64,000 bases of DNA from Phycisphaerae bacterium. GTDB taxonomy: Bacteria > Planctomycetota > Phycisphaerae > Tepidisphaerales > Tepidisphaeraceae. Location: positions 1-64,000 of the forward strand of contig JAICIO010000009.1 in assembly GCA_025924315.1 (NCBI GenBank), in the 5' to 3' direction. Within the stretch, counting starts at the first letter, position 1. The number at the start of each line of letters is the position of its first letter. The translations under genes and the position numbers were made by a program. The notes beneath the pieces were generated by a model that was not told the origin of the DNA, ran no database searches, and saw nothing but the letters and a program-made list of their open reading frames with translations. Below, one piece after another: positions 1 to 64,000 of the stretch.

Positions 1-117
1 CGGGACGGACGACTGCGGACAAACATCGGCCACGTCTCCACCCTCGACAAAGCCATCGGCGTCTTCAACTCCACAGAGCGGCGGGCGGGGAAGACGATCA
101 TCCGAGTTCGTGCATGA
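1..117 (+). CDS. C-terminal end of a possible zinc-type (MDR) dehydrogenase, cut by window start
   Basis: An open frame enters from the left edge and stops with TGA at 115-117, giving the last 38 residues of a protein. The tail (GHVSTLDKAIGVFNS, then AGKTIIRV) resembles the end of medium-chain dehydrogenases, where a helix with an 'A...F' pattern precedes a GK(T/V)-type final strand. Too little remains for a firm family call; catalytic and zinc-binding residues would lie outside the window. It is convergent with the solute-binding protein gene that ends at 140. Confidence 0.35.
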   Translation, partial: RDGRLRTNIGHVSTLDKAIGVFNSTERRAGKTIIRVRA

Positions 118-139
118 ACGATGGGGACGGGCAGCGTTT

Positions 140-1261
140 TCACAAGAACCGCTTCCAACATTCTCGCAGTTGCCGGTTGAGTTCGGCAGGCGGAGCATCT
201 CGGTCTCTCAGCCACTGATTCACCATTTCGCCAGCTTGAGACTGAAGATGGTTCCAGCCTGCGAAGCGCGGGCGAACGTAAGCTGTCGAGAGCGCGGGCA
301 GCAGCGCGCGATAGAACGGATCCGATTGCGCCCGCTGCTCCCATGCCTGACGATGAGCAGGTTGCCCGCCGTTTTCGGGCCACAGTGAGTTCTGGATCGC
401 CTGGGAGCCAATGAACTGAGCAAAACGCTGCGCAACGTCGGGATAACGGCAATGCGCCGAAACGCCCAATCCGGTGCCGCCGAGTACCGCTCCTCGCGAG
501 GGGCTGCTATCCATCGACGGTACCGGCACGAACCGGATGTTCTTCTTCTGTGCGCTGACATACGCGAAAGTAAAGACCGCGTAATCGCACTCGCCGCGGG
601 TCATGGCAGCGAACATGTCCAGCGGGTTCCAATCCAGCGAAGGGGCAACGATCACATGTTGTAATCGGCGAAGCAAGGCGCCGGCCTCGGTCAGCGCATC
701 TGAGTCGGGCAGGTCATCGCCCTTCCCCGTCGCGACGGGATGACCCATCTGCGCGAGCAAAGTAAACAGAGCCATCAGCGCATGGATTCCGGACAACGAT
801 GCGCCGATCCGGACGCCTCGCTTTGCTAATTCAAACACTTCGTCGTAAGACGGTGGCGGTTGTGCGAGGCGATCGCTGTGATAGGCCGCCACTTGGCAGG
901 CGGCGTCAATGGGGATGGCCCAGTACCGCTCGTTCATCTTGTAACTTTCAAGGCTTGGGCCGACGTATTCATCCGCGACGTGCGCGAAGGGCAAGAGGCA
1001 ATTGCTGACGACTGCATCGCCGACATGGGGGTGGTCCATGTTGATCAGGTCATAGTGATGGGCAAGATCTGCCAAGGGATGACTTTCAAAGCCACCCAGC
1101 GGCTGAACATCCCAGATGACACGAACGCCCTCGCCCTGCGGGGTGCGTGCAAAAGCGTCGCCGACCGCCTTCATCGGGCCGTAGCCCCGTGGGTCGTCCC
1201 AAGTGATCAACTTCAGGGTGATGCCGGTGGTATTGGTTGTGCCGTGATTCATGGCGAGCAT
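140..1261 (-). CDS. Extracellular solute-binding protein (sugar ABC type) without a visible signal peptide
   Basis: 373 residues resembling family 1 sugar solute-binding proteins: an early strand followed by WDDPRGYGPM, a Pro/Gly-rich middle and a C-terminal half with WPENGGQPAHRQAW. It should bind an oligosaccharide or monosaccharide for an ABC importer. The N-terminus (MLAMNHGTTNTT, then the first strand) has no hydrophobic leader, lipobox or Tat motif, which is odd for this role. An ATG nine bases further in (1252) is an alternative start. It is divergent from the heparinase fusion gene with only 32 bp between start codons, so the two promoters must overlap the genes or each other. No permease is adjacent; the nearest pair is at 42.6-44.3 kb. 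Confidence 0.75.
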   Translation of the reverse strand: MLAMNHGTTNTTGITLKLITWDDPRGYGPMKAVGDAFARTPQGEGVRVIWDVQPLGGFESHPLADLAHHYDLINMDHPHVGDAVVSNCLLPFAHVADEYVGPSLESYKMNERYWAIPIDAACQVAAYHSDRLAQPPPSYDEVFELAKRGVRIGASLSGIHALMALFTLLAQMGHPVATGKGDDLPDSDALTEAGALLRRLQHVIVAPSLDWNPLDMFAAMTRGECDYAVFTFAYVSAQKKNIRFVPVPSMDSSPSRGAVLGGTGLGVSAHCRYPDVAQRFAQFIGSQAIQNSLWPENGGQPAHRQAWEQRAQSDPFYRALLPALSTAYVRPRFAGWNHLQSQAGEMVNQWLRDRDAPPAELNRQLRECWKRFL

Positions 1262-1293
1262 TTCATCTTATTTGCGACGGATGGAGTTCATTG

Positions 1294-4200
1294 ATGCAGG
1301 GTAAGCGCGTGATCTTCGCTTTAATTTGGCTGTGTATAACAGGAATCGCGATGGGCGACACGACGCAGCCGGCGACTCAGCCGAAAGCGCTGGCCACCTC
1401 TTTCATGGTGAAGATTCCGGCCGGCAAGTTCACGCGCGCTGACGGCCGGGTCGTCGAGCTTTCATTATTCAGCTTGTCGGCGACGGAAGTGCCATGGGCC
1501 TTGTGGCATGCGGTCGAAAGCTGGAGCGAGGCGCATGGCTACGAGCTGCGCCACGGGTCGGGTCGCGCGATGCTTCCAGTGGGCAACATCTCGTGGTTCG
1601 ATGCGATCAAGTGGTGTAATGCGCTCTCGGAGATGACGGGGCGCACACCGGTTTACTATACGGATGCCGAACATCAACACGTCTATCGCGCGGGCGAGGC
1701 GCCGCTGACTGATGCCTGCGTGGACTGGCAGGCCAACGGCTTTCGCCTGCCGACCGAGGCGCAGTGGGAATATGCCTGCCGCGCCGGGACCACGACGAAC
1801 TATTACTGGGGCGACGATGCCACCGGCGATCACGGCCGCGATTGCGCCTGGCACAACAACGCGCAGACACCCGACGGCGTCACGCACCCGGTCGGCCAGC
1901 TGAAGCCCAACGCCTTCGGTCTGCACGACATGAGTGGCAATATCGAGGAGTGGTGCTGGGATTGGTACGCCCAGCCGTATGACGCCACGAACCTCCGCGA
2001 TCCGCACGGGCCGGCCACCGGGCGCTGGCGCATCTTGCGGGGTGGATCGGTCGCGCTCGACAGCGACGTGGGCTCGGCAATTCGTTACTTCACTTATCCG
2101 TGGTATCAGGTGTACGACACCGGGCTTCGCATCGCGTGCATCGATCCGGCCGTGACGTTGCCCGAGGCCGTGATCACTGCCACCGCATCCGCGATCTCCG
2201 CGACACCGTCCAGCGCGCCGGTCTCAGCTGATGAGTCTCTCGACGATGCCACGATTGCAAGACGGCTGTTCACATCGATCGACTTCGCGACTCCGGGACT
2301 CGAAAAAGTGCGAAAGCTTTATGAGTCACAACAGTTCGGCGCCGCGCTTGACGCTTACCGCGATTACTTCGTCGCGAAATGGCGCAATCTCAATGCGCAG
2401 CAGCCGATTCCCGAAGGAAGCGCGAAAGCCGTCGCGGCGATGATGGCGCTGCATCCGCCGCTGGCATGGTTCGGCACAGCTGCAGGAAAAAAGCCCGATC
2501 TGCTCGATTGTCGAGATTCGTTCATCCTGATCGGCGAGTGGAAGAAACGCCACGACCCGCGTTACCTGGCGCAATGGTTCTCGCTCATCGCGGACATGGC
2601 GGAGAACAATAAGCGCCAGTTCGATGCGCTTTCACCGGAAGATCGTTCCGTCACCCCGATGGGTTTTTACGTGTCGTGGTTCTGGAGCGAGGGATACATC
2701 ACGTCCGAGCGGCTCAAGCAATTGCTGCAAGTGCTCGGCGCGATCGTTCATGACCTGCCCGCGGACCAAACCGCGGCGGTACCCTCGCGCCCGCTGGCGA
2801 TTCTGCTCACGTCGCTGGTCACGGATCACGCCGCCGCGGTGCTGAAGGATCCGCGGACGACCATCCCCAATCAATTCTTCAACAGCGCCTTTTCGCTCGT
2901 ACTGATCGGCCACTGCCTCGACGAGTTCAAGGACGCCGCGGCGTGGAAGGCACGCGGCGCTGAAATGTTGAACGCTTCCGTGCGACGCACCGTGCAAGCC
3001 GACGGCGGCGATCTCGAAGAATCGTTCAACTACAACATGGGAATGGTGACGCAAACGACCACAGTCGAGGCGCTGCTGGGCAAGCCCGCGCCCGCGTGGC
3101 TGGCGCCGTTGCACGACGCGTCCCTTCAGCGCACGCGCCTGTTCGCGGCGCTGCAATATCCGTTTGGTGGACTTCCCGGAATTGGCACCAATTATGTGCG
3201 GCATCCGCCGGCGCTCTGGAAAGACGCAGAGCAACGGCCGAAGTGGTTTGCGGAAGAGCGAAGCCGCACCACCAACGGCCAAGGTTTCGTCGATCTAAAA
3301 GATTTTCCCGATCCGCTCTCGGAGCACATCGTCGATGCGCTGACGGACCACGGCGACGCGAAGCAGATTCCGTTCACCTCGGTGGCATTTCCCTACAGCG
3401 GCTATTACGCGCTGCGAGACGGTTGGCGCTGGGACAGCCGCTATCTGTGGCTGATGGCGGCGCGGCGCGGAAGCGGGCACGCGACCGAGAACATCAACTC
3501 CATCGCGATCGCCGCGTTCGGTCGGCATCTGCTCGTCGATTCCGGTCCGGAGACCTACGGCAATCCCGACTTTCTACCCAAGGATCAACAGCCGTATCAA
3601 AAGGCCATGGACGAATACGCCGATGCTTCGTTTTCCCATAACACTGTCATCGTCGATGGACAATCGCAACGGCGTCTGATCTACGGCGAAAACTTTCCGG
3701 ATCGCCGGCCCTATGAAAAGCCGATCGACACACGCTGGCTGCAGACGGACGATTTCGATTTCGCCGAGGGGCAATACGACGACGGTTACGGCGATGACCG
3801 AAACACGGATATTCGCGCCAAGCACCTGCGGCAAGTGATCTTTGTGCGGCGCGCGGGCTTGTGGATCGTGTTGGACCGACTGAGCGCGAAGGCGCCGCAC
3901 ACGTACACGCAGATCTGGAACTTTCCGCCGTTCATCGACGATAAAGATTCGGCGAATCCTGGATTCAAGCAGGACCAGGTCCTGGTCGACCGGGATCAGC
4001 AGATGATCACCACGCGCGATCCGGACGGGCCGAACGTCAGCCTCTACGAATTCAACACCGAGCCGCTGACGTACGAAACTTTCTACGGCAATCTGCAACC
4101 GTTCCGCGGATGGTACAACATGGGGATCGTCGGGCGGCGCTATCCGAAGGTGGATGTGCACGCGAACTGGAAAAGCGACGGCGATTCGTTGCTCGTCACC

Positions 4201-4587
4201 GTCATCGTGCCGAGCGCTACGGCACACTCGCAGGTCCGGAGTATCCGCGCGCACAACGACGGATCGCACGGCATCCGCGGATTTGACCTCGTGCTCACCG
4301 ACGGCAGCCACATCACGCTCGCCGCGGCGCCTCAGCCGACTCCGCTCGAGGTCGAAGATACATCGGCCAATGCCACCGCGCTACTACTCATACAACGCGC
4401 AGGTCAGCCGCGCGCGGGGCTGGTGACCGACTGTTCTGCACTCAGATTGCAGGATAAAACTGTCGACGCCGCAGCGCGTGACTTTGCCTTCTGCGCCGGC
4501 GACGCGCGCGCAACGACACCCATGATCCGTCCGACAACTTTCCGTTGGCAAAAGGTAGGCGAATCATTGGCGCCCAGTTACCGCTGA
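1294..4587 (+). CDS. Secreted fusion of a SUMF1/FGE-like domain and a heparinase II/III-type lyase domain
   Basis: The start was set at ATG 1294 because it has GGAG at 1283-1286 and opens a signal peptide (MQGKRVIFALIWLCITGIAMG). Residues of roughly 35-285 form a SUMF1-type fold (ISWFDAIKWCNALS, LPTEAQWEYACRAG, GLHDMSGNIEEWCWDWY, RILRGGS). The paired active-site cysteines of true formylglycine-generating enzymes (CxxxxC before the last strand) are absent: that stretch reads SAIRYFTYPWYQVYDTG, so sulfatase activation is unlikely and binding or a structural role is the better guess. The rest (about 340-1097) is a heparinase II/III-like protein: an alpha-helical toroid followed by a beta-sandwich (YSGYYALRDGW, GSGHATENINSIAIAAFG, FSHNTVIVDG). 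It likely beta-eliminates uronate-containing polysaccharide in the periplasm or outside. First gene of a probable operon with the two genes downstream. Confidence 0.8.
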   Translation: MQGKRVIFALIWLCITGIAMGDTTQPATQPKALATSFMVKIPAGKFTRADGRVVELSLFSLSATEVPWALWHAVESWSEAHGYELRHGSGRAMLPVGNISWFDAIKWCNALSEMTGRTPVYYTDAEHQHVYRAGEAPLTDACVDWQANGFRLPTEAQWEYACRAGTTTNYYWGDDATGDHGRDCAWHNNAQTPDGVTHPVGQLKPNAFGLHDMSGNIEEWCWDWYAQPYDATNLRDPHGPATGRWRILRGGSVALDSDVGSAIRYFTYPWYQVYDTGLRIACIDPAVTLPEAVITATASAISATPSSAPVSADESLDDATIARRLFTSIDFATPGLEKVRKLYESQQFGAALDAYRDYFVAKWRNLNAQQPIPEGSAKAVAAMMALHPPLAWFGTAAGKKPDLLDCRDSFILIGEWKKRHDPRYLAQWFSLIADMAENNKRQFDALSPEDRSVTPMGFYVSWFWSEGYITSERLKQLLQVLGAIVHDLPADQTAAVPSRPLAILLTSLVTDHAAAVLKDPRTTIPNQFFNSAFSLVLIGHCLDEFKDAAAWKARGAEMLNASVRRTVQADGGDLEESFNYNMGMVTQTTTVEALLGKPAPAWLAPLHDASLQRTRLFAALQYPFGGLPGIGTNYVRHPPALWKDAEQRPKWFAEERSRTTNGQGFVDLKDFPDPLSEHIVDALTDHGDAKQIPFTSVAFPYSGYYALRDGWRWDSRYLWLMAARRGSGHATENINSIAIAAFGRHLLVDSGPETYGNPDFLPKDQQPYQKAMDEYADASFSHNTVIVDGQSQRRLIYGENFPDRRPYEKPIDTRWLQTDDFDFAEGQYDDGYGDDRNTDIRAKHLRQVIFVRRAGLWIVLDRLSAKAPHTYTQIWNFPPFIDDKDSANPGFKQDQVLVDRDQQMITTRDPDGPNVSLYEFNTEPLTYETFYGNLQPFRGWYNMGIVGRRYPKVDVHANWKSDGDSLLVTVIVPSATAHSQVRSIRAHNDGSHGIRGFDLVLTDGSHITLAAAPQPTPLEVEDTSANATALLLIQRAGQPRAGLVTDCSALRLQDKTVDAAARDFAFCAGDARATTPMIRPTTFRWQKVGESLAPSYR

Positions 4588-4613
4588 CCAACACAACAGT
4601 GGAAGACGTTCAA

Positions 4614-6743
4614 ATGCACCGAGCATCACATTTTGGATCGTTCTATCGCATCGTAGCGATCAGCCTGAGCATCGCCGCGTGCGCGCGGGCACAGGACCTG
4701 TACATCGCGCCCGACGGAAGCGATGCCCATTCCGGCACCGCCGCGGCGCCACTCGCCACTCTGGTGGCCGCGCGCGACAAGATCCGCACGCTCAAAACGA
4801 CAGATCACCTGCCTGCGGGCGGAATCACCGTCTTTCTCCGCAGCGGCACATATATCCTGCACGAGCCGTTCGTGCTCACGGCTGAGGACTCCGGCACCGC
4901 CGACAGCCCGATCACCTATCGCGCCGCCCCCGCGGCCAAGGTCATGATCCTTGGCGGCCACGCCATATCCGGTGATGCATTTACGCCCATACAAGACGCT
5001 GCGATCCGTCAGCGCATCATTGACGCGGGCGCCCGCGACAAGATCCTGCAGGTGAACCTGCGCGAGCTGGGCATTACCGACTACGCGAAGTTCGATGGCA
5101 TGGGGCTGTATTCGACGCATGAGGTCAAACCGCCGTCGGCACTTTACTTTGATGATAAGCCGATGATTCGGGCGCGGTGGCCCAACGACGGCTTTGAGCA
5201 AATCGGCAAGGTCATTCGCCGCGGCTCTGTTCCCCGCAACCAGATGGCGGACATCGAGCCGGACAAACGCGACAAAGGCCCGATGAATGTTCCAGGCATT
5301 TTCGAATACCGGGGCGATCGACCCAGCCTTTGGACGCACGCGCGTCACGTCTGGCTCGAGGGCTTCTGGGCGTATGACTGGGCGGATGAGGCCATCCCAA
5401 TCGGCTCCATCGATGTCGAAAACCATCAGATCACGCTGGCGTGGCCGCACCTTTACGGCATTGGCGCCGCTTACACCGGCCAGGGGGAACGATACTTCGC
5501 GGTGAACCTCCTGGAAGAGATCGATGAACCCGGGGAATACTACATCGACCAGGACACGAACGTCCTGTACTTCTACCCGCCGGCGCCGCTCGCGGGCAAA
5601 GACGTTTACCTGTCGATTCTCACCGCGCCGATCATTCAGTTGAGCGACGCGGCGCACGTGACGGTGCGCGGCATGACCATCGGCTGCGGCGTGGATGCTG
5701 GCGTCGGTGTCACCGGCGGATCGGATACGCTCATCGCCGACTGCACCATCAACAACGTCAGCGCCTGGGGCGTGAAGGTCGTGGGCGGCGAGCGCAATGG
5801 CATCACTGGTTGCAACGTGTACGACACCGGCGCTGGCGGAATCTGGCTGGAAGGTGGCGACCAACCCACGCTCTCGCGCTGCAACAACTTCGCCGAGAAC
5901 AACCGCGTTCACGATTTTCAACAGCAGAACCGCACCGTTATGGCCGGCGTGGAAATCAAAGGTGTCGGCATCCGCGTCGCCCACAACCTCGTTTACGACG
6001 CCCCGTACCAAGCGATTGATTGGCACGGCAACTTCAACGTCATCGAATACAACGACGTGCACGACGTCTGCAAAGAAACCGACGACGCCGGCGCGTTACA
6101 CAGCGACCGCGATTACAGCACGCGCGGCAATATCATCCGCTACAACTACGTGCACAACGTGGTGGGTCTGAAAAAGCCGCCCGGCATTCCAACGGCCGGC
6201 GCGAAGATGGTCTACCTGGACTCCAACGCCTCCGGGGATGAGTTCATTGGCAATATCTTCCAGGATGGCGACCCCGTCAGCGACGCGATCTTCATCAACG
6301 GCGGACGCGACGTGCTGGTGGAGAACAATATCTTCGTCAACACCGCGCCGCCTGTCGGCATCTCGGTTTGGGCAGACGACTTCCCAGCGGCCCTGGCTCA
6401 TTTGAAAGGGATACGTTATCGGCAGCCGCCATGGAGCGTCGCCTTTCCCAAGCTGGCAAAATACCCTGAAGATCCGAAACAACTAGCGGTTCCCGAAGGC
6501 AACCGCATCATCAACAACGTCTTCTACCACACCGCGAATATTCGTATCGACTTGCCGAAAGGAATGTCGCGCGACATCGTCACGATCAAGGACAACTATC
6601 AGGCGGCGCAGGATCCATTTGTCGATCTTGCGCATCACGATTTCCGTCTGACTCCCAGCGCGACCGCGAAGATCCCGAACTTCAAACCCGTCTCTTTTGA
6701 CAAGATCGGCCCGCAGGCGGACGAGGAAGGAGCGCACCGGTGA
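4614..6743 (+). CDS. Secreted right-handed parallel beta-helix protein (PbH1 repeats)
   Basis: 709 residues from ATG 4614, chosen because GGAAG lies at 4601-4605 and a signal peptide follows (cleavage near CARAQ-DLYIAPDG); longer in-frame starts would overlap the upstream gene. The mature protein starts with the DLYIAPDGSDAHSGT block typical of planctomycete pectate-lyase-like proteins, then rungs rich in N, G and V (for example NRIINNVFYH). These proteins bind or cleave acidic polysaccharide, but no catalytic triad can be assigned by eye. Similar to the proteins at 9185-11191 and 27860-29986. Its TGA overlaps the GTG of the next gene (6740-6743), implying translational coupling. Confidence 0.8.
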   Translation: MHRASHFGSFYRIVAISLSIAACARAQDLYIAPDGSDAHSGTAAAPLATLVAARDKIRTLKTTDHLPAGGITVFLRSGTYILHEPFVLTAEDSGTADSPITYRAAPAAKVMILGGHAISGDAFTPIQDAAIRQRIIDAGARDKILQVNLRELGITDYAKFDGMGLYSTHEVKPPSALYFDDKPMIRARWPNDGFEQIGKVIRRGSVPRNQMADIEPDKRDKGPMNVPGIFEYRGDRPSLWTHARHVWLEGFWAYDWADEAIPIGSIDVENHQITLAWPHLYGIGAAYTGQGERYFAVNLLEEIDEPGEYYIDQDTNVLYFYPPAPLAGKDVYLSILTAPIIQLSDAAHVTVRGMTIGCGVDAGVGVTGGSDTLIADCTINNVSAWGVKVVGGERNGITGCNVYDTGAGGIWLEGGDQPTLSRCNNFAENNRVHDFQQQNRTVMAGVEIKGVGIRVAHNLVYDAPYQAIDWHGNFNVIEYNDVHDVCKETDDAGALHSDRDYSTRGNIIRYNYVHNVVGLKKPPGIPTAGAKMVYLDSNASGDEFIGNIFQDGDPVSDAIFINGGRDVLVENNIFVNTAPPVGISVWADDFPAALAHLKGIRYRQPPWSVAFPKLAKYPEDPKQLAVPEGNRIINNVFYHTANIRIDLPKGMSRDIVTIKDNYQAAQDPFVDLAHHDFRLTPSATAKIPNFKPVSFDKIGPQADEEGAHR

Positions 6744-9028
6744 CCCGGGCGTCACTCCTCCTTTCAATTGTGAAAGTCGCGGTCGTGCTTCAGCTTTTGG
6801 CGCTGTCGGGTTTGTTCCCCCAACAAACATTCGCGGACGCGCTGCCCGAGGCGGGAGCGGCGCCATCGGTCGACGCGTACGACGTCGTCTGGCAAACGCC
6901 GAGCAGCGACGTTGCCGGCTCGATGCCGCTGGGCAACGGCGACATTGGCGTGAATGTCTGGGTTGAAAAAGACGGCGATCTGTTGTTCTACATCAGCAAA
7001 ACCGATGCATGGAGCGACGATTATCCCGGGCCTTACAGCTTGCCGAAAATCGGTCTCGTTCGCGTGAAGCTCAACCCAAATCCGTTCGCGCAAGCCGGCG
7101 CATTTCGGCAGACGCTGGAATTGCAAAAGGGGCAGATCGTTATCGACGCGGGCACAGGGTCTTCGCGTGTGACGTTCACGCTTTGGGTCGACGCGAACAA
7201 TCCAGCCATCCACCTTCAGTGGACCGGTGCCAGTGTGATGGACGTGGACGTGTCGGCCGAACTTCGCAAAACCCCAATCGACGAACTGCACGCCGACCAC
7301 ATCTTGGCCGGCCAAACGAATCGCATCGCCTGGTGTTATCGCGATGAAGCCAGGGACGCGGCCGCGTCGGACGCGATCACGTCGGATACCCTGGCGACGG
7401 CTCGCGACGAGCGGTCTAAAAATATTGCCCTGAGAAACCTCGCGTTTGGCGCAGTGATTCAGGGCAGAGACCTGGTGAGCGACGGCGAAACGAAGCTGCA
7501 TTCGGCCCAGCCGCAGCGCGACGGCGACCTGGCGATTTATGTGCAGACATCCCGCGCGAAGAGCGAGGACGGCTGGCTGGCCCAACTCGATCGGCGTATT
7601 ACCGCCATCGCTCAGGAAGATCCGGCGAAAGCGCGGCAGCGACACCTGGACTGGTGGCGCGATTTCTGGAACCGCAGTTGGATCGTGCTCGAGGGCAACG
7701 ACGCCGCGCGAACGATCACACAGGGCTACCTGCTTCAACGATTTATGTCCGCCTGCGCGGGGCGTGGTGACTTTCCCATCAAGTTCAATGGCTCGATCTT
7801 CACCGCGGGTGGTGTGACGACGGAGCAAGACGCCGCTGGAAAACCAACGACCCGAAAAGTAAACGCCGACTATCGCGTCTGGGGCGGCGATTACTGGATG
7901 CAAAACACACGTCACCTGTACTGGCCGATGCTCCAGGCCGGCGATTTCGAAATGATGCAGGCGCTCTTTCGCATGTATCAGGCGATGCTGCCGGTGAACC
8001 TTCAGGATGTGAAGAATTTCTACGGCCACGGCGGCGCCTACTTCGCCGAGGTCACTCCCTTCTATGGTGGTCTGCCGCATCTGACTGCCGACACGCCCGG
8101 CCTCTACGTCAGGCATTACTACACGCCGATCCTCGAGCTCAGCGCGATCATGCTCGACTACTACGCTTACACCGGCGACCGCACCTTCGCGCACGACACC
8201 CTGCTGCCGATCGCTGATGCAGGCGTGACCTTCTTCGACAAACACTTCGGTCGCGACAAGAACGGCAAGCTGCTGCTCGATCCCGCTAACGCGGCCGAGA
8301 CATACTGGAAAGTTCACAACCCGATGCCGGACATCGCGGGGCTGCATTACGTGCTACAGGAACTTCTCGCGCTTCCGCCTGAATTGACCGACCCGAAAAT
8401 GCGCCAGAATTGGCAGCGAATATTCGACGAGCTCCCACCACTTCCAATCGCCACAATGGATGGTCACCGCGTGCTGCTGCCGTTTGAAAGCTACGGCCAG
8501 GATCGCGCGATTCACAACAGCGAAAACCCCGAGCTTTACGCGATCTTTCCGTTCCGCCTGTTTGGTGTCTGCCGGCCCGAGCTTCAACTCGCGCTCGATA
8601 CCTTCGCGGCGCGACGGTTCAAGGGAACAGGCTGCTGGCAGCCGGACGCGATCCAGGCGGCGTTTCTGGGCGATGCAGAGCTGGCGGGGAAAGACGTCCT
8701 GGCAAACTTCCAGCGCAATTCGCAGCACCGGTTCCCCGCCATGTGGGACGGAGGCAGCGATTATCCCCCTGATGAAGACAACGGTGGCGTCGCCGAGAAT
8801 GCGCTCCAGCTCATGTCGCTTCAGAGCGTCGGTCGTCGTCTCCTGCTGCTGCCGGCCTGGCCACGTGACTGGAGCGGATCATTCAAGCTTCACGCTCCGT
8901 TCGCCACCACGCTTCAGGCGACAGTGCGAAACGGAAACCTCACCGCGCTCACCGTCACGCCGAGCCAGCGGAAACAGGATGTTGAAATCCGGCAGAAGGA
9001 TGGGAGCTTCGGCAAACTCAGCCGGTGA
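6740..9028 (+). CDS. Secreted DUF5703 / GH95-like glycoside hydrolase
   Basis: 762 residues from a GTG that overlaps the upstream stop. The N-terminus is a plausible signal peptide (hydrophobic VAVVLQLLALSGLF). The DUF5703 signature follows (YDVVWQTPSSD, SMPLGNGDIGVNVWVEKDG). The C-terminal part has an (alpha/alpha)6-like pattern with DYRVWGGDYWMQNTRHLYWP and FPAMWDGGSDYPPDEDNGG, as in GH95/GH65-type alpha-glycosidases. The likely role is hydrolysis of glycosidic bonds, perhaps alpha-L-fucosides, in oligomers released by the neighbouring lyase and beta-helix proteins. Exact substrate cannot be read from sequence. Confidence 0.75.
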   Translation: MTRASLLLSIVKVAVVLQLLALSGLFPQQTFADALPEAGAAPSVDAYDVVWQTPSSDVAGSMPLGNGDIGVNVWVEKDGDLLFYISKTDAWSDDYPGPYSLPKIGLVRVKLNPNPFAQAGAFRQTLELQKGQIVIDAGTGSSRVTFTLWVDANNPAIHLQWTGASVMDVDVSAELRKTPIDELHADHILAGQTNRIAWCYRDEARDAAASDAITSDTLATARDERSKNIALRNLAFGAVIQGRDLVSDGETKLHSAQPQRDGDLAIYVQTSRAKSEDGWLAQLDRRITAIAQEDPAKARQRHLDWWRDFWNRSWIVLEGNDAARTITQGYLLQRFMSACAGRGDFPIKFNGSIFTAGGVTTEQDAAGKPTTRKVNADYRVWGGDYWMQNTRHLYWPMLQAGDFEMMQALFRMYQAMLPVNLQDVKNFYGHGGAYFAEVTPFYGGLPHLTADTPGLYVRHYYTPILELSAIMLDYYAYTGDRTFAHDTLLPIADAGVTFFDKHFGRDKNGKLLLDPANAAETYWKVHNPMPDIAGLHYVLQELLALPPELTDPKMRQNWQRIFDELPPLPIATMDGHRVLLPFESYGQDRAIHNSENPELYAIFPFRLFGVCRPELQLALDTFAARRFKGTGCWQPDAIQAAFLGDAELAGKDVLANFQRNSQHRFPAMWDGGSDYPPDEDNGGVAENALQLMSLQSVGRRLLLLPAWPRDWSGSFKLHAPFATTLQATVRNGNLTALTVTPSQRKQDVEIRQKDGSFGKLSR

Positions 9029-9085
9029 CGCGAACCCGCGAACTCCCGGCTGGAGCGATGCGAGATAAGGTGTAGCGGTCGCGTT

Positions 9086-9160
9086 GGGAGGGCGAGGCTC
9101 CCGCCGAGCCGTTTCTGTGTCATCCAAGCACAAACGGCTCGGCAGGAGCCTCGCCCTCCC
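9086..9160. repeat. Family A paired inverted repeat between convergent genes
   Basis: Two 29-bp arms (9086-9114 and 9132-9160) are inverted copies with one mismatch around a 17-bp loop. The outer end reads GGGAGGGCGAGGCTCC. The element fills the gap between two convergent genes and could act as a bidirectional terminator, although no T-tract follows either arm. A degenerate relative lies at 13431-13527. Confidence 0.85.
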
Positions 9161-9184
9161 CGCTATATCAAATCGCGCGCGGCT

Positions 9185-11191
9185 CTATTGTTTTTTCGGA
9201 CCAATCTCCGCGAACGGAATCGGCTTGAACCCCGGCAGATGCTTGTGCAATTCAGCGTCGGATCGCAAGCGAAAGTCGTCGTGCGCCGCATCGACAAATC
9301 CAGGATCGTCTTTAGTTGACCATGTCGTCTTGGGATCGCACTTCCAGTTGCCATTGGAGACTTCACCACAGCGAACCAGCACGTTGTTGATCGCATGGTT
9401 ATTGCGCGGGGTGGTGGGCTGCGGATTCATGAACCCGATCAGCTCCGGATAGTGCTTCGTGTAAACGTCGCTCGTAATATCCACATTCTTCAGCAGCTTG
9501 GTTGGATAATTGCAATCCTGCCCGCCATTGAGCGCGTCTTTCCACCGCTCAAAGGTCCAGGGGGTTGATCCGAATGCCCGCTTGGAATCGATGATGATGT
9601 TATTCTGCGCGAGGATATCGAATCCGCCGTGTGAGAAGATCGCGCCCATGCCCTGATCGCCCCAGCAGCGCAGGAAGATATTGCCGATGACGCTGTCGCC
9701 ACCGTCGCCGTCATCGAAGTAAACCGCGCACGTCATGTTCCCCGGCCGTCCGATGTCGCGGAAGAAGTTGTAGCGGATGACATTTCCGCGGCACGAAGGA
9801 TCGCGGCCCTTGTAGACCGCGCCGGCATCGGACGCGTCGGTCACGATATCGTGAAGCATGTTGTATTCGATGAAGTTGTCGTTGCCGGCAATCAGGATGG
9901 CCTGGTGCGGGCCGTTGTAAATCAAGTTGTGTGCCGCCTTGTTGCCAACGCCTGCAATGGTGATGGCATAAGCGGCGGTGCGCTGGAGCTGTGAGAAGTC
10001 GTGGATCTTGTTGTTGCTCGCCACGTGATGCGCAGGCGTGAGCGTTTTTCGATCTCCGCCTTCGAGATGAATCCCTCCGGCGCCGGTGTCGTAGATTTCG
10101 CACGAGTCGATCACGTCGTCCGATCCGCCGTTCAAATCGATGGCCAGCTCGCGGGCGTTCCGCACCGTGCAGCGGTCAATTCGAACCGAACTGCTATCAC
10201 TGACGCGGATACAGTTCGTCAGATCATCTTCGAAGGTCATTCCCGAAATGGTGATGTTCTTCGCCTTGCTGATGGTGAGCAGCGGCGCGGCCAGCGTGGA
10301 GAGCGCGATCCGAGCGCGCTCGATCGGCGCGGGCGGCCAGAAGTAGAGCTTGCGCTTCGCCGCGTCGATGTAGAATTCGCCGGGCGAATCGAGTTCCTCC
10401 AGAAGATTCAGGGCATAAAATCGGCCACTTTTGACGCTGTAGAGCGCCGGTAACGCCAGCGTGATCGCTCCGCTTTCGCGGTCGATCGACTTCACGCGTG
10501 TGACCTCGTCATACCAGTTGTAGGTGAACTGCCCGTAGAGCCAGACACCTTCGTTCGTGTTCCATCCCCGCGGGCGCGGATCGGAGACCGTAAAGACGGG
10601 AAGCCGGCCGCTCTTGTCCCCATCACGCGGATCGGCGCCCGGATCGATCACTTTGTTGATCGTGGCCCACCCTTCGTTGGGCCAGCGCGCGACCTGCATG
10701 CGCTGATCGTTGAAAAATAGCTCGGGCGTTTTGGGCGAGCCGCGGAATTGCATTGGCCAGTTCGCGACCGATTGCAGGCCCAAGGTCGCCAGATCCGCGA
10801 CGAGCACATGAGCACGCGCGCTCTCGGGCAGGCGCTTGAGAATCGCCTCGTCTTTCACCGGCGGAAGCGCCTTGGCGTCGATTCTGATCCCGCCATCGAT
10901 CCGCACTTCCTCGCCAGGCGCCGCCTGCCAATGCGCGTCGGAGTCGCGCGCGTCGAGTTGAAACGTTTCCGTTTGCCGATACGTCCCGGCATGAACGATC
11001 ACGGTAACCGCGCCGTGATTCGATTGCTTGCGGATTTCGTCGCGCGCCCGCGAGAGCGTGGCGAAAGGCCGCGCTTCCGTTCCTGCGTTGCGATCGTCTC
11101 CGTTCACAGAAACATGAAGCGTCGCCGCGCCGCGCGCGGCGACAGTGAGCATCGACAAGAAAAAACACAATGCTGTGGTGTACGTTCGCAT
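9185..11191 (-). CDS. Secreted right-handed parallel beta-helix protein
   Basis: 668 residues. ATG 11191 was preferred over longer in-frame starts because it opens a good signal peptide (MRTYTTALCFFLSMLTVAAR, cleavage near GAA-TLHVSVNG). The mature N-terminus TLHVSVNGDDRNAGTEARPF is the same block as in the proteins at 4614 and 27860. Rungs such as SSVRIDRCTVRNA and GNDNFIEYNMLHD follow, and the protein shares EEL(D)SPGEFYID with its paralogues. Predicted extracellular or periplasmic carbohydrate-active protein; lyase, epimerase or binding role unresolved. Divergent from the oxidoreductase gene, with 45 bp between starts. Confidence 0.8.
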   Translation of the reverse strand: MRTYTTALCFFLSMLTVAARGAATLHVSVNGDDRNAGTEARPFATLSRARDEIRKQSNHGAVTVIVHAGTYRQTETFQLDARDSDAHWQAAPGEEVRIDGGIRIDAKALPPVKDEAILKRLPESARAHVLVADLATLGLQSVANWPMQFRGSPKTPELFFNDQRMQVARWPNEGWATINKVIDPGADPRDGDKSGRLPVFTVSDPRPRGWNTNEGVWLYGQFTYNWYDEVTRVKSIDRESGAITLALPALYSVKSGRFYALNLLEELDSPGEFYIDAAKRKLYFWPPAPIERARIALSTLAAPLLTISKAKNITISGMTFEDDLTNCIRVSDSSSVRIDRCTVRNARELAIDLNGGSDDVIDSCEIYDTGAGGIHLEGGDRKTLTPAHHVASNNKIHDFSQLQRTAAYAITIAGVGNKAAHNLIYNGPHQAILIAGNDNFIEYNMLHDIVTDASDAGAVYKGRDPSCRGNVIRYNFFRDIGRPGNMTCAVYFDDGDGGDSVIGNIFLRCWGDQGMGAIFSHGGFDILAQNNIIIDSKRAFGSTPWTFERWKDALNGGQDCNYPTKLLKNVDITSDVYTKHYPELIGFMNPQPTTPRNNHAINNVLVRCGEVSNGNWKCDPKTTWSTKDDPGFVDAAHDDFRLRSDAELHKHLPGFKPIPFAEIGPKKQ

Positions 11192-11236
11192 GGCGCGCGA
11201 GTGTAGCATAGCGCCACGAAAAGGAGTCATCGGTTC

Positions 11237-12289
11237 ATGCAGCAAGTTCGACTCGGCATCATCGGGTGCGGTGTTATTGGTGAATATCATTTACGTGCGG
11301 CGACGGCCGCGCCGCATATCCGCGTGGTCGCGGTATCGGATGTGCGATTCGAATTGGCGCAGCGGCGAGCACAGGAATTCGCGGTCCCGAAGGTTTACGC
11401 AAACGGCTCGGAGTTGCTGAACGACGGCGATGTTGAAGCGGTGGTGCTTGCGCTTCCGACCGCCGTCCGGTTTGACCTGGCGATGGAGGCGCTTCGCCGC
11501 CGTAAGCATGTCCTCCTGGAAAAGCCCGCGGCGATGAACGCCAACCAGCTTCGACAGATGATTACAGCCCGCGGTGATCGAGTCGTCGCGAGTTGCTCGG
11601 CGCGAAATCGATTTCTCGAATCCGCGCGCGTCGCAACTGAAATCGTACAGAGCGGCGCCTTGGGCGAAATTCGCGTTGTTCACTGCCGCGCGCTCGATCC
11701 GGCCGGACCCAAACCGCAATCCTCCCCACCGCTCTGGCGCTTGAGTCGGGAGTTGAACGGCGGTGGAATTTTCGTCAATTGGGGATCATACGACCTCGAT
11801 TACCTCCTGGGGATTTGCGGCTGGCGCTTGAGGCCGCAAGCGGTACTTGCGCAAACATGGTCGGTCGCGCCCGAGCTGCGGGATCATGTTGCTCCCGGCT
11901 CGGACGCCGAAACGCACGTTGCGGCGATGATCCGTTGCGCCGGCGGCGCCGTCATCCACTACGAGCGAGGCGAGTTTACGTCTTCCGCACCAACGGAAAG
12001 CTGGCAGATCATCGGAACGAAAGCATCGCTGAGATTGCACATGCAACCGGTGAAGAACAATCGCGTGATCCTCGACAAGATCGAGCCTGATGGCGTAAGG
12101 AGTGCGGTTCTCTGGGAAGGTGACGAATCCGACCAGACGGTTCACGCCGGCCCCGTCACGGATTTCGCGACCGCCATTCAGACGGGCGAACCGCCGCGCA
12201 CGGATCTGCGGCAGGCTCTAGTTCTGCAATCGATCGTCGACGCCGTCTACGAATCCGCCGCCACCGGTCAGGCCGTCGCGATCGACTGA
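11237..12289 (+). CDS. Gfo/Idh/MocA family NAD(P)-dependent oxidoreductase
   Basis: 350 residues. N-terminal Rossmann fold with GIIGCGVIGEYHL (GxGxxG) at residues 7-19, the EKP motif near residue 95 (LLEKPAAMN) that carries the catalytic Lys of the family, and a C-terminal alpha/beta domain (NGGGIFVNWGSYDLDYLLG). Members oxidise or epimerise hydroxyls of sugars and inositols. In this setting it probably processes a monosaccharide derived from the polysaccharide degraded by neighbouring enzymes. Cytoplasmic; no signal peptide. The specific substrate is not readable. Confidence 0.85.
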   Translation: MQQVRLGIIGCGVIGEYHLRAATAAPHIRVVAVSDVRFELAQRRAQEFAVPKVYANGSELLNDGDVEAVVLALPTAVRFDLAMEALRRRKHVLLEKPAAMNANQLRQMITARGDRVVASCSARNRFLESARVATEIVQSGALGEIRVVHCRALDPAGPKPQSSPPLWRLSRELNGGGIFVNWGSYDLDYLLGICGWRLRPQAVLAQTWSVAPELRDHVAPGSDAETHVAAMIRCAGGAVIHYERGEFTSSAPTESWQIIGTKASLRLHMQPVKNNRVILDKIEPDGVRSAVLWEGDESDQTVHAGPVTDFATAIQTGEPPRTDLRQALVLQSIVDAVYESAATGQAVAID

Positions 12290-12330
12290 ATAGGCGGCCG
12301 GAATTCTCGAACGTCGTTTGGCCTTGGATC

Positions 12331-12432
12331 GGTGGGACAGGCATTTTTGCCTGTCACGGCTCGACGTATTCGTCGAGCCGATCGGTCGGACGAGTACCTC
12401 CGACCGTGACCGACAGGAATGTCGGTCCCACC
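12331..12432. repeat. Family B paired inverted repeat
   Basis: Outer arms about 29 bp long at 12331-12359 and 12404-12432 are inverted copies (GGTGGGACAGGCATTTTTG versus its complement with a few changes). Each arm is itself a small hairpin (ACAGGC/GCCTGT; CCGACA/TGTCGG), and the interior holds two more short hairpins (CTCGACG/CGTCGAG and GGTCGGA/TCCGACC). It lies between the oxidoreductase and the isomerase/epimerase gene. A second copy of the family is at 47859-47970. Confidence 0.85.
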
Positions 12433-12485
12433 GAACGAACAAGAGTTGTTCGAGAATGGTGCGCTGCTATTTTAGAAAGCATTCC

Positions 12486-13301
12486 ATGAAGATTTCGTTC
12501 TTAACGTTCGCCTGCCCGCAGTGGCCAGTTCCACAGATCATCGAGGCCGCCAAGCGACATCATTACCACGGCATCGATTTTCGCATCGATGAAGGACACG
12601 CGCACGGCGTGGAAATCACCGCGACGAAAAACTTCCGCGCCGACGTTCGTCGCCGTCTCGCGGATGCGAATCTCGAATCGCCATGCCTCGCGACGAGTAT
12701 GTACCTGAACCAGCCGCAGTCGACGGGCGAAGCGCCCGCGCGGATCGAGCTGGCCGCCGACATCGGCTGCAAAGGCATTCGCGTTTTCTGCGGTCCCGCG
12801 CCCGACGACCGAGCAACGCCTCAGGTCATCACAACGGTCGGCGAGCGCTTGCGCGCGATGGCCGAACGATCCGCATCCGCCGGCGTGGAAATCTGGCTCG
12901 AAGCACACGACACCCTGCACCGCGGCGTCGATGCCGCCGCGGCGGTCCGCGCTGCGGATCATCCCGCGGTCGGGATCGTCTGGGACAACATGCACCCCTA
13001 CCGCATGCACGAACCGCTCGACGTCACCTTCAGCGCAATCGGCACGATGATTCGCCACACGCACATGCACGACGCCGACGCCGACGACCGCCTTCACGTC
13101 GCCACCATCAAACCGCTCGACCAAGGCGCGATGCCGATGGACGACATGATCCGCACGCTCGCGCGCAGCGGCTACAACGGCTACCTCGGCGGCGAATGGT
13201 TCGACGACGTCTACGGCCCCACCCCCGATGCCGCCCTGGCCAGCTTCCGCGAACAGATGGATCAACTCACCGCCCGCAACGGCCTCACCCTCGCCCCGTG
13301 A
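12486..13301 (+). CDS. Sugar phosphate isomerase/epimerase (xylose isomerase-like TIM barrel)
   Basis: 271 residues from ATG 12486; upstream in-frame codons only translate the family B repeat, so they were rejected. The opening MKISFLTFACPQWPVPQIIE, HHYHGIDFRIDEGH, GVEIWLEAHDT, VGIVWDNMHPYR and GYNGYLGGEWFDD give the metal-binding E, D, H and E residues of AP-endonuclease family 2 / IolE-like TIM barrels. A cytoplasmic isomerase or epimerase acting on a sugar, keto-sugar or inositol derivative is expected, fitting the upstream oxidoreductase. Confidence 0.8.
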   Translation: MKISFLTFACPQWPVPQIIEAAKRHHYHGIDFRIDEGHAHGVEITATKNFRADVRRRLADANLESPCLATSMYLNQPQSTGEAPARIELAADIGCKGIRVFCGPAPDDRATPQVITTVGERLRAMAERSASAGVEIWLEAHDTLHRGVDAAAAVRAADHPAVGIVWDNMHPYRMHEPLDVTFSAIGTMIRHTHMHDADADDRLHVATIKPLDQGAMPMDDMIRTLARSGYNGYLGGEWFDDVYGPTPDAALASFREQMDQLTARNGLTLAP

Positions 13302-13657
13302 TCGCATGCGGACCTTCGCAGAACAGGCCCAACTCCGCGAACCATCGGTGGCTTCGTTTCGCCAATCGCCGTGCAGGTAAACAAACGTCAATTCTCGTCA
13401 ACTTTTGACAACCAGCGTCAACCCCCGACGGGAGGGCGAAGCTGCTGCCGACGAGTCTGTTGATCTGCGAAACCGCAAGCGGCTCGGCAGCCTACGACGA
13501 GTGCAGTCGAGTCGGAGCCTCACCCGCGCAATTCAGCTCATCCCGCGCCGTGGGTTCGTTTTGAATTTTCGCGATTCGGTCAACGGCGGTAAACGGTCAA
13601 CCGCGGTCAACCTACGTCAACCAAATGTTCCACTCTACCTCCTGTTCTGCGCGCAGG
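13302..13657. other. Gene-free spacer with GTCAAC-type direct repeats and a degenerate family A repeat
   Basis: No convincing gene. Two clusters of the short word (C/G)GTCAAC flank the middle: 13388-13425 (three close copies) and 13579-13621 (four copies, plus a GGTAAAC variant). Between them, 13431-13527 is a decayed inverted repeat of family A: left arm starting GGGAGGGCGAAGCTGC, right end GAGTCGGAGCCTCACCC. The spacer abuts the 3' end of the integron integrase gene. Confidence 0.6.
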
Positions 13658-14647
13658 TCACCCGGCCGCCAATCGATCAAGCGGGCTCGTCACCGCGATG
13701 GCTGGCTTGTTCATCACGTGCGTGTAAATCATCGTCGTCTTCAGGCTCGCATGACCCAACAACGACTGCACCTGACGCACGTCGTACCCCGCCTCCAGCA
13801 CGTGCGTCGCGAAGCTGTGACGAAAGGTGTGGCACGTCACGCGCTTGCACACCCGCGCCCGTTGCGCGGCGGCTCGAATCGCTCGATCCAGCACGCCAGG
13901 ATTCGAGTACCATCGGTACCCGCGGCCCTCTCCGTCCCTGCGCAGCGTCACGCTCGGAAACACAAACTGCCACCGCCAATCTTGCCGGGCATACGGCGTC
14001 TTATGCTCCAGCGAATCCGGCAGCGGAACATATCCCCCGTCGCGTTGTACATCCCGCTTGTGCTGCGCCCGCACCCGCCGGCACTGCCCGATCAATCGCT
14101 CGCGCAGCGCCTGCGGCATCATCACCACCCGGTCCTTGTCCCCCTTCCCGCCGCGCACGATGATCTGCTCACGTTCAAAGTCCAGGTCGCGGAGCCGAAG
14201 CGTGCAGCATTCCATGGCCCGCAAGCCGCTCCCGTAGAGTAACTCGGTCATCAACCGGTGCATCGACGAAGCCTTCATCGTTTCAATGATGCGGATCGCC
14301 TCACTGGCGCTGAGCACCGTCGGCACGCGCGCCGGCCGGTGCGATCGTTCGAACTCAAACTGCCCCAGGTGATCCTCCCCCAGGTCTTCACCCAGCACTT
14401 GCTTATAAAGAAACACGATCGCGCATGTCGCCTGATTCTGGCTCGAAGCGCTCAGTCGGCGGTCGCGCGCCAGGTGCGTGAGAAATGCGCCCACATCCGC
14501 CGCGTGAAGGTCACCCGGATGCCGCCAGTTCCCATCGACACGAGAGAAGCGCAGAAACTGCCCGATCCACAGTTGGTAGCACTGGATGGTCCCCTTCGAG
14601 AGATGCCGCCGCAAGCCGACATCGCGCACGCGTTGAAGAAGTTTCAT
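13658..14647 (-). CDS. intI: Integron integrase (site-specific tyrosine recombinase)
   Basis: 329 residues, the usual IntI length (IntI1 is 337). N-terminal SAM-like DNA-binding domain (about 1-95; GTIQCYQLWIGQFLRF, THLARDRRLSASSQNQA), then the catalytic domain with R143 (SGLRAME), K171 (GKGDKDR), H273 and R276 (CHTFRHSF), H299 (LLGH) and nucleophile Y308 (MIYTHV). The insert that separates integron integrases from XerC/D is present at about 209-233 (LPDSLEHKTPYARQDWRWQF, then VFPS). It folds and recombines single-stranded attC bottom strands with attI to insert or excise cassettes. The start is supported by AGGAG six bases upstream. It is transcribed away from the cassettes, as usual. No clear LexA box was recognised upstream. 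Confidence 0.93.
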   Translation of the reverse strand: MKLLQRVRDVGLRRHLSKGTIQCYQLWIGQFLRFSRVDGNWRHPGDLHAADVGAFLTHLARDRRLSASSQNQATCAIVFLYKQVLGEDLGEDHLGQFEFERSHRPARVPTVLSASEAIRIIETMKASSMHRLMTELLYGSGLRAMECCTLRLRDLDFEREQIIVRGGKGDKDRVVMMPQALRERLIGQCRRVRAQHKRDVQRDGGYVPLPDSLEHKTPYARQDWRWQFVFPSVTLRRDGEGRGYRWYSNPGVLDRAIRAAAQRARVCKRVTCHTFRHSFATHVLEAGYDVRQVQSLLGHASLKTTMIYTHVMNKPAIAVTSPLDRLAAG

Positions 14648-14719
14648 CCGCCGCTCCTCACCCTAACTGTGACCTAACCTACAGTCAGAATGCGCGCCGG
14701 GCAAGCGCAAATCTTTTTT

Positions 14720-14749
14720 TTGACAACTTGTTCGTCGGCCGAGGATAAT
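14720..14749 (+). promoter_or_regulatory. Cassette promoter Pc of the integron
   Basis: A consensus -35 (TTGACA, 14720-14725) and a near-consensus -10 (GATAAT, 14744-14749) are separated by 18 bp. They lie between the divergent integrase start (14647) and the first cassette and point into the array, where an integron Pc is expected. Transcription should start near 14756. Confidence 0.75.
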
Positions 14750-14759
14750 GGTCCTCAGG

Positions 14760-14816
14760 GCCAACCCGTTCCGGTCGCGTTAACCGCACGGTTGCGCCAG
14801 TGAATAGATGTTATGT
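14760..14816. other. Primary recombination site (attI-like) at the head of the cassette array
   Basis: The crossover box GTTATGT (14810-14816) is preceded by GCCAGTGAATAGAT, which resembles the 3' ends of the attC sites in the array. A GTTAACC box at 14779-14785 and GGGCCAAC ending at 14765 may be further integrase-binding sites. The position immediately upstream of the first cassette argues for attI. Because it looks partly attC-like, it could instead be a short degenerate attC left from a lost cassette, with the true attI just upstream. Confidence 0.6.
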
Positions 14817-14832
14817 GGGCGGAAGACGACGC

Positions 14833-15402
14833 ATGAGCGATGAACAGCACCCATGGCGAGAGCCGCGGAATCTTGAGACGGTGCTCGCGGAAGTGAAGCC
14901 TGTACTTGCATCGCTCGGCATCGTCGAGTCCGGCGCTGGCTGCTCAGAGGCGGAGATCGCCGCGGCTGAGGGTCGCTCACATCGCTTCCCGGAAGACGTC
15001 CGCGCGTTCTACCGTTCGGTGCGACCGACCGAGCTGTTCGCACCGGGAGCGCGCAAGGAGTTCGGGTTCTACACGGTCGGATCGAAAGAGCTGACGTGGA
15101 AGTCGATGGAGGGCGCGGAACCCGCGGAGGATTGGGTGGGCGCGCAGGGCCTCTTCCTTGGCCAGTCCGCGTTTGGCGATCCCTTCTGGTGGGCCGAGGG
15201 GCATCGGACGGCTCCCAACGGCAGCATCTTCCTGCTCGACCACGAGGGGAACTTGAGTGAAGACGTGATGTTCGCCCACTTCGCGCGGTCGTTCGCCGAG
15301 TTTCTCGCGAAGCTCGCGTACTTCAAGAGTCTCGACTCGAAGCCGCAGGACGAGCTGTTCCGCGGCGAGTACCTGGAGTTGAACCCTTCTGCAAAGCGTT
15401 GA
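14833..15402 (+). CDS. Cassette 1: SMI1/KNR4 (SUKH) family protein
   Basis: 189 residues from ATG 14833, with GGAAG at 14821-14825. The layout is that of SUKH-fold proteins: a helix (NLETVLAEVKPVLASLG), an E-rich turn, RFPEDVRAFYRSVRPTELF (the LPxDyrxFyr signature), then beta strands with a W- and G-rich middle (DWVGAQGLFLGQSAFGDPF) and a last helix (SFAEFLAKLAYF). SUKH proteins often serve as immunity proteins of polymorphic toxins, but no toxin partner is seen here. First cassette after Pc, so probably the best expressed. Confidence 0.7.
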   Translation: MSDEQHPWREPRNLETVLAEVKPVLASLGIVESGAGCSEAEIAAAEGRSHRFPEDVRAFYRSVRPTELFAPGARKEFGFYTVGSKELTWKSMEGAEPAEDWVGAQGLFLGQSAFGDPFWWAEGHRTAPNGSIFLLDHEGNLSEDVMFAHFARSFAEFLAKLAYFKSLDSKPQDELFRGEYLELNPSAKR

Positions 15403-15423
15403 GTCGTGGCGGGTCGGCCGCCC

Positions 15424-15524
15424 ACATAACAACACGCTGCAGCGGACCGGGCGGGCGTCGCGGTCCTCGTGAACCGAGAGTTGGTCGGCGCCCGCCCGGC
15501 CGCTGAACGTGGGTCCGGTTATCC
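15424..15524 (+). other. attC1
   Basis: R'' box ACATAAC (15424-15430) pairs with R' GTTATCC (15518-15524). Inner arms AGCGG-A-CCGGGCGGGCG and CGCCCGCCCGGCCGCT pair with one extra A on the left, matching the extrahelical base that sets strand choice. The 101-bp site closes cassette 1. Confidence 0.85.
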
Positions 15525-15542
15525 CGCCTTGAGGTGCACCGC

Positions 15543-15923
15543 ATGGCGAAGTCGCTCGGGAAGAGCAAGCAGTATCCGAAGCTCATCGAGGCGTTCGAAA
15601 GCCTTGAGCGGAACGGCATCGTCTTCAACGCCGGCTCCGGTTACACCGAGGACGACGCCATCGCCGACCTGTCGGAGAAGCTTCACAAGTTCACGCCGGA
15701 AGCGAGGAAAAAGGTCTGGGGGTACTGCCTGTATCACGAGCAGGACGCGGCCCGCGCACTCAAGAGTAAGTTCTTGATGATCTCGTTCGGTTCCTTGGAC
15801 GACAAGCCACCGACAATCTTGAAAGTCGGCGAAGCGGTGTCGGCCGCGCTGCGGGAACAAGGGTTTGAAGTTGAGTGGAATGGCAGCGTCCACCAGCGGA
15901 TTCGAGTGAATCCGTACGGCTAA
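15543..15923 (+). CDS. Cassette 2: DUF6891-like protein
   Basis: 126 residues from ATG 15543; a GTG three codons upstream is possible. NAGSGYTEDDAIADL, VWGYCLYHEQDAARAL and a final strand GFEVEWNGSVHQRIRVN match the pattern of the small uncharacterised DUF6891 family. No catalytic motif or signal peptide; cytoplasmic. Function unknown. Confidence 0.65.
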   Translation: MAKSLGKSKQYPKLIEAFESLERNGIVFNAGSGYTEDDAIADLSEKLHKFTPEARKKVWGYCLYHEQDAARALKSKFLMISFGSLDDKPPTILKVGEAVSAALREQGFEVEWNGSVHQRIRVNPYG

Positions 15924-15932
15924 GGGCCGGCG

Positions 15933-16032
15933 AGATAACCATCCGCTGCAATGGACCGGCTCCGCGTCGGGCGTTCTGCTAAACTCAAACCGGTCGGCGC
16001 GGTGCCGGCCATTGAACGTTGGTCCGTTATTC
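15933..16032 (+). other. attC2
   Basis: R'' AGATAAC (15933-15939), then CTGCAATGGACCGG; the right half GGCCATTGAACG leads to R' GTTATTC (16026-16032). Paired arms contain an unpaired A on the left (TGG-A-CCGG versus CCGGCCA). Length is 100 bp. Confidence 0.85.
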
Positions 16033-16037
16033 CGCAG

Positions 16038-16361
16038 ATGGCCTACCACCTCACGACCCAATTCGGCGCAATGGAGCGTAATCCGACGCCGGAGCGAATG
16101 GCGGCGGTCATCGACGGTATCGATCCGAACGACGAAGAGCACCCGGACGTGTCGCTCACGCATGAGCCGGAGTGGTGCATCGGCGTCTTCGCTTCGGGCT
16201 TGGTGACGTTTGAGAACTTGGAGGAGGGGGAACCGATGCACATGCGCGGTCTGAGCAGGAACGAGATTCTCGACCTTTGGCAGAAACTCGCGCGCGGTGA
16301 GATTGACGCGCTCCGCGCGCTTCCGTGGAAGCCTGGCTACGGCGGCGCGGCTGCGGAATAA
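16038..16361 (+). CDS. Cassette 3: small acidic protein of unknown function
   Basis: 107 residues from ATG 16038, six bases after the crossover box of attC2. An in-frame extension upstream would translate the attC itself and was rejected. Features: DGIDPNDEEHPDVSLTHE, a hydrophobic strand (EWCIGVFASGLVTFENL), then a helix ending LARGEIDALRALPWKPGY. I do not recognise the family; it looks like a compact single-domain cytoplasmic protein. Its stop TAA lies inside the R'' box of attC3. Confidence 0.75.
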   Translation: MAYHLTTQFGAMERNPTPERMAAVIDGIDPNDEEHPDVSLTHEPEWCIGVFASGLVTFENLEEGEPMHMRGLSRNEILDLWQKLARGEIDALRALPWKPGYGGAAAE

Positions 16362-16457
16362 CCCGCCGTTGGAGCGGACCGCGGCGGCGGTATAATTCAT
16401 TTGCGGTCGAGCGTCGCGCGTGCGCCGCCGCGGCCGCTCAACGGCATTCCGTTATGC
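16356..16457 (+). other. attC3
   Basis: R'' GAATAAC (16356-16362) and R' GTTATGC (16451-16457). Arms GAGCGG-A-CCGCGGCGGCG and CGCCGCCGCGGCCGCTC pair with one extrahelical A. The box carries the stop of the upstream gene (16359-16361) and the ATG of the next (16454-16456). A similar interior sequence recurs near 22699. Confidence 0.85.
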
Positions 16458-16879
16458 GACAGGGAGAGACCACACTTCGCCCTCCGTTCCCGTTCTTCGT
16501 CGGGATCATCTCCGTCGTGACGTTCCCCCTCTGGCTCCTGATCGTCGTCGTCGACTTGCTCGCGTGGCGGCCGAGCACATCGCCGCTCAGTCACCTGTGG
16601 CTTGGCGGCGTCTTTTGGCTCGTCAGCATCCTGGGCGCGTCGCCGTCTCTGTTCTTCCGCCTGCGGTTCGTTGAAGATCAACTACAGTTTCGATGGTTCG
16701 GTTACGCGACGCACGTCTTGCCTTACAGCGCGATCCTCCGCTTTGAGTTCCCGGCCTTCTCATTCGGTGGGCTGCGTCTACACGTGGCCGGCGGAAGTCG
16801 GGACGTTTACTGGGTAGATCTGCAAAGGGTGGCAGACCTGTTGCGGCAACATGGTGTGCCGCACGCGGCTGTCGCATAA
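16454..16879 (+). CDS. Cassette 4: two-helix membrane protein with a PH-like C-terminal domain
   Basis: 141 residues. ATG 16454 lies inside the attC3 crossover box, and the stop TAA (16877-16879) lies inside R'' of attC4, so the gene fills its cassette almost exactly. Two membrane helices (FFVGIISVVTFPLWLLIVVV and LWLGGVFWLVSILGASPSLF) are followed by a strand-rich domain (FVEDQLQFRWFGYATHVLPY) ending in DLQRVADLLRQHGV. The layout resembles bacterial PH-type membrane proteins and the gene at 42103-42552. No Shine-Dalgarno is visible before the start. Confidence 0.75.
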   Translation: MRQGETTLRPPFPFFVGIISVVTFPLWLLIVVVDLLAWRPSTSPLSHLWLGGVFWLVSILGASPSLFFRLRFVEDQLQFRWFGYATHVLPYSAILRFEFPAFSFGGLRLHVAGGSRDVYWVDLQRVADLLRQHGVPHAAVA

Positions 16880-16975
16880 CCAGCCAATGCAACGGACCGG
16901 AGCCGCGGGTATGCTTTCTCTCGTTCGAACGGTCTCGGAGCGCGGCTCCGGCCGTTGATCGGCCTTACGTTACGC
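16874..16975 (+). other. attC4
   Basis: R'' GCATAAC (16874-16880), GCAACGGACCGGAGCCGCG on the left, CGCGGCTCCGGCCGTTG on the right, R' GTTACGC (16969-16975). The arms pair with one extra A (ACGG-A-CCGG). Length 102 bp. Confidence 0.85.
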
Positions 16976-17013
16976 CGCTCGTGCTGGTGCGGATCGCTCG
17001 ATAAGATGTTGGC

Positions 17014-17499
17014 GTGAGAAAGCACAAGCTGGGACTGGCGGCGATCGTTTCGATGCTCGTCCTGCTCTCGCTGGTCGGAAGTTATTTCTGTTTCGCGGTC
17101 GTTGGCTTTCAGTGGCCGTGGGGCCCGCCAACACTCAAGGGAGACGGACGGCGGTTCTATACGGCACTTTACCTCGGCAGCGTCCAATCTGGCTTGCAGG
17201 CATCGTCGGGTGGTACGCAGCTTTTGGAGGTCGGCTACTGGCGCTGCGGGCCGCTGTGCTGGTATGGCGAGTTGCCCAGGCTCGACCGCGCGACGTTCTA
17301 TCAGAACCTCTTGCGCTTCCAATCCGAGGAGCGCGTTATTGAGGGCGGGGGCGTGACATTGACGTTCGCCGACGCTCCGGCGTGGGTCTTCATGCCGCTA
17401 TGTCTCATCGCGCCGGTGATGTGGCTGCGGCGTCGGCGGCGCGAGCGCAGCCGCGGGTTTCCTGTTGTCGCTGGGCCGGAGGCGAGCGCTGAAGCGTAA
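17014..17499 (+). CDS. Cassette 5: small membrane protein of the planctomycete Arg-rich type
   Basis: 161 residues from GTG 17014, the only in-frame start near the cassette border. An N-terminal membrane helix (AAIVSMLVLLSLVGSYFCF) is followed by a soluble part with aromatic and Cys residues (YWRCGPLCWYGELP), a second helix (WVFMPLCLIAPVMWL) and an Arg-rich tail (RRRRRERSRG). Planctomycetes carry many proteins of this shape that end in LRRRRR followed by a small zinc ribbon; here the ribbon is missing. Function unknown. Confidence 0.7.
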   Translation: MRKHKLGLAAIVSMLVLLSLVGSYFCFAVVGFQWPWGPPTLKGDGRRFYTALYLGSVQSGLQASSGGTQLLEVGYWRCGPLCWYGELPRLDRATFYQNLLRFQSEERVIEGGGVTLTFADAPAWVFMPLCLIAPVMWLRRRRRERSRGFPVVAGPEASAEA

Positions 17500-17523
17500 G
17501 CTGCGAGAGAAATCGCGGTTACA

Positions 17524-17558
17524 ATCCCGCTCGTGCTGGGCCGTTCGGCGAGCGGGAT
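17524..17558 (+). terminator. Strong hairpin after cassette 5 gene
   Basis: ATCCCGCTCG (17524-17533) pairs perfectly with CGAGCGGGAT (17549-17558) around 15 bases. It lies between the stop of cassette 5 and attC5 and overlaps the R'' edge. There is no T-tract, so it may be an mRNA 3' stabiliser or part of the extended attC fold instead. Confidence 0.45.
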
Positions 17559-17654
17559 AACCCAACACTGCACTGGACCCGCCCGGCGGAACGGTCCTGG
17601 TGTTTCGGACGCTGGTTGGCGCCGGGCCGGCCAGTGAATGTCTTTCCGTTATTT
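17555..17654 (+). other. attC5
   Basis: R'' GGATAAC (17555-17561), then CACTGCACTGGACCC; the right half GCCGGCCAGTGAATG leads to R' GTTATTT (17648-17654). Complementarity of the arms is weaker than in the other sites, but the spacing (100 bp) and boxes are kept. Confidence 0.75.
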
Positions 17655-17671
17655 CCGCAGAGGGAGCCGCA

Positions 17672-18079
17672 ATGGGTGCTTGGGGCGTATTGGCCTTCGA
17701 CAACGACGACGCGAACGACTGGGCGTATGACCTGGAGGGTGCCGACGACCTGGCGCTCGTCGAATCCGCGTTCGACACGATTGAGCAGACCGACGACTAC
17801 CTCGAGGCTCCGGATGCCTCAAACGCGCTGGCCGCATGCGAAGTGTTGGCGCGTCTCAACGGGAAATCGGGGTACAAGAACTCGTACACGGAGAAGGTCG
17901 ACGAGTGGGTCGCCGCTCATCCGCAGACGCCATCCCCTGCACTATTGAAACGCGCCGACGCTGCCATCGATCGCATCCTGGGGGAGAACTCCGAACTGAA
18001 AGAGCTATGGGCCGACAGCGACGAGAATGGTGCCTGGCTTGCGTCGGTCGAGGATCTCCGCCAGCGGCTGCGGAAATAA
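17672..18079 (+). CDS. Cassette 6: DUF4259 domain protein
   Basis: 135 residues from ATG 17672, with AGAGGGAG at 17660-17667. The opening MGAWGVLAFDNDDANDWAYD is the DUF4259 signature, followed by acidic helices (SNALAACEVLARLNG, ELKELWADSDENGAWLASV) as in the family. These are small acidic cytoplasmic proteins of unknown function, often next to immunity-like genes. The stop TAA (18077-18079) lies inside R'' of attC6. Confidence 0.85.
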   Translation: MGAWGVLAFDNDDANDWAYDLEGADDLALVESAFDTIEQTDDYLEAPDASNALAACEVLARLNGKSGYKNSYTEKVDEWVAAHPQTPSPALLKRADAAIDRILGENSELKELWADSDENGAWLASVEDLRQRLRK

Positions 18080-18174
18080 CCCCGCACTGCAACGGACCGG
18101 CCGGGCGGAACGGTCCTTGTGAATCGTGAAATGGTCGGGCGCCCGGCCGGCCGTTCAATGCTGATCCGTTAGTC
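18074..18174 (+). other. attC6
   Basis: R'' AAATAAC (18074-18080), GCAACGGACCGGCCGGGCG on the left, CGCCCGGCCGGCCGTT on the right, R' GTTAGTC (18168-18174). The arms pair with a single extra A. Length 101 bp. Confidence 0.85.
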
Positions 18175-18177
18175 CGC

Positions 18178-18639
18178 ATGGCCGAGAGCCGCATGGATAC
18201 TCCGGGCGAAATCAACCTGACCGGGACGAGCAATGACGTTGCACGCTGGATTTGGAAGACGCTTGTCCCCAAGTCCGGTCAGGCCCCGTTCGTGCAGGCG
18301 GAGATACTTCGCGCGATTGAGAAGCTCCGATGGGAGGCGCAGAACAACGGGAACATCAACTGGGACGACCGTTTCGAAATGCTCGCCGACTACATCGAGG
18401 AAAGGCTTGTATCCCAACCGTGCTTCGACGCCGCAGCCAAAGCATCTATTCGCGAGGACCTCAATCGGTTGCGAGGATTCACGCCCGTGAATGACGCCGA
18501 GGATGCCGCTGATTTGGCTGCGCACGGGCCGTATGTCGAGGACGATCTTTACGACCGTCTGACTGAGCATTTGATCGTGTACTGTCGGAGTCATCCGCAG
18601 CTGATTCCGCACGTCGCCGATCCGAAGCAGTATCGCTAG
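18178..18639 (+). CDS. Cassette 7: hypothetical alpha-helical protein
   Basis: 153 residues from ATG 18178, four bases after the attC6 box; ATG 18193 is an alternative. The protein is mostly helical (ARWIWKTLVPKSGQ, VQAEILRAIEKLRWEAQ, FEMLADYIEERLVSQP, ASIREDLNRLRGF) with a C-terminal acidic DLYDRLTEHLIVYCRSHP. No signal peptide or known motif recognised. Being the last cassette it is probably the oldest acquisition and the least transcribed from Pc. Confidence 0.7.
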   Translation: MAESRMDTPGEINLTGTSNDVARWIWKTLVPKSGQAPFVQAEILRAIEKLRWEAQNNGNINWDDRFEMLADYIEERLVSQPCFDAAAKASIREDLNRLRGFTPVNDAEDAADLAAHGPYVEDDLYDRLTEHLIVYCRSHPQLIPHVADPKQYR

Positions 18640-18659
18640 CAGGCGGCGGCGCGAATGCG

Positions 18660-18805
18660 GACTAACCAAGCACTGCAACGGACCGGGCCGGCGGTATAGT
18701 CTCTTTAAATCGGAAGCCGGTATGGCGCCGGACCGGGGCCACGACGGTCCTTGTAACTCGAACGCTGGTCGTCGGCCCTGGGCAGTGAATGTTGATCGGT
18801 TATTC
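18660..18805 (+). other. attC7 (longest, last site)
   Basis: R'' GACTAAC (18660-18666), GCAACGGACCGGGCCG on the left, CGGCCCTGGGCAGTGAATG on the right, R' GTTATTC (18799-18805). At 146 bp it is longer than the others because the variable terminal part contains an extra imperfect hairpin (18700-18737). No further attC follows, so this marks the array end. Confidence 0.8.
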
Positions 18806-18968
18806 GGCTGAGGCAATCGCAAAGGTGAACCCGCTCCTCAACTTCTTTCTCTGCGAACTTCAAGTCGCTTTTTCTGAGCTCTGAGCGCTGACCTCCGATC
18901 TCTTCTCCCCCTTGTGCTTGGATTGGCTTTGGTTCCAATGGCGGGTGGACGTGTTTGGAGGTTGGTGT

Positions 18969-20498
18969 ATGGACCGGCGGGAGTTTTTGAAGTTGGCGGC
19001 GAGCGTGAGTGCGGGGGCGGTTTTGCCGGTGGCGGATCGGGCACTGGGGGCGAGCGCTTCGGCACCAGCCGATTCGGCGGCGCGCGGGCGGCCGAATTTT
19101 CTGTTTATCGTTTGTGATGATTTGAATCAGGCGCTGGGGTGTTACGGCAACTCGGTCGTGAAGACGCCGAATATTGATCGGCTGGCGGCGCGGGGTGTGC
19201 GGTTCGAGCGGGCGCATTGCAATTATCCGCTGTGCCTGCCGTCGCGGCATTCGTTTCTTACCGGGCTGCGTCCCGATGCGCGCTTCGAGCTGCACAAGCC
19301 GCTCCGCGAGAGCATTCCGGATGTCGAGTACCTGCCGCAGTATCTGCGCGAGCAGGGTTATTTCACGGCGCGGATTGGGAAGGCATTTCACACCGCGTCG
19401 ATTTTCACGGAGAACGGATCGTACGAGGATGCGGCGTGCTGGGATCTCTCCGAGAGCGGCGTGACGCGGGATAATCCGGATGGATATGGCACGCTGTACG
19501 CGAGCATTCCGCGCGGGGTGAAGGAGCATCCCGAGCTGAGTGAACTCGTGGCATTCCGCGATCTGCTGAACAACACCGGCAATTGCCCCGGCGATTACTG
19601 GATCGAGCGCGCGGGGCTGAAGCTGGATGATGCGCAGACGGTGGATGGAAATATCTGTGGGATCGCGCGGCAGGTGCTGACGACGCACGCGGACGAGAAG
19701 CGGCCGTTTTTCGTACTGGCGGGATTTCGTCGGCCGCACGAGATCTGGGCGGCGCCGGAGAAGTATTTCCAGATGTACTCGACCGACGAAATGAAGCTGC
19801 CGGAGGAACCGCCGGGGCATGACAAGCTCGTTCCGGAGATCGCGTTCACCCGCCGAGCGCCGAACATGACGGACGCGCAGCGGAAGATGGCGGTTCAGTC
19901 GTATTACGCGTGCGTGTCGTCAGTGGACCATCAGATCGGGCTGCTGCTGGATGAGATGGACCGGCTGAATCTTTGGGACAACACGTTCGTGGTTCTAACG
20001 GCCGATCATGGTTATCACCTCGGCGAGCATGGAATGTGGGGGAAGGTGAGTCTTTTCCAAGAGTCGGCAAAAGTTCCGCTGATCATCGCGGGGCCGGGCA
20101 TCAAGGCCGGCGTGTGCCCCGCCACGGTCGAGTCGGTCGATCTCTTTCCGACACTGGTCGCACTGGCGGGACTGAATCGATCGCAGAAAGTTGATGGCGT
20201 GAGCCTTGTTCCGCAGCTGGAGAACCCGCAGGCGCCGCATGGCCCGGCATTCAGTGTCGTGCGGCACAAGATGAGCTGGGGCAAGGCGATCTACACCGAA
20301 GACTGGCGCTACACTGAATGGGGCGACAATGCCTCCGCCGGCGCCGAACTGTACGATTTGAAGAACGATCCGAAGGAATACAAGAACCTCGCCAACGATC
20401 CCGCGTTCGCGGGGCGGCGCGCCGAGCTCAAGGCGCTGCTGGCGCCGAAGATGACGAACCTTCGCGATTCGGATCCGCGTGATACCGCGGAAGGCTGA
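18969..20498 (+). CDS. Sulfatase (iduronate-2-sulfatase-like), exported
   Basis: 509 residues from ATG 18969, with GGAGG at 18957-18961. The N-terminus MDRREFLKLAASVSAGAVLP looks like a Tat-type signal, although only one Arg pair is present. The mature protein begins RPNFLFIVCDDLNQALGCYG (metal-binding DD), has the modification site CLPSR (PLCLPSRHSFLTG) whose Cys becomes formylglycine, IGKAFH, and VVLTADHGYHLGEHGMWGK near the C-terminus. It hydrolyses sulfate esters on sugars, matching a sulfated uronic polysaccharide. Activation needs a real formylglycine-generating enzyme; the SUMF1-like domain at 1.3 kb lacks the cysteines for that job. Confidence 0.9.
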   Translation: MDRREFLKLAASVSAGAVLPVADRALGASASAPADSAARGRPNFLFIVCDDLNQALGCYGNSVVKTPNIDRLAARGVRFERAHCNYPLCLPSRHSFLTGLRPDARFELHKPLRESIPDVEYLPQYLREQGYFTARIGKAFHTASIFTENGSYEDAACWDLSESGVTRDNPDGYGTLYASIPRGVKEHPELSELVAFRDLLNNTGNCPGDYWIERAGLKLDDAQTVDGNICGIARQVLTTHADEKRPFFVLAGFRRPHEIWAAPEKYFQMYSTDEMKLPEEPPGHDKLVPEIAFTRRAPNMTDAQRKMAVQSYYACVSSVDHQIGLLLDEMDRLNLWDNTFVVLTADHGYHLGEHGMWGKVSLFQESAKVPLIIAGPGIKAGVCPATVESVDLFPTLVALAGLNRSQKVDGVSLVPQLENPQAPHGPAFSVVRHKMSWGKAIYTEDWRYTEWGDNASAGAELYDLKNDPKEYKNLANDPAFAGRRAELKALLAPKMTNLRDSDPRDTAEG

Positions 20499-20548
20499 GG
20501 GTCTGACTTGCCTTGCCGATCTCATCGCCGCTGATTAGTTTCCCCCGC

Positions 20549-21865
20549 ATGGTGAATACGACGAGCGCGGTTGAGTCGCTGAATCTGTCCGCGCGGGAGA
20601 AGCGGTTGCGGGGCGATTTTGATGGCGCGTTGGCCGATTACACCAAGGCGATCGAACTGCACCCGGATTTCGCGATCGGCTACAACAATCGCGGCTTCGC
20701 CAGACTCGCGATGAAAGACATCGCAGGAGCTCTGGCCGATTTCGAAAAAGCGATCTCCCTCGACCCGAAGCTTTTCAATGCCTATTCGAACCGCGGTGAT
20801 GCCCACCGAGTCCGCGGCGACCTTGCCGCGGCCATTAACGACTACACCAAAGCGATCGAGCTCCAACCCGATTTCGCCATCGGCTACAACAACCGCGGCT
20901 TCACCAAGCTCGCCATGAAGGACGGGGCCGGCGCTCTGGCCGATCTTGACAAGGCGATCTCCCTCGATCCGAACTTTGCCGACGCCTACGTGAACCGCGC
21001 TGAGGCCCACAGCCTGCGCGGCGATGTTGCCGCCGCCATTGACGACTACACGAAAGTCATTGCGCTCAAGCCGGCCAACGCCATGATGCATTTCAAACGC
21101 GCCGAACTGCACTTCAAGCTTGGGAACTTTCCGCTGGCCCTTGAGGACTACAACAAGGCCGTCGCTCTCACTCCGACGTTCGGCGCCGCTTATCTCGCTC
21201 GCGGCGTGGTGCAACGCAAGCTCGGCAACCCGCAGCAGGCACTCGAGGACCTGGACCGCGCGATCGAGTTTAAGCCGAATTCCCCGCCCGCGTTCTGCCA
21301 CCGCGGGCTGGCCAAGCGCTCGCTCGGGGATCTGCCCGGCGCGCTGGCCGATTTCTCGCGCGCGATCGAATTGAATCCCAAATATCCCGAGCCGTGGATG
21401 AACCGCGGCGCCGTCCGCCGCGCGCTCGAGGACCTCGCCAACTCGCTGGCTGATTTCGACGCGGCGCTCGCCCTCAAACCGGACTGGCCCGACGCACTGA
21501 ACAACCGTGGGCTCGCGCGTCAGGCCGCTGGCGACCTGAGCGGCGCGATTGCCGATTTCTCTCGCGCCATCGAGATCGCGCCGGACCTTCGCGTCGCATG
21601 GAACAACCGAGGCCTCGCTCACCACGCGCAGAAGGACTATGACGCGGCCATCGCCGATTACACCCGGGTGATCGCGATGAAGCCGGATCAGGCGGACGCC
21701 TACGGCAATCGAAGCGCCGCGAGAATTCTCAAGGGGGACATGGAGGTCGCCGCGGTCGACTTCGATCAAGCCGCGGCCTTGGACCCGGTCAATGCCGGCT
21801 CGATGACGTTTACCGAGTTTGCCGCCGCGATCACCGCGAAGGAGCGCGGACTTTTCACTGACTAA
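20549..21865 (+). CDS. TPR-repeat protein with a recent two-repeat duplication
   Basis: 438 residues of about twelve 34-residue tetratricopeptide repeats (NRGFARLAMKDIAGALADFE, KAIELNPKYPEPWMNRGAV). No signal peptide, membrane helix or fused enzymatic domain, so it is likely a cytoplasmic scaffold. Repeats 1-2 and 3-4 form two 68-residue blocks that are nearly the same (DYTKAIELHPDFAIGYNNRG and DYTKAIELQPDFAIGYNNRG) and also share long DNA runs, a sign of a recent 204-bp duplication. An in-frame start at 20513 is less likely. Confidence 0.8.
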   Translation: MVNTTSAVESLNLSAREKRLRGDFDGALADYTKAIELHPDFAIGYNNRGFARLAMKDIAGALADFEKAISLDPKLFNAYSNRGDAHRVRGDLAAAINDYTKAIELQPDFAIGYNNRGFTKLAMKDGAGALADLDKAISLDPNFADAYVNRAEAHSLRGDVAAAIDDYTKVIALKPANAMMHFKRAELHFKLGNFPLALEDYNKAVALTPTFGAAYLARGVVQRKLGNPQQALEDLDRAIEFKPNSPPAFCHRGLAKRSLGDLPGALADFSRAIELNPKYPEPWMNRGAVRRALEDLANSLADFDAALALKPDWPDALNNRGLARQAAGDLSGAIADFSRAIEIAPDLRVAWNNRGLAHHAQKDYDAAIADYTRVIAMKPDQADAYGNRSAARILKGDMEVAAVDFDQAAALDPVNAGSMTFTEFAAAITAKERGLFTD

Positions 21866-21950
21866 CGCGCGACCGCAGGAAGAAAAGGCGACGTTGAGCC
21901 GATCAAGCCGGATCACCAGCCATTCGCAAGGGTGACCGGGAAATCATCGA

Positions 21951-22547
21951 ATGGAGTGTGTGGTGACGACGAGTTGCAATCCGAGCCCGATACGGAACTG
22001 GGTACTGTCGATCGTGTTCGTCGCCATGCTCGTCGCCGGCGGATGCGCGAGCGCCAACCGGCCCGCGGGGCCAGCGGGCAGCCGCGCGCACGCGGAGGTT
22101 AAGGATATCAGGACGCATCCTCTCGCCAACGGAGCCTACCTCGTGCTTCGAGAGGCGCCCACGCCTCAAGAGGCCAAGGCGAATAGCGATTCAGGGCTCG
22201 TGCTGGTTTACGATCGACGAACGTACAGTGGCGCTCCGCCCGATGAGCCGCTCGTGTACGTCGCGATTGATCCGGCGGATTTCATTCCGCTGCTTATTCA
22301 AGGCGCGCCCGAGATGCAAAAGGACGGCCGAGGCCTCAGCAAGCTGACCGTCTCCCTCGCTCGCCAGAACGCGAAACGAGCGGAAGACTTCACCCGCTCA
22401 CATCTCGGCGCGACGATCGCCATGGTGGTGGATGGCGAGATCGTCACGTTGCATAAAATCCGAAGCGTCGTCACCGACGGAAAGCTGCAGATCACCCGAT
22501 GCACCGACAACGCGTGCGAGGTCATTCGCGCGAAGCTCACCGAATAG
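21951..22547 (+). CDS. Lipoprotein with a SecD P1-head-like domain
   Basis: 198 residues from ATG 21951 (GTG 21963 possible). A hydrophobic helix ends in a lipobox (VAMLVAGGC-AS), so the mature protein is a lipoprotein. The C-terminal stretch, LGATIAMVVDGEIVTLHKIR then DGKLQITRC, follows the pattern of the SecD P1 head subdomain (FT...G..lAivlDG.v...p.i...i..g.aqI). It is a stand-alone copy without the SecD membrane part, so a role in export or as a carbohydrate-surface lipoprotein is only inference. Confidence 0.65.
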   Translation: MECVVTTSCNPSPIRNWVLSIVFVAMLVAGGCASANRPAGPAGSRAHAEVKDIRTHPLANGAYLVLREAPTPQEAKANSDSGLVLVYDRRTYSGAPPDEPLVYVAIDPADFIPLLIQGAPEMQKDGRGLSKLTVSLARQNAKRAEDFTRSHLGATIAMVVDGEIVTLHKIRSVVTDGKLQITRCTDNACEVIRAKLTE

Positions 22548-22698
22548 CACCATCGCCGCGGCCGGTGAGGTCTGTGCGGCGGTTTCGGGACGCTGCAATT
22601 CCGCTGGCCCGAAATGCAATCGACCGGATTGATGTTCAGTGGTGGGAGATTTGGAAGTGAAGAATCAGCCGCCCTACCCCACCGTTGCGAATCGCGAT

Positions 22699-22745
22699 GG
22701 TATAACTCGCTTGCGATCGGGCGTCGCGCGTGCGCCGCGGCGGAA
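22699..22745 (+). other. Possible attC relic outside the array
   Basis: This stretch (GGTATAACTCGCTTGCGATC and GTCGCGCGTGCGCCGCGGCG) closely matches the interior of attC3 (GGTATAATTCATTTGCGGTC and GTCGCGCGTGCGCCGCCGCG). Upstream, GCAATCGACCGG near 22616 recalls the left arm motif. No intact R'' or R' pair is present, so it would be a decayed site. Confidence 0.45.
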
Positions 22746-22748
22746 TGC

Positions 22749-23102
22749 ATGATCGATTACGAACATCCTACAACGACACAGCCACAAGGTTGGCACTGCC
22801 CGTACTGCAACTGGCGAATCCGCCTGACGTGGAGGCGCTATTTCACAGAGCCCGGGGCTCGGAAAACGTGCCTCCACTGCGGGAAGCAGTCCCGAATGAA
22901 CAAAACACGATCGGGGAAGCTGTGGGCGATCCGTGTTGTCAGCCAGGTGCTCTGCGGTGCACCCCTTGGGATCGCCGGCTTTTTCTTCTTCGGCCCTGCG
23001 AGCGGTCTTGGTGCCTTTGTGCTCGGTGCGTTAATCGGAGGCATACCGATTGATCGTTACATGGACGAGAGATATCGCCAGCTGGAGCCGCTGGACGACT
23101 GA
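22749..23102 (+). CDS. Small zinc-ribbon membrane protein
   Basis: 117 residues from ATG 22749; longer in-frame starts would translate the attC-like sequence. Two Cys pairs (CPYC and CLHC, 26 residues apart) predict a zinc ribbon at the N-terminus. Two membrane helices follow (VLCGAPLGIAGFFFFGPASG and GLGAFVLGALIGGIPI), then a short charged tail. Family not recognised. Position just after an attC-like relic suggests it may once have been a cassette gene. Confidence 0.65.
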   Translation: MIDYEHPTTTQPQGWHCPYCNWRIRLTWRRYFTEPGARKTCLHCGKQSRMNKTRSGKLWAIRVVSQVLCGAPLGIAGFFFFGPASGLGAFVLGALIGGIPIDRYMDERYRQLEPLDD

Positions 23103-23143
23103 CGTCGAGGGAACTCGTCGGACGTTGCCGCGTCCAAAGCAGA

Positions 23144-23516
23144 ATGGGTAGCCGATTTGTCATCGCGTCGAGTGTGGCCATCGCACTGCTGGTTCAAGGC
23201 TGCAGCCACGACGGGCGTGCCGATTCTGACCCAGAAGGGCAGGCACCCGGCAACGCAGGTCGCCGCGCTGGATCCTTCAACTCATCCCGAGCTTCGCGTG
23301 AGCGAAAACGGGCGTGTCCTGACCGCGACCGACAAGAACGGGCGCGTTTTATGGAGCATCGACGTGATCGAAAAGGCCGGCCCGCCGGCCGTGGGTGCGC
23401 CCATCATTCGTCACGTATCCGTGGTGAACGGAGAGATTTCTGTGGTGTACGGAAAGCACTCGTTCGCCAGCTTCGATCCGACGACCGGAAAGCTGCTGTC
23501 GTCCGGCAGCGACTGA
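23144..23516 (+). pseudogene. Frameshifted small lipoprotein
   Basis: The reading frame from ATG 23144 begins with a typical lipoprotein signal (MGSRFVIASSVAIALLVQGC) but then degenerates into an Arg-rich, Gly/Ser string. A different frame carries the plausible mature domain (STHPELRVSENGRVLTATD, VGAPIIRHVSVVNGEISVVY, SFASFDPTTGKLL) and stops at 23516, while its own upstream part is not signal-like. A single indel around 23215-23275 would join them. Either a recently broken gene or a sequencing error; the intact product would be a lipoprotein of about 120 residues. Confidence 0.6.
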
Positions 23517-23519
23517 CAA

Positions 23520-24698
23520 TCAGATTCGTGGGGTTTTGTACAGCGCCTGACCCTTCACGCGGATTTCGGTATCCACCACATACGCGCGGACGGTTTCGAG
23601 ATTGATCGTCACACCAAGGCCGGGCTGATCGGAGAGACGGATCTCGCCGTTTTTGGTTGGCTTGGGGCCGCCGGTGGTCAGGGTCTGGGCGAGCGCGCTG
23701 CTTTGCGTGGGGTACTCACACAGCGCGTGATCCTTGAGGCCGGCGAAGGGTTGCAGGCTGGCGGAGAGCGCGAGGGGCGTGGTGAAGGTGTGATTGACGT
23801 AGGTGACGTTTTTGGCGGCGGCGTAGCGCGCGATCTCCTGGGCGCTGGTGAGACCGCCGATTCGGCCGGCGTCGATTTGAATGTAACCCACGCGGCCGAA
23901 GTCGATGAGATTGCGGGCCATGTGCGGTTCGTGGCTGCCCTCCCCAGCGGCGGTTCGCAGCGGCGGCTTCATGCGGCGGCCCAACTCTGCGTATGCGTGC
24001 AGTGCGCCCGAGACGAAAGGTTCTTCCAGCCACAGAACATTGCACTCGTGCAGCACGGGTAAACGGGCGGCGGCCAGTTCCACGTCTTCACCCCAGATGG
24101 TGCCGGCATCGACCAGCAAGCGCACGTCATCGCCGAGACCTTCGCGTGCCGCGCGAACGTGGGCTTCATCGGCGGACAGATCTTGTCCGAACGGCCCCCA
24201 CCCGAACTTCGCCGCGGTGAAGCCCTCGGCGCGCACCTGCTGCGCCAGAGCGAAGGTCAACGCCGGGGTGTCGCCGAACAATTGTGATGCGTAGGCTTGC
24301 TTCGCATAGGCCTTTTCCCAACCGAGAAGTCGCCACGTCGGCTCGCCGCGATGTTTGCCAAGCAAATCCCACAGTGCCATGTCCACGCCGGAAAGCGTGT
24401 GATCCGCCTGCAGCAGATCGAAGCTCTGCCGCCGCACCTCGTGGGTCAATCGGCGGATGTCGTCGGGTGTGTCGATCGTCCAACCGAGCACCGAATGGCT
24501 CACCGGTTTGCACGCGCTATGAGACATCGGGCAGCACCATGCCGCGATTGAGACGAGCGGCGCCGCTTCGCATTCGCCCCAGCCTTCGAGCCCATCTTCG
24601 GTCGCGACGCGCACCAGCAAAGCGTCCTGGCTGCCGTCGCCAATGTCGCGAATCTCGGGCATGGCCAGGTAGAAAAAATCGACGGCGGTGATCTTCAT
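23520..24698 (-). CDS. Enolase-superfamily (mandelate racemase/muconate lactonizing) enzyme
   Basis: 392 residues. N-terminal capping domain (DALLVRVATEDGLEGWGECE), then the barrel with AAKFGWG (candidate catalytic Lys), LLVDAGTIW, WLEEPF and AAGEGSHE (metal-binding Asp/Glu/Glu) and YIQIDAGRIGG, VNHTF near the end. The family dehydrates or racemises acid sugars through an enolate. Last gene of a three-gene minus-strand operon (SDR, solute-binding protein, this gene; gaps of 7 and 15 bp), so it likely acts on the imported sugar acid. Cytoplasmic. Confidence 0.85.
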   Translation of the reverse strand: MKITAVDFFYLAMPEIRDIGDGSQDALLVRVATEDGLEGWGECEAAPLVSIAAWCCPMSHSACKPVSHSVLGWTIDTPDDIRRLTHEVRRQSFDLLQADHTLSGVDMALWDLLGKHRGEPTWRLLGWEKAYAKQAYASQLFGDTPALTFALAQQVRAEGFTAAKFGWGPFGQDLSADEAHVRAAREGLGDDVRLLVDAGTIWGEDVELAAARLPVLHECNVLWLEEPFVSGALHAYAELGRRMKPPLRTAAGEGSHEPHMARNLIDFGRVGYIQIDAGRIGGLTSAQEIARYAAAKNVTYVNHTFTTPLALSASLQPFAGLKDHALCEYPTQSSALAQTLTTGGPKPTKNGEIRLSDQPGLGVTINLETVRAYVVDTEIRVKGQALYKTPRI

Positions 24699-24713
24699 AG
24701 CTTCTTCTGTTCT

Positions 24714-26036
24714 TTATGCGTGCTGCTGCCAGTAATCGTCGACGATGGCCTGCATGGAAGGAAGCACCGCGGCGATCGATTTTGCAATATCGGCGTTCGG
24801 ATCGGGCATGACTTTGTCCAGCACGCTGTTCTTAAATACGTCGTACCAGACCTTGCGGAAGAAGGTGACCACCGGCGTGTTGCGGCCGTTGAACGCGGCG
24901 GCGCGAACGAAGGCAAAGTGAGGGAATTCTTTGCGGAATTCAGGCTGGTCGAGGGTCTTCACATTGGCCGGCGTGTTCCCCGTCAATTCTGTGAATCGCA
25001 ACTGAGATGCGCTCGAAACCGCCAGCGAGACGAAGTCCCACGCGAGCTGCGGCGCACGCGTGTCGCGCTTGATAGCGAGATGCTGTCCGCCAAAGAAGCT
25101 TCGCGCAACCCGCCCGGCGGGCAGCGGCACAACATCCCATCTCTTTGCAAGATTGGGGAACAGCACGTCGTACCGATCTAGCATCCAGCTTCCGTCCATC
25201 ATGAGCGCCGCGCTTCCGGTGCCCCAGAGCTCGCGCGCGGTGGTGCCGCGAACGGTTGCGGGATCAACGACCTGGTATTTGTGAATGAGATCGTGGAGAA
25301 ACTGCAATCCGCCGATCGCTTCGGGTGTTGAAAGCGTCACGGTGCGGCTGTCATCGCTGAGAACCTGCCCGCCGTTCTGCCAGATGAAGTTGATCACCCA
25401 GAATGGCTCGCGTGGGTCCAGCGTCAGTGGATATCGGATGCCTTGCGTGCGAAGCGCGGGACACGCGTTGACCACATCCTGCCACGTCTTTGGTGGAGAA
25501 AGCTTCGCCGAGGCGAAAAGGTCGCTGCGGTAAATCAGATCCACCGCGGAGCCACTTTGCGGGACGCTGTATTGTTTTCCGTTGACGTGCGCCGCCCCCA
25601 CCATGCTCGGCACCATGTTGTCATTGCGGTACTTCGGATCTGCGCGAATAAAATCGTCGAGCGGCAGCAGTAATCCCTCTTCGGCCAGCTCGAACATACT
25701 GCTGTCATCAAGCACCATTACATCCGGCGCATTCTTGCCGATGAAACGTGTGCCCAGCACGGACATGTAGTACTCGTGCGGGATTTCAGAGACGACGGAA
25801 ATCTCCGCGCCGTGGTGCTGCTCGATAACCGCCGAAGCGATGCCTTCCCAATAGTGGCGCACTGCTTCCCTTGCGGCGCCGGCGCCGACGAAGGTCCAGA
25901 ATTCGAGATGATCGGGACTACGCGCGGTTCGACGGTTGCAGGAAAGAGACAGCGCACCTAGCCCCGCTAAAGCGCCGGCCGCTAAGACCGAGCGCCGTGA
26001 GGTTTTCGCGGGATTGATGCCAGACTGCTGCTGCAT
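24714..26036 (-). CDS. Extracellular solute-binding lipoprotein of a sugar ABC transporter
   Basis: 440 residues from ATG 26036; the extension upstream has no coding look. N-terminus KTSRRSVLAAGALAGLGALS then SCN: twin-arginine motif and lipobox-like Cys. Family 1 sugar-binding signatures: LEFWTFVGAG, PDVMVLDDSSMFELAEEGLL, YSVPQSGSAVDLIYRSDLF, ALMMDGSWMLDRY, SFFGGQHLAI. It captures a sugar or oligosaccharide in the periplasm. Seven bases separate it from the upstream SDR gene. The matching permeases are not adjacent; the orphan pair at 42.6-44.3 kb is a candidate. Confidence 0.88.
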   Translation of the reverse strand: MQQQSGINPAKTSRRSVLAAGALAGLGALSLSCNRRTARSPDHLEFWTFVGAGAAREAVRHYWEGIASAVIEQHHGAEISVVSEIPHEYYMSVLGTRFIGKNAPDVMVLDDSSMFELAEEGLLLPLDDFIRADPKYRNDNMVPSMVGAAHVNGKQYSVPQSGSAVDLIYRSDLFASAKLSPPKTWQDVVNACPALRTQGIRYPLTLDPREPFWVINFIWQNGGQVLSDDSRTVTLSTPEAIGGLQFLHDLIHKYQVVDPATVRGTTARELWGTGSAALMMDGSWMLDRYDVLFPNLAKRWDVVPLPAGRVARSFFGGQHLAIKRDTRAPQLAWDFVSLAVSSASQLRFTELTGNTPANVKTLDQPEFRKEFPHFAFVRAAAFNGRNTPVVTFFRKVWYDVFKNSVLDKVMPDPNADIAKSIAAVLPSMQAIVDDYWQQHA

Positions 26037-26043
26037 TCGATGA

Positions 26044-26799
26044 CTAGCTCGCTGATCCACCGTGAACGCGCAAGTCCGACCCGTGCAGATAACGGACACC
26101 TTCCAGTGCGAACAGAACCGTTTGCGCGATCTCCTCGATCGTCGCCCAGCGTTGCTCGATGGGAATCTGCTGCAGTGTTTGCCGGATCTCCTCGGAATCG
26201 AACACGCCGCTTTCGATGACCTCACGCATCAACGGCGTATCGACTCCGCCGGGACTGACAACGTTGATTCGCACGCCGTCAAATCCGAACTCGCGGGCGG
26301 CATGACAGGAGAGACTGTTGAGGAATGCTTTCGAGGCGCCGTAAACCGAATAGAGCCGGTAATAACCGGTGTCGGCCGTCGAGCCGATATTCACGATGCT
26401 GCCTTTGCTCGTTTTCAGGAACGGATAGCACGCCTGCGTCATCAAGATCGGCGCGAGCATGTTGACTCGCCACATCAGATCAAGGTCTTGGCGCGACAGT
26501 TCGTTGAACGGTTTGAGGATCTCGACGGCTGCGTTGTTCACCAGGCCAAATAATCCCGACTGCAGCGATGGAAGCGATGGCACACGGCGAACAATCGCGT
26601 CGCTGTCAGCCAGATCGAGCACTTCGATATCGATATCGGCGGAGGAGAAACCTTCGTCAACGAGCGTCTTCGCCGCCGATTTCAATTCATCTTCACGGTG
26701 AGCCAGCAGGATGACGCGCATGCCGCGCTGCAGCGTCAATCGCGCGATCCCGAAACCAATGCCGCGAGATGCCCCCGTAATCAAAATGGTGCGCTTCAT
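26044..26799 (-). CDS. Short-chain dehydrogenase/reductase (SDR)
   Basis: 251 residues from ATG 26799; ATGs 9 and 36 bases upstream are alternatives. Classical SDR motifs: TGASRGIGFG (cofactor-binding TGxxxGxG), LVNNAA, the Ser of NIGSTADTG, YGASK (catalytic YxxxK) and VSPGGVDTP. NAD(P)-dependent sugar or polyol oxidoreductase. First gene of the operon with the solute-binding protein and the enolase-superfamily enzyme. Confidence 0.9.
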   Translation of the reverse strand: MKRTILITGASRGIGFGIARLTLQRGMRVILLAHREDELKSAAKTLVDEGFSSADIDIEVLDLADSDAIVRRVPSLPSLQSGLFGLVNNAAVEILKPFNELSRQDLDLMWRVNMLAPILMTQACYPFLKTSKGSIVNIGSTADTGYYRLYSVYGASKAFLNSLSCHAAREFGFDGVRINVVSPGGVDTPLMREVIESGVFDSEEIRQTLQQIPIEQRWATIEEIAQTVLFALEGVRYLHGSDLRVHGGSAS

Positions 26800-26887
26800 G
26801 ATTCGCATTATCCGATTCGCCTGCCCGAACGCCACACGGTCGACCCCGACCGATGTTTAGATTAGTTTTGTCATCGCGGAATACATT

Positions 26888-27841
26888 ATGGATGAATTGG
26901 AAAAGGTTTTGCAGATTACGGCGAAAGGCGCGCCAGCGGAGCGGGCGCTCGCAGCGTTCCGTCACCAACTGGAGACATGGCGTGTCGCGCTCCCGCCGAC
27001 ACAGCCGTTGGTGCTCGATTTCGGGCTCGGCAACCTCGACGCCGTGGGATTGATCGAGTGTTGGATCGCCAACGAGCTCGAAGCCGGTTATTGCGGGAAA
27101 TATCTTTTCATCCTCGATGGCCAAACCTGCCCGACTCACTGGCACCAAAAAAAGCACGAGACATTTCACGTGGTTAAAGGGCGCGCACGCGTGATCGTCG
27201 ATGGCGTGGCGCGGGAAATGCGCGAGGGTGATGTGCTGCCCGTTCCGCCGGGACAGCATCACAGTTTCACCGGCCTTGGTCCCGCGCTACTGTTGGAACT
27301 GAGCACGCCATGTGTGCTCGACGACAACTATTTCGAGAACACCACGATTCCGATCGGCGGCAATTACGAACGCCGCTTCGAAATCCGCGGCCTCGATCGA
27401 TCGGATGCTCCGCGGTTGTTGGCCTTCTACAATTCGCTGTCCGAAGAAGTGCATCACGTCTATCGTCCGTTTCAGCCCCTCTCCGAATTGGTTCTGCGGA
27501 CACATCTGGAAGAGGCTGCTGATCGCAAACACCTGTCATTCGGACTTGTAGACGCTCATGGCGGCATCTGGGGACACAGCTTCCTCCTCTGGGTCAATGG
27601 ACCCAAACCGGTTTTCGGTATCGGCTTGCACCAGGACGTGCACGGCCGCGGGTGGGGACGAAAGATGATGCAACTCATTCTGGACGAAGCGGACGCGGCG
27701 AAGCTTCCTCTGGTGACGCTGACGGTGGGGAAGAAAAACGTACGCGCCCAGGCGCTGTATCAAAAGATGGGCTTCGAGATCAAAGGCGAGGCGACGCTTT
27801 GGAAGCCCAACGATGAGTTCTACATGGAACGGAAACATTAA
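26888..27841 (+). CDS. Fusion of a D-lyxose-isomerase-like cupin and a GNAT acetyltransferase
   Basis: 317 residues. Residues of about 30-165 form a cupin like D-lyxose ketol-isomerases: CPTHWHQKKHETFHVVKG (His and Glu metal ligands), then GDVLPVPPGQHHSF. Residues 170-317 are a GNAT domain: RFEIRGLDRSDAPRLLAFYN, GIGLHQDVHGRGWGRKMM (the Q/RxxGxG/A acetyl-CoA loop as GRGWGRKMM), and VRAQALYQKMGFEIKGE. Sugar isomerase plus N-acyltransferase on one chain is unusual and suggests work on an amino sugar or sugar nucleotide. It lies 88 bp from the divergent SDR and 18 bp before the beta-helix gene, with which it is probably co-transcribed. Confidence 0.8.
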   Translation: MDELEKVLQITAKGAPAERALAAFRHQLETWRVALPPTQPLVLDFGLGNLDAVGLIECWIANELEAGYCGKYLFILDGQTCPTHWHQKKHETFHVVKGRARVIVDGVAREMREGDVLPVPPGQHHSFTGLGPALLLELSTPCVLDDNYFENTTIPIGGNYERRFEIRGLDRSDAPRLLAFYNSLSEEVHHVYRPFQPLSELVLRTHLEEAADRKHLSFGLVDAHGGIWGHSFLLWVNGPKPVFGIGLHQDVHGRGWGRKMMQLILDEADAAKLPLVTLTVGKKNVRAQALYQKMGFEIKGEATLWKPNDEFYMERKH

Positions 27842-27859
27842 CGTCGGCATAACCACATC

Positions 27860-29986
27860 ATGAAGATCTTGCTTCACACCGTCCTGATCGTCGGGCTGCT
27901 CAGTTGTTGCCTCGTTCAAGCCCAGGCGATGGAAATCTATGTCGCGACGAACGGCAACGACTCCAACAGCGGCGCGAAGGACGCGCCGTTAAAGACCCTG
28001 ACAGCAGCGCACGACCACCTTCGCAAGCTCGTGGCGACGACACAACTGACCGGCGCGATCACAGTCTGGATCGGCGCCGGCATTTACCCGTTGGGGGATA
28101 CTCTGGAGTTCAATGCAAGCGATTCAGGTTCGGCCACCGCGCCGGTGACCTATCGTGCCAGCCCCGGCGCCGACGTACGTGTGAGCGGCGGCATTTCGCT
28201 CGACCCCAGGGCATTTACGCCGACCACGGATCCGGCGGTTTTACGACGTCTTCCCGCTGAATCGCGCGGGCATGTGCTGCAGACGAATCTGAAAACGGCG
28301 GGTGCGACGGATCTGGGAACAATGCATCCGATCGGGTTTCCATATCCCGTCGAACCTGTGCCGGCCGAGCTTTTCTTTAATGACCAGCGGATGCAGCTGG
28401 CGCGCTGGCCGAACGACGGATTTACCACCAGCGGCGCGGTCATCGACAAAGGTTCGATCCCGCGAAATCGGGATCGCTTGTTGCCGAAAAACGAGCAGAA
28501 CTTCGAACCGGATCGTCCGCCAACATTTGTTTACCAAGGCGATCACCTGGCGCGCTGGGCCGAATCGGATGATGTGTGGTTGTTCGGCTATTGGGCCTAT
28601 CGTTGGGCGGAAGAAACGCTGCGCGTGGGGAAAATAGACCTCGCGAAACATCAGATCACGCTCGCGACGCCGGCACACTATGGCGTCGCGGCAAACGTGC
28701 CGTTTTACGCGCTGAACGTCCTCGAAGAACTCGACACGCCCGGCGAGTATTACATCGATCAAAAGAGCCAAACATTATATTTCTGGCCGCCCGCCGACCT
28801 CTCCGCGGCTCGCATCGTTCTCTCCACTCTCGCACGGCCCATGGTCGCAATGACCAATGCGTCGCATGTAACACTTCGCGATCTTGTCTTCGAAGACACG
28901 CGCGGCTGCGGAATCTACATCGCCGGCGGGACGGGCAACCGCATCGACCATTGCATCGTTCGCAATGTCGGCACCGTCGGCATCCTGATTGGCGAAGGCG
29001 CCGACGGTGAAAATATCGGCGACATCGGATGGAGCTACCTCGCGCGGCTCTATCAGCAGCCAGCGTGGAATCGCAACGCCGGCACCGATCAGGGCGTCGT
29101 CGGCTGCATCGTTTGCGACACCGGCGCTGACGGAATCATCCTCGGCGGCGGAGATCGCAAAACGCTCACGCCCGGCGGCAACTTCGTGAGCGCTTGCGAA
29201 GTGTACCGAGTGGGACGGTGGTACGAGCAGAATCATCCGGCGGTGGGAATCGATGGCGTTGGCAACCGCGTGAGCAACAACTTTTTCCATGATATGACGC
29301 ACGCGGCCATCATGTTCCGCGGCAACGATCACGTCATCGAAGGCAATGAATTCGCCCGCTGTGTCACGCGAAGCGACGACGCCGGCGTGATCTACACCGG
29401 CCGCGATCCCTCCGCCCGCGGGAATATCATTCGCAATAATTACATTCACAACTGCGGACCGGCGCACGCTCATCCTGGCGGAGTGGGGACGTTCGCCGTC
29501 TACTTCGATGACGGAACCAGCGGCCAGCAGGTCAGCGGCAACATCTTTTGCCGCGCCGCCACGCCCGCCGCTGTCAACGCGACCGTGTTGCTCAACGGCG
29601 GATACGACAACGTCATCGAGCACAACTTTTTCATCGACTGCCCACCCAAAATCGCCGATCGCGCGATGAACGCAAAGGACTGGAATGCATTTGTCCGCTC
29701 GGACATCCAGATGCAGCGGCTTCGTCATGCCGTCGATATCACCGCCCCACCGTATTCGACGCACTATCCACAGCTCGCGAGCGTTTACGACGATTCCCCG
29801 AACGTCCAACGGATCAACGTCGATCGTGATAATCACGAGATCTCCGATCCGCACCTTGCTGACTCGCTGGAGAACAAACCGCTTCGCGAATGGCCACCGG
29901 ATCTGAAGGCACAATTCAGATCAGCCGGAATCATAATTGACCAAATCGGCCTGCTCGAAAAGCCAGGACCATTCGGATCACGCTAA
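27860..29986 (+). CDS. Secreted right-handed parallel beta-helix protein
   Basis: 708 residues from ATG 27860 with a clear signal peptide (MKILLHTVLIVGLLSCCLVQ, cleavage after AQA). The mature start MEIYVATNGNDSNSGAKDAP matches the paralogues at 4614 and 9185, as do LARWPNDGF, NVLEELDTPGEYYID and VIYTGRDPSARGNIIRNNY. Parallel beta-helix rungs fill the C-terminal two thirds. Likely a secreted polysaccharide lyase or binding protein. Convergent with the sialidase-like gene, 20 bp apart. Confidence 0.8.
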   Translation: MKILLHTVLIVGLLSCCLVQAQAMEIYVATNGNDSNSGAKDAPLKTLTAAHDHLRKLVATTQLTGAITVWIGAGIYPLGDTLEFNASDSGSATAPVTYRASPGADVRVSGGISLDPRAFTPTTDPAVLRRLPAESRGHVLQTNLKTAGATDLGTMHPIGFPYPVEPVPAELFFNDQRMQLARWPNDGFTTSGAVIDKGSIPRNRDRLLPKNEQNFEPDRPPTFVYQGDHLARWAESDDVWLFGYWAYRWAEETLRVGKIDLAKHQITLATPAHYGVAANVPFYALNVLEELDTPGEYYIDQKSQTLYFWPPADLSAARIVLSTLARPMVAMTNASHVTLRDLVFEDTRGCGIYIAGGTGNRIDHCIVRNVGTVGILIGEGADGENIGDIGWSYLARLYQQPAWNRNAGTDQGVVGCIVCDTGADGIILGGGDRKTLTPGGNFVSACEVYRVGRWYEQNHPAVGIDGVGNRVSNNFFHDMTHAAIMFRGNDHVIEGNEFARCVTRSDDAGVIYTGRDPSARGNIIRNNYIHNCGPAHAHPGGVGTFAVYFDDGTSGQQVSGNIFCRAATPAAVNATVLLNGGYDNVIEHNFFIDCPPKIADRAMNAKDWNAFVRSDIQMQRLRHAVDITAPPYSTHYPQLASVYDDSPNVQRINVDRDNHEISDPHLADSLENKPLREWPPDLKAQFRSAGIIIDQIGLLEKPGPFGSR

Positions 29987-30006
29987 GAGGCGCGTCGCTG
30001 ATGAAC

Positions 30007-31161
30007 TTACTTCAAACGAAAACGATCCATGATGATGGACTGATTCGTCTTCCCGTATTCGTCATCTCCGCCGATGTGGGAGAAGACGTAGATCTGGCCG
30101 TCTCGTATTTGCACCGCGCGCGGGTAATAGGCCGAACCCGGCACATTGAGTTTATGCCAGGTCTTGCCGGCGTCTTCGGTGTAGTGGATGCCGCTCGTGG
30201 CGACATGGAGGATGGGTCCCTCGCGCGTCGCGAGAAGTTCAGGGTGCCCGCTGTGCGGAAAGGGCGCGGGCGCGACGTCCGCGGGCGTCCATGAATCGCC
30301 AGATTTTTTCAGCACGCCTTGCCAGCGCTGCTCGGCTTTCGCTTCTTTGACGTAACGCCGGAAGACGCAAAGCAAATCGCCGTTCGCGAGCTCGGCGGCA
30401 TCGTATTCTTCGTCACTCCAATCGTCCCGATATTTGTCGGGCACAACTTGAATCGGCGCGGACCACGTTTTCCCGTTGTCCTTCGAGACCACCAGCAGCG
30501 GCTCGAACAGCTTGCTGTATTCGTATCGCGTGCGGGTGTTGGCCGGCACATAGGCAAGTCCGCCGGTGATGATGATGCGGCCGTCGCGAAGCTGGCGGAT
30601 TCGTTTCGGCCAGGCGGTGTACTTGGCCGGATCAAGAATGACCTGCGGCTTGCCCCACGTTTTCGAGCCGTCCGTGGAGCGTTCGAGAAAGCCGGTCTTG
30701 GGCAATTCCGGATTGTACGGCAGGTAGTAACCCCATTCGCCGCGCAGAATCGTTCCGTCGGCGAGCGCGGTTTCGCCCTCGGCGACGGCGTTCATGCAAG
30801 TCTTGAACGCGTCGGCGCTGACTTGTTTCCACGTCTTGCCCGAATCGGTCGAGCGCAGGTGAACATTGCGCAGGTCCAGCCCGGTCATGTCGTAGCCCGG
30901 CATGCCGGCCGGAGGCCAGTCCAGTTTTTTCCGCACATCCTCGGGCGCCTGCGGCCGACCGGTTACGGGGCCGGTGGCTTGCGTGAAACTGATCATCAAG
31001 CTGTCGTCGTGCATCGTCCACGCGTTCACCCAGCACGTGAACCCCGGCGTCTGCGGGGAGTGATAGATCGTCCGCCGCTCATATTGGATGGCGACAAAAT
31101 CATGCGCCTTGACGATCGGCGCGAGCGCGAACAGCACGAGCACAACGACGACGAGACCCAA
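30007..31161 (-). CDS. Exported sialidase-like (BNR/Asp-box) protein
   Basis: About 384 residues with four Asp boxes (STDSGKTWKQ, STDGSKTWGK, SKDNGKTWSA, TEDAGKTWHK), the mark of six-bladed sialidase-type propellers. A hydrophobic leader (VVVVLVLFALAPIVKAHD) predicts export. The start is uncertain: 31161 is a TTG, and the frame continues upstream through a basic stretch (FRKRRPILQPPS) without an ATG or GTG. A true sialidase would have a triad of Arg residues, not assignable here; sugar-acid hydrolase or binding function is possible. Last gene of the six-gene operon. Confidence 0.75.
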   Translation of the reverse strand: MGLVVVVLVLFALAPIVKAHDFVAIQYERRTIYHSPQTPGFTCWVNAWTMHDDSLMISFTQATGPVTGRPQAPEDVRKKLDWPPAGMPGYDMTGLDLRNVHLRSTDSGKTWKQVSADAFKTCMNAVAEGETALADGTILRGEWGYYLPYNPELPKTGFLERSTDGSKTWGKPQVILDPAKYTAWPKRIRQLRDGRIIITGGLAYVPANTRTRYEYSKLFEPLLVVSKDNGKTWSAPIQVVPDKYRDDWSDEEYDAAELANGDLLCVFRRYVKEAKAEQRWQGVLKKSGDSWTPADVAPAPFPHSGHPELLATREGPILHVATSGIHYTEDAGKTWHKLNVPGSAYYPRAVQIRDGQIYVFSHIGGDDEYGKTNQSIIMDRFRLK

Positions 31162-31202
31162 TAACGACGGCGGTTGCAGAATCGGCCTCCGTTTCCTGAA
31201 AC

Positions 31203-33293
31203 TTAGTCGAGCGTGTAGCGCAGGCGGACGTGCATGATTTCTCCGCCGGCATCCGGCGCCCAGAGTCGCACAGAGTTCTGCTCATCCGGCAGGAGTTCGT
31301 ACGGATGTGGCGCGGCTGAGCCGTCGTGCGCAATCGCTTCGACCGCCTCAAGCCGTGCTCGAGGAGGAAGCGGCACCGTCACGCGCCACTCCTGCGATGA
31401 TGCGATCAGCGCCTGGCTTTCGCTGTACGTCACCACCGTGCGCTTATGCAGCGCCAGCGCCGCATACCACCCCGCGAGCGGTCCGCCGCGGCGCTTTCGC
31501 CAAATCTCAGGTTGCCCTCCCTCATGCAAGTTCACCCGGCATTCGTCCGTTGGATCGATCGGCGCATTCATGCACGCCTGCACACCCGCTTGGATGCGGC
31601 GATAATCCTTGGACACCATCTCGCGCCAATACATGTACGGATGAATCGTGTGGTGAACCGACTCGATTTCCGGCTGAAAGATCGCGGACAGGCCAAAGTA
31701 GTACTCGGTCAATTTCGTCTTCGTCACAAACCATGCGTCGAGATGCAGGACAACATCGCTGAGCGTGCGCGTGGCGATTCGCGCGCGGCGATACCACGCC
31801 GCGGTCTGGCCGTTCCATTCTTCACACAGATTCGCCTGATCACAGTACGGTTGCATGTAGGAATCGCCGGGAGATTGCCGGCGGACGTAACAGTGCGGCT
31901 TGATTTTTTTCGCGTGCTCATACGCCAGCTTCGCGGCCTTCATTGTCATCAAATCGCCGGTGCCCCACTGCGGGTCGTGAAATTCAAACAGGCGCGGATC
32001 CGGCGCGAGGTTGTTGTTGATGAGCAACCAATCGCCGTTCAGACATCCGGGCCGATCGCTCAGCAGCCACTCGATGTGCTCGAGCATGTAGCGGCGTCCC
32101 TCAGGATGCGTCCAATCGACATAAACCAGGTTCTGCGAGCCGACCGGAACACCGTGCTTTACCACCGTCGCGGGGTCTTTCGGCTTGCAGCATGCGTCGG
32201 CGTGCCGCGCGGGAAAATCCGTTGCCGTCGGATCGAGCACGTAAAGGTGGAGGTATAAGCCGACGTGATTCCCGCGCTGTCGAAGATCGTCGATCGTCTT
32301 TCGGAATGCTTCAGCCCCGCCGAGCGTCTCCAGTACGCGCCTTCCGCCGTAGCCGTAGAAGAAAATCTGATCGACCTGGAGGTTCAGCTTGCCGCGCAAG
32401 CCGGTGTATTGCTCGACCTCCCCTACCCATTTCAGCCAGTTCTCCGTCGTAAGCGACGTGGTCATGCGGCCGTCTTTCTCGTGAACGACCCACTGGCGAT
32501 TGTTCTCGCGATAGACCTCGTCCGCGCACTTGAAGGACGGATGCGTCCACCAATCCGGACAGGCAGACGGACGCAACTTCCGCGTGAGCCCGCAACGCTC
32601 CGACACGCGCCGATGTTCATCGAGCGCATCGTACGGATCGATCAAGCCGGGGAAAAAATAGACTCGCGGCGGACCCCATTCCGCAGCCGTCGGGCGCAGC
32701 TCCTCGAACGTCAGGTTGAACACGCCGCGCTGCATCGTGAAACGCGTCACCCCGACTGAAAGCGGACCGGGAATCGAAAGCCCCATCCATCCCGCCGGGG
32801 TTTCGATCGCGAGGGCGCGTGGTGGCACATTCCAGATCCATGTCGGCGGCTTATCGCCCGGGTCGGTCATGCCGGCGCCGTCCTCGCCGTCAACATTCAT
32901 GCCGATGTAAGCGCTGGAGATTGGCACGTCGGTGTTCTCGTCCAGGTTCCAGTAACGATCGAGCTCATCGGAAAGAAACGTGTGCCACCCGCTCTGTGTC
33001 GGATGGCTGTCCGGAAAATAGGTGAGCCGGCCGATGTGCTTTCGTTCGGTTTCCACCCAGTAACAGACATGCCCCTCGCGCACGGCCACGTGTGCCACCC
33101 CGAAGCCCGCGAGCGGTAGTTCATAATGCTCCGGACCGATCTGCGCCCATGTGCCCGCCTGTGGCGTCTCGCCATCGACCCGCGGCACGAGGGGCACGGA
33201 CAGAATGCGTCTCGCCTTCATGCGCACGAGCAGATCATTGCCGTCAATCTCGAACTGATATTCCCCGCTCTTCAATAACATCTGGCTGGGCAT
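31203..33293 (-). CDS. Large cytoplasmic glycoside-hydrolase-like protein
   Basis: 696 residues, no signal peptide. ATG 33293 was chosen; a GTG directly upstream (33296) is also possible and lies just behind the stop of the previous gene. An N-terminal beta-sandwich (VPLVPRVDGETPQAGTWAQI) is followed by a barrel-like part with LNLQVDQIFFYGYGG, RGNHVGLYLHLYVLDP, LVYVDWTHPEGRRYMLEHIE and NGDWLLINNN, a pattern like GH31/GH36 alpha-glycosidases (VDW, then an acid on a later strand), and a C-terminal beta domain. I cannot place it in a family. Co-transcribed with lyase and enolase-superfamily genes, so intracellular oligosaccharide breakdown is the likely role. Confidence 0.6.
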   Translation of the reverse strand: MPSQMLLKSGEYQFEIDGNDLLVRMKARRILSVPLVPRVDGETPQAGTWAQIGPEHYELPLAGFGVAHVAVREGHVCYWVETERKHIGRLTYFPDSHPTQSGWHTFLSDELDRYWNLDENTDVPISSAYIGMNVDGEDGAGMTDPGDKPPTWIWNVPPRALAIETPAGWMGLSIPGPLSVGVTRFTMQRGVFNLTFEELRPTAAEWGPPRVYFFPGLIDPYDALDEHRRVSERCGLTRKLRPSACPDWWTHPSFKCADEVYRENNRQWVVHEKDGRMTTSLTTENWLKWVGEVEQYTGLRGKLNLQVDQIFFYGYGGRRVLETLGGAEAFRKTIDDLRQRGNHVGLYLHLYVLDPTATDFPARHADACCKPKDPATVVKHGVPVGSQNLVYVDWTHPEGRRYMLEHIEWLLSDRPGCLNGDWLLINNNLAPDPRLFEFHDPQWGTGDLMTMKAAKLAYEHAKKIKPHCYVRRQSPGDSYMQPYCDQANLCEEWNGQTAAWYRRARIATRTLSDVVLHLDAWFVTKTKLTEYYFGLSAIFQPEIESVHHTIHPYMYWREMVSKDYRRIQAGVQACMNAPIDPTDECRVNLHEGGQPEIWRKRRGGPLAGWYAALALHKRTVVTYSESQALIASSQEWRVTVPLPPRARLEAVEAIAHDGSAAPHPYELLPDEQNSVRLWAPDAGGEIMHVRLRYTLD

Positions 33294-33296
33294 CAC

Positions 33297-34451
33297 TCAC
33301 CGTGCATTTGCTTTTTCGACGCTCGGCGCCTCACTCGGTCCGGGATGATTCATTCGTGCGAGTTGTTCCGGATCCGGCGCAAACCCGTGCCCGGCGCGAG
33401 TCGGGGCATACTCGAATCCGTCACGCACGACGACGCGATGTGCTGGCAGATCGTTCCATTGCAGACCGGAAAACTCGATGCGATCCACCCGATCCGCGAA
33501 GGCGATGGCGGCGTGGATGCCGAACTCGAAGAGGCTGTTGCCGAAGATCAGCGGAACGTTGTACTCCGTCGACAGCTTCGCGCACGCCTGCGCCTGCTCG
33601 ACTTCTGGACCGACGCGAATCCGGCCAAACGCACCGCGATCGAGAAATGGCCTTAGATTTTCCGGGTTGGAAATGTAATCGTGCCCGACCAGATCGATGT
33701 CAATCGCGTGGTTTAACCGCGCCGCGCCTTCGACGTCGGTCCGCGGCAACGCGTCTTCGATGTACGAAAGGTTCAAACCTTCCTTTTGAAATCGCTCAAT
33801 TCGGCGGATCGCTTCATCACTCGTCCAGGCCTCGTTCGCGTCGATCGCCATTTCGACATCCTTGCCGATGACGCCGCGCACCGTGCGCAGCCGGCGCACG
33901 TCCCATTCGATGTCGGGATGCCCGACCTTTACCTTCACGGCCCGCATCCCGCTGTTGACGAATTTGCGATGACGCTCGATGGCCTGTTCGTCGGTGGAAT
34001 TGAATTCCAAACCGCTGCCATACGCGCGGATGCGATCCACGCTTCCGTCGGCGCGCAGGTATTTATGCAACGGCACGTTTGCCTCGAGTGCGATCAAGTC
34101 CCAGATCGCCATTCGGACTGCGTGCTCAACGTATTCGCCGCCCTCGAGGCATTTCGGGCGCTGCTCCTTAAGCGATTCGATCGATCGGCCGCGCACTTCC
34201 GGCCAGAGGCGCGCTTCAAAATACGCAGCCAGCTCGGCCTGCGGCGGCATCGGCTTGATCCAATCGGCGCCGCGGACAAACCGCCCGCCCCAGGGTGTTT
34301 CGCCGAATCCCCATCCGACATGACCGTCGCGCGTTTTCAGCGCGAGCGCCACAACCGCCGCGGCATCGTAATGGCATCCGCAATCGCCGATCACGCGACC
34401 CATTGGAACGCGAAGCTTCCACAACTCGAACGATTCAATCACAGTGCTCAT
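33297..34451 (-). CDS. Enolase-superfamily sugar-acid dehydratase
   Basis: 384 residues. Capping domain at the N-terminus with VGWGFGETPW; barrel motifs MRAVKVKVGHP (KxK catalytic pair), MAIDANEAW (metal-binding Asp), YIEDALPRTD (metal-binding Glu) and LVGHDYISNP, with a late GNSLFEFGIHAAIAFA. This set fits glucarate- or mannonate-type dehydratases that remove water from sugar acids. Its TGA abuts the start of the downstream glycosidase-like gene, and five bases separate it from the heparinase gene upstream. Confidence 0.85.
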   Translation of the reverse strand: MSTVIESFELWKLRVPMGRVIGDCGCHYDAAAVVALALKTRDGHVGWGFGETPWGGRFVRGADWIKPMPPQAELAAYFEARLWPEVRGRSIESLKEQRPKCLEGGEYVEHAVRMAIWDLIALEANVPLHKYLRADGSVDRIRAYGSGLEFNSTDEQAIERHRKFVNSGMRAVKVKVGHPDIEWDVRRLRTVRGVIGKDVEMAIDANEAWTSDEAIRRIERFQKEGLNLSYIEDALPRTDVEGAARLNHAIDIDLVGHDYISNPENLRPFLDRGAFGRIRVGPEVEQAQACAKLSTEYNVPLIFGNSLFEFGIHAAIAFADRVDRIEFSGLQWNDLPAHRVVVRDGFEYAPTRAGHGFAPDPEQLARMNHPGPSEAPSVEKANAR

Positions 34452-34455
34452 CGCT

Positions 34456-36762
34456 TCAATCCCGCCTGGTAATCATTGTCGCCAGTTCAAACGAATCTGC
34501 CTCATCGCTCAGCGCCGTCAGCCTCCACACAGGTCTGAATTCGTAGTCGATCAGCTCCTGGCACACAATCAACTCCGTCGCCCACGGAAGGTGAATGTCC
34601 AACTTTTTGTGACCATACTCGAGTCGAGCGCGCGAGCCCTCGACATGAAATGGCGCCAGCGCCTGCAAATGAAACGCGACACGCCCCCTGCGGATCAAGC
34701 GCGCTTGGTCGTGAACTCGCAGTTCGTCCAGATTCCCGGAGACGATGCGTCGCCTGCAGCTCGACATCCAGCCATCCCATAAAGAACCAAACTCGATCTC
34801 GGCCTCGAAAGTGCGCTCGTCGCCGTGACCTTGCGGAATCACCGGTGTCTGCGCTCGAGCTTGATCGGGGAATGTGCCGTCCTGGTTCACCGGCGTCAGC
34901 ACATTGTGCAGGTACGTTCGGTCCATCAGGTCACAGCGCGGGTCGTCGTAGCGAATCACGCCGCGGTCGATGAGCATTGGCACGCCGTCGATCTCGAGCG
35001 TGAACGCGCCTTTGTCGAGATGCGAATGCGAAGGCTTTGCCTTACACCCCGTCACGTGAACGCGAATCGATCGCGCGCCGTCGCGCCGGAAGCTCGTGAG
35101 TTGCCCGACATGTTCCAAGCGGCGAAACGTGGGTACGACGGTCTGGGGTTCCGGAAACGATTCCGGCCCCAGTGCAAAGCCGACCAATCCATCGAGAACG
35201 TACTGGTTGTAATACGTCGCGGGCCGATCACGCAGCAGGTTTGCTCGCGCGATCCGCGTGTAGACGCTTCGGGGAAAGATCCCAGCCAAAATTGCGATCG
35301 TGTCGCCCACCAGATAATCGGTGCTGTTGTCGCCATCCATCAGCACGTGGCCGGGCGTCACCGCAGACATGGTGGCGAGAAACGCTTCGCTTTGATCGAA
35401 TGATTTCGGTAGCAATGTTCGGACGTCCAGCTTTTGCGAGCGGGCGTAGGCGATCAGCGCCGGCAACGCCGCATGAAGCGTCACACTCCAATAGCCCACG
35501 CCTTCGTCCGTACCGCCATCCGGCAGAATGTAATTCTCAAGATCTGCGCGCAAACCTTCGACAGCGCGATCGACATAGTTGCCAACACGCGGCCAGATGC
35601 GCTCCAGCAGCAGCCCGCCGAGAACACGCGCCCGGCAGAACCAGGGTCCCTGGTTGATGTGATGCACCTCTTCGTGTTTCATGTAGTCGCGCTCGATGAG
35701 CGCGAGCCCCTTGTCCCAGATCGATTGCGCGATCAGCGCACGCGCTCGATCCGTCAACGCGGCATCGAGCCAATCCGCAACCAGGCAGACGCTGGTCGTC
35801 GTCATTTCTTCCATGAAGCAGCGCGCGTCCCATGTGCTACCGAGCACGCGGCAGTCGGCGGCCCAGCACCAGTGCGGCGTGTGAACCATGCACATGAGGA
35901 AGCGCAACGCGTGGTCAATCATCGCTTGATCTTGGTTGATTAAGCCGACCAGCGCCAGAAGCTGCGCATCGTTGTGATACGGCTGCCGTCCGTACTCGCG
36001 CTCCCGCATGTAACGCAGGTCGGACCAGGGAAGGAATTCACCAAGGTCGTCCTCCGGTTCGCGCTGCATGGCTTGCGCCGCGCGCTTTTCGAGCAAAGCG
36101 AAATGTTCCCGCCAATCCGGATGCGCGCGCCGCGCTCGTAGAACCTCCAGATGCGATTCGTCAAAGAGCAGTCCGCGTGCAAAGCGCGGCGCCTTCCACT
36201 GGTCGACCGGTTTGATCAGCCCCGCCCATTCCGCGCCGAAGCGCACGCGACCGCGCGACATCGCGCTCACCATGTCCGTATCGGCGACGGCAATCCACGA
36301 AATCAGCACCATTGCCGGTTCGCTGTTTTCCGCGAAGAACTGCAGGCGCACCTCCCGCAATTGATCACCCTGGACGTCAACCGCATATTCGCGGCGCACG
36401 TCCGATCCATTTTCTCGCGCTCGCGTAAACCATTTCCCGTCCACCCGCGCGGATACGATCAGCGAGGCATTCTTCGACACCGTAATCGCCGCGATGACGC
36501 GATCGTAGCGATCCATCGAAACCGACAGCGGCACGCGAAAATCCGCGACGGGCTCTTGCGCTTTCGCGCGTTGCCAGCGAATTCGCGTCCAGCACCACAG
36601 GGCGTCGAGTCGAACGTCCGATCCGCCGACGACCTCTAATTCGTACTGCAACGTCGGCTCGATCACCGGATCATGAAACGGCGCGACGATCACCTCCGCC
36701 GCGCACGAATCCATCGGCAGGTACGTCCCGGTTAGCTTTTCTGATGGAGTTACTTTCGACAT
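34456..36762 (-). CDS. Cytoplasmic heparinase II/III-type protein
   Basis: 768 residues without signal peptide. An N-terminal beta domain (to about residue 165), an alpha-helical toroid (HNDAQLLALVGLINQ, HINQGPWFCRARVLGG) and a C-terminal beta-sandwich with KPSHSHLDKGAFTLEIDGVP, which keeps the conserved His of the heparinase II/III fold. Unlike the secreted fusion at 1294-4587, it should act inside the cell, probably on imported unsaturated oligosaccharides. Its start overlaps the end of the SMP-30 gene by 13 bp. Confidence 0.78.
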   Translation of the reverse strand: MSKVTPSEKLTGTYLPMDSCAAEVIVAPFHDPVIEPTLQYELEVVGGSDVRLDALWCWTRIRWQRAKAQEPVADFRVPLSVSMDRYDRVIAAITVSKNASLIVSARVDGKWFTRARENGSDVRREYAVDVQGDQLREVRLQFFAENSEPAMVLISWIAVADTDMVSAMSRGRVRFGAEWAGLIKPVDQWKAPRFARGLLFDESHLEVLRARRAHPDWREHFALLEKRAAQAMQREPEDDLGEFLPWSDLRYMREREYGRQPYHNDAQLLALVGLINQDQAMIDHALRFLMCMVHTPHWCWAADCRVLGSTWDARCFMEEMTTTSVCLVADWLDAALTDRARALIAQSIWDKGLALIERDYMKHEEVHHINQGPWFCRARVLGGLLLERIWPRVGNYVDRAVEGLRADLENYILPDGGTDEGVGYWSVTLHAALPALIAYARSQKLDVRTLLPKSFDQSEAFLATMSAVTPGHVLMDGDNSTDYLVGDTIAILAGIFPRSVYTRIARANLLRDRPATYYNQYVLDGLVGFALGPESFPEPQTVVPTFRRLEHVGQLTSFRRDGARSIRVHVTGCKAKPSHSHLDKGAFTLEIDGVPMLIDRGVIRYDDPRCDLMDRTYLHNVLTPVNQDGTFPDQARAQTPVIPQGHGDERTFEAEIEFGSLWDGWMSSCRRRIVSGNLDELRVHDQARLIRRGRVAFHLQALAPFHVEGSRARLEYGHKKLDIHLPWATELIVCQELIDYEFRPVWRLTALSDEADSFELATMITRRD

Positions 36763-37661
36763 GTCGCAACAAGCTCGTTTTTTCCCCGCACGCCCGGGCG
36801 AATGCGATACACCGCGCCGCCGTCTTTGATTGTTTTATAGTCGTACCCCGGCGGCGAGAAACGGCTTTCCCATCGCTCGCCCGCGGTGGTGATGAAAAGC
36901 TCGTCGAGGTCGGGTCCGCCAAACTCCACAGACGCCACCTGTCCCACCGGCATCGCGATGCGCCGCTCGACTTTCCCATCCGGGTCGTAGCGCACGACTT
37001 GCGAGCCGTACCACTGCGCGCTCCAGACGAACCCCTTGGCATCCACCGTCAGCCCATCCGGCAGCCCCTCACTGCTGGGAACTTTCACGAACGTGCGCTC
37101 GCGCGAAAGCCGACCACTCGATGCATCCACATCAAACGCGCGAATCACGCGAGCCGTCGAATCGGCATAATACAGCGTCTTCAAATCGGGACTCAGCCCC
37201 AGCCCATTCGAAAGCTCAATCCCATCCGCGACGATTTCGACGCTCAAATCCGGCTGGATCAAGTACAACTTCCCCGCCCGTTCCATTCGATCGTCCGCGC
37301 CCCAGTAGTAGGTGCCCGCGTAAATCCGTCCCTCCGGCGCCGCCAGGATGTCATTGAACTTCAGCTTCTGTCCCTCATGTTCCAGCAGTAACGGACGCAG
37401 CTTCGACCCCGGCGACCACTGATACATCCCTTCCAGCGCCGCAACAATGTATCCGCCATCATCGCTCAGCGCGATTCCGCCCGCCGGAACATCGTTCCCG
37501 ATCACCGCCGCTTGTCCTGTCCTGGGATCGAATTGATACACGACGCGCGCGCTGATGTCCGTCCATACCAACACCCCGCGCCGCCAATCCCAGATCGGCC
37601 CCTCACCGCACCGATCCTGATTCGGCACGATTAGTTCAACATCATTCGAAGCAATACTCAT
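36750..37661 (-). CDS. SMP-30/gluconolactonase/LRE family lactonase
   Basis: 303 residues, six-bladed propeller family. The metal-binding Glu is in CGEGPIWDW near residue 20, with LKFNDILAAPEGRIYAGT and LSNGLGLSPDLKTLYYADST (Asn) and SEGLPDGLTVDAKGFVWSAQ (Asp) typical of the family. It hydrolyses sugar lactones, such as the product of a sugar dehydrogenase, giving the acid used by the enolase-superfamily enzyme downstream. The first 14 residues, MSIASNDVELIVPN, also appear almost unchanged at the start of the upstream sialidase-like gene. Confidence 0.88.
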   Translation of the reverse strand: MSIASNDVELIVPNQDRCGEGPIWDWRRGVLVWTDISARVVYQFDPRTGQAAVIGNDVPAGGIALSDDGGYIVAALEGMYQWSPGSKLRPLLLEHEGQKLKFNDILAAPEGRIYAGTYYWGADDRMERAGKLYLIQPDLSVEIVADGIELSNGLGLSPDLKTLYYADSTARVIRAFDVDASSGRLSRERTFVKVPSSEGLPDGLTVDAKGFVWSAQWYGSQVVRYDPDGKVERRIAMPVGQVASVEFGGPDLDELFITTAGERWESRFSPPGYDYKTIKDGGAVYRIRPGVRGKNELVATCRK

Positions 37662-37667
37662 AAATCT

Positions 37668-38876
37668 TCATTTCTCCCGCGATGCTGGATGTTGCTGATC
37701 AATAACTTCGTCCAACGCGTGATCGAACCATGCTCGATCGATCATCGCCAATCTTACGCCACCCGTCTTGACCGTCCGATCCCACGGGATGCGATGCCAA
37801 TCGTACCCGACGATGACCTTACCCTTCGAGGTAAAGCAAATCGTCGTCGCTCCGAATTCGTGCGGACCGCCGGCGATGTTGCCGACGATGCGCCAAGTTT
37901 TTCCGCCGTCTTTGGAGACCGCGGCCGTCAGTGGCGTGCGCTCGCCGCTGTGGTGATGCGTCGGCACGAACTTGCCCGAGCAGTACACCAGCAACAGCGC
38001 CTTCCCATCGGGAAACGCCGCCATCGTCAGCGGCGCTTCAGGGGCTTCCAGCCCCGACGACCACGGCTCGCTCCAGGTTTGCGCCTCATCGTTCGATCGC
38101 GCCATGTACACGAAGCCGAGGGCGCTTCGCAGTGCCATCACCAACGTGCCGTCGCTTAACTGCGCGACTGAAGGCTCCATCGCCCCGCGCTTGGGCAGCG
38201 AAATCTTCGTCTTGCTTTCCTGCCAGCTCGTTCCGCCATCATCCGAAAAGTAGCACCAAGCCTTCAACTGCTCCGTCGCCGCGCCATAGTCGGCCGCGGT
38301 CAGGTCGCTTCCGAAAACCGGCAACACCAGTCGCCCGCTCTTGAGTCGAACCAGCGACGCGCAGCCTCCTTGCAGACGAATTCCCTTTGATTTCTCCCAG
38401 ATTGGTTTTTGCTCGCTGAACGTTTGCCCGCCGTCGTCAGAGCGAAACAATCGCATCGTCGTTGACCAGCGATCGTCGATCACCGAACACCCATTGAGCA
38501 GCACCTTGCCATCACCCAGGCAGAGCAGCCCCGGCGCCTGCAGGTGTTGCTGCATCAGCCGGGGCTCGCTCCAGCTTTTGCCTCCATCACTCGATACACG
38601 CGTGTACGTGCTGTACTCACCCGAGAAATCAACGCGAGTCGTCCGGTGGTACGCAATCAGCAACCGCCCATCGCCCAGCTCGCACACGTTGGGGCAAATG
38701 GACAAATACTCGTTCGGCTGGGCGCTTTCGACCGAGACATGCAGCATGGCAGGATTCAGAAACGTCGGCTCATCTTCGCCGCGCGCAGTGCCGGCAACAG
38801 TTACGAAGGTTGCCGCGAGAAACATGATCAGCAGATTGGGCACAACCCGTTCGACATCATTCGACGCGAGACTCAT
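37668..38876 (-). CDS. Exported sialidase-like (BNR/Asp-box) protein with a duplicated SMP-30 leader
   Basis: 402 residues from ATG 38876. Five Asp-box motifs (SSDGGKSWSE, SDDGGQTFSE, SDDGGTSWQE, SNDEAQTWSE, SKDGGKTWRI) indicate a sialidase-type propeller. A signal peptide seems to begin at an internal Met (38825; MFLAATFVTVAGTARG), preceded by MSLASNDVERVVPN, nearly the SMP-30 N-terminus of the next gene. First gene of the operon; seven bases before the SMP-30 start and 32 bp from the divergent MetE-like start. Confidence 0.78.
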   Translation of the reverse strand: MSLASNDVERVVPNLLIMFLAATFVTVAGTARGEDEPTFLNPAMLHVSVESAQPNEYLSICPNVCELGDGRLLIAYHRTTRVDFSGEYSTYTRVSSDGGKSWSEPRLMQQHLQAPGLLCLGDGKVLLNGCSVIDDRWSTTMRLFRSDDGGQTFSEQKPIWEKSKGIRLQGGCASLVRLKSGRLVLPVFGSDLTAADYGAATEQLKAWCYFSDDGGTSWQESKTKISLPKRGAMEPSVAQLSDGTLVMALRSALGFVYMARSNDEAQTWSEPWSSGLEAPEAPLTMAAFPDGKALLLVYCSGKFVPTHHHSGERTPLTAAVSKDGGKTWRIVGNIAGGPHEFGATTICFTSKGKVIVGYDWHRIPWDRTVKTGGVRLAMIDRAWFDHALDEVIDQQHPASREK

Positions 38877-38908
38877 AATGCCGAAACTGTAAGCGCAAGG
38901 AGTTTCGC

Positions 38909-39931
38909 ATGGAACAGGTGCCCAGTATTCGTACAACCGTTGTTGGCTCTTACCCCGTCCCCGACTGGCTCGTCGCCAGTCCTTCTCAGCAAGCGCTGAT
39001 CGATGCCACGAAGGTTGTTTTCAAAACCCAGGAAATGGCCGGCATTGATGTCGTCGCCGACGGGGAACTCTATCGCTTCGACATCAATCACCCCGACACC
39101 AACGGCATGATCGAATACTTCATTCGTCCGATGTCCGGCATTCGCTCGCAAATCAGCCGCAGCGATATCGAGATGTTCAACCGCCTCGAAGGCATGAGCT
39201 TTCGCTCCGAACCCGCAGGCGTGGTGGAGGATGCGATCGATGAAGGCACGCTCAACCTGCCGCGCGATTACCGCCGCGCGCGAAGCTGCACGAACCACGC
39301 GCTCAAGTTCACGCTCACCGGTCCGCACATGCTCTGCAAGACGCTGATCGACCGGCACTATTCCAATCGCGAAGCGCTCGCGATGGCGCTCGGCAAAACG
39401 CTCGCGAAGCAGGTGGCCGACATCGATCCGCAGGTCCTGCAAGTCGATGAAGCCAACATCTCCGGCCATCCGCACGAAGGCCCCTGGGCCGCGGACGCAA
39501 TCAACCTGATCCTCGACGCCGCCGCCCATTGCAAAGAAAAAGGCGTGCACGTCTGCTTCGGAAATTACGGCGGACAATCGATTCAAAAAGGCGAATGGCA
39601 ACAACTGATCGACTTCATGAACCGGCTGCATTGCGATCACGTGGTGCTCGAATTCGCCTTCCGCGGTTACGACGAGCTCGCGCATTTCAAGGAACACCTC
39701 AACCCGCGCATTGGCCTGGGCATCGGCGTGATCGACGTCAAGGTCAACACCGTCGAAACCCCCGAACTCGTCGCCAAGCGCATCGAGAGTGCGACGAAAC
39801 AAGTCGGCGACAACCGCATCAAATGGGTCCACCCCGACTGCGGCTTCTGGATGAACAAGCGCTCGATCGCCGACCGAAAGATGGCGTCTCTCGTCAAAGG
39901 CCGCGATTTGTTCCTCGGACTTGGCCGATAG
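38909..39931 (+). CDS. MetE-like cobalamin-independent methionine synthase C-terminal domain protein
   Basis: 340 residues, only the catalytic barrel of MetE. Motifs: TTVVGSYPVPDWL at the N-terminus, DGELYR, LQVDEANISGH, VHVCFGNYGG (HxC zinc ligands) and VHPDCGFW (third Cys). Such short forms transfer methyl groups to a thiol, often from donors other than folate. It is unlinked to other methionine genes, standing divergent from the catabolic operon with 32 bp between starts. A partial copy of its 3' end occurs at 40309-40476. Confidence 0.82.
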   Translation: MEQVPSIRTTVVGSYPVPDWLVASPSQQALIDATKVVFKTQEMAGIDVVADGELYRFDINHPDTNGMIEYFIRPMSGIRSQISRSDIEMFNRLEGMSFRSEPAGVVEDAIDEGTLNLPRDYRRARSCTNHALKFTLTGPHMLCKTLIDRHYSNREALAMALGKTLAKQVADIDPQVLQVDEANISGHPHEGPWAADAINLILDAAAHCKEKGVHVCFGNYGGQSIQKGEWQQLIDFMNRLHCDHVVLEFAFRGYDELAHFKEHLNPRIGLGIGVIDVKVNTVETPELVAKRIESATKQVGDNRIKWVHPDCGFWMNKRSIADRKMASLVKGRDLFLGLGR

Positions 39932-39978
39932 AAAGGTGAAAGTTGCGCAGGACTGAGGTGAAAGACGGCTCGCGCGTT

Positions 39979-40215
39979 CTACTCCTTACGCCGCTGCTTG
40001 CCATCACGAACATGATCCGTCGACTTCACAACGCCTACCGCAACCAACCCCACAATCGCCGCGACAAAACCGATGAACGCAAGCACCCCGTGCGCGCGAC
40101 TCACGCAAAACACCAGGAGCACGCATCCCCAAAAGACGACATTCCAAAACATCCGACGCCTCCGCTTGACCTCTAGCGGAACATACCGGGGAATCGGTCG
40201 TTCTTTACGCACCAT
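39979..40215 (-). CDS. Small two-helix membrane protein
   Basis: 78 residues from ATG 40215. A basic N-terminus (VRKERPIPRYVPLEVKRRRR) precedes two hydrophobic helices (MFWNVVFWGCVLLVFCVS and VLAFIGFVAAIVGLVAVGV) and a charged tail. Good topology by the positive-inside rule supports a real gene. No family recognised. It lies between the MetE-like gene and the MetE-like remnant. Confidence 0.6.
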   Translation of the reverse strand: MVRKERPIPRYVPLEVKRRRRMFWNVVFWGCVLLVFCVSRAHGVLAFIGFVAAIVGLVAVGVVKSTDHVRDGKQRRKE

Positions 40216-40308
40216 CGCGATGCCTCACCTTCACGCCGCCGCTGCCGGGAGCTTCGGCATTTCCTTCACGATCTCGATCTGCGGACGCTTCCTCGTCTGG
40301 GGCAATGG

Positions 40309-40476
40309 CCGCCCGAGGTCGTCGCGAAGCGCATCGAATCCGCGGCCAAACAAGTCGGCGACAACCGCATCAAATGGGTCCACCCCGACTGCGGATTCTG
40401 GATGAACAAACGCTCGATCGCCGATCGGAAAATGGCCGCCCTGGTCAAATGCCGCGATTTGTTTCTGGGGCTTTGA
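40309..40476 (+). pseudogene. 3' remnant of a second MetE-like gene
   Basis: 56 codons in one frame (PEVVAKRIESAAKQVGDNRI, DCGFWMNKRSIADRKMAALV, CRDLFLGL, stop TGA 40474-40476) match the last 56 residues of the intact gene at 38909-39931 with a few substitutions. The DNA upstream (before 40309) shows no related sequence and no start. It is therefore the tail of a lost paralogue or of a partial duplication. The zinc-ligand Cys (PDCG) is retained. Confidence 0.8.
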
Positions 40477-40542
40477 AGATCATTTCCCCACGAATCACAA
40501 ACGTGGAAAGACGCCCAGCTAACGAAAATCCTTCGTTGCCGG

Positions 40543-40728
40543 TCAGTGTTGCTGCTCGTCCCACTGGGGGGAATTCTTCAGGAGTGCGGAGACTTCGTCG
40601 CTGAGGCGGGCGAGGTCGTGGAGGATCTGTTTGCGTTCGTCGTCGGTGGGCGTCTTGGCGAGGCGGCTGCGCAGGCCGTTGAATCTCGCCTGCAGGTCCA
40701 GATGCGATTGGGTTAACTTCTTTTGCAT
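40543..40728 (-). CDS. Small helical hypothetical protein
   Basis: 61 residues from ATG 40728: MQKKLTQSHLDLQARFNGLR, then TDDERKQILHDLARLSDEVS. The charged helical pattern looks like a real small coiled protein; extension to longer upstream starts gives low-complexity Ser/Arg sequence and was rejected. Function unknown. Confidence 0.55.
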   Translation of the reverse strand: MQKKLTQSHLDLQARFNGLRSRLAKTPTDDERKQILHDLARLSDEVSALLKNSPQWDEQQH

Positions 40729-40795
40729 CCCATGTGCCGGGCGCCGGATTCCCCCGTTTCGTTCGACACAACTGCGCGGAGGCGAAGAGCGCGCG

Positions 40796-40996
40796 TTAGC
40801 TAGGGTCGGGTTCGGCGGCGAGATCTTCTGCGGTGATCGGGCGATGGATGCCCTTGACGATCTGGCGGATGAATTCGGCCTTGTCGACCTTGGCGGCTTT
40901 AGCGCGGCGCTCGGCGATGACGTGAAGCTTGCGGGCACGGGCTTCGGACTTGAGCTGCGCGGCGTGTGCGACGCGCTCTTGCTTGGACATGGGCAT
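40796..40996 (-). CDS. Small basic helical protein
   Basis: 66 residues from ATG 40996 (ATG 40990 also possible): SKQERVAHAAQLKSEARARK then FIRQIVKGIHRPITAEDLAA. Strongly basic and helical, with an acidic C-terminal end. Perhaps nucleic-acid associated, given the neighbouring RRM gene, but no motif supports this. AAGGA lies a few bases upstream of the start. Confidence 0.55.
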   Translation of the reverse strand: MPMSKQERVAHAAQLKSEARARKLHVIAERRAKAAKVDKAEFIRQIVKGIHRPITAEDLAAEPDPS

Positions 40997-41075
40997 GGGA
41001 ATCCTTGTGAAGGTAAACTAACAGTCGGCGCCGCGCGGAGCGCGCGGGCCGACTGAAGAGAATCGCGTTGTTGGT

Positions 41076-41453
41076 TTAGTACCGGCTGCGACCACCGCCG
41101 CCGCCGCCACCACCGTAGCCGCCGCGTCCACCACCGGAGCGACCGCCGCCCCCGCCGCCGCCGTATCCACCGCGTCCACCACCGCCGCCGCCGCCGGAGC
41201 GGTTTTCCTTCGGCTTGGCTTCATTGACGGTGAGCGCGCGTCCGCCGTGTTCCTGGCCGTTGAGGGCGCTGATGGCGGCTTGCGCTTCGTCATCACTGCT
41301 CATTTCGACAAAGCCGAAGCCTTTGCTTCGACCGGTGTCACGATCGGTGATGATCTGCGCGCTTTCGACAGTGCCGTGCGCGGAGAAAAGACTTTCGAGA
41401 GCCGAGCTATCGACCTCGTAACTGAGATTGCCAACGTACAACTTCTTGCCCAT
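41076..41453 (-). CDS. RRM RNA-binding protein with Gly-rich tail
   Basis: 125 residues from ATG 41453. A single RRM fills residues 1-80: RNP2 as LYVGNL (4-9) and RNP1 as KGFGFVEM (about 44-51). The C-terminal 40 residues are nearly all Gly with Arg, Tyr and Ser (RGG-type). Cold-inducible RNA-binding proteins of cyanobacteria and planctomycetes have the same shape and act as RNA chaperones. The 5' untranslated region is probably long, as often with cold-regulated genes, because the next gene start lies over 300 bp away. Confidence 0.9.
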   Translation of the reverse strand: MGKKLYVGNLSYEVDSSALESLFSAHGTVESAQIITDRDTGRSKGFGFVEMSSDDEAQAAISALNGQEHGGRALTVNEAKPKENRSGGGGGGGRGGYGGGGGGGRSGGGRGGYGGGGGGGGRSRY

Positions 41454-41804
41454 GGGAACTCCTCGTGAGTTGGGGCTTGAGACCCGAGTTTTACTTTCCG
41501 AGCCAGATGAAAGAGGCCAACATTCCGGCCGAGAAGGAGGAGGGTCTGGTGAAGGAGAGATGGCGCGACGCAAACGGAATCGCAGCAACCGGCTTCGCTA
41601 GGCGAACCTACCGGAGGTCAGTGTAGCAGGTGCGGGCGGGAATAGCTACGCGCGCGAGCGGGGAAGACGGTATTCAGGCAAAAACCGCGTTTCGGGACTT
41701 TTAAAGAGGGTCAAAGCGACTTTTGGGATGTCGCGGATTGAGCGGCAAGGCCACGGACTGGGGAGGCCTTGTTGTTTGGCGGGCGGGTCCGAAGAATAAT
41801 TGTT
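41454..41804. other. Gene-free stretch upstream of the RRM gene
   Basis: 350 bp with no supported gene. It should hold the RRM gene's promoter and leader (minus strand) and the start region of the gene at 41805. Near its right end, GGCGGGCGGGTCCG (41779-41792) and the box GTTATGC (41802-41808) resemble the 3' half of the integron attC sites. Confidence 0.5.
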
Positions 41805-42095
41805 ATGCGGCTGAAGACACTGGACAACCCGCAGCGCCGCCGCGCACTTGAGCAGCTCGTACGCAACGCATTTCCGGGCTGTTGTGCGATGTTCCTTGAG
41901 GCTCCGGCAGGCGGGGTCGCGTTTCGTATCCGCGCAGAAAATGGTCGGTACCGTCCCGGCGTGATTAAGGTCCTCGCCCACCAGGGCCACGTGCGGTTTA
42001 ACAGTGCTTGGCTCGCCAGACAGATAAAGATTCACGGCGGTTCGGCGGCTGCCTCACCCTATCCGATGTCGAGGCGCCGACTTGGCCTTATGTGA
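41805..42095 (+). CDS. Hypothetical basic protein starting in a GTTATGC box
   Basis: 96 residues from ATG 41805: MRLKTLDNPQRRRALEQLVR, then AFRIRAENGRYRPGVIKVLA. No signal peptide or known domain. The start codon is inside GTTATGC, as for cassette 4 of the integron. The C-terminal end (PYPMSRRRLGLM) is weak, so the gene may be shortened. Confidence 0.45.
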   Translation: MRLKTLDNPQRRRALEQLVRNAFPGCCAMFLEAPAGGVAFRIRAENGRYRPGVIKVLAHQGHVRFNSAWLARQIKIHGGSAAASPYPMSRRRLGLM

Positions 42096-42102
42096 CACAC
42101 CT

Positions 42103-42552
42103 TTGGACACAGAAGCCATTAAACTCGTTCGAGGAAGTGCGTCTCGCACATTGCGGACGGTCGGCTGGCAATTCGCCGTGGTGATTTGCCTGCCCATAGC
42201 GGGACTCTGGATCTTCGCGAAGGATTCCGTTGCGACAAAGATCGCGGCCAGTGTGGCGATGCTAGCTTTAGCTGGCATCGGTGTTGTGTGCATATGCGTC
42301 GCGTCGGCATTCGCGGTCGCGGAAATTCGGGATGACCGCCTGAGCTTTTATTTCTGTGGCATTCGGACGCGTTCAATCGCGCTGGATGAGTCGACCTTCT
42401 TCGAGCTGCGCAAGATCGGCCGGCTTGAGATCCTTCGCATTTGCTCAAATGGCTCAAGGTATGTTCCGAACGGCGCACTCGACAAATCGGCCGTTGTCGA
42501 CCTGCTTCGCGCAAATGGTGTAGCGGAACAAAAAGCCGAATCACCGGATTAG
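42103..42552 (+). CDS. Two-helix membrane protein with PH-like domain, related to cassette 4
   Basis: About 150 residues; the start is unclear (TTG 42103 or TTG 42082; no ATG in frame). Two membrane helices (FAVVICLPIAGLWIFA and AASVAMLALAGIGVVCICVA) are followed by EIRDDRLSFYFCGIRTRSIA, and the end reads SAVVDLLRANGVAEQ. Cassette 4 (16454) has the same order, with EDQLQFRWFGYATHVLPY and RVADLLRQHGV. Family of unknown function, perhaps a bacterial PH-domain type. Convergent with the permease operon, three bases apart. Confidence 0.6.
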   Translation: MDTEAIKLVRGSASRTLRTVGWQFAVVICLPIAGLWIFAKDSVATKIAASVAMLALAGIGVVCICVASAFAVAEIRDDRLSFYFCGIRTRSIALDESTFFELRKIGRLEILRICSNGSRYVPNGALDKSAVVDLLRANGVAEQKAESPD

Positions 42553-42554
42553 GG

Positions 42555-43400
42555 TCAGCCTTTGACCGCGCCTTTGGTCAGCCCTTCGATGAAGAAACGT
42601 TGACCGAGGGCGAAGAGGATTAATACGGGCACCGTCGCGATCAGGGCGGCGGCCATCAGCCAGGGCCATTGGATGTCTTGAGCGCCGCCCATGCTCGCGA
42701 AGGTGGCCTCGGCGAGCACCTTGGGCAGCACGTCGAAGTTGCTCTGCGGGTCGGTGATCAAGAGCGGCCAGACGAAGGAATCCCAGCCGGCGAGAAACGT
42801 GATGATCGCGATCGTCGCGATCGCGGGCGTCGCGAGCGGAACGGCGATGCCGAAGAAGATTCGCGGCCAGCCGGCGCCGTCCACGCGCGCGGCTTCGATC
42901 AGTTCATCCGGCACGCTCGCGAAGAAATGATGCATCAGGATGATGCAAAACGCATTGGCGGCGCCGGGCAGGACAATGCCCGCGATCGTGTTCGCGAGGC
43001 CCATCCGCGTAACGACGAGATAGAGCGGGACCATCAGGCCTTCGAACGGAACCATCATCGTCATGAGCAGCAGGAGATAAACCCACTTTCGCGCGGGCGC
43101 GTGCATTTTCGCCAGCGCGAAGCCGGCCATCGAATCGAACGCGACGTTGAAGATCATCATCAGGAGCGCGACACAAGCCGTGTTCGTCAGCACCAGACCC
43201 ATGCGGAAGCTGGCAAAGATCTCGTGAAACGCACTCAGCTGCGCATGATGCGGCCACCACACGAGCGGCAGCTGAAACCACTCGGCCTGTGAGATCAGCG
43301 CGCCGCGGACCATCCAGTAAAGCGGGAATCCGAAGATCACGATGCCCAGCGCGAGCACGAGTAGATACCCGGCGGCCGCGAGGGATTTCTTCGTGCTCAC
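42555..43400 (-). CDS. Sugar ABC transporter permease (MalG type)
   Basis: 281 residues from GTG 43400, which overlaps the TGA of the upstream permease (43397-43400). Six membrane helices; the EAA loop is ELIEAARVDGAGWPRIFFGI. The final segment (GQRFFIEGLTKGAVKG) is the usual end of MalG/UgpE permeases. With its partner it forms the membrane channel of a CUT1 importer. No ATPase gene is nearby; these systems often share a common MsmX/UgpC ATPase. Confidence 0.93.
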   Translation of the reverse strand: MSTKKSLAAAGYLLVLALGIVIFGFPLYWMVRGALISQAEWFQLPLVWWPHHAQLSAFHEIFASFRMGLVLTNTACVALLMMIFNVAFDSMAGFALAKMHAPARKWVYLLLLMTMMVPFEGLMVPLYLVVTRMGLANTIAGIVLPGAANAFCIILMHHFFASVPDELIEAARVDGAGWPRIFFGIAVPLATPAIATIAIITFLAGWDSFVWPLLITDPQSNFDVLPKVLAEATFASMGGAQDIQWPWLMAAALIATVPVLILFALGQRFFIEGLTKGAVKG

Positions 43401-44269
43401 TCTTCCCCTCCCATTCGGTGAAGCAGTACCGTCGCAACCAGGATGATCACCAGCAGAACGAACGAGACCGCGCTCGAGTAACCCAATTCGCCGTCGCGAA
43501 AGCCGACGAGGTAGGCGTGCAGTGCGATGGAGCGCGTGGAATTGGCGGGCCCGCCTTCGGTCAGGACGAACATCGGCTCGAAGACGCGAAACGCGCCGAT
43601 CAGCGAGAGGATGGTGAGCGCGCCGATCATCGGACGCAGCGCGGGGACGGTGACGTTGAACAGGCGGCGCATGGCGCCGGCGCCGTCGATCCGCGCGGCC
43701 TCGTGAAGCTCGGCGGGGACGGATTGCAGGGCCGCGAGAAAAATGATCGCGTTGAACGGGATGCTCTTCCACAAACTGAGGCCGATGATCGCGGCCATCG
43801 CGTATCCGGTCTGCTCCAGCCAGGCGATCGGAGCAAAACCGAGTGTTTCCAGCAGCGCGCTGATCGGACCATGGCGCGCATCGTATAGAAACCGGAAGAT
43901 GCTGACCGTGACCATGCTCGACAGAACCGCCGGCACGAAGTAGACGCTGCGGATCAATTTCATGCCCGTGAAATTCGGTTGGAGCAGCAGCGCGACCGCG
44001 AGCGCGAGCGCAATGTTGAGCGGGACAAAGACAACGACGTAGAGAAGCGTGTTAAAAAAGCTCTGCAGCGCGACCGGATCTTCGAAGAGCTTGCGGTAGT
44101 TGTATCCGCCGGCGAAGTGGACCGTTCCGAAGCGGCTGGCGTGCGTCCACGACAGCGCGAAGGCGAGGACCGCTGGGATGATCACGCAGATCAAGATGAC
44201 CAGAAGCGCCGGCGCAAGGAAGAGACTCGACCAGTACGCCTCTTGCCTGTCGATCTTCCGCAGCGTCAT
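43397..44269 (-). CDS. Sugar ABC transporter permease (MalF type)
   Basis: 290 residues. Starts MTLRKIDRQEAYWSSLFLAP with the typical APAL first helix, has six helices and the EAA loop ELHEAARIDGAGAMRRLFNV. Partner of the MalG-type permease, translationally coupled by a four-base overlap. The cognate binding protein is not adjacent; candidates are at 140-1261 and 24714-26036. Confidence 0.93.
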   Translation of the reverse strand: MTLRKIDRQEAYWSSLFLAPALLVILICVIIPAVLAFALSWTHASRFGTVHFAGGYNYRKLFEDPVALQSFFNTLLYVVVFVPLNIALALAVALLLQPNFTGMKLIRSVYFVPAVLSSMVTVSIFRFLYDARHGPISALLETLGFAPIAWLEQTGYAMAAIIGLSLWKSIPFNAIIFLAALQSVPAELHEAARIDGAGAMRRLFNVTVPALRPMIGALTILSLIGAFRVFEPMFVLTEGGPANSTRSIALHAYLVGFRDGELGYSSAVSFVLLVIILVATVLLHRMGGEE

Positions 44270-44362
44270 TTCACCTCGTCTTCCCGGACGTCAGGATCAT
44301 TGAATCGCCGCAGATTTCAAGCGAAGTCGCGACGGCGGGTGATGATCGAGACGCTGAAAAGA

Positions 44363-45199
44363 TTAACCTCGATCTTCCTTGCGACAGAATTCACTCGCTG
44401 CCGATGGTTTGTAGATCTGATATCCCCCATCAACTGGAATGATCGCGCCGGTGACGAACTCGGCCAGATCGGATGCCAGAAAGACGGCCATGTTCGCAAT
44501 GTCTTCCGGTTTGCCCAGCCGCGAGGTGAGATGGTTGCGCTGAACGTCTGCGACGGCCTCGGGCTTGTTCTTGAACCAATCCATCTGCACTTCGGTGATC
44601 ACATACCCCGGGCTGATGCAGTTCACGCGGATGCCCGCTTTCCCATAGTCAACCGCCATGGCTTTGGTCAGCGAGGTCACCCCGCCTTTGGCGGCGGTGT
44701 AACTATCAAACCCCGCCTCCGGAAGAAATGCGTCGATACTCGTGACATTCAAAATCACTCCCCGGCGATTCTGAAGCATGACCGGCAGGCAATGCTTTGA
44801 ACACAGATAAACGCTTTTCAGCGAGACGTTGAGCATGCGATCCCAGATCTGCTCAGGCAGTTCATGGGCAGCGCGATCCTGCTCGTTGCACAATCTCGTA
44901 GCGGCGGCGTTGTTCAAAAGAATGTCGATCGTGCCCCAACGCCCCACTGTTCGCGTCGCCAGTTCCCGCGCGTCGGCCTCCTGGGAAACATCGGTTCGAA
45001 CAAAAATTGCATCGCCGCCCAGCGCGCGAATCTGCTCCACCGTGCGCGCGCCTTCGACGTCGTCGATGTCCGCGACCGCGACCTTCGCACCGTGTTTCGC
45101 GAACAACAGCGCGGCCGCGCGTCCAATTCCGGATGCCGCGCCGGTTACAACAACCACACGATCCTTAAGCAATTGATCCCACATCGTTTGACCAATCAT
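44363..45199 (-). CDS. Short-chain dehydrogenase/reductase (SDR)
   Basis: 278 residues (ATG 45184 also possible). Motifs TGAASGIGRAA, LNNAA, the Ser of NVTSID, YTAAK (catalytic YxxxK) and SPGYVITE place it among classical SDRs of the glucose/gluconate dehydrogenase type. Upstream of the two permease genes by 93 bp, on the same strand, so the three may form a sugar import and oxidation unit. Confidence 0.9.
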   Translation of the reverse strand: MIGQTMWDQLLKDRVVVVTGAASGIGRAAALLFAKHGAKVAVADIDDVEGARTVEQIRALGGDAIFVRTDVSQEADARELATRTVGRWGTIDILLNNAAATRLCNEQDRAAHELPEQIWDRMLNVSLKSVYLCSKHCLPVMLQNRRGVILNVTSIDAFLPEAGFDSYTAAKGGVTSLTKAMAVDYGKAGIRVNCISPGYVITEVQMDWFKNKPEAVADVQRNHLTSRLGKPEDIANMAVFLASDLAEFVTGAIIPVDGGYQIYKPSAASEFCRKEDRG

Positions 45200-45502
45200 T
45201 CACCGATTCTAATCAATGGCCGTGCCTTGTCTCGTGTTCGAGCGAGGGTGCCGGTCGTTCGTCTGCATCCCGGCGGTGCACGCGACGCATTTCGTGTCCT
45301 GTAATCAGAACGACAAATCACGCGGGGAGAATGGGCAGCGGAGAATTCTGCCGAGTTTCATGGACGCGGGGAACAGGTTTTACCTATCTTTCGTACGGGA
45401 CTTGGGCATCCAACTGCAAAATTTGCGGTCGGCTTCCGTGCGGGAATCTTCGGGTAGATTCTGCAGTGGATGATGGGGTGATCGGGCCTCCAGGTACACG
45501 TT
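45200..45502. other. Divergent intergenic region with no gene
   Basis: 303 bp between the divergent SDR and histidine kinase genes. I see no protein or RNA gene, no inverted-repeat element and no clear promoter, though it must hold the promoters for both operons. Confidence 0.5.
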
Positions 45503-47074
45503 ATGAAGCTGATCAACAAATTCTGGATCTGGAGCGCCGTGATTTTCCTCGGCGTGATCCTGCTGGGCGCGGTTTCCATCTGGAATCTGGTCTCCTTGCA
45601 GGGCACTGCACGCGCGTCGTCGGCCGAGTATGACGCGATGGATCGCGCGAACGCGACGCTGCTGCAGGTCGCGTGGCTGCGCGACGAGCTGCGTGGGGCG
45701 AATTGGCAGCTGTATCACGGCGCGATTCACTTCGATCCGATTCAGAAGGAGCTGACCGAGATCGTGCGTGAGCTTTCGCTGGCGACGAAGATTGACGATG
45801 GCGACGGCGAAGCGGAACTCGCGTTCGGTCACGCCGCGGCGGAGCACTTGCAGAGCGCGCTCGATCAATCGACCGCGGCCACGAACAGCGCTTCGGCAAT
45901 TTCCGCCGCGGAGGAACTCGAGCACGTCCACCAATCCCTCGCGAGCGTCGCGAAGCTCGTTCCGAATTCCGCCCGACATCACATCACCGGCGCGTCCGAT
46001 CGATTGCTTTCGCGGCTCGAATGGACCTGCGTTTGTCTTGGACTCGTACTGCTCATCTCAGCACTCATCCATCTCATGCAATACCGCACGCTCGTCCGTC
46101 CGCTGCTGTGGATCCGCGACGACATGAAACGCAGCGCCGCCCGCGAATATCGGGAGGAAATACGCCTCCGCGGCGATGTCGAGTTCCGAGATCTTGCGTC
46201 GATGTTCAATGGCCTGGCCCGCGAAATGGCGGAGTTGTATCGCACGCTTGACGAGAAGGTCATCGCGCGAAGCCGCGAACTCGTGCGCTCGGAGCGGCTC
46301 GCGAGCGTCGGCTTTCTCGCCGCGGGTGTGGCGCACGAGATCAACAACCCGCTGAGCGTCATCGCCGGCTATGCCGAGCTCGCCGCCAAGGCGCTGCGGC
46401 GCGTGATGAACGGCGATGACACATCCGAAAATGATGCCAACGTCGAAGCCGAGGCGCAGGACCTATCGGCCGCGCTCGACGCGCAAGGCGTGATGCACGA
46501 CGAAGCGTTCCGCTGCAAGGAAATCACCAGCCGCCTGCTCTCGCTCGCGCGCGGCGGACAGGACGAGCGGCAGTCGTTGCATCTTGATGCGGTTGCAAAA
46601 CAAGTGTCCGTCCTCACAAAAGGTTTACGGAATTATCGCGACCGTTCGGTGGTTTTGGATTTCGACGACGCGCAGCCGCTGGAGATTGTTGGGAACCTCA
46701 CCGAGCTGAAGCAGGTGTTGTTGAATCTCACCGTGAATGCGTTAGAAGCTGTCCCCCCGCAGCGAGGCGAAGTCCGCATTCGCGGCAAGCGCGAAGGCGA
46801 TTGGGTCGAGTTGTCGGTGGAAGACAACGGCCGTGGAATGAATCCCGATACGTTGCAAAATGTTTTCGAGCCGTTCTTCACCGCCAAGCGCGGCGCGGGC
46901 GAGCCGGGCACGGGGCTGGGTTTGTCGATCACCCACGCAATTATCGAAAACCATGGCGGACGAATCAGTGCTGAAAGCCGCGGCGTCGGTCGTGGGAGCA
47001 AATTCGTCGTGCGACTTCCTGCCCGAAGCCCGAACGAACAAAACCTGCAGTTGGGTGCGCCGATTGGCTCTTAA
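45503..47074 (+). CDS. Membrane histidine kinase
   Basis: 523 residues. Two membrane helices (FWIWSAVIFLGVILLGAVSI and CVCLGLVLLISALIHLM) flank a periplasmic sensor of about 145 residues. A HAMP-like linker follows, then HisKA with H278 (VAHEINNPLSVIAGY) and HATPase_c with the N box (QVLLNLTVNALEA), G1 (VEDNGRGMNPD) and G2 (GEPGTGLGLSI). It should autophosphorylate H278 and pass phosphate to the regulator 60 bp downstream. The signal is unknown. Confidence 0.93.
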   Translation: MKLINKFWIWSAVIFLGVILLGAVSIWNLVSLQGTARASSAEYDAMDRANATLLQVAWLRDELRGANWQLYHGAIHFDPIQKELTEIVRELSLATKIDDGDGEAELAFGHAAAEHLQSALDQSTAATNSASAISAAEELEHVHQSLASVAKLVPNSARHHITGASDRLLSRLEWTCVCLGLVLLISALIHLMQYRTLVRPLLWIRDDMKRSAAREYREEIRLRGDVEFRDLASMFNGLAREMAELYRTLDEKVIARSRELVRSERLASVGFLAAGVAHEINNPLSVIAGYAELAAKALRRVMNGDDTSENDANVEAEAQDLSAALDAQGVMHDEAFRCKEITSRLLSLARGGQDERQSLHLDAVAKQVSVLTKGLRNYRDRSVVLDFDDAQPLEIVGNLTELKQVLLNLTVNALEAVPPQRGEVRIRGKREGDWVELSVEDNGRGMNPDTLQNVFEPFFTAKRGAGEPGTGLGLSITHAIIENHGGRISAESRGVGRGSKFVVRLPARSPNEQNLQLGAPIGS

Positions 47075-47133
47075 CGCGCAATCGGAGAAATACCTATCGT
47101 TTTGTCGCAGGCAAAGGCGCGACAATCAGGGGA

Positions 47134-47820
47134 ATGAGGCGGATGAGTGTCAAACCTGAACAGATGACCAGCCTGCCATCGGGCCGCGACGTGCTCGTCG
47201 TCGAAGACGATCCGCGCGTGCGCAAAATGCTCGAAGGCGCGATGCGCGAGATGAGTTTCTCCGCGACGTTTGCCACGAGCGCCGAAGCCGCGTTGCGCCT
47301 CGTCGCCGATCGCGAGTTCGACATCCTCATCCTCGATCTCAACCTGCCGGGGATGAGCGGTATCGAGTTCCTTGAGCGCGTCCGCAAACAGCAGTCGGAA
47401 ATTCAGGCAATCATTCTCACCGGGTTTGGCGATCTCGATAGCGCGAAGAAGGCGATTCATCTCGACGTGGTCGAGTTCATCACCAAGCCCTGCACGCTCG
47501 GCACGCTCGAAGTGGCGATGGCGCGGGCGCTGAAGCGCCGCAAAGGCCAGATCGTGAACGAAGCCGCCGCGGCGACGGAACCGGTGATGCAGTTCGAAGT
47601 GGCCCCGCGTCGCGCGGTCGCGCTCGCAACCGCTGACGCATCGCCGGCTCCCGCAAATGGCGGCGAGCTCACGATGGAGCAAATCGAACAAAAGCACATT
47701 TTCGAGGTGCTCAAGAAGAACAACGGCAACCGCGCCGCCACCGCCGCAGAGCTCGGCATCAGCGTGCGAAAGCTTTACTACCGCCTCGGCGAGTATCAGA
47801 AGAAGGGATTGACGCAGTGA
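47134..47820 (+). CDS. Response regulator with Fis-type helix-turn-helix
   Basis: 228 residues (ATG 47143 also possible). Receiver domain at about 18-130 with acidic pair VVEDD, phospho-acceptor D68 (ILILDLNLP) and FITKP (conserved Lys). A flexible Ala/Pro linker leads to a Fis-type HTH at the end ([20 protein letters not shown]). The layout is that of PrrA/RegA/ActR regulators, which lack an AAA+ domain and bind DNA directly. Pairs with the kinase upstream; the prepilin-like gene follows at once and may be in the same transcript. Confidence 0.92.
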
Positions 47821-47858
47821 CACGGATGGCTGTTGGTCTTCCGATCGGGTTGTCTTCT

Positions 47859-47970
47859 GGTGGCACAGACATTCTTGTCTGTGATGCGCCGATGTACTCA
47901 TTGACGCATATCCCCTCATTTCGGCCGCGGCGTACCGCGTCCGATCACCGACTGGAATGTCGGTGCCGCC
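47859..47970. repeat. Family B paired inverted repeat fused to the 5' end of a gene
   Basis: The left arm (from 47859, GGTGGCACAGACATTCTTG) and the right arm (ending at 47970, GGAATGTCGGTGCCGCC) are inverted copies of the family B arm seen at 12331-12432. It sits between the response regulator stop and the hydrophobic prepilin core, and its last bases are in frame with the prepilin-like gene. Confidence 0.85.
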
Positions 47971-48905
47971 GTAACTCATCCGCCTTCACCCTGATCGAGC
48001 TTTTGGTTGTTATTGGCATCATCGCCATACTCATGGCATTGCTCATGCCCGCGTTCTCGCGCGCTCGCGAGCAATCCATCCGCGTGCAGTGCGCGAATAA
48101 CCTTCGTCAGCTTCACACCGCGATGGTGCTCTACGCGACGAACGATCACGACCACAGCTTTCCGCGCACGGAATATCAGCCGGATCACAATCTTCTGCTG
48201 GCCGACGAAGGGTTCATGATCGAGAACACCTTCGGCGATAAAGGTTATGTCGGTGTGAACAACGTCCCCGCGACTTTTTTCTGGCTGATGAAATCGCAGC
48301 GGCTGAATCCGATTCTCTTTGTCTGCCCCGCCACGGAGGCGTCGCCGTGGTCGCTGAAGGTCGATCCGAATTTTTCCAGCAACTGGGAAAAGATTCCGGA
48401 TCAGATGACGTATTCGATTGCCGCGCCGTTTCCGACGAGCGCCGCGCTCAAGAGCGGGTTCACGTGGAAGAAACAGTTTCGCTCGGACTTCGCGCTGCTC
48501 GGTGACATTAACCCCGGCACGCGTGGGGGCTCGAGTCCGCCGAACAATGTGCTCGGGCCGGCGCACGATGCTCCCGAGCGCGAAATGATGGCCGCCAACT
48601 CGAACAACCACCGCAACAAGGGCCAGAACGTCGCGTACGGTGACGGCCACGTGGCGTTCACCGATACGCCCTTCTGCGGCGCGATGCACGGCGGCGTGCG
48701 CGACAACATCTACGCCGCCGGCGCGAGCGACGGCGGTGCCGTCGTCAAAACGGGTGGTGGCGGCGGCAAAGGTGGCGGAGGAGGAGGAGGCGGTGGTTCC
48801 GGCGGCGGCGGAACAAAGTACAACCTCGACTGCAGCGACAAAGCGCTCCCCGTCGATCAATTCGACTCGGTCCTGATGCCGACCGACGATCCGGGTGGCG
48901 ACTGA
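47892..48905 (+). CDS. Prepilin-like (type II/IV pseudopilin) protein with a repeat-encoded leader
   Basis: 337 residues from ATG 47892. The type IV prepilin core [20 protein letters not shown] is clear, preceded by RRNSSA; a prepilin peptidase would cut before Phe. Only the codons RNSSA lie outside the repeat, so every usable start (ATG 47892, TTG 47901 or further upstream) is in or before family B DNA, giving a 28-31 residue leader. The globular domain has the planctomycete [18 protein letters not shown] motif near the end, followed by a Gly-rich stretch of about 20 residues and an acidic tail. Function: pseudopilin-like surface or periplasmic protein. Confidence 0.8.
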
Positions 48906-48997
48906 TTCGCGCGTTTCAGCGTAATTCCATCAAATCCCATCAGAACCGCCATTATCGACCCTGTTTACTGATACGGAAAAGGTGGCTGTCACCTTTT

Positions 48998-51900
48998 TTA
49001 CGGCTTCGGCTGCGACGACGGCGCCGATGTCGCCGCGCGCGATTTAATCGGAACCAGCCACAACGACTGCGCATCTCCGACAACAACATTTTCCGCGTCC
49101 GCCAGCGGCTCGAGCCAGCTCATCTTCTTCTCGCGCGCGCGCCGGTTCGATGGTGCGGTCGCCGGCTCATCGTCGGGCAGATCGATCTCCGTCATCCGAT
49201 TTGTATTCGGCTCGATGCGCGACAGAGGCGATGCGCTCCACAGCTCATCAGCGACGAGCGTGTACGGCGCCGCAAGGCGACGATTGAACTCAAACGGCCG
49301 CGACTTCGTTCGCAGCGTCGGGCTGGCACCGATCGAATCGGCAAACAACAACGTCGGCGTGTCCGTCTTCGTATCGAACGCAATCGCCCAGTTGTACGAG
49401 TTAATCAGCATCCGCCCGTCCGGCAGGATTCGCGTTGCCGCGGCATTTCGCTGCCCATAATCGAAGTACACCGGAAGCAGTTGCTTGAATTCCGCCGTCG
49501 CCGGCTCGTATCGCCACAGCCCATTCTCCGCGAAGCGTCCGCTGTGGCAGTGCACGAGCAGCAGCCGCTGCTTCGCAACATCCGCGGCGATGCGCACGAT
49601 CGCGAAATTGCCCGCGTCGTCGAACGGCGACGCCTTCTCCTTCCGCCGACTGCTCGCCAGCACCGTGCATTTGCGCGAGCCGATGTCATAGGACACGAGA
49701 TACCCGTGGTCGCGCAGGCCCGCATAGATCACGTCGCCCATCATCGCGACCGATTGCACGCTGTTCGTCGGCAGGCCGTCGTCGGTCGTGATCTTCGCGG
49801 TATTTCCACCGGTACGCGCGAAGATGACAATCCCCGCATCCGTCGCGACGACAATTTGTGTATCGGTCACGCACGCGTCGTTCACGCTCGTCGCGAGCGC
49901 GATCGAACCGATCGTTCTTCCCCCGCTGCCATCGAGCGCGAGCGACACCGCGCGCAACGAAGGCTCATCAGGATCACGCGCCGCGACAATCGCAAACGCC
50001 CCGCCCTTGCCGTCGCTGATCACATACTGAATCGACGTGATGTCATCGCCCGCCTTCAACAGCAACCGAGCGACGCTTTCGCCGTTAAGAAATGCTTCGC
50101 GCACTTCCGCATAATTCCCCGCGAGCGAGCGAATCGCCTTGGCGAGCTGCGTTCGCCCTTCCACGGCCGAGCATCCGATGAACTGCGTCTGCGAATCGTC
50201 CACCAGCGTCTGCAATCCACGCAGAACTTTCACCGCGTCTTCACCGCTCGCCTGCAGGCGCACGAGATCGCCCACGTGTACGAGCGCCTGCTGCGGCAAG
50301 ACGTGGTGCGCGTTGAAGAAGTCGTACCATCCGATTCGATCCGAAAGCCACTGCTGCGGATCTTTTCCCTGGCCGACGATTGTCATCGCGTTGCCGATCA
50401 TCGCGTTTCGCAGCATCCCGACTCGATCCACTTTGGTGAGCACGTCGTCATCCAGCCCCGCCCGCGCCGCATCCCGCGCTTGGACATATGCAGTCGCGAA
50501 TTCTTCGTCGCTCATGCGATTGGCCGATCGGAGAAACTGTAACCGATCGCGCAGCCCGTAAAACCGCACCGCCGACGACGGATGATCGGCGAGCATCTGA
50601 TAGACGTGATCGATCCGCGCGAGATCATCCTTCGCGAAATCCGCCGGCGACCACTTCCGATCGGGACAAGTCCAATACGCCGGATCCCCCAACTCTTGTC
50701 CCGCGATGACGTACAGCCGGATCGATTTCATCGCCGGCATCTTCGACAGCAGCGAAAAATAACGCTCGTAGATCCCGGTCACTTCCGCGACGTAATCGGC
50801 TTTACTGGCAGACGCGAGCGCGAGTGCCGGGACAATTCGGTTGAGACGAATGAACGACTGATGCTCGGCGAGGTCGTGCTCGTTGCCCGCGGAGAGCGCT
50901 TCGGAGTTGACGATCCAATCGTGCGCGAAATGCACGTACGAGTCGCCAAGCCGTCGCGACGCTTCCGTAACTTTTGCATCGTCCGACTTTAGAGCCGTTT
51001 GCAGTAGCGCCATGATCCAATCGCCCGTGAGATTGTCGGGGAACAGCTTCAGATCATGATGCTTTAGATCTGTGTGATTCAGATTCATCAGTTCCGCGTC
51101 GCGGAGATCCATCGCGCGGGCCGCCATGTCGAGCGCGGCCGAGAGTTGTTGTTGATCGCTCCGCTGAATGTCGATCGCGCGTCGCATCAGGGCGAAGCTG
51201 AGTAGCTTTATTGCGACGGGCGATTCAGGTGCGAGCGCAAACGCCGATTCCGCCGACTGCAATCCTCGTTCGACGTCGCCGTGCGCGAGCAAAAACTCCG
51301 CCTCGACTAAAAACCGCCGGCCTTCCTTGGCCGGTTCCAGCCCCGCCTGACCTGGAACCACCTCAAGCGCCTGCGCGATTTTCGAGCCGAGCTGGCTCAC
51401 TGCCTCCGCAGGGTGTTTTGGATCGACCGTCGTCGAAGGCTTGGCGATTGATTTGCCCGCGCCATCACTCAAAAGCGCTGTGACAGTTGGCTGATCGCCC
51501 TCCTTCGCGCGGGAGAATTCCAAGTCGATCGTGACGAGCGAGGCGAGGATATCGTGCTTCGGATCGAGCGTGCCGAGCTGCCGCTCTTTGTTGATCCCTT
51601 CGAGACGTTTTCGCTCGAGCAGGCGAATGTCATCCGATGTGAGCAACTGTCGTTCAAGAAGCGACCCAACCGCATTGCACATCGGATCCATCGTTCGCGG
51701 AAGGTCCGCGTTTCGCACCGCCAGCAGACACACCGTCTTCGCGTGCAACGGCGCGGCGAGTTTCTGCCGCGAGCGATCGATCCCTCGCACGATCGCGCCG
51801 ACTTGCTGGCCAACGTCGTCTTTCGGCAGATCGACATCGACCAGCCGCGACCCGTTGAAAGCGTCAAACACGGTGAGCACCGGCGGCGCGTCCGGCCCCA

Positions 51901-52192
51901 GGCTTTGCACCACCGCGAAGACTTCGACGCGCAGCAACTTCCCGGCCGCGACGGCCTGGTTTTCATCGACCATTCCGGAGAGAGACAGTTTCTGCTCATC
52001 GAGGACCTTGTGGATCTGCGTGCGCTCGAGCAGTTCGATGCGGTTGTCTTCGGACAGTTTCACCTCCGCGAGGGCGAGGAGACCGGCGGTGTCTTTTTCC
52101 GGCCCCGACCCAACGAGCGCGATGCGCACCGCGGCGTGCGCGTTCGCCGCGAAGAGGAGTGCGAATAGGAATAGTGAAAGGCGCTTCAACAT
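48998..52192 (-). CDS. Large secreted CsgG-like / helical / beta-propeller protein
   Basis: 1064 residues with a signal peptide (MLKRLSLFLFALLFAANAHA). Residues of about 21-150 and 155-280 resemble CsgG N-terminal domains (VRIALVGSG, IELLERTQIHKVLDEQKLS; IRLLERKRLEGINKERQLG). The middle is helical with a TPR-like stretch (LLAHGDVERGLQSAESAFAL). The last third is a seven-bladed-like propeller (TDTQIVVATDAGIVIFARTG, DVIYAGLRDHGYLVSYDIG). Not recognised as a known protein. Last gene of the sigma/anti-sigma/CsgG operon, separated by a 190-bp gap filled by repeats D and C. Confidence 0.65.
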   Translation of the reverse strand: MLKRLSLFLFALLFAANAHAAVRIALVGSGPEKDTAGLLALAEVKLSEDNRIELLERTQIHKVLDEQKLSLSGMVDENQAVAAGKLLRVEVFAVVQSLGPDAPPVLTVFDAFNGSRLVDVDLPKDDVGQQVGAIVRGIDRSRQKLAAPLHAKTVCLLAVRNADLPRTMDPMCNAVGSLLERQLLTSDDIRLLERKRLEGINKERQLGTLDPKHDILASLVTIDLEFSRAKEGDQPTVTALLSDGAGKSIAKPSTTVDPKHPAEAVSQLGSKIAQALEVVPGQAGLEPAKEGRRFLVEAEFLLAHGDVERGLQSAESAFALAPESPVAIKLLSFALMRRAIDIQRSDQQQLSAALDMAARAMDLRDAELMNLNHTDLKHHDLKLFPDNLTGDWIMALLQTALKSDDAKVTEASRRLGDSYVHFAHDWIVNSEALSAGNEHDLAEHQSFIRLNRIVPALALASASKADYVAEVTGIYERYFSLLSKMPAMKSIRLYVIAGQELGDPAYWTCPDRKWSPADFAKDDLARIDHVYQMLADHPSSAVRFYGLRDRLQFLRSANRMSDEEFATAYVQARDAARAGLDDDVLTKVDRVGMLRNAMIGNAMTIVGQGKDPQQWLSDRIGWYDFFNAHHVLPQQALVHVGDLVRLQASGEDAVKVLRGLQTLVDDSQTQFIGCSAVEGRTQLAKAIRSLAGNYAEVREAFLNGESVARLLLKAGDDITSIQYVISDGKGGAFAIVAARDPDEPSLRAVSLALDGSGGRTIGSIALATSVNDACVTDTQIVVATDAGIVIFARTGGNTAKITTDDGLPTNSVQSVAMMGDVIYAGLRDHGYLVSYDIGSRKCTVLASSRRKEKASPFDDAGNFAIVRIAADVAKQRLLLVHCHSGRFAENGLWRYEPATAEFKQLLPVYFDYGQRNAAATRILPDGRMLINSYNWAIAFDTKTDTPTLLFADSIGASPTLRTKSRPFEFNRRLAAPYTLVADELWSASPLSRIEPNTNRMTEIDLPDDEPATAPSNRRAREKKMSWLEPLADAENVVVGDAQSLWLVPIKSRAATSAPSSQPKP

Positions 52193-52209
52193 TATCCGCC
52201 GCCAGACGT

Positions 52210-52288
52210 GTCATCCTGAGCGAAGCGAAGGATCTCGATATCGTGCGCGTCGTCTGATTTCGAGATCCTTCGCTTCGCTCAGGATGAC
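52210..52288. repeat. Family D paired inverted repeat
   Basis: Arms of about 28 bp, GTCATCCTGAGCGAAGCGAA onward and its complement, enclose 23 bp. Sequences of this type recur in many unrelated bacterial genomes and are often mistranslated as CHPERSEG peptides. Another copy is at 62334-62523. It lies inside an operon, between the CsgG-like gene and the large propeller gene. Confidence 0.88.
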
Positions 52289-52349
52289 ATTACCTCATGC
52301 ACGCGAACCGTAATCGGACAACTTCAGTTATTTGCCTTTCGTCGGAAGG

Positions 52350-52378
52350 AATAACCGGTGCGCTGAAGCGCACCCTAC
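52350..52378. repeat. Family C single arm
   Basis: One complete family C arm (AATAACCGGTGCGCTGAAGC then GCACCCTAC) preceded by a 17-bp loop-like stretch and only the inner end (TTATT) of the left arm. It looks like a truncated copy of the elements at 56403 and 61072. Confidence 0.8.
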
Positions 52379-52385
52379 AAAACGG

Positions 52386-53429
52386 TTAATGCGCGGGCGC
52401 GGTCGTCGCCGCGGAAGTTTGCTTGTCGAAGTATTCGAGGACTTGGATACCGAGCGCATGCGCCGCCTTTTGCAGCGCGCTCTTGGCGGCGATCTGTTCC
52501 GACAGATCCGCGGCGCGGGACGTCGTGCGTGTCGCGAGGAGCAAATGATTGTCCTTACGATTCACGACCTTCACCTCGACTCGTCCCGAGCAGCTTACGA
52601 TATTTCCGATCTTCGTCGCGGCCTCGCTGAATGCTTCGCCGGTGACGACGACCTCCACGCCTTCGCGCGTCCAATCCTTTTCGTCGCCTTCGACGATCGT
52701 AAACCCACAGTCCGTCAACATCGACTTGAACTCGGTTTCAACGGCCGGATCCGTGTGCTGCCGCGGGGCAGTTACGTGATGCTCGACGAACAGAATGCCG
52801 ACTTTCGGCAGCGTCTTTCCTTTCAAGCGCGTTTGCAGCGCAACCATCGGATCCGGCGCGGTGTTCGGCGCCGCGACGAGTTTCGGCCCGCTCGTTTGCA
52901 ACTTGTCCGCGAGCTTGGTCGATAGGTCGATCACCATCTGCCCGACCTCCGCATCCTTCGGTCCGCTCACAAGCAAGCCCTCGACCAGACTCGTCTCCGT
53001 ACCAATGACTTTCGCCGTGACGTAAATCTTCTTGTCGAGCAGAAACGCTTTGCCGGTGACGAGAATTTTCGCGCCGACGAGCTTGCCGATCTGCGTCGCC
53101 TGATCCGAATTCACCAGGCCGGTGAGGTTCAGCTCGTGTTCCTGCAGCGTGCGATTCATCGACGCGCGATCGACGAGTGTGAAGCCGGTTTGACCGGTGA
53201 GGACAGCGGTCAGCGCTTCGGTGATCTGCTTGCCGAGGTCCGGATTGCCCGGCAGGTTCGCGTCGAAGTCGAGCAGCGCGACGGGGATGCCCGGATTCGT
53301 CGCGGGTGTTGCGGTCGCTGCCGGCGCGCTTGTCGGCGCGGGGGCGGGAGCCTGGGCGAATGCATTCGGCAGGATCACGCCGCTCACGAGAACGGCCGCG
53401 AGAATTTTTCGAACGGTTGAAGGCTTCAT
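52386..53429 (-). CDS. Secreted CsgG-family protein
   Basis: 347 residues with a signal peptide (ILAAVLVSGVILPNAFAQ) and a Pro/Ala linker. The core (GIPVALLDFDA, FTLVDRASMNRTLQEHELNL, QIGKLVGAKILVTGKAF) matches the CsgG/HfaB family, whose members form outer-membrane export pores or act as periplasmic assembly factors. There is no lipobox, unlike typical CsgG. Start ATG 53429 overlaps the stop of the gene upstream, so expression is tied to the sigma-factor operon. Confidence 0.8.
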   Translation of the reverse strand: MKPSTVRKILAAVLVSGVILPNAFAQAPAPAPTSAPAATATPATNPGIPVALLDFDANLPGNPDLGKQITEALTAVLTGQTGFTLVDRASMNRTLQEHELNLTGLVNSDQATQIGKLVGAKILVTGKAFLLDKKIYVTAKVIGTETSLVEGLLVSGPKDAEVGQMVIDLSTKLADKLQTSGPKLVAAPNTAPDPMVALQTRLKGKTLPKVGILFVEHHVTAPRQHTDPAVETEFKSMLTDCGFTIVEGDEKDWTREGVEVVVTGEAFSEAATKIGNIVSCSGRVEVKVVNRKDNHLLLATRTTSRAADLSEQIAAKSALQKAAHALGIQVLEYFDKQTSAATTAPAH

Positions 53430-54442
53430 TGCGAATCTCCTGAAGGTTGTGTTGGTTTGGTGGTCGGGATCGCACGCTCACTCGGCTTCAGCGTCGGCTG
53501 CGGCGGAGTGAGCAGGTACACGAGCGCGTTGCCCATGAGAATTTGACTGCGCGGATCGCTCTGCCACGGCCCCAGCGGAATCGTAAAGCAGACGACGCGT
53601 CCGCTGCCGATCGTTTTTGTAAATGCAACCACTTCAAGGGGCGAAGGCGCTTTCGCCGGCATCGTCGCGGGGGTTTCGAGCGGCCAATAGGCCAGTTCCA
53701 GCGCCGGCTCGTCCGCGGGAAGCGCGATTGCCTGGACCGGCTTTCCCGCGGTGAGCCAGCTCTGCACGTCCGCCTCGCTCAACCGATCAAACAAAGGATG
53801 ATCGAGCTTCCACGCGAGCTTCGTCGGCGCCGGCCGCGCGATCACCGGATAACCCGCCAGCGTCGTCGGTTTGCTTTGATGAAGAATCAGAATGCTCTTC
53901 CCCTGCTCCGCGAGGCTCATCAGCGCCGCCTGGCCGAACGTCGAATCGTCGAGCTGATCTTCGCCGACGATCACGACGTCGGCCTTGTCGATGCGTGATG
54001 GATCATCCACTCGCGTGTAGGGCACCTTCGCGGCGTCGAGCAATTTCGGCAGGCGATCGGCAGCGTCGAGCACCGCGAGCTGCTTGTCCTTGAACAGATC
54101 CGCCCACCCTTGCGTCAGATCCGCGGGGAAAAGAGTCAGCGTCTCTTCACCGTGCTCGAGCTCTTTTGCGCCGTCGCGCGCGACGATTCGATACGCCCAG
54201 CGCACTTCTGTCCGCGCCCGAACTTGCGGGCATTTGATGTTGATCGTCGCGGGCTTTTCGTCTGTTGGCATCGCGACTTTTCCGCTGGCGAGAGGAACCG
54301 TGCCGATCAATAGATCCCACGAAAGATCGGCCGCGGGCACGTTGCTTGTCACATTCCACTGCACGGAAATCGTGCCGGGCTGGTTCGACAACCAGTAGCC
54401 GTGGTTCGAGAGGAGGATGATGACGAGCGTCGCGGCGTTCAC
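53426..54442 (-). CDS. Membrane-anchored protein of the ECF operon, unknown function
   Basis: 338 residues from GTG 54442, overlapping the stop of the anti-sigma gene (54439-54442); longer frames run antisense into that gene and were rejected. One hydrophobic helix at the start, then a beta-sandwich-like region (TISVQWNVTSNVPAADLSWD) and a Rossmann-like part (DKADVVIVGEDQLDD, GKSILILHQSKPTTLAGYPV) similar to DUF4159/GATase1-like folds. The C-terminal tail has Pro-rich repeats. Located between the anti-sigma and CsgG-like genes, it may be part of the same envelope response. Confidence 0.65.
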   Translation of the reverse strand: MNAATLVIILLSNHGYWLSNQPGTISVQWNVTSNVPAADLSWDLLIGTVPLASGKVAMPTDEKPATINIKCPQVRARTEVRWAYRIVARDGAKELEHGEETLTLFPADLTQGWADLFKDKQLAVLDAADRLPKLLDAAKVPYTRVDDPSRIDKADVVIVGEDQLDDSTFGQAALMSLAEQGKSILILHQSKPTTLAGYPVIARPAPTKLAWKLDHPLFDRLSEADVQSWLTAGKPVQAIALPADEPALELAYWPLETPATMPAKAPSPLEVVAFTKTIGSGRVVCFTIPLGPWQSDPRSQILMGNALVYLLTPPQPTLKPSERAIPTTKPTQPSGDSQ

Positions 54443-55305
54443 AGTTTTCCTCCGCTCGCCACCGGTGCCTGCGAGAAGCCGACTTTGAGCTGATACGCGC
54501 CGGATGTCGTCACGAGCTCGCCGGCCGTCAGCTTCTCGTTCGGTTGCACCTGCAACTCCGTCGCGAGCGCGCCGAGCGCCTGCTTTGTGCCGTGCGCCTG
54601 CAGCTCCGCCCAGAGGCTGAGGCGAGTCGAATCGCCCGTCGTCGTGCCGATCTCGTAATGCACAGAATTGCCCGATTGCAACGGAACGGTGAGCGACGCG
54701 CTTTGGCCGGGGATGATGACCAGGTCGCTGCTCGCAACCGGGTCGCCGGCGTGCGTCATCGTGAGACGGATCAGCAGCAGCTTGCGATGGTCGGCGATCG
54801 GAGCATCGGCGACGCCGACATCGTTCGTGTTGTTCGCCAGCAACACCCAACTCGCGCGGCGATCGAACACCTGCGAAACTTCGTTGAACGCCTGCGCGTG
54901 CTGCGCGATTTCCTGCGGGGTAAAGACCGGGGTCGCCTGCGCGATCGTTGGATGCTGCGATGGCGGCACAGGCGATGCCGGATGCGACGGGATGATCCGC
55001 ATCGCTTCAACAATGAGAATCCCCAACAAGAACGCCGCCGCGAGTCGCATCGTCTGTGGAAACCAGGAGGCGCGCCGCGGTTCGACGCTTGCGATCAACC
55101 GCTTTTCGAATGCATTCCATCCGCCGGCCGGTTCAGGCGTTTGTTCGTTTGGCTTCAGATTGGATTGAAGTTGTTCATATTGCGCGATTGCCCGCTGGCA
55201 ATCGGCACACGTTTCGAGATGCCGCAGCGCCTCGGCGGTCGCTCGCCGCTCGTCGGGCGAGAGCTCGATCTGCAGAAGATGTTGTCGATACGAATCGCAG
55301 TTCAT
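54439..55305 (-). CDS. Zinc-finger anti-sigma factor with periplasmic domain
   Basis: 288 residues. The zinc-binding motif is HLETCADC (Hx3Cx2C) at about residues 29-36, as in ZAS-type anti-sigma factors. One membrane helix follows (LAAAFLLGILIVEAM) with a periplasmic part of about 190 residues. It should hold the ECF sigma factor encoded just upstream; start and stop codons overlap (55302-55305), giving coupled synthesis. Confidence 0.88.
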   Translation of the reverse strand: MNCDSYRQHLLQIELSPDERRATAEALRHLETCADCQRAIAQYEQLQSNLKPNEQTPEPAGGWNAFEKRLIASVEPRRASWFPQTMRLAAAFLLGILIVEAMRIIPSHPASPVPPSQHPTIAQATPVFTPQEIAQHAQAFNEVSQVFDRRASWVLLANNTNDVGVADAPIADHRKLLLIRLTMTHAGDPVASSDLVIIPGQSASLTVPLQSGNSVHYEIGTTTGDSTRLSLWAELQAHGTKQALGALATELQVQPNEKLTAGELVTTSGAYQLKVGFSQAPVASGGKL

Positions 55306-55829
55306 GACAACGCGCCCTCCTTTGATTGGGCGTCTCGATCGTTCATCAGCCGCCGCAGGTGTTCGAGTCCCTCATGCAACATGCGTGAGACCTGCGACGC
55401 GCTGCAGCCGAGCAGTTCCTTCACGTCATTGCCGCTCAAGCCTTCCATGATTCGCAGGCAGACAACGCTGCGCGTCGCTTCCGGTAATTGCTCGAGGGCC
55501 GCGACGAGCGCCTCCCGATCGATCCACGGCTGCTCGCCTCCCTGCTCCCGTTCATTACGCGAGATTTTTTCAAATGCCCGCCGCTCGGATTGCTTTCGCC
55601 GGAGCAGCAGAAAACTTTCATTGATCACCGATCGAGCCATCCAGGCATTCAGGTGATTCGGCTCGCGCAGCTGGTCGCGCCGACTCCACGCTCGTAAAAG
55701 CGCCTGCTGACACGCGTCTTCCGCCAAGCTCGTCTCACGCAGGATGTTGAACGACAGCCGGAACCACAGCCGCGACGACCGCCGCACCTGCTCCGCCAGA
55801 AACTGTCGCCATTCCCCGTCCGTCGGCAT
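55302..55829 (-). CDS. ECF sigma factor
   Basis: 175 residues from ATG 55829, with GGGAG nine bases upstream; a TTG at 55892 would add 21 residues. Region 2 (LAEDACQQALLRAWSR, NAWMARSVINESFLLLRRKQ) and region 4 (EQLPEATRSVVCLRIMEGLS, VKELLGCSASQVSRMLHEGL) are clear. First gene of a five-gene operon with its anti-sigma factor and CsgG-like envelope proteins, which it probably controls. Confidence 0.93.
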   Translation of the reverse strand: MPTDGEWRQFLAEQVRRSSRLWFRLSFNILRETSLAEDACQQALLRAWSRRDQLREPNHLNAWMARSVINESFLLLRRKQSERRAFEKISRNEREQGGEQPWIDREALVAALEQLPEATRSVVCLRIMEGLSGNDVKELLGCSASQVSRMLHEGLEHLRRLMNDRDAQSKEGALS

Positions 55830-55902
55830 CGACCCGTACTCCCAATTTCCCCGCCCAAATGATGTGATGCGCGACAGGATGAAGTTTTTCAAAGAAATTT
55901 TC

Positions 55903-55950
55903 GTACGTCCGGCTCTGCCGGACGCATTCGTCCGGCAAAGCCGGACCTAC
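55903..55950. repeat. Family F inverted repeat overlapping the end of DUF1569 gene
   Basis: Arms of 22 bp (55903-55924, 55929-55950) with two mismatches and a four-base loop; each arm is itself a GTCCGGC/GCCGGAC hairpin. It lies between the sigma factor gene and the DUF1569 gene, and its right arm supplies the latter's stop codon (TAG in CCTCGTGTAGGTCC on the minus strand). Confidence 0.85.
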
Positions 55951-56390
55951 ACGAGGAAACTGAGGTGATGTGCGGCGTGAATGAGGTGCAGTCGGTCAAA
56001 CTTCGACCGTGAAATCCGCCCAAACATGGGATGGGGATGAAGCGTGCCCCGGTAGCCCCGATACCGCTCGGCAACCTGCCGCAATCGTGAAATCTGCTCG
56101 TCCGCGTTCTGCTCACCCGACGGAAGCGCCATCTTCGCGACGTTGATCCCCGAGGGGATCCGCCGGGTTTTCAAAACGATCGGCAGAACGAGCGGGCTGA
56201 AGATCCGAATCGGCAGCGGCGCGCGGGTCTTAAAACCATCCATCGACCGCTCGATCGAGTCCGCGAGATGGCAGCACATCGTGCCGAGTTCCCAACTGCC
56301 GACACGCTGATACCCGTCACGATGCAGCCGATCGACGTCGGCGAACATCGCGTCGAAGGAGTCGAATTGAAGCTTGCGACGATTCAGCAC
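55947..56390 (-). CDS. DUF1569 (DinB-like fold) protein
   Basis: 147 residues from GTG 56390. DinB-like four-helix bundle with WELGTMCCHLADSIERSMDG, an S-G-I-N loop and HLIHAAHHLSFLV, which carry the His residues that would bind a metal. The C-terminus ends right in the family F repeat, whose right arm provides the TAG, so the last residues may have been replaced by repeat sequence. Family function is unknown. Confidence 0.8.
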   Translation of the reverse strand: MLNRRKLQFDSFDAMFADVDRLHRDGYQRVGSWELGTMCCHLADSIERSMDGFKTRAPLPIRIFSPLVLPIVLKTRRIPSGINVAKMALPSGEQNADEQISRLRQVAERYRGYRGTLHPHPMFGRISRSKFDRLHLIHAAHHLSFLV

Positions 56391-56402
56391 GTGAAGACTC
56401 TC

Positions 56403-56477
56403 GTAGGGCGCGCTTCAGCGCACCGGTTATTCGCTTTTCGAACGAAGCAGTAACCGGTGCGCTGAAGCGCACCCTAC
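56403..56477. repeat. Family C paired inverted repeat
   Basis: Arms at 56403-56431 and 56449-56477 (GTAGGG(C/T)GCGCTTCAGCG onward) differ at two or three positions. The loop is 17 bp. It sits between the DUF1569 and dapF genes. Each arm can fold alone (GTGCGCTTCAGCGCAC). Confidence 0.88.
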
Positions 56478-56493
56478 ACAGACCGGAAGCGGC

Positions 56494-57378
56494 TCATTCG
56501 CCCGACCACTCCCCGCTATACACTTCCGTCGCAGGCCCGGTCATGTAGATGTTGTTGTCGCTCTCGCGCCACTCGATGTTCAGATCCCCGCCGGGGAGAT
56601 GCACTTTCGCTTTGCGATCGAGCCGACCCGTGAGCACGCCCGCGACGACGACCGAGCACGCGCCCGTGCCGCACGCCCACGTGATTCCACTCCCGCGTTC
56701 CCACGTGCGCATCTTCACGTCGTTCTTTTTGTTCACCTGCGCGAAATGCACGTTGATGCGCTTCGGGAAGATCGAGTGCGTCTCGAGCATCGGGCCAATC
56801 TTCTCGAGTTTGACCGCATCGACATCTTTACAGAACACGATCACGTGCGGATTGCCGGTCGAGACGCACGTCATCCGCGGATCGAGTCCGGCGCGCTCGA
56901 CCCAACTGTCCGTCGGCAGCTCCATGTAGCGCGTCATCGGAACGTTGATGACCTTCTCCGCCCCGAACGTCCGCGGAAGTTCCGCCGGAATGTTCTTGGT
57001 CTCCAGAATCGGCTCGCCCATGTTCACGGTGACCTGCTGGACCTTGTCGTGGTCCACCTTCAGATCAAGCGTGAGCACCCCGCGGCCCGTCTCGACCTTC
57101 AGCGGATTGTTCTTCGATAGGCCGTGATCGAACGTGTACTTGGCGACGCAACGAATGCCGTTGCCGCACATTTCGCCCTCGGAACCGTCGGCGTTGAACA
57201 TGCGCATGCGCACGTCCGCCTTGTCGGACGGCAGGATCATGATCAGCCCGTCGGAACCGATGCCAAAGTGCCGATCCGAAACCTTCTTGGCCACTTCACC
57301 AGGGTTTTCGAGCTTTTCTGCGAAGCCGTTGACGTAGACATAATCGTTGCCGATGCCGTGCATTTTCGTGAACTTCAT
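56494..57378 (-). CDS. dapF: Diaminopimelate epimerase
   Basis: 294 residues, somewhat longer than the usual 270-280. KFTKMHGIGNDYVYVNGF at the start, the first catalytic Cys in MFNADGSEGEMCGNGIRCVA, and the second in WACGTGACSVVVAGVLTGR. It interconverts LL- and meso-diaminopimelate for lysine and peptidoglycan synthesis. Monocistronic by appearance, since both neighbours are separated by inverted-repeat elements. Presence of DapF fits reports that planctomycetes do make peptidoglycan. Confidence 0.97.
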   Translation of the reverse strand: MKFTKMHGIGNDYVYVNGFAEKLENPGEVAKKVSDRHFGIGSDGLIMILPSDKADVRMRMFNADGSEGEMCGNGIRCVAKYTFDHGLSKNNPLKVETGRGVLTLDLKVDHDKVQQVTVNMGEPILETKNIPAELPRTFGAEKVINVPMTRYMELPTDSWVERAGLDPRMTCVSTGNPHVIVFCKDVDAVKLEKIGPMLETHSIFPKRINVHFAQVNKKNDVKMRTWERGSGITWACGTGACSVVVAGVLTGRLDRKAKVHLPGGDLNIEWRESDNNIYMTGPATEVYSGEWSGE

Positions 57379-57432
57379 AGCACCTCAAGCATAGCCGGGT
57401 CGCAGTGCAAAGAGAATCGAGAAGCGAGCGCG

Positions 57433-57507
57433 CAAAGATCGCAGAGATTACAAAGAAAGACAAAGATGATTCGTTCGATTTTCTTTGTGATCTCTGCGAG
57501 CTTTGTA
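57433..57507. repeat. Family G paired inverted repeat
   Basis: The left arm (CAAAGATCGCAGAGATTACA then AAGAAA) and the right arm (TTTCTTTGTGATCTCTGCGA then GCTTTG) are inverted copies with two mismatches over about 26 bp. It lies between the divergent dapF and glycosyltransferase-like genes and is AT-richer than its surroundings. Confidence 0.75.
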
Positions 57508-57566
57508 AGCTTTGAGCTTCAATTCCATTATTCAATGAACTCGCCGTGAGCGTCCGATAACAGAAT

Positions 57567-59144
57567 GTGAGCCTGACACAGACCACCCTTTCCACGCGCG
57601 CATCGATTCGTGCTTCCGAAAATCTGCGCGCCAATGGCGAAGTTCTCGGTATCGATTTCGACACACCCGACGGCGAATTCGTCTTCGGGCGTGATGGATA
57701 TCTCACACTGCGCGACGTCACCGGTGCGTGGCACACCGGCTGTTCGCTGCCGCACGGGGCGGCGCTGGCGATGCTTAAGAAGATGCCCGTGAGCGGGCGC
57801 GTGGCCTGTTTTCTGGGCCCGACACACGCCGCCCATCTGCGCGTGGCGCTCGATCAGCTGCGGTTCGATCAGGCAATCGTCGCGATCATGCCGGATTCGC
57901 GAGATTTTGAGGTCGCGATGCATTGCGATGATTTCTCGAAGGAAATCGCGGCGCACCGGCTCTTCTTCGCGGTCGGTGAGAATTGGGCGGAGGAACTCGC
58001 GACCGTGTTTCGCACGAATCCCGGTCTCGCGCCGCCGAGCCATTTCGTGAGACTGGCGACGTTGAGCGAATCGAAAGTTGATTTGCTCATGCGCGCGGCA
58101 CAGAAGGTTTTTTCGAACGTCGCCACCGAGCGGGCGGAGCAGATCAAGGCGATTTGGCGCGAGCGAGGGGTCGTGAAGCGCGACGACCCGCGCGTTTGTT
58201 TGATCGCCGCGAGCGGGTTCCGGCTGTGGGACGACGCCGGGCATGCGCTCGCGACCGTCCTGGCGAACGATGATTCAATCTTCCGGCTCGATCCGGATGA
58301 TCCCGCGAGGACGTCTCCGCTCGCGGTCGCTCAGGCTGCGGCCAAAGCGGACATGATCCTCGCCGCGAACATGTATCGCGGCGATACACCGGCCGGCGCG
58401 GTGGCGGAGTCGATTCGATGGGTGACTTGGGTCACTGGCTCGCGGATACCTTCCGTGAAGCATGCCGGACCGCGCGATCGCTTGATTCTGATCGATGACG
58501 CGCAGAAGGCGCGCGCGATGGTTGCCGGATGGGATGCCTCGCGTCTGAGCATCGGCTCGTGGCCGGTGACGCAGTTGACGACCGCGCTAAGCCGCGAAGC
58601 GGCTGTCATCTGCGATGTTCCGTCTTTGGAATGTCCCGAGTCCATCGCGGAGTATTCGAGCTTTAAGGTGCTGTGGGAATCGGCCCGCGAGGAGTTGTTG
58701 CGCAATCCAACCATGCTGCGTGACGTGGATTCGTATCTGGCAGACCTTCGCCGCAAGCTGTCGATCGGCGAGGAAGGTTTTCCACGCGCCGCGTTCATCG
58801 ACGGTGTGATTCTGCCCGCGTGGCAGATCGGATGGGTGAAGGCGCTGATTCGCGAAGGGGCTCCGATCCGTGTTTACGGCCGCGGCTGGGATATCCCCGA
58901 ATCGCGCGGGCCTCTCGAAACACGCGAGCAGCTTCAATGTGCCGTCGCACACGCGTCGTGCCTGCTCGATCTCTGGCCGACCTTCGGCACGACGCATCCG
59001 ATCCACTTCGCGGGACGATCGGTGATTTCCCCGTTCGGAAAGTCAATCGCACAGGTGATGGGCGCGATCGCATCACCGGCGAAATGCTGCCCATCCGCGA
59101 CGCCTCTCACGCGCGACGCGCTTCTTCGCATCCTCTCGATGTAG
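57567..59144 (+). CDS. Glycosyltransferase-like protein (CgeB-type), tentative
   Basis: 525 residues from GTG 57567, no signal peptide. The N-terminal half is an unfamiliar Rossmann-like region (RVACFLGPTHAAHLRVALDQ, RLILIDDAQKARAMVAGW). The C-terminal part (GAPIRVYGRGWDIPESRG, CLLDLWPTFGTTHPIHFAGR) follows the sugar-nucleotide-binding half of GT-B enzymes such as CgeB-like proteins. The next gene is another GT-B type protein, so the pair may glycosylate a cell-surface or flagellar target. Function is inferred from pattern and neighbour. Confidence 0.5.
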   Translation: MSLTQTTLSTRASIRASENLRANGEVLGIDFDTPDGEFVFGRDGYLTLRDVTGAWHTGCSLPHGAALAMLKKMPVSGRVACFLGPTHAAHLRVALDQLRFDQAIVAIMPDSRDFEVAMHCDDFSKEIAAHRLFFAVGENWAEELATVFRTNPGLAPPSHFVRLATLSESKVDLLMRAAQKVFSNVATERAEQIKAIWRERGVVKRDDPRVCLIAASGFRLWDDAGHALATVLANDDSIFRLDPDDPARTSPLAVAQAAAKADMILAANMYRGDTPAGAVAESIRWVTWVTGSRIPSVKHAGPRDRLILIDDAQKARAMVAGWDASRLSIGSWPVTQLTTALSREAAVICDVPSLECPESIAEYSSFKVLWESAREELLRNPTMLRDVDSYLADLRRKLSIGEEGFPRAAFIDGVILPAWQIGWVKALIREGAPIRVYGRGWDIPESRGPLETREQLQCAVAHASCLLDLWPTFGTTHPIHFAGRSVISPFGKSIAQVMGAIASPAKCCPSATPLTRDALLRILSM

Positions 59145-59276
59145 CCTCGCAAGACATTATCGGACGCGCGTTTCGACTCGATTTTATCGGGTGACTATTT
59201 ATGTCCCCACCCAATCCCGCCCGATAAAGCTCGTTGTGTAACCGCGATTTTCGGGTTGTTTGAGAAAGGACCCTCT

Positions 59277-60938
59277 ATGGCTTCGTTGATGGAACTGGTT
59301 GAACGCGTGAACAAGGGCGAGCTGATCGAATCGGCCCAGCTCGAAGTGTATCAGGAATCGCCCAACAGCGCGGAAAAGTTCCTCGCGCATCACGCTCATG
59401 CGATGCTCGATCTCCGTCGGGCGCATCAGCACATGCTGCAGAGCCTCGAGGCGATCGACTACAGCGACCAGAAGGTGCTGAACCAGTTCGTCAGCGTCGC
59501 GGGCTTCCTTGGCCTGACCGATCTGCGAGCGGCGCCGGTGATCAAGTTCGGCAGCAGCGCGATCGCCCGTCGTGAATATGCCCTGGGCCTCGAAGCGATC
59601 CAGAACGGCGTCGCGTATGACCTCCAGCATGGCGGCGCGTACACGAGCGATCGCGAAAACTGCCAGTTCGTCGCGACGCAGTACGATCGCGCTGCCCAAT
59701 GCATCGGGTGGAGCTCGGGCCAGTCGATTGAGTGGAACAACAAGCAGACGAAGGTCGCGCTCATCGTGAGCAGCGTCGCGGATGAAGAATCGATGAGCCG
59801 CGCGATCGCCAGCCTGGCGAAGCACATGGACGGCAAGCGTTTCAAGCTTCACGTCTACAGCACCGAAGCGGGCGTGCGTCACGAGAAGCAGCAGTTTCAG
59901 CAGACCAGCTATGCGATCGCGAGCAGCAAGCGCGCGGCGGCGACGATCGACATGCTCAACAAGAAGAAGATACAGTGGTGGGCGGCCCCGACCGACAGCG
60001 ACATCGTCACGTCGGCCAAGGAATTTGCGGCACAACTCGTGAAGGATCAAATCGACGTCGCGATCTTCGATGCGACGCAGGCGGATCCGATCGCGGCGGT
60101 GGTTGCGAACTGGGAAATCGCGCGAGTGAAGATCAACCTGTGTCGTCGTTCGCCGCTGTTCGCCGGTGGCATCAACTGCATCAGCTACACCGACCAGGCG
60201 AAGTACGAAGCGGACAAGGATTTCTGGGCCCGCAAGGGAATCGACAGCCGCTTTATTCTCGAAGGCATCGACGTCGAAGAAAACCTCGGGCCCGCCCCGC
60301 AGCGCAGCGCGTATGGCATTCCTGACAGCGCGATCGTGCTCGCGACCAGCGGCCAGGACCTCGACAAGACGATCAGCGAAGAGTTCGTCGAGACGATCAT
60401 CAACATTCTCCGCGCGCATCCGCAGGCGATTTACCTGCTGTGCGGTGAAGGCGATCTCGCGTGGCAGAAGCGGAAGTTCGAAACCGCCGGCGTCGGCAAG
60501 CGCGTCGGTTATGCCGGCCGTCGCAAGGACCTGCCCGGCTTCCTGCGCATCGCGGACCTGTATCTCGCGGAGTGGCCCAACGCGTCGGCCACCGGCGTAC
60601 TGCAGGCGATGAGCGTCGAGAAGCCGGTCGTCGCGATGAAGTGCGGCGACAGCGTCGAGCAGTCGCAGGCCGCGGCGTTTGCCGGCAGCGAGTGCACGAT
60701 CACCGGCCGTGACGCCGCCGCGTTCATCGAACGCGTCAGCAAGATCATCCGCGAGCCGGCCTACCGCACCAAGCTCGGCAAGACGATGAAGAGCCGCATC
60801 GAGCAGCACTTCGGCTACAACCAGACCGCCCGCAATATCGAGCAGCTCTGCGATCAGTTGATCCAGCAGAAGACCGAGTCGCAGGCGGAGGGAACCGCTC
60901 AGATCTCGCAAGGCGATTCGATCGCGCAAGCGGCGTGA
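59277..60938 (+). CDS. O-GlcNAc-transferase-like (GT-B) glycosyltransferase
   Basis: 553 residues from ATG 59277, with AAAGGA at 59264-59269; an upstream in-frame start at 59256 is less likely. A helical N-terminal region is followed by a GT-B fold: VALIVSSVADEESMSRAIAS, LVKDQIDVAIFDATQADPIA, AIVLATSGQDLDKTISEEF, YLLCGEGDLAW and VGYAGRRKDLPGFLRIADLY, then EWPNASATGVLQAMSVEKPV (donor-binding loop as in OGT/SPINDLY-like enzymes). It probably transfers a sugar to protein or surface glycan. A strong terminator follows. Confidence 0.72.
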   Translation: MASLMELVERVNKGELIESAQLEVYQESPNSAEKFLAHHAHAMLDLRRAHQHMLQSLEAIDYSDQKVLNQFVSVAGFLGLTDLRAAPVIKFGSSAIARREYALGLEAIQNGVAYDLQHGGAYTSDRENCQFVATQYDRAAQCIGWSSGQSIEWNNKQTKVALIVSSVADEESMSRAIASLAKHMDGKRFKLHVYSTEAGVRHEKQQFQQTSYAIASSKRAAATIDMLNKKKIQWWAAPTDSDIVTSAKEFAAQLVKDQIDVAIFDATQADPIAAVVANWEIARVKINLCRRSPLFAGGINCISYTDQAKYEADKDFWARKGIDSRFILEGIDVEENLGPAPQRSAYGIPDSAIVLATSGQDLDKTISEEFVETIINILRAHPQAIYLLCGEGDLAWQKRKFETAGVGKRVGYAGRRKDLPGFLRIADLYLAEWPNASATGVLQAMSVEKPVVAMKCGDSVEQSQAAAFAGSECTITGRDAAAFIERVSKIIREPAYRTKLGKTMKSRIEQHFGYNQTARNIEQLCDQLIQQKTESQAEGTAQISQGDSIAQAA

Positions 60939-60963
60939 GTTAAGATTTCACACTCCGACGACC

Positions 60964-60998
60964 AACCGAGCCGGGATTTCCCGGCTCGGTTCTTTTTT
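60964..60998 (+). terminator. Rho-independent terminator
   Basis: A 12-bp perfect stem (AACCGAGCCGGG / CCCGGCTCGGTT) with a four-base loop is followed by CTTTTTT. It ends the glycosyltransferase transcript 26 bases after its stop codon. Confidence 0.92.
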
Positions 60999-61037
60999 GA
61001 CTGTTTTCCCCCACGTGATGGGTGCTACGATTTGTGC

Positions 61038-62315
61038 ATGGCAGGGACCTCACATCTTGGCGACACCGTTCGTAGGGTGCGCTTCAGCGCACCGGTTATT
61101 TCTCCGCTCGAAAAACGAATAACCGGTGCGCTGAAGCGCACCCTACTGATGATCACCATCACGATGCCCGCATTCGCACAGACGAAACCGTCCACCGCCC
61201 CCGCGACGCAGCAGCTCACGCTCGAACAGGAACGTGCCAAAAATCGCAAATCCGCGGAGGAAGAATTCGCGGGGCTGCAAACGATCTCCGCCCGTCCGCT
61301 CTCGCAGATTTTTGACCTGATCGTCGACCACGATCAACTCGTGCTTGTGCCGAAGCTGACCTCGACAAACGGCGATCCGAAACGCGTCGAGATCACCGAT
61401 TTCCCCGGCCTCGCAAGCGTGCGTGTCGGCACAGACAAATACAAACCGCAGCAGATCAACAGCATGCAGATGCAGCACTATTCGTTCAGCGGGCCGGGCG
61501 TGCGCGAGAAGATCACGCAGCTGCTCGCCCCACCGACGTATCTGCACATCGCGCAAGGAGTGGACGCGGAGACGTACAGCGTGGACGTGTCGCTGATGCG
61601 CCAGCCGGAGGATCAGGCCGATCCAAACAGCAAAATCGTCACGACGATGTACGTCACAAAATTTGGCCCGGATGAAGGCGATGTGATCGCGAAGCTGTCG
61701 ATCAAGGCGGACAGCTTTGTCGCGCTGCGTCGGAAATATCCGCGCGAGACGCAGACGTATCTCGTGCCGATCCTGCGCGATCTGCATGAGACAAAGGTGC
61801 TCGCGGTCGATCCACTCGTTGCACGGCAGGTGCTTGGTGGAAAGTCGAGAACCAGCGACGAGATGATCAAAAAGATCAAGACCGCGATGGAGAAGTTCGA
61901 TTCGGACAAATTCCAGGAACGCGAGGTAGCGGCGAAGGAGTTGGCGGCGCTCGGGGGTGAGGCCGCGATGTATCTTCGCGACGCGCCGCGGACGGGTTGG
62001 TCGCAGGAGCAGAGCAACGGCGTGGATGCGTTTCTCGCCAGCTTCGGCGCCATCGCGCCCGAAGAGGCGGAGAAGCTTGGCGCTTCACCAGCGTTTCTGA
62101 TCGACGTTCTCTACAGCGACGACGCGAGCCTGCGCCAGGCGGCCCTCGCGCGGTTGAAGAAAATCGCGATGGATAAACCGATCGAGTTCGATAATTCCGC
62201 GTCGGAAGAGACGCGATTCGATCAAATCGATCACCTGAGCCGCGAGTTGCTGGGCCCACCTGCGACGCAATTGTCGAGCGAGAAGCCGATGATCGATTCG
62301 ACTAGAGCGCCTTGA
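61038..62315 (+). CDS. Secreted alpha-helical protein whose N-terminus is encoded by a repeat
   Basis: 425 residues from ATG 61038 (TTG 61032 also open). Residues 12-37 are translated family C repeat. After it comes LLMITITMPAFAQ-T, the end of a signal peptide with cleavage near AFAQ. An ATG at 61149 just past the repeat would leave a hydrophobic stretch of only about eight residues. The mature protein has DLIVDHDQLVLVPKLTSTNG, a long charged helix and HEAT/ARM-like repeats (EVAAKELAALGGEAAMYL, SLRQAALARLKKIAM). Family unknown; probably periplasmic. Confidence 0.65.
   Translation: MAGTSHLGDTVRRVRFSAPVISPLEKRITGALKRTLLMITITMPAFAQTKPSTAPATQQLTLEQERAKNRKSAEEEFAGLQTISARPLSQIFDLIVDHDQLVLVPKLTSTNGDPKRVEITDFPGLASVRVGTDKYKPQQINSMQMQHYSFSGPGVREKITQLLAPPTYLHIAQGVDAETYSVDVSLMRQPEDQADPNSKIVTTMYVTKFGPDEGDVIAKLSIKADSFVALRRKYPRETQTYLVPILRDLHETKVLAVDPLVARQVLGGKSRTSDEMIKKIKTAMEKFDSDKFQEREVAAKELAALGGEAAMYLRDAPRTGWSQEQSNGVDAFLASFGAIAPEEAEKLGASPAFLIDVLYSDDASLRQAALARLKKIAMDKPIEFDNSASEETRFDQIDHLSRELLGPPATQLSSEKPMIDSTRAP
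61072..61146. repeat. Family C paired inverted repeat inside a signal-peptide region
   Basis: Two perfect 29-bp arms (61072-61100, 61118-61146) around a 17-bp loop. GTAGGGTGCGCTTCAGCG marks the outer end. It is fully within the reading frame of the secreted protein and ends two bases before an in-frame ATG (61149). This is the cleanest copy of the family. Confidence 0.93.
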
Positions 62316-62333
62316 GAAGATTCCACCAATGTT

Positions 62334-62523
62334 GTCATCCTGAGAGCGTGTGATCTTTTCAGCGTGGCGAGGGCATCTTGCCCTCGCGAACGCGGCGGTA
62401 GCCGCAAATGCGAGGGCGAGACGCCCTCGCCACGCAAAAAATCACAGACTCTGAGCGAAGCGAAGGATCTCCATTTCGAGCGTGGTATTCGATTTCGAGA
62501 TCCTTCGCTTCGCTCAGGATGAC
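62334..62523. repeat. Family D repeat interrupted by an inserted element
   Basis: The left arm begins GTCATCCTGAG (62334-62344) and resumes CGAAGCGAAGGATCT at 62456. The right arm (CGAGATCCTTCGCTTCGCTC onward) ends at 62523. Removing 62345-62450 and one CTGAG copy restores an intact family D arm, as in the copy at 52210. The repeat abuts the stop of the endonuclease-like gene. Confidence 0.9.
62345..62450. mobile_element. 106-bp MITE-like element (family E) with 5-bp target duplication
   Basis: Flanked by CTGAG on both sides (62340-62344, 62451-62455). Termini AGCGTGTGATCTTTT and AAAAAATCACAGACT are inverted with 12 of 15 matches and continue into longer inverted arms (GCGTGGCGAGGGC(A/G)TCT) that each fold as a GCGAGGGC/GCCCTCGC hairpin. 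It has no coding capacity, so it would be moved by a transposase in trans. The insertion into a family D arm proves movement as a unit. Confidence 0.85.
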
Positions 62524-62527
62524 ATTC

Positions 62528-63439
62528 TTACGGCGTTGTTGTCGGTGATGGCGCCGCTTTCGCTTCGATCCAGATCGGGCGATGGTCTGAGGCGTCGGTG
62601 ATGACGACCGCGCCATCGGTCGCGGTCCACTGGGGGCTGGTGAGGAAGTAATCGATCCGCGTGCGCAGGACGCCGTCGATGAAGGTGGCGTCGTCCTGTT
62701 TGAGTTCTTTGAGCGCGTCGGTGAAGCCGGTTGTCATTTCCGTGTAGTTGTTCCCGATCGGAAGCTGGTTGAAGTCGCCGCCGACGATGATGGGTGGTTT
62801 GTTCAGGGCTTTCCACGCCTTCTTTAGATTCGTGATTTCCTTGTAGCGATTGTTGCTCGACTCGGCGATGTGTTTGGGGTTGGCGTTCCAGGTGGCGCTG
62901 AGGTGCACGCACGCGATCATGAACTTTTTGTTGTCGATGACCGACCACGCCCAGACGCCGAAGCTTCCGCCGCCGGGGTTGGGGATCGAGCGCGCGTCGT
63001 ACAGCGGATGTCTTGCCAGGATCGCGTTGCCCCACGTCGCGTGTTCGCCGTCGAGGTTTTCGGACGGGTAATAGAACTGGTAGTCCATTCCCAGCTGCTT
63101 CGACATCTCGCGAAGGTCATCGCCGTCGAGTTCCTCGAGCAGGACGAAATCCGGTTTGGTCAAGCGAATCTGGTGGATGACCGCATCGCGCCCGCGGCGG
63201 TTGTGGAGGATGTTGTACGACGTGATGCGGATCGGTTTGTCCGGCACGCCGAGCGTCGCTTCGGCGGGAACAGGCGTAGCGCTGCGCGGCACGTGGAAGA
63301 AGAGGAACAGGACCGCGCCGGCCATCGCGCCGATGACGATGCAGAGCAGAATGCCGGACAGATGCCATCCACGATGTCGACGCGCAGGCGCCGCGTCGTC
63401 CGGATGTAAAGCAGGCGGCGATTCATCGAGGTGAGACAT
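62528..63439 (-). CDS. Endonuclease/exonuclease/phosphatase family protein, membrane-anchored
   Basis: 303 residues. One N-terminal membrane helix (ILLCIVIGAMAGAVLFLFF) after a basic stretch, then the EEP fold: RITSYNILHNR (Asn), FVLLEELDG (metal-binding Glu), IVGGDFNQLPIG (GDFN) and TDASDHRPIWIE (SDHRP catalytic His). Such proteins cleave phosphodiesters in nucleic acids or phospholipids; the anchored form suggests a periplasmic role. The stop lies four bases after family D DNA. Confidence 0.88.
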   Translation of the reverse strand: MSHLDESPPALHPDDAAPARRHRGWHLSGILLCIVIGAMAGAVLFLFFHVPRSATPVPAEATLGVPDKPIRITSYNILHNRRGRDAVIHQIRLTKPDFVLLEELDGDDLREMSKQLGMDYQFYYPSENLDGEHATWGNAILARHPLYDARSIPNPGGGSFGVWAWSVIDNKKFMIACVHLSATWNANPKHIAESSNNRYKEITNLKKAWKALNKPPIIVGGDFNQLPIGNNYTEMTTGFTDALKELKQDDATFIDGVLRTRIDYFLTSPQWTATDGAVVITDASDHRPIWIEAKAAPSPTTTP

Positions 63440-63510
63440 TTCGTTCGGATTATAACCGAAGCGAAATTTGGCGTGTCGTGCGTCGTCGATAGAATGCGTG
63501 CCTCAAAAGA

Positions 63511-64000
63511 ATGCCGAACCTGAAGAATCATCTTCGTCAGACGTTTCTCGCCGGGATCTTCGCGGCGGTGCCGGTCGCGGTGACGATTTTTATCGTCTGG
63601 TACATCGACGCGCAGACGCGGTTCATCTCCGAGCGGATTTTTCACAAGGCAATCCCCTTTCTCGGCGTGGTGATCGCGATCGGGGTCATCTATCTAGCCG
63701 GTCTGATCGCGACGACGTTGCTCGGGAAGTGGTTGCTTCGATTGATCGATTACGTGATCAGCAAAGTGCCGGGTCTGCGGCAGTTTTATGTCGCGTGGAA
63801 GCAGATTGCGCTCACGCCGGGCGGGACTGAAGGAACGTTCTCGCACGTTGCGATCATTCCGGACGAAACGAACGCGACATACCTGCTGGGCTTCAGCAAT
63901 GGCAGAAGCATTCCTGGAGATGAAAACACGCTGTGCGTGTTCGTGCCGGCGGCGCCCAACCCGGTGAACGGCCGATTGTATTTTGTCCGCCGCGAACGCT
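63511..64000 (+). CDS. DUF502 membrane protein, truncated by window end
   Basis: First 163 residues from ATG 63511. LKNHLRQTFLAGIFAAVPVA opens the protein and continues into the first membrane helix; a second follows (VVIAIGVIYLAGLIATTLLG), then the family's KVPGLRQFYVAWKQI and a cytoplasmic-like domain. DUF502 proteins are small integral membrane proteins of unknown function. Divergent from the endonuclease-like gene with 71 bp between starts. Confidence 0.88.
   Translation, partial: MPNLKNHLRQTFLAGIFAAVPVAVTIFIVWYIDAQTRFISERIFHKAIPFLGVVIAIGVIYLAGLIATTLLGKWLLRLIDYVISKVPGLRQFYVAWKQIALTPGGTEGTFSHVAIIPDETNATYLLGFSNGRSIPGDENTLCVFVPAAPNPVNGRLYFVRRER

Follow-up and report, generated by a model that had tools for sequence, protein, structure and literature searches.

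A planctomycete integron as the probable integrase-bearing platform of promoter-attI arrays dispersed round the chromosome

An integrase gene and a row of seven cassettes occupy positions 13658-18805 of the window, by which we mean the whole 64,000-nucleotide stretch of DNA analyzed here, and the question they raise is whether this array is a system in itself or one part of a larger one. A reading of the sequence alone had described a complete integron with an integrase, a promoter, a primary site, cassettes and attCs, and all of these parts were found (Table 1). It had also taken the array for the whole system, whereas the genome holds at least four array loci, this one included.

In a profile search IntI of the window matches TIGR02249 with 353 bits (cut-off 265), whereas it falls below the cut-offs of both the XerC profile (154 against 335) and the XerD profile (148 against 330). 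The closest solved structure is 2a3v, a Vibrio integron integrase (E 5e-66, 323 residues aligned). The catalytic motifs GLR (residues 141-143), GKGDK (167-171), HTFRH (273-277) and LGH (297-299) and the tyrosine Y308 are all present, as is the integron-specific stretch at residues 206-232, and the description of a full-length integrase with its catalytic residues and insert is therefore borne out. In a maximum-likelihood tree, the check that had been proposed, integron integrases are separate from planctomycete Xer proteins with support of 100/100. XerC or XerD identity was considered and is ruled out by the sub-cut-off scores together with the separation from the host Xer proteins. The window IntI groups with the IntI of G020, G013 and Phycisphaerales bacterium UBA2421 (support 95/93), and alignable intI genes of the relatives share 71-74% DNA identity with that of the window. 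UBA2421 is the same-family genome G005, in agreement with the planctomycete host suggested earlier. The same group contains an odd contig, L032, which belongs to a Methylococcaceae MAG, carries the IntI and attC type of the window and looks misbinned.

Table 1. Features of the integron and of a second attI-like site in the window.
Feature	Position	Strand	Basis or remark
intI, integron integrase	13658..14647	-	329 aa, apparently intact
Predicted outward cassette promoter Pc, TTGACA-18-GATAAT	14720..14749	+	consensus match only
Putative attI	14776..14816	+	GTTA at 14779, L box GAATAGAT, crossover G at 14810 (GTTATG)
Cassette 1 gene, SUKH-1 (SMI1/KNR4) domain, 189 aa	14833..15402	+	PF09346, 25.9 bits (cut-off 25.4)
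attC1	15424..15524	+	R''/R' pair, fold, covariance model
Cassette 2 gene, DUF6891	15543..15923	+	PF21831, 105.7 bits
attC2	15933..16032	+	R''/R' pair, fold, covariance model
Cassette 3 gene, family-less	16038..16361	+	no Pfam, NCBIfam or PADLOC match
attC3	16356..16457	+	R''/R' pair, fold, covariance model
Cassette 4 gene, hydrophobic protein	16454..16879	+	no Pfam, NCBIfam or PADLOC family; ATG inside preceding attC (GTTATG, 16451-16456)
attC4	16874..16975	+	R''/R' pair, fold, covariance model
Cassette 5 gene, hydrophobic protein, GTG start	17014..17499	+	no Pfam, NCBIfam or PADLOC family
attC5	17555..17654	+	R''/R' pair, fold, covariance model
Cassette 6 gene, DUF4259	17672..18079	+	PF14078, 109.1 bits
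attC6	18074..18174	+	R''/R' pair, fold, covariance model
Cassette 7 gene, family-less	18178..18639	+	no Pfam, NCBIfam or PADLOC match
attC7, longest terminal structure	18660..18805	+	146 nt; 76.7 bits
Second attI-like site	41768..41808	+	crossover G at 41802, then GTTATGCGGCTG; score 19.8 (attI, 20.2)
Two small putative cassette-like genes behind second site	41805-42095, 42082-42552	+	inference

Between intI and the first cassette, the predicted outward promoter agrees with the consensus at 11 of 12 positions (expected 0.0 in shuffles), and the putative attI scores 20.2 with the attI motif described below, or 14.6 with its own genome excluded from the motif, which recurs at the first-cassette boundaries of relatives. 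An attI next to intI and a cassette promoter, both belonging to the definition of a complete integron, thus appear to be in place, as the sequence-only reading had proposed. The chromosomal integrons of other bacteria likewise combine Pc, attI and foldable attCs with one-gene cassettes that diverge from intI, and their TIGR02249 integrases also have the integron-specific stretch. Integrons of planctomycetes were reported in 2008 (PMC2426708), and a covariance model for Planctomycetes attCs already exists (PMC8352920). The window integron is a further member of this known group, and the description of such arrays as little studied was overstated.

All seven cassette ORFs are on the plus strand, and the seven one-gene cassettes with their attCs are all present as described, except that attC7 is longer than the supposed length of about 100 nt and the start codon of cassette 4 overlaps the preceding attC. 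Pfam searches with 90 cassette ORFs of the family found SUKH families, acetyltransferases, one Imm48 and one BrnT toxin, and most others had no match. PADLOC recognized no known defence family among the window cassettes or these 90 ORFs, and for this reason we do not claim a defence array; the small cassette proteins bear a resemblance to immunity or toxin-antitoxin-type cargo. The array is flanked by a sugar-phosphate-isomerase-like gene on one side and a sulfatase-like gene on the other, both named by eye, on an 84-kb contig.

The seven R''...R' pairs between 15424 and 18805 fold as attCs. In a bottom-strand alignment, 93% of the cells are paired and 10 pairs have changes on both sides; double-changed cells number 22, against 7.5 ± 2.3 in shuffles. 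The covariation score is three times the shuffled mean, and all of these signals disappear once the partner is shifted by a single base. Each of the seven sites leaves one T of the L'' arm unpaired, together with a nearby bulged base that is G in six; unpaired bottom-strand bases of the L'' arm are likewise known from classical attCs. The 77-109 bits that our covariance model gives these sites are scores on its own training sequences, and the next independent match in the window reaches only 12.5 bits; a search of the window against Rfam gave no match. Evidence independent of the model comes from the cassette ends. Five of the seven cassettes begin with 12-13 bases that are a perfect complement of bases ending in the cassette's own R'' box, versus 4-7 bases with most other cassettes, and the total of 72 bp is reached by 2 of 5040 re-pairings, the identity pairing included. 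It follows that the outer stem of the attC is fully formed only once the cassette has been excised as a circle. A score of at least 11 for this complementarity was obtained with 50% of the attCs in the family and with 2% under control probes. The outer stem of the circular attC measures 12-13 bp in the window, but mostly 7-10 bp in arrays from other phyla (7 of 35 reach 11).

Folded attCs are thus found where the sequence-only reading had placed them, and the model also matches genomes of the family. Genera of the family other than the host's give scores as high as 100 bits, and most other integrase-bearing loci about 18-34 bits, which agrees with an attC type of the host's own. The likeness of the attCs had been compared with sedentary chromosomal integrons; the sites are indeed of a lineage type, but the seven in this array stay below the size rule of at least 11 attCs in one array (as used in PMC11023631).

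The array in the window is not alone. In the whole genome (G000) the model found 15 attCs on contigs C9, C92, C78 and C75, eight of them outside the window array (four on C92, two on C78 and two on C75), and the arrays on the last three contigs agree with the definition of a CALIN (at least two attCs and no adjacent integrase). Matches were found in 13 of 26 family genomes, and 11 of these, G000 included, have 9-37 scattered attCs. Extra arrays could have been brought into the bins from other organisms: G000 is a MAG of 262 contigs with 4.6% contamination, and the contig L032 shows that a misbinned array of this type probably occurs. However, the 7.19-Mb genome of G013, which is a single contig, has 19 attCs distributed over 12 loci around its chromosome, of which just one adjoins intI, and assembly therefore does not account for the scatter. 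With scatter in this chromosome and in 11 genomes, the artefact is refuted in its general form, and DNA flanking intI on C92 is 86% identical to the corresponding flank in the window; we consider an assembly or binning artefact extremely improbable. No common array locus was found when three G025 loci were compared with the G013 loci at the DNA level.

A full-length intI above the TIGR02249 cut-off was found in four of the 26 genomes (G000, G005, G013 and G020). G008 and G011 have many attCs yet no full-length intI, and G021 has three intI pieces, each ending at a contig end. Most of the genomes are draft MAGs, in which incomplete assembly may have left out an intI.

Own-end complementarity also locates the 5' end of a cassette where no attC precedes it, and 39 first-cassette boundaries were located, six of which follow attC-like sequence. 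An attI motif was built from 27 of the other boundaries, in eight genomes, chosen partly by eye and including the window attI. A TT some 30 bases upstream opens the motif, followed by GG at positions -17/-16, an L box rich in A and T, and GTTAT. With the genome in question left out of the motif, 19 of the 27 boundaries score above 14, and a score of at least 14 is expected by chance about 0.5 times per 64 kb under a dinucleotide model of the window. Nearly all high-scoring sites in the examined loci are at first-cassette positions. Scores are low at L151, L171, L200 and L196, and the full motif is absent from L146, L147 and L154 of G013 and from L178 of G021. A sigma-70-like promoter scoring at least 9 lies within 140 bp upstream of 66% of 35 sites versus 7% of control positions, and its predicted -10 box is mostly 47-72 bp from the crossover.

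In several genomes, promoter and attI form repeated units of about 80-130 bp without intI, in up to 12 copies. The 12 copies are those of a 114-bp unit in G008, which share 79-97% identity and all lie in attC-bearing loci of an assembly that holds no full-length intI. G005 has one unit family with four copies, again in attC-bearing loci, and G021 has at least two families with six related sites. DNA further upstream of the copies is mostly unrelated. In three cases in G008 the unit is preceded by the first half of an attC. Spread of the units as part of chimeric attCs, that is half an attC plus the unit (L189, L190), is only partly supported, with good L''/L' pairing in one of three. An empty-site comparison of the G008 flanks with same-genus G024 found no alignable DNA between the two genomes.

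These left flanks bear on whether the scattered cassettes could be chance insertions into attG sites through occasional off-target activity of IntI. Insertion of cassettes into attG, away from the integron platform as here, is established for IntI1 (Loot et al. 2024, as cited in PMC11023631 and PMC12444791). At a few boundaries (L147, L178) the left flank has little besides GTT, and one copy of a cassette in G005 is joined at an internal GTT. In place of a bare GTT-type core, the left flanks here share attI-type sequence and a promoter; flanks devoid of attI features were the exception among the tested boundaries. An attI-type motif with an upstream promoter, in repeated units, would not be expected of chance sites, and insertion at attG is already disfavoured and seems to us very unlikely.

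A more serious alternative is that the window holds an ordinary complete integron and the other arrays are ordinary CALINs, relics left unserved after the loss of intI, with nothing acting in trans. Some scattered arrays plainly appear, from what is left of them, to have once been whole integrons (C92 in G000, L151 in G013). On C92, IntI residues 1-61 are fused to residues 306-316, and attI and four cassettes are left; short remnants of IntI also lie beside sites in G013 and G011. An origin of CALINs, which are common, from degraded integrons has been proposed (PMC9024848), and the wealth of attCs in G008 and G011 without a full-length intI would fit as well. At some sites the genes have no remaining attC (L206, L207 and the second attI-like site of the window, where the attC model gave no match at the two small genes and Pfam no family). 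On the other hand, most sites show no trace of intI nearby, among them the 12 units of G008, and the conserved piece is in several genomes no longer than the short unit itself. C92, C78, C75 and most loci of the relatives resemble CALINs in having attCs without an intact adjacent intI, but the CALIN definition leaves out the attI motif, promoter and repeated units with which many arrays here start.

The distribution of one cassette also speaks against unserved relics. A cassette of about 1 kb, encoding 286-287 aa without a Pfam family, has 89% nucleotide identity between G013 and G021. The match starts exactly at the G of GTT and ends with the R' box of the attC; in the 60 bases to its left, identity falls to 40%. 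The copy in G005 (91%) lacks the first 36 bases, and a copy in G008 (81%) also starts at the crossover. The cassette is thus present at 89-91% in three genera, against the 71-74% of the alignable intI genes compared with that of the window, and the G021 copy lies at a promoter-attI unit without intI. Exact ends at about 90% identity suggest that such sites have received cassettes, and the nearly intact shared cassette speaks for their use. We therefore regard the relic explanation as unlikely, though not negligibly so. Decayed loci such as C92 and L151 fit passive relics as well as use in trans, and count against a distributed integron.

The chromosomal integrons of other bacteria typically have one attI near the integrase, whereas several promoter-attI arrays per genome are found here; the authors of IntegronFinder 2.0, who describe attI as typically single, also state that attI beyond class 1 is poorly described and was not searched for (PMC9024848). 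Extra attI sequence beside cassettes is also known from the delta-attI cassettes of class 1 and 2 integrons, and the delta-attI2 core AATAAAATGTTRRRY resembles GAATAGATGTTATG of the attI-like sites here; those cassettes, in contrast, sit in mobile integrons without promoter-attI units repeated chromosome-wide (PMC12901181). A literature search with most subscription journals outside its coverage found no paper on repeated promoter-attI units lacking an integrase.

Taken from these sequence patterns, the reading we prefer, with a probability of about 0.64, is of a distributed chromosomal integron whose intI-bearing platform lies in the window and whose one integrase would serve many promoter-attI arrays. 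IntI would capture circular cassettes at its own attI and would very probably also serve further promoter-attI arrays that lack their own integrase elsewhere in the chromosome, and we infer that it acts in trans on these dispersed sites. Every array would open with Pc and attI, so that a captured cassette would land next to a promoter. Some units may stem from duplicated integrons after the loss of intI, and others from the spread of a small promoter-attI unit. For the wider proposal, that a Phycisphaerales lineage has such a system, in which small integrase-less units repeated round the chromosome, every one equipped with a promoter, are all loaded by a single integrase (or by one present in only some strains), we see even odds.

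Integrons are usually pictured with a single point of entry for cassettes, so that only the most recent arrivals are well expressed. If the distributed integron is real, a single integrase could keep numerous cassettes expressed simultaneously by way of many entry points, each bearing a promoter, and the frequent occurrence in genomes of attC clusters without a nearby integrase would be explained. The family would then offer a natural system for testing the action of an integrase in trans and the origin of attI sites.

The two ends of most cassettes in the window array (14810-18805) are complementary over 12-13 bp, a longer end-to-end complementarity than in arrays of other phyla, and this pairing is whole only in the circular form. 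In two loci from relatives (L189 and L190), half an attC runs directly into the promoter-attI unit (Table). It is possible that these junctions represent attCs with a promoter built in for the next cassette; stem pairing is good at one of the three.

Coordinates of attI-like, half-attC and repeat features
Feature	Locus	Position	Remark
Half attC, then promoter-attI unit	L189	5824-5963	
Half attC, then promoter-attI unit	L190	4704-4874	
Half attC, then promoter-attI unit	L190	5675-5820	
Second attI-like site and two small genes	window	41768-42552	attI-like score ranks beside that of the true attI
Short GTCAAC-rich repeats	window	13390-13625	downstream of intI

No attC was found behind the second attI-like site in the window, and the two small genes there are perhaps fixed cassettes. 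The site is followed by GTTATGCGGCTG and the two genes. The G008 copy of the ~1-kb shared cassette (L236, contig C81) lacks an attC and adjoins a gene whose start, judged by eye, resembles that of a REP-associated (Y1-type) transposase.

The GTCAAC-rich repeats are also retained next to the intI remnant on C92, another contig of the host genome. Two distant loci of G013 (L146 at 162 kb and L154 at 4.68 Mb) share a stretch of ~660 bp at 86% identity, immediately upstream of the first cassette in each. Three attC matches in L153 and L157 (4.16 and 7.16 Mb in G013) share upstream DNA of 94% identity and carry GCATGGGTTCTCTG in place of the normal R'' box; another type of repeated element may be at work here.

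A 6.6-kb contig labelled Methylococcaceae (CADDYU010000222.1) encodes an IntI of 65% identity and carries four attCs of planctomycete type, reflecting either misbinning or recent transfer. In family f18 of the host's class, contig C1 of G152 holds 19 regularly spaced attC matches of 109 nt each, in two regions ~1 Mb apart. Multi-locus arrays may also occur in a second family.
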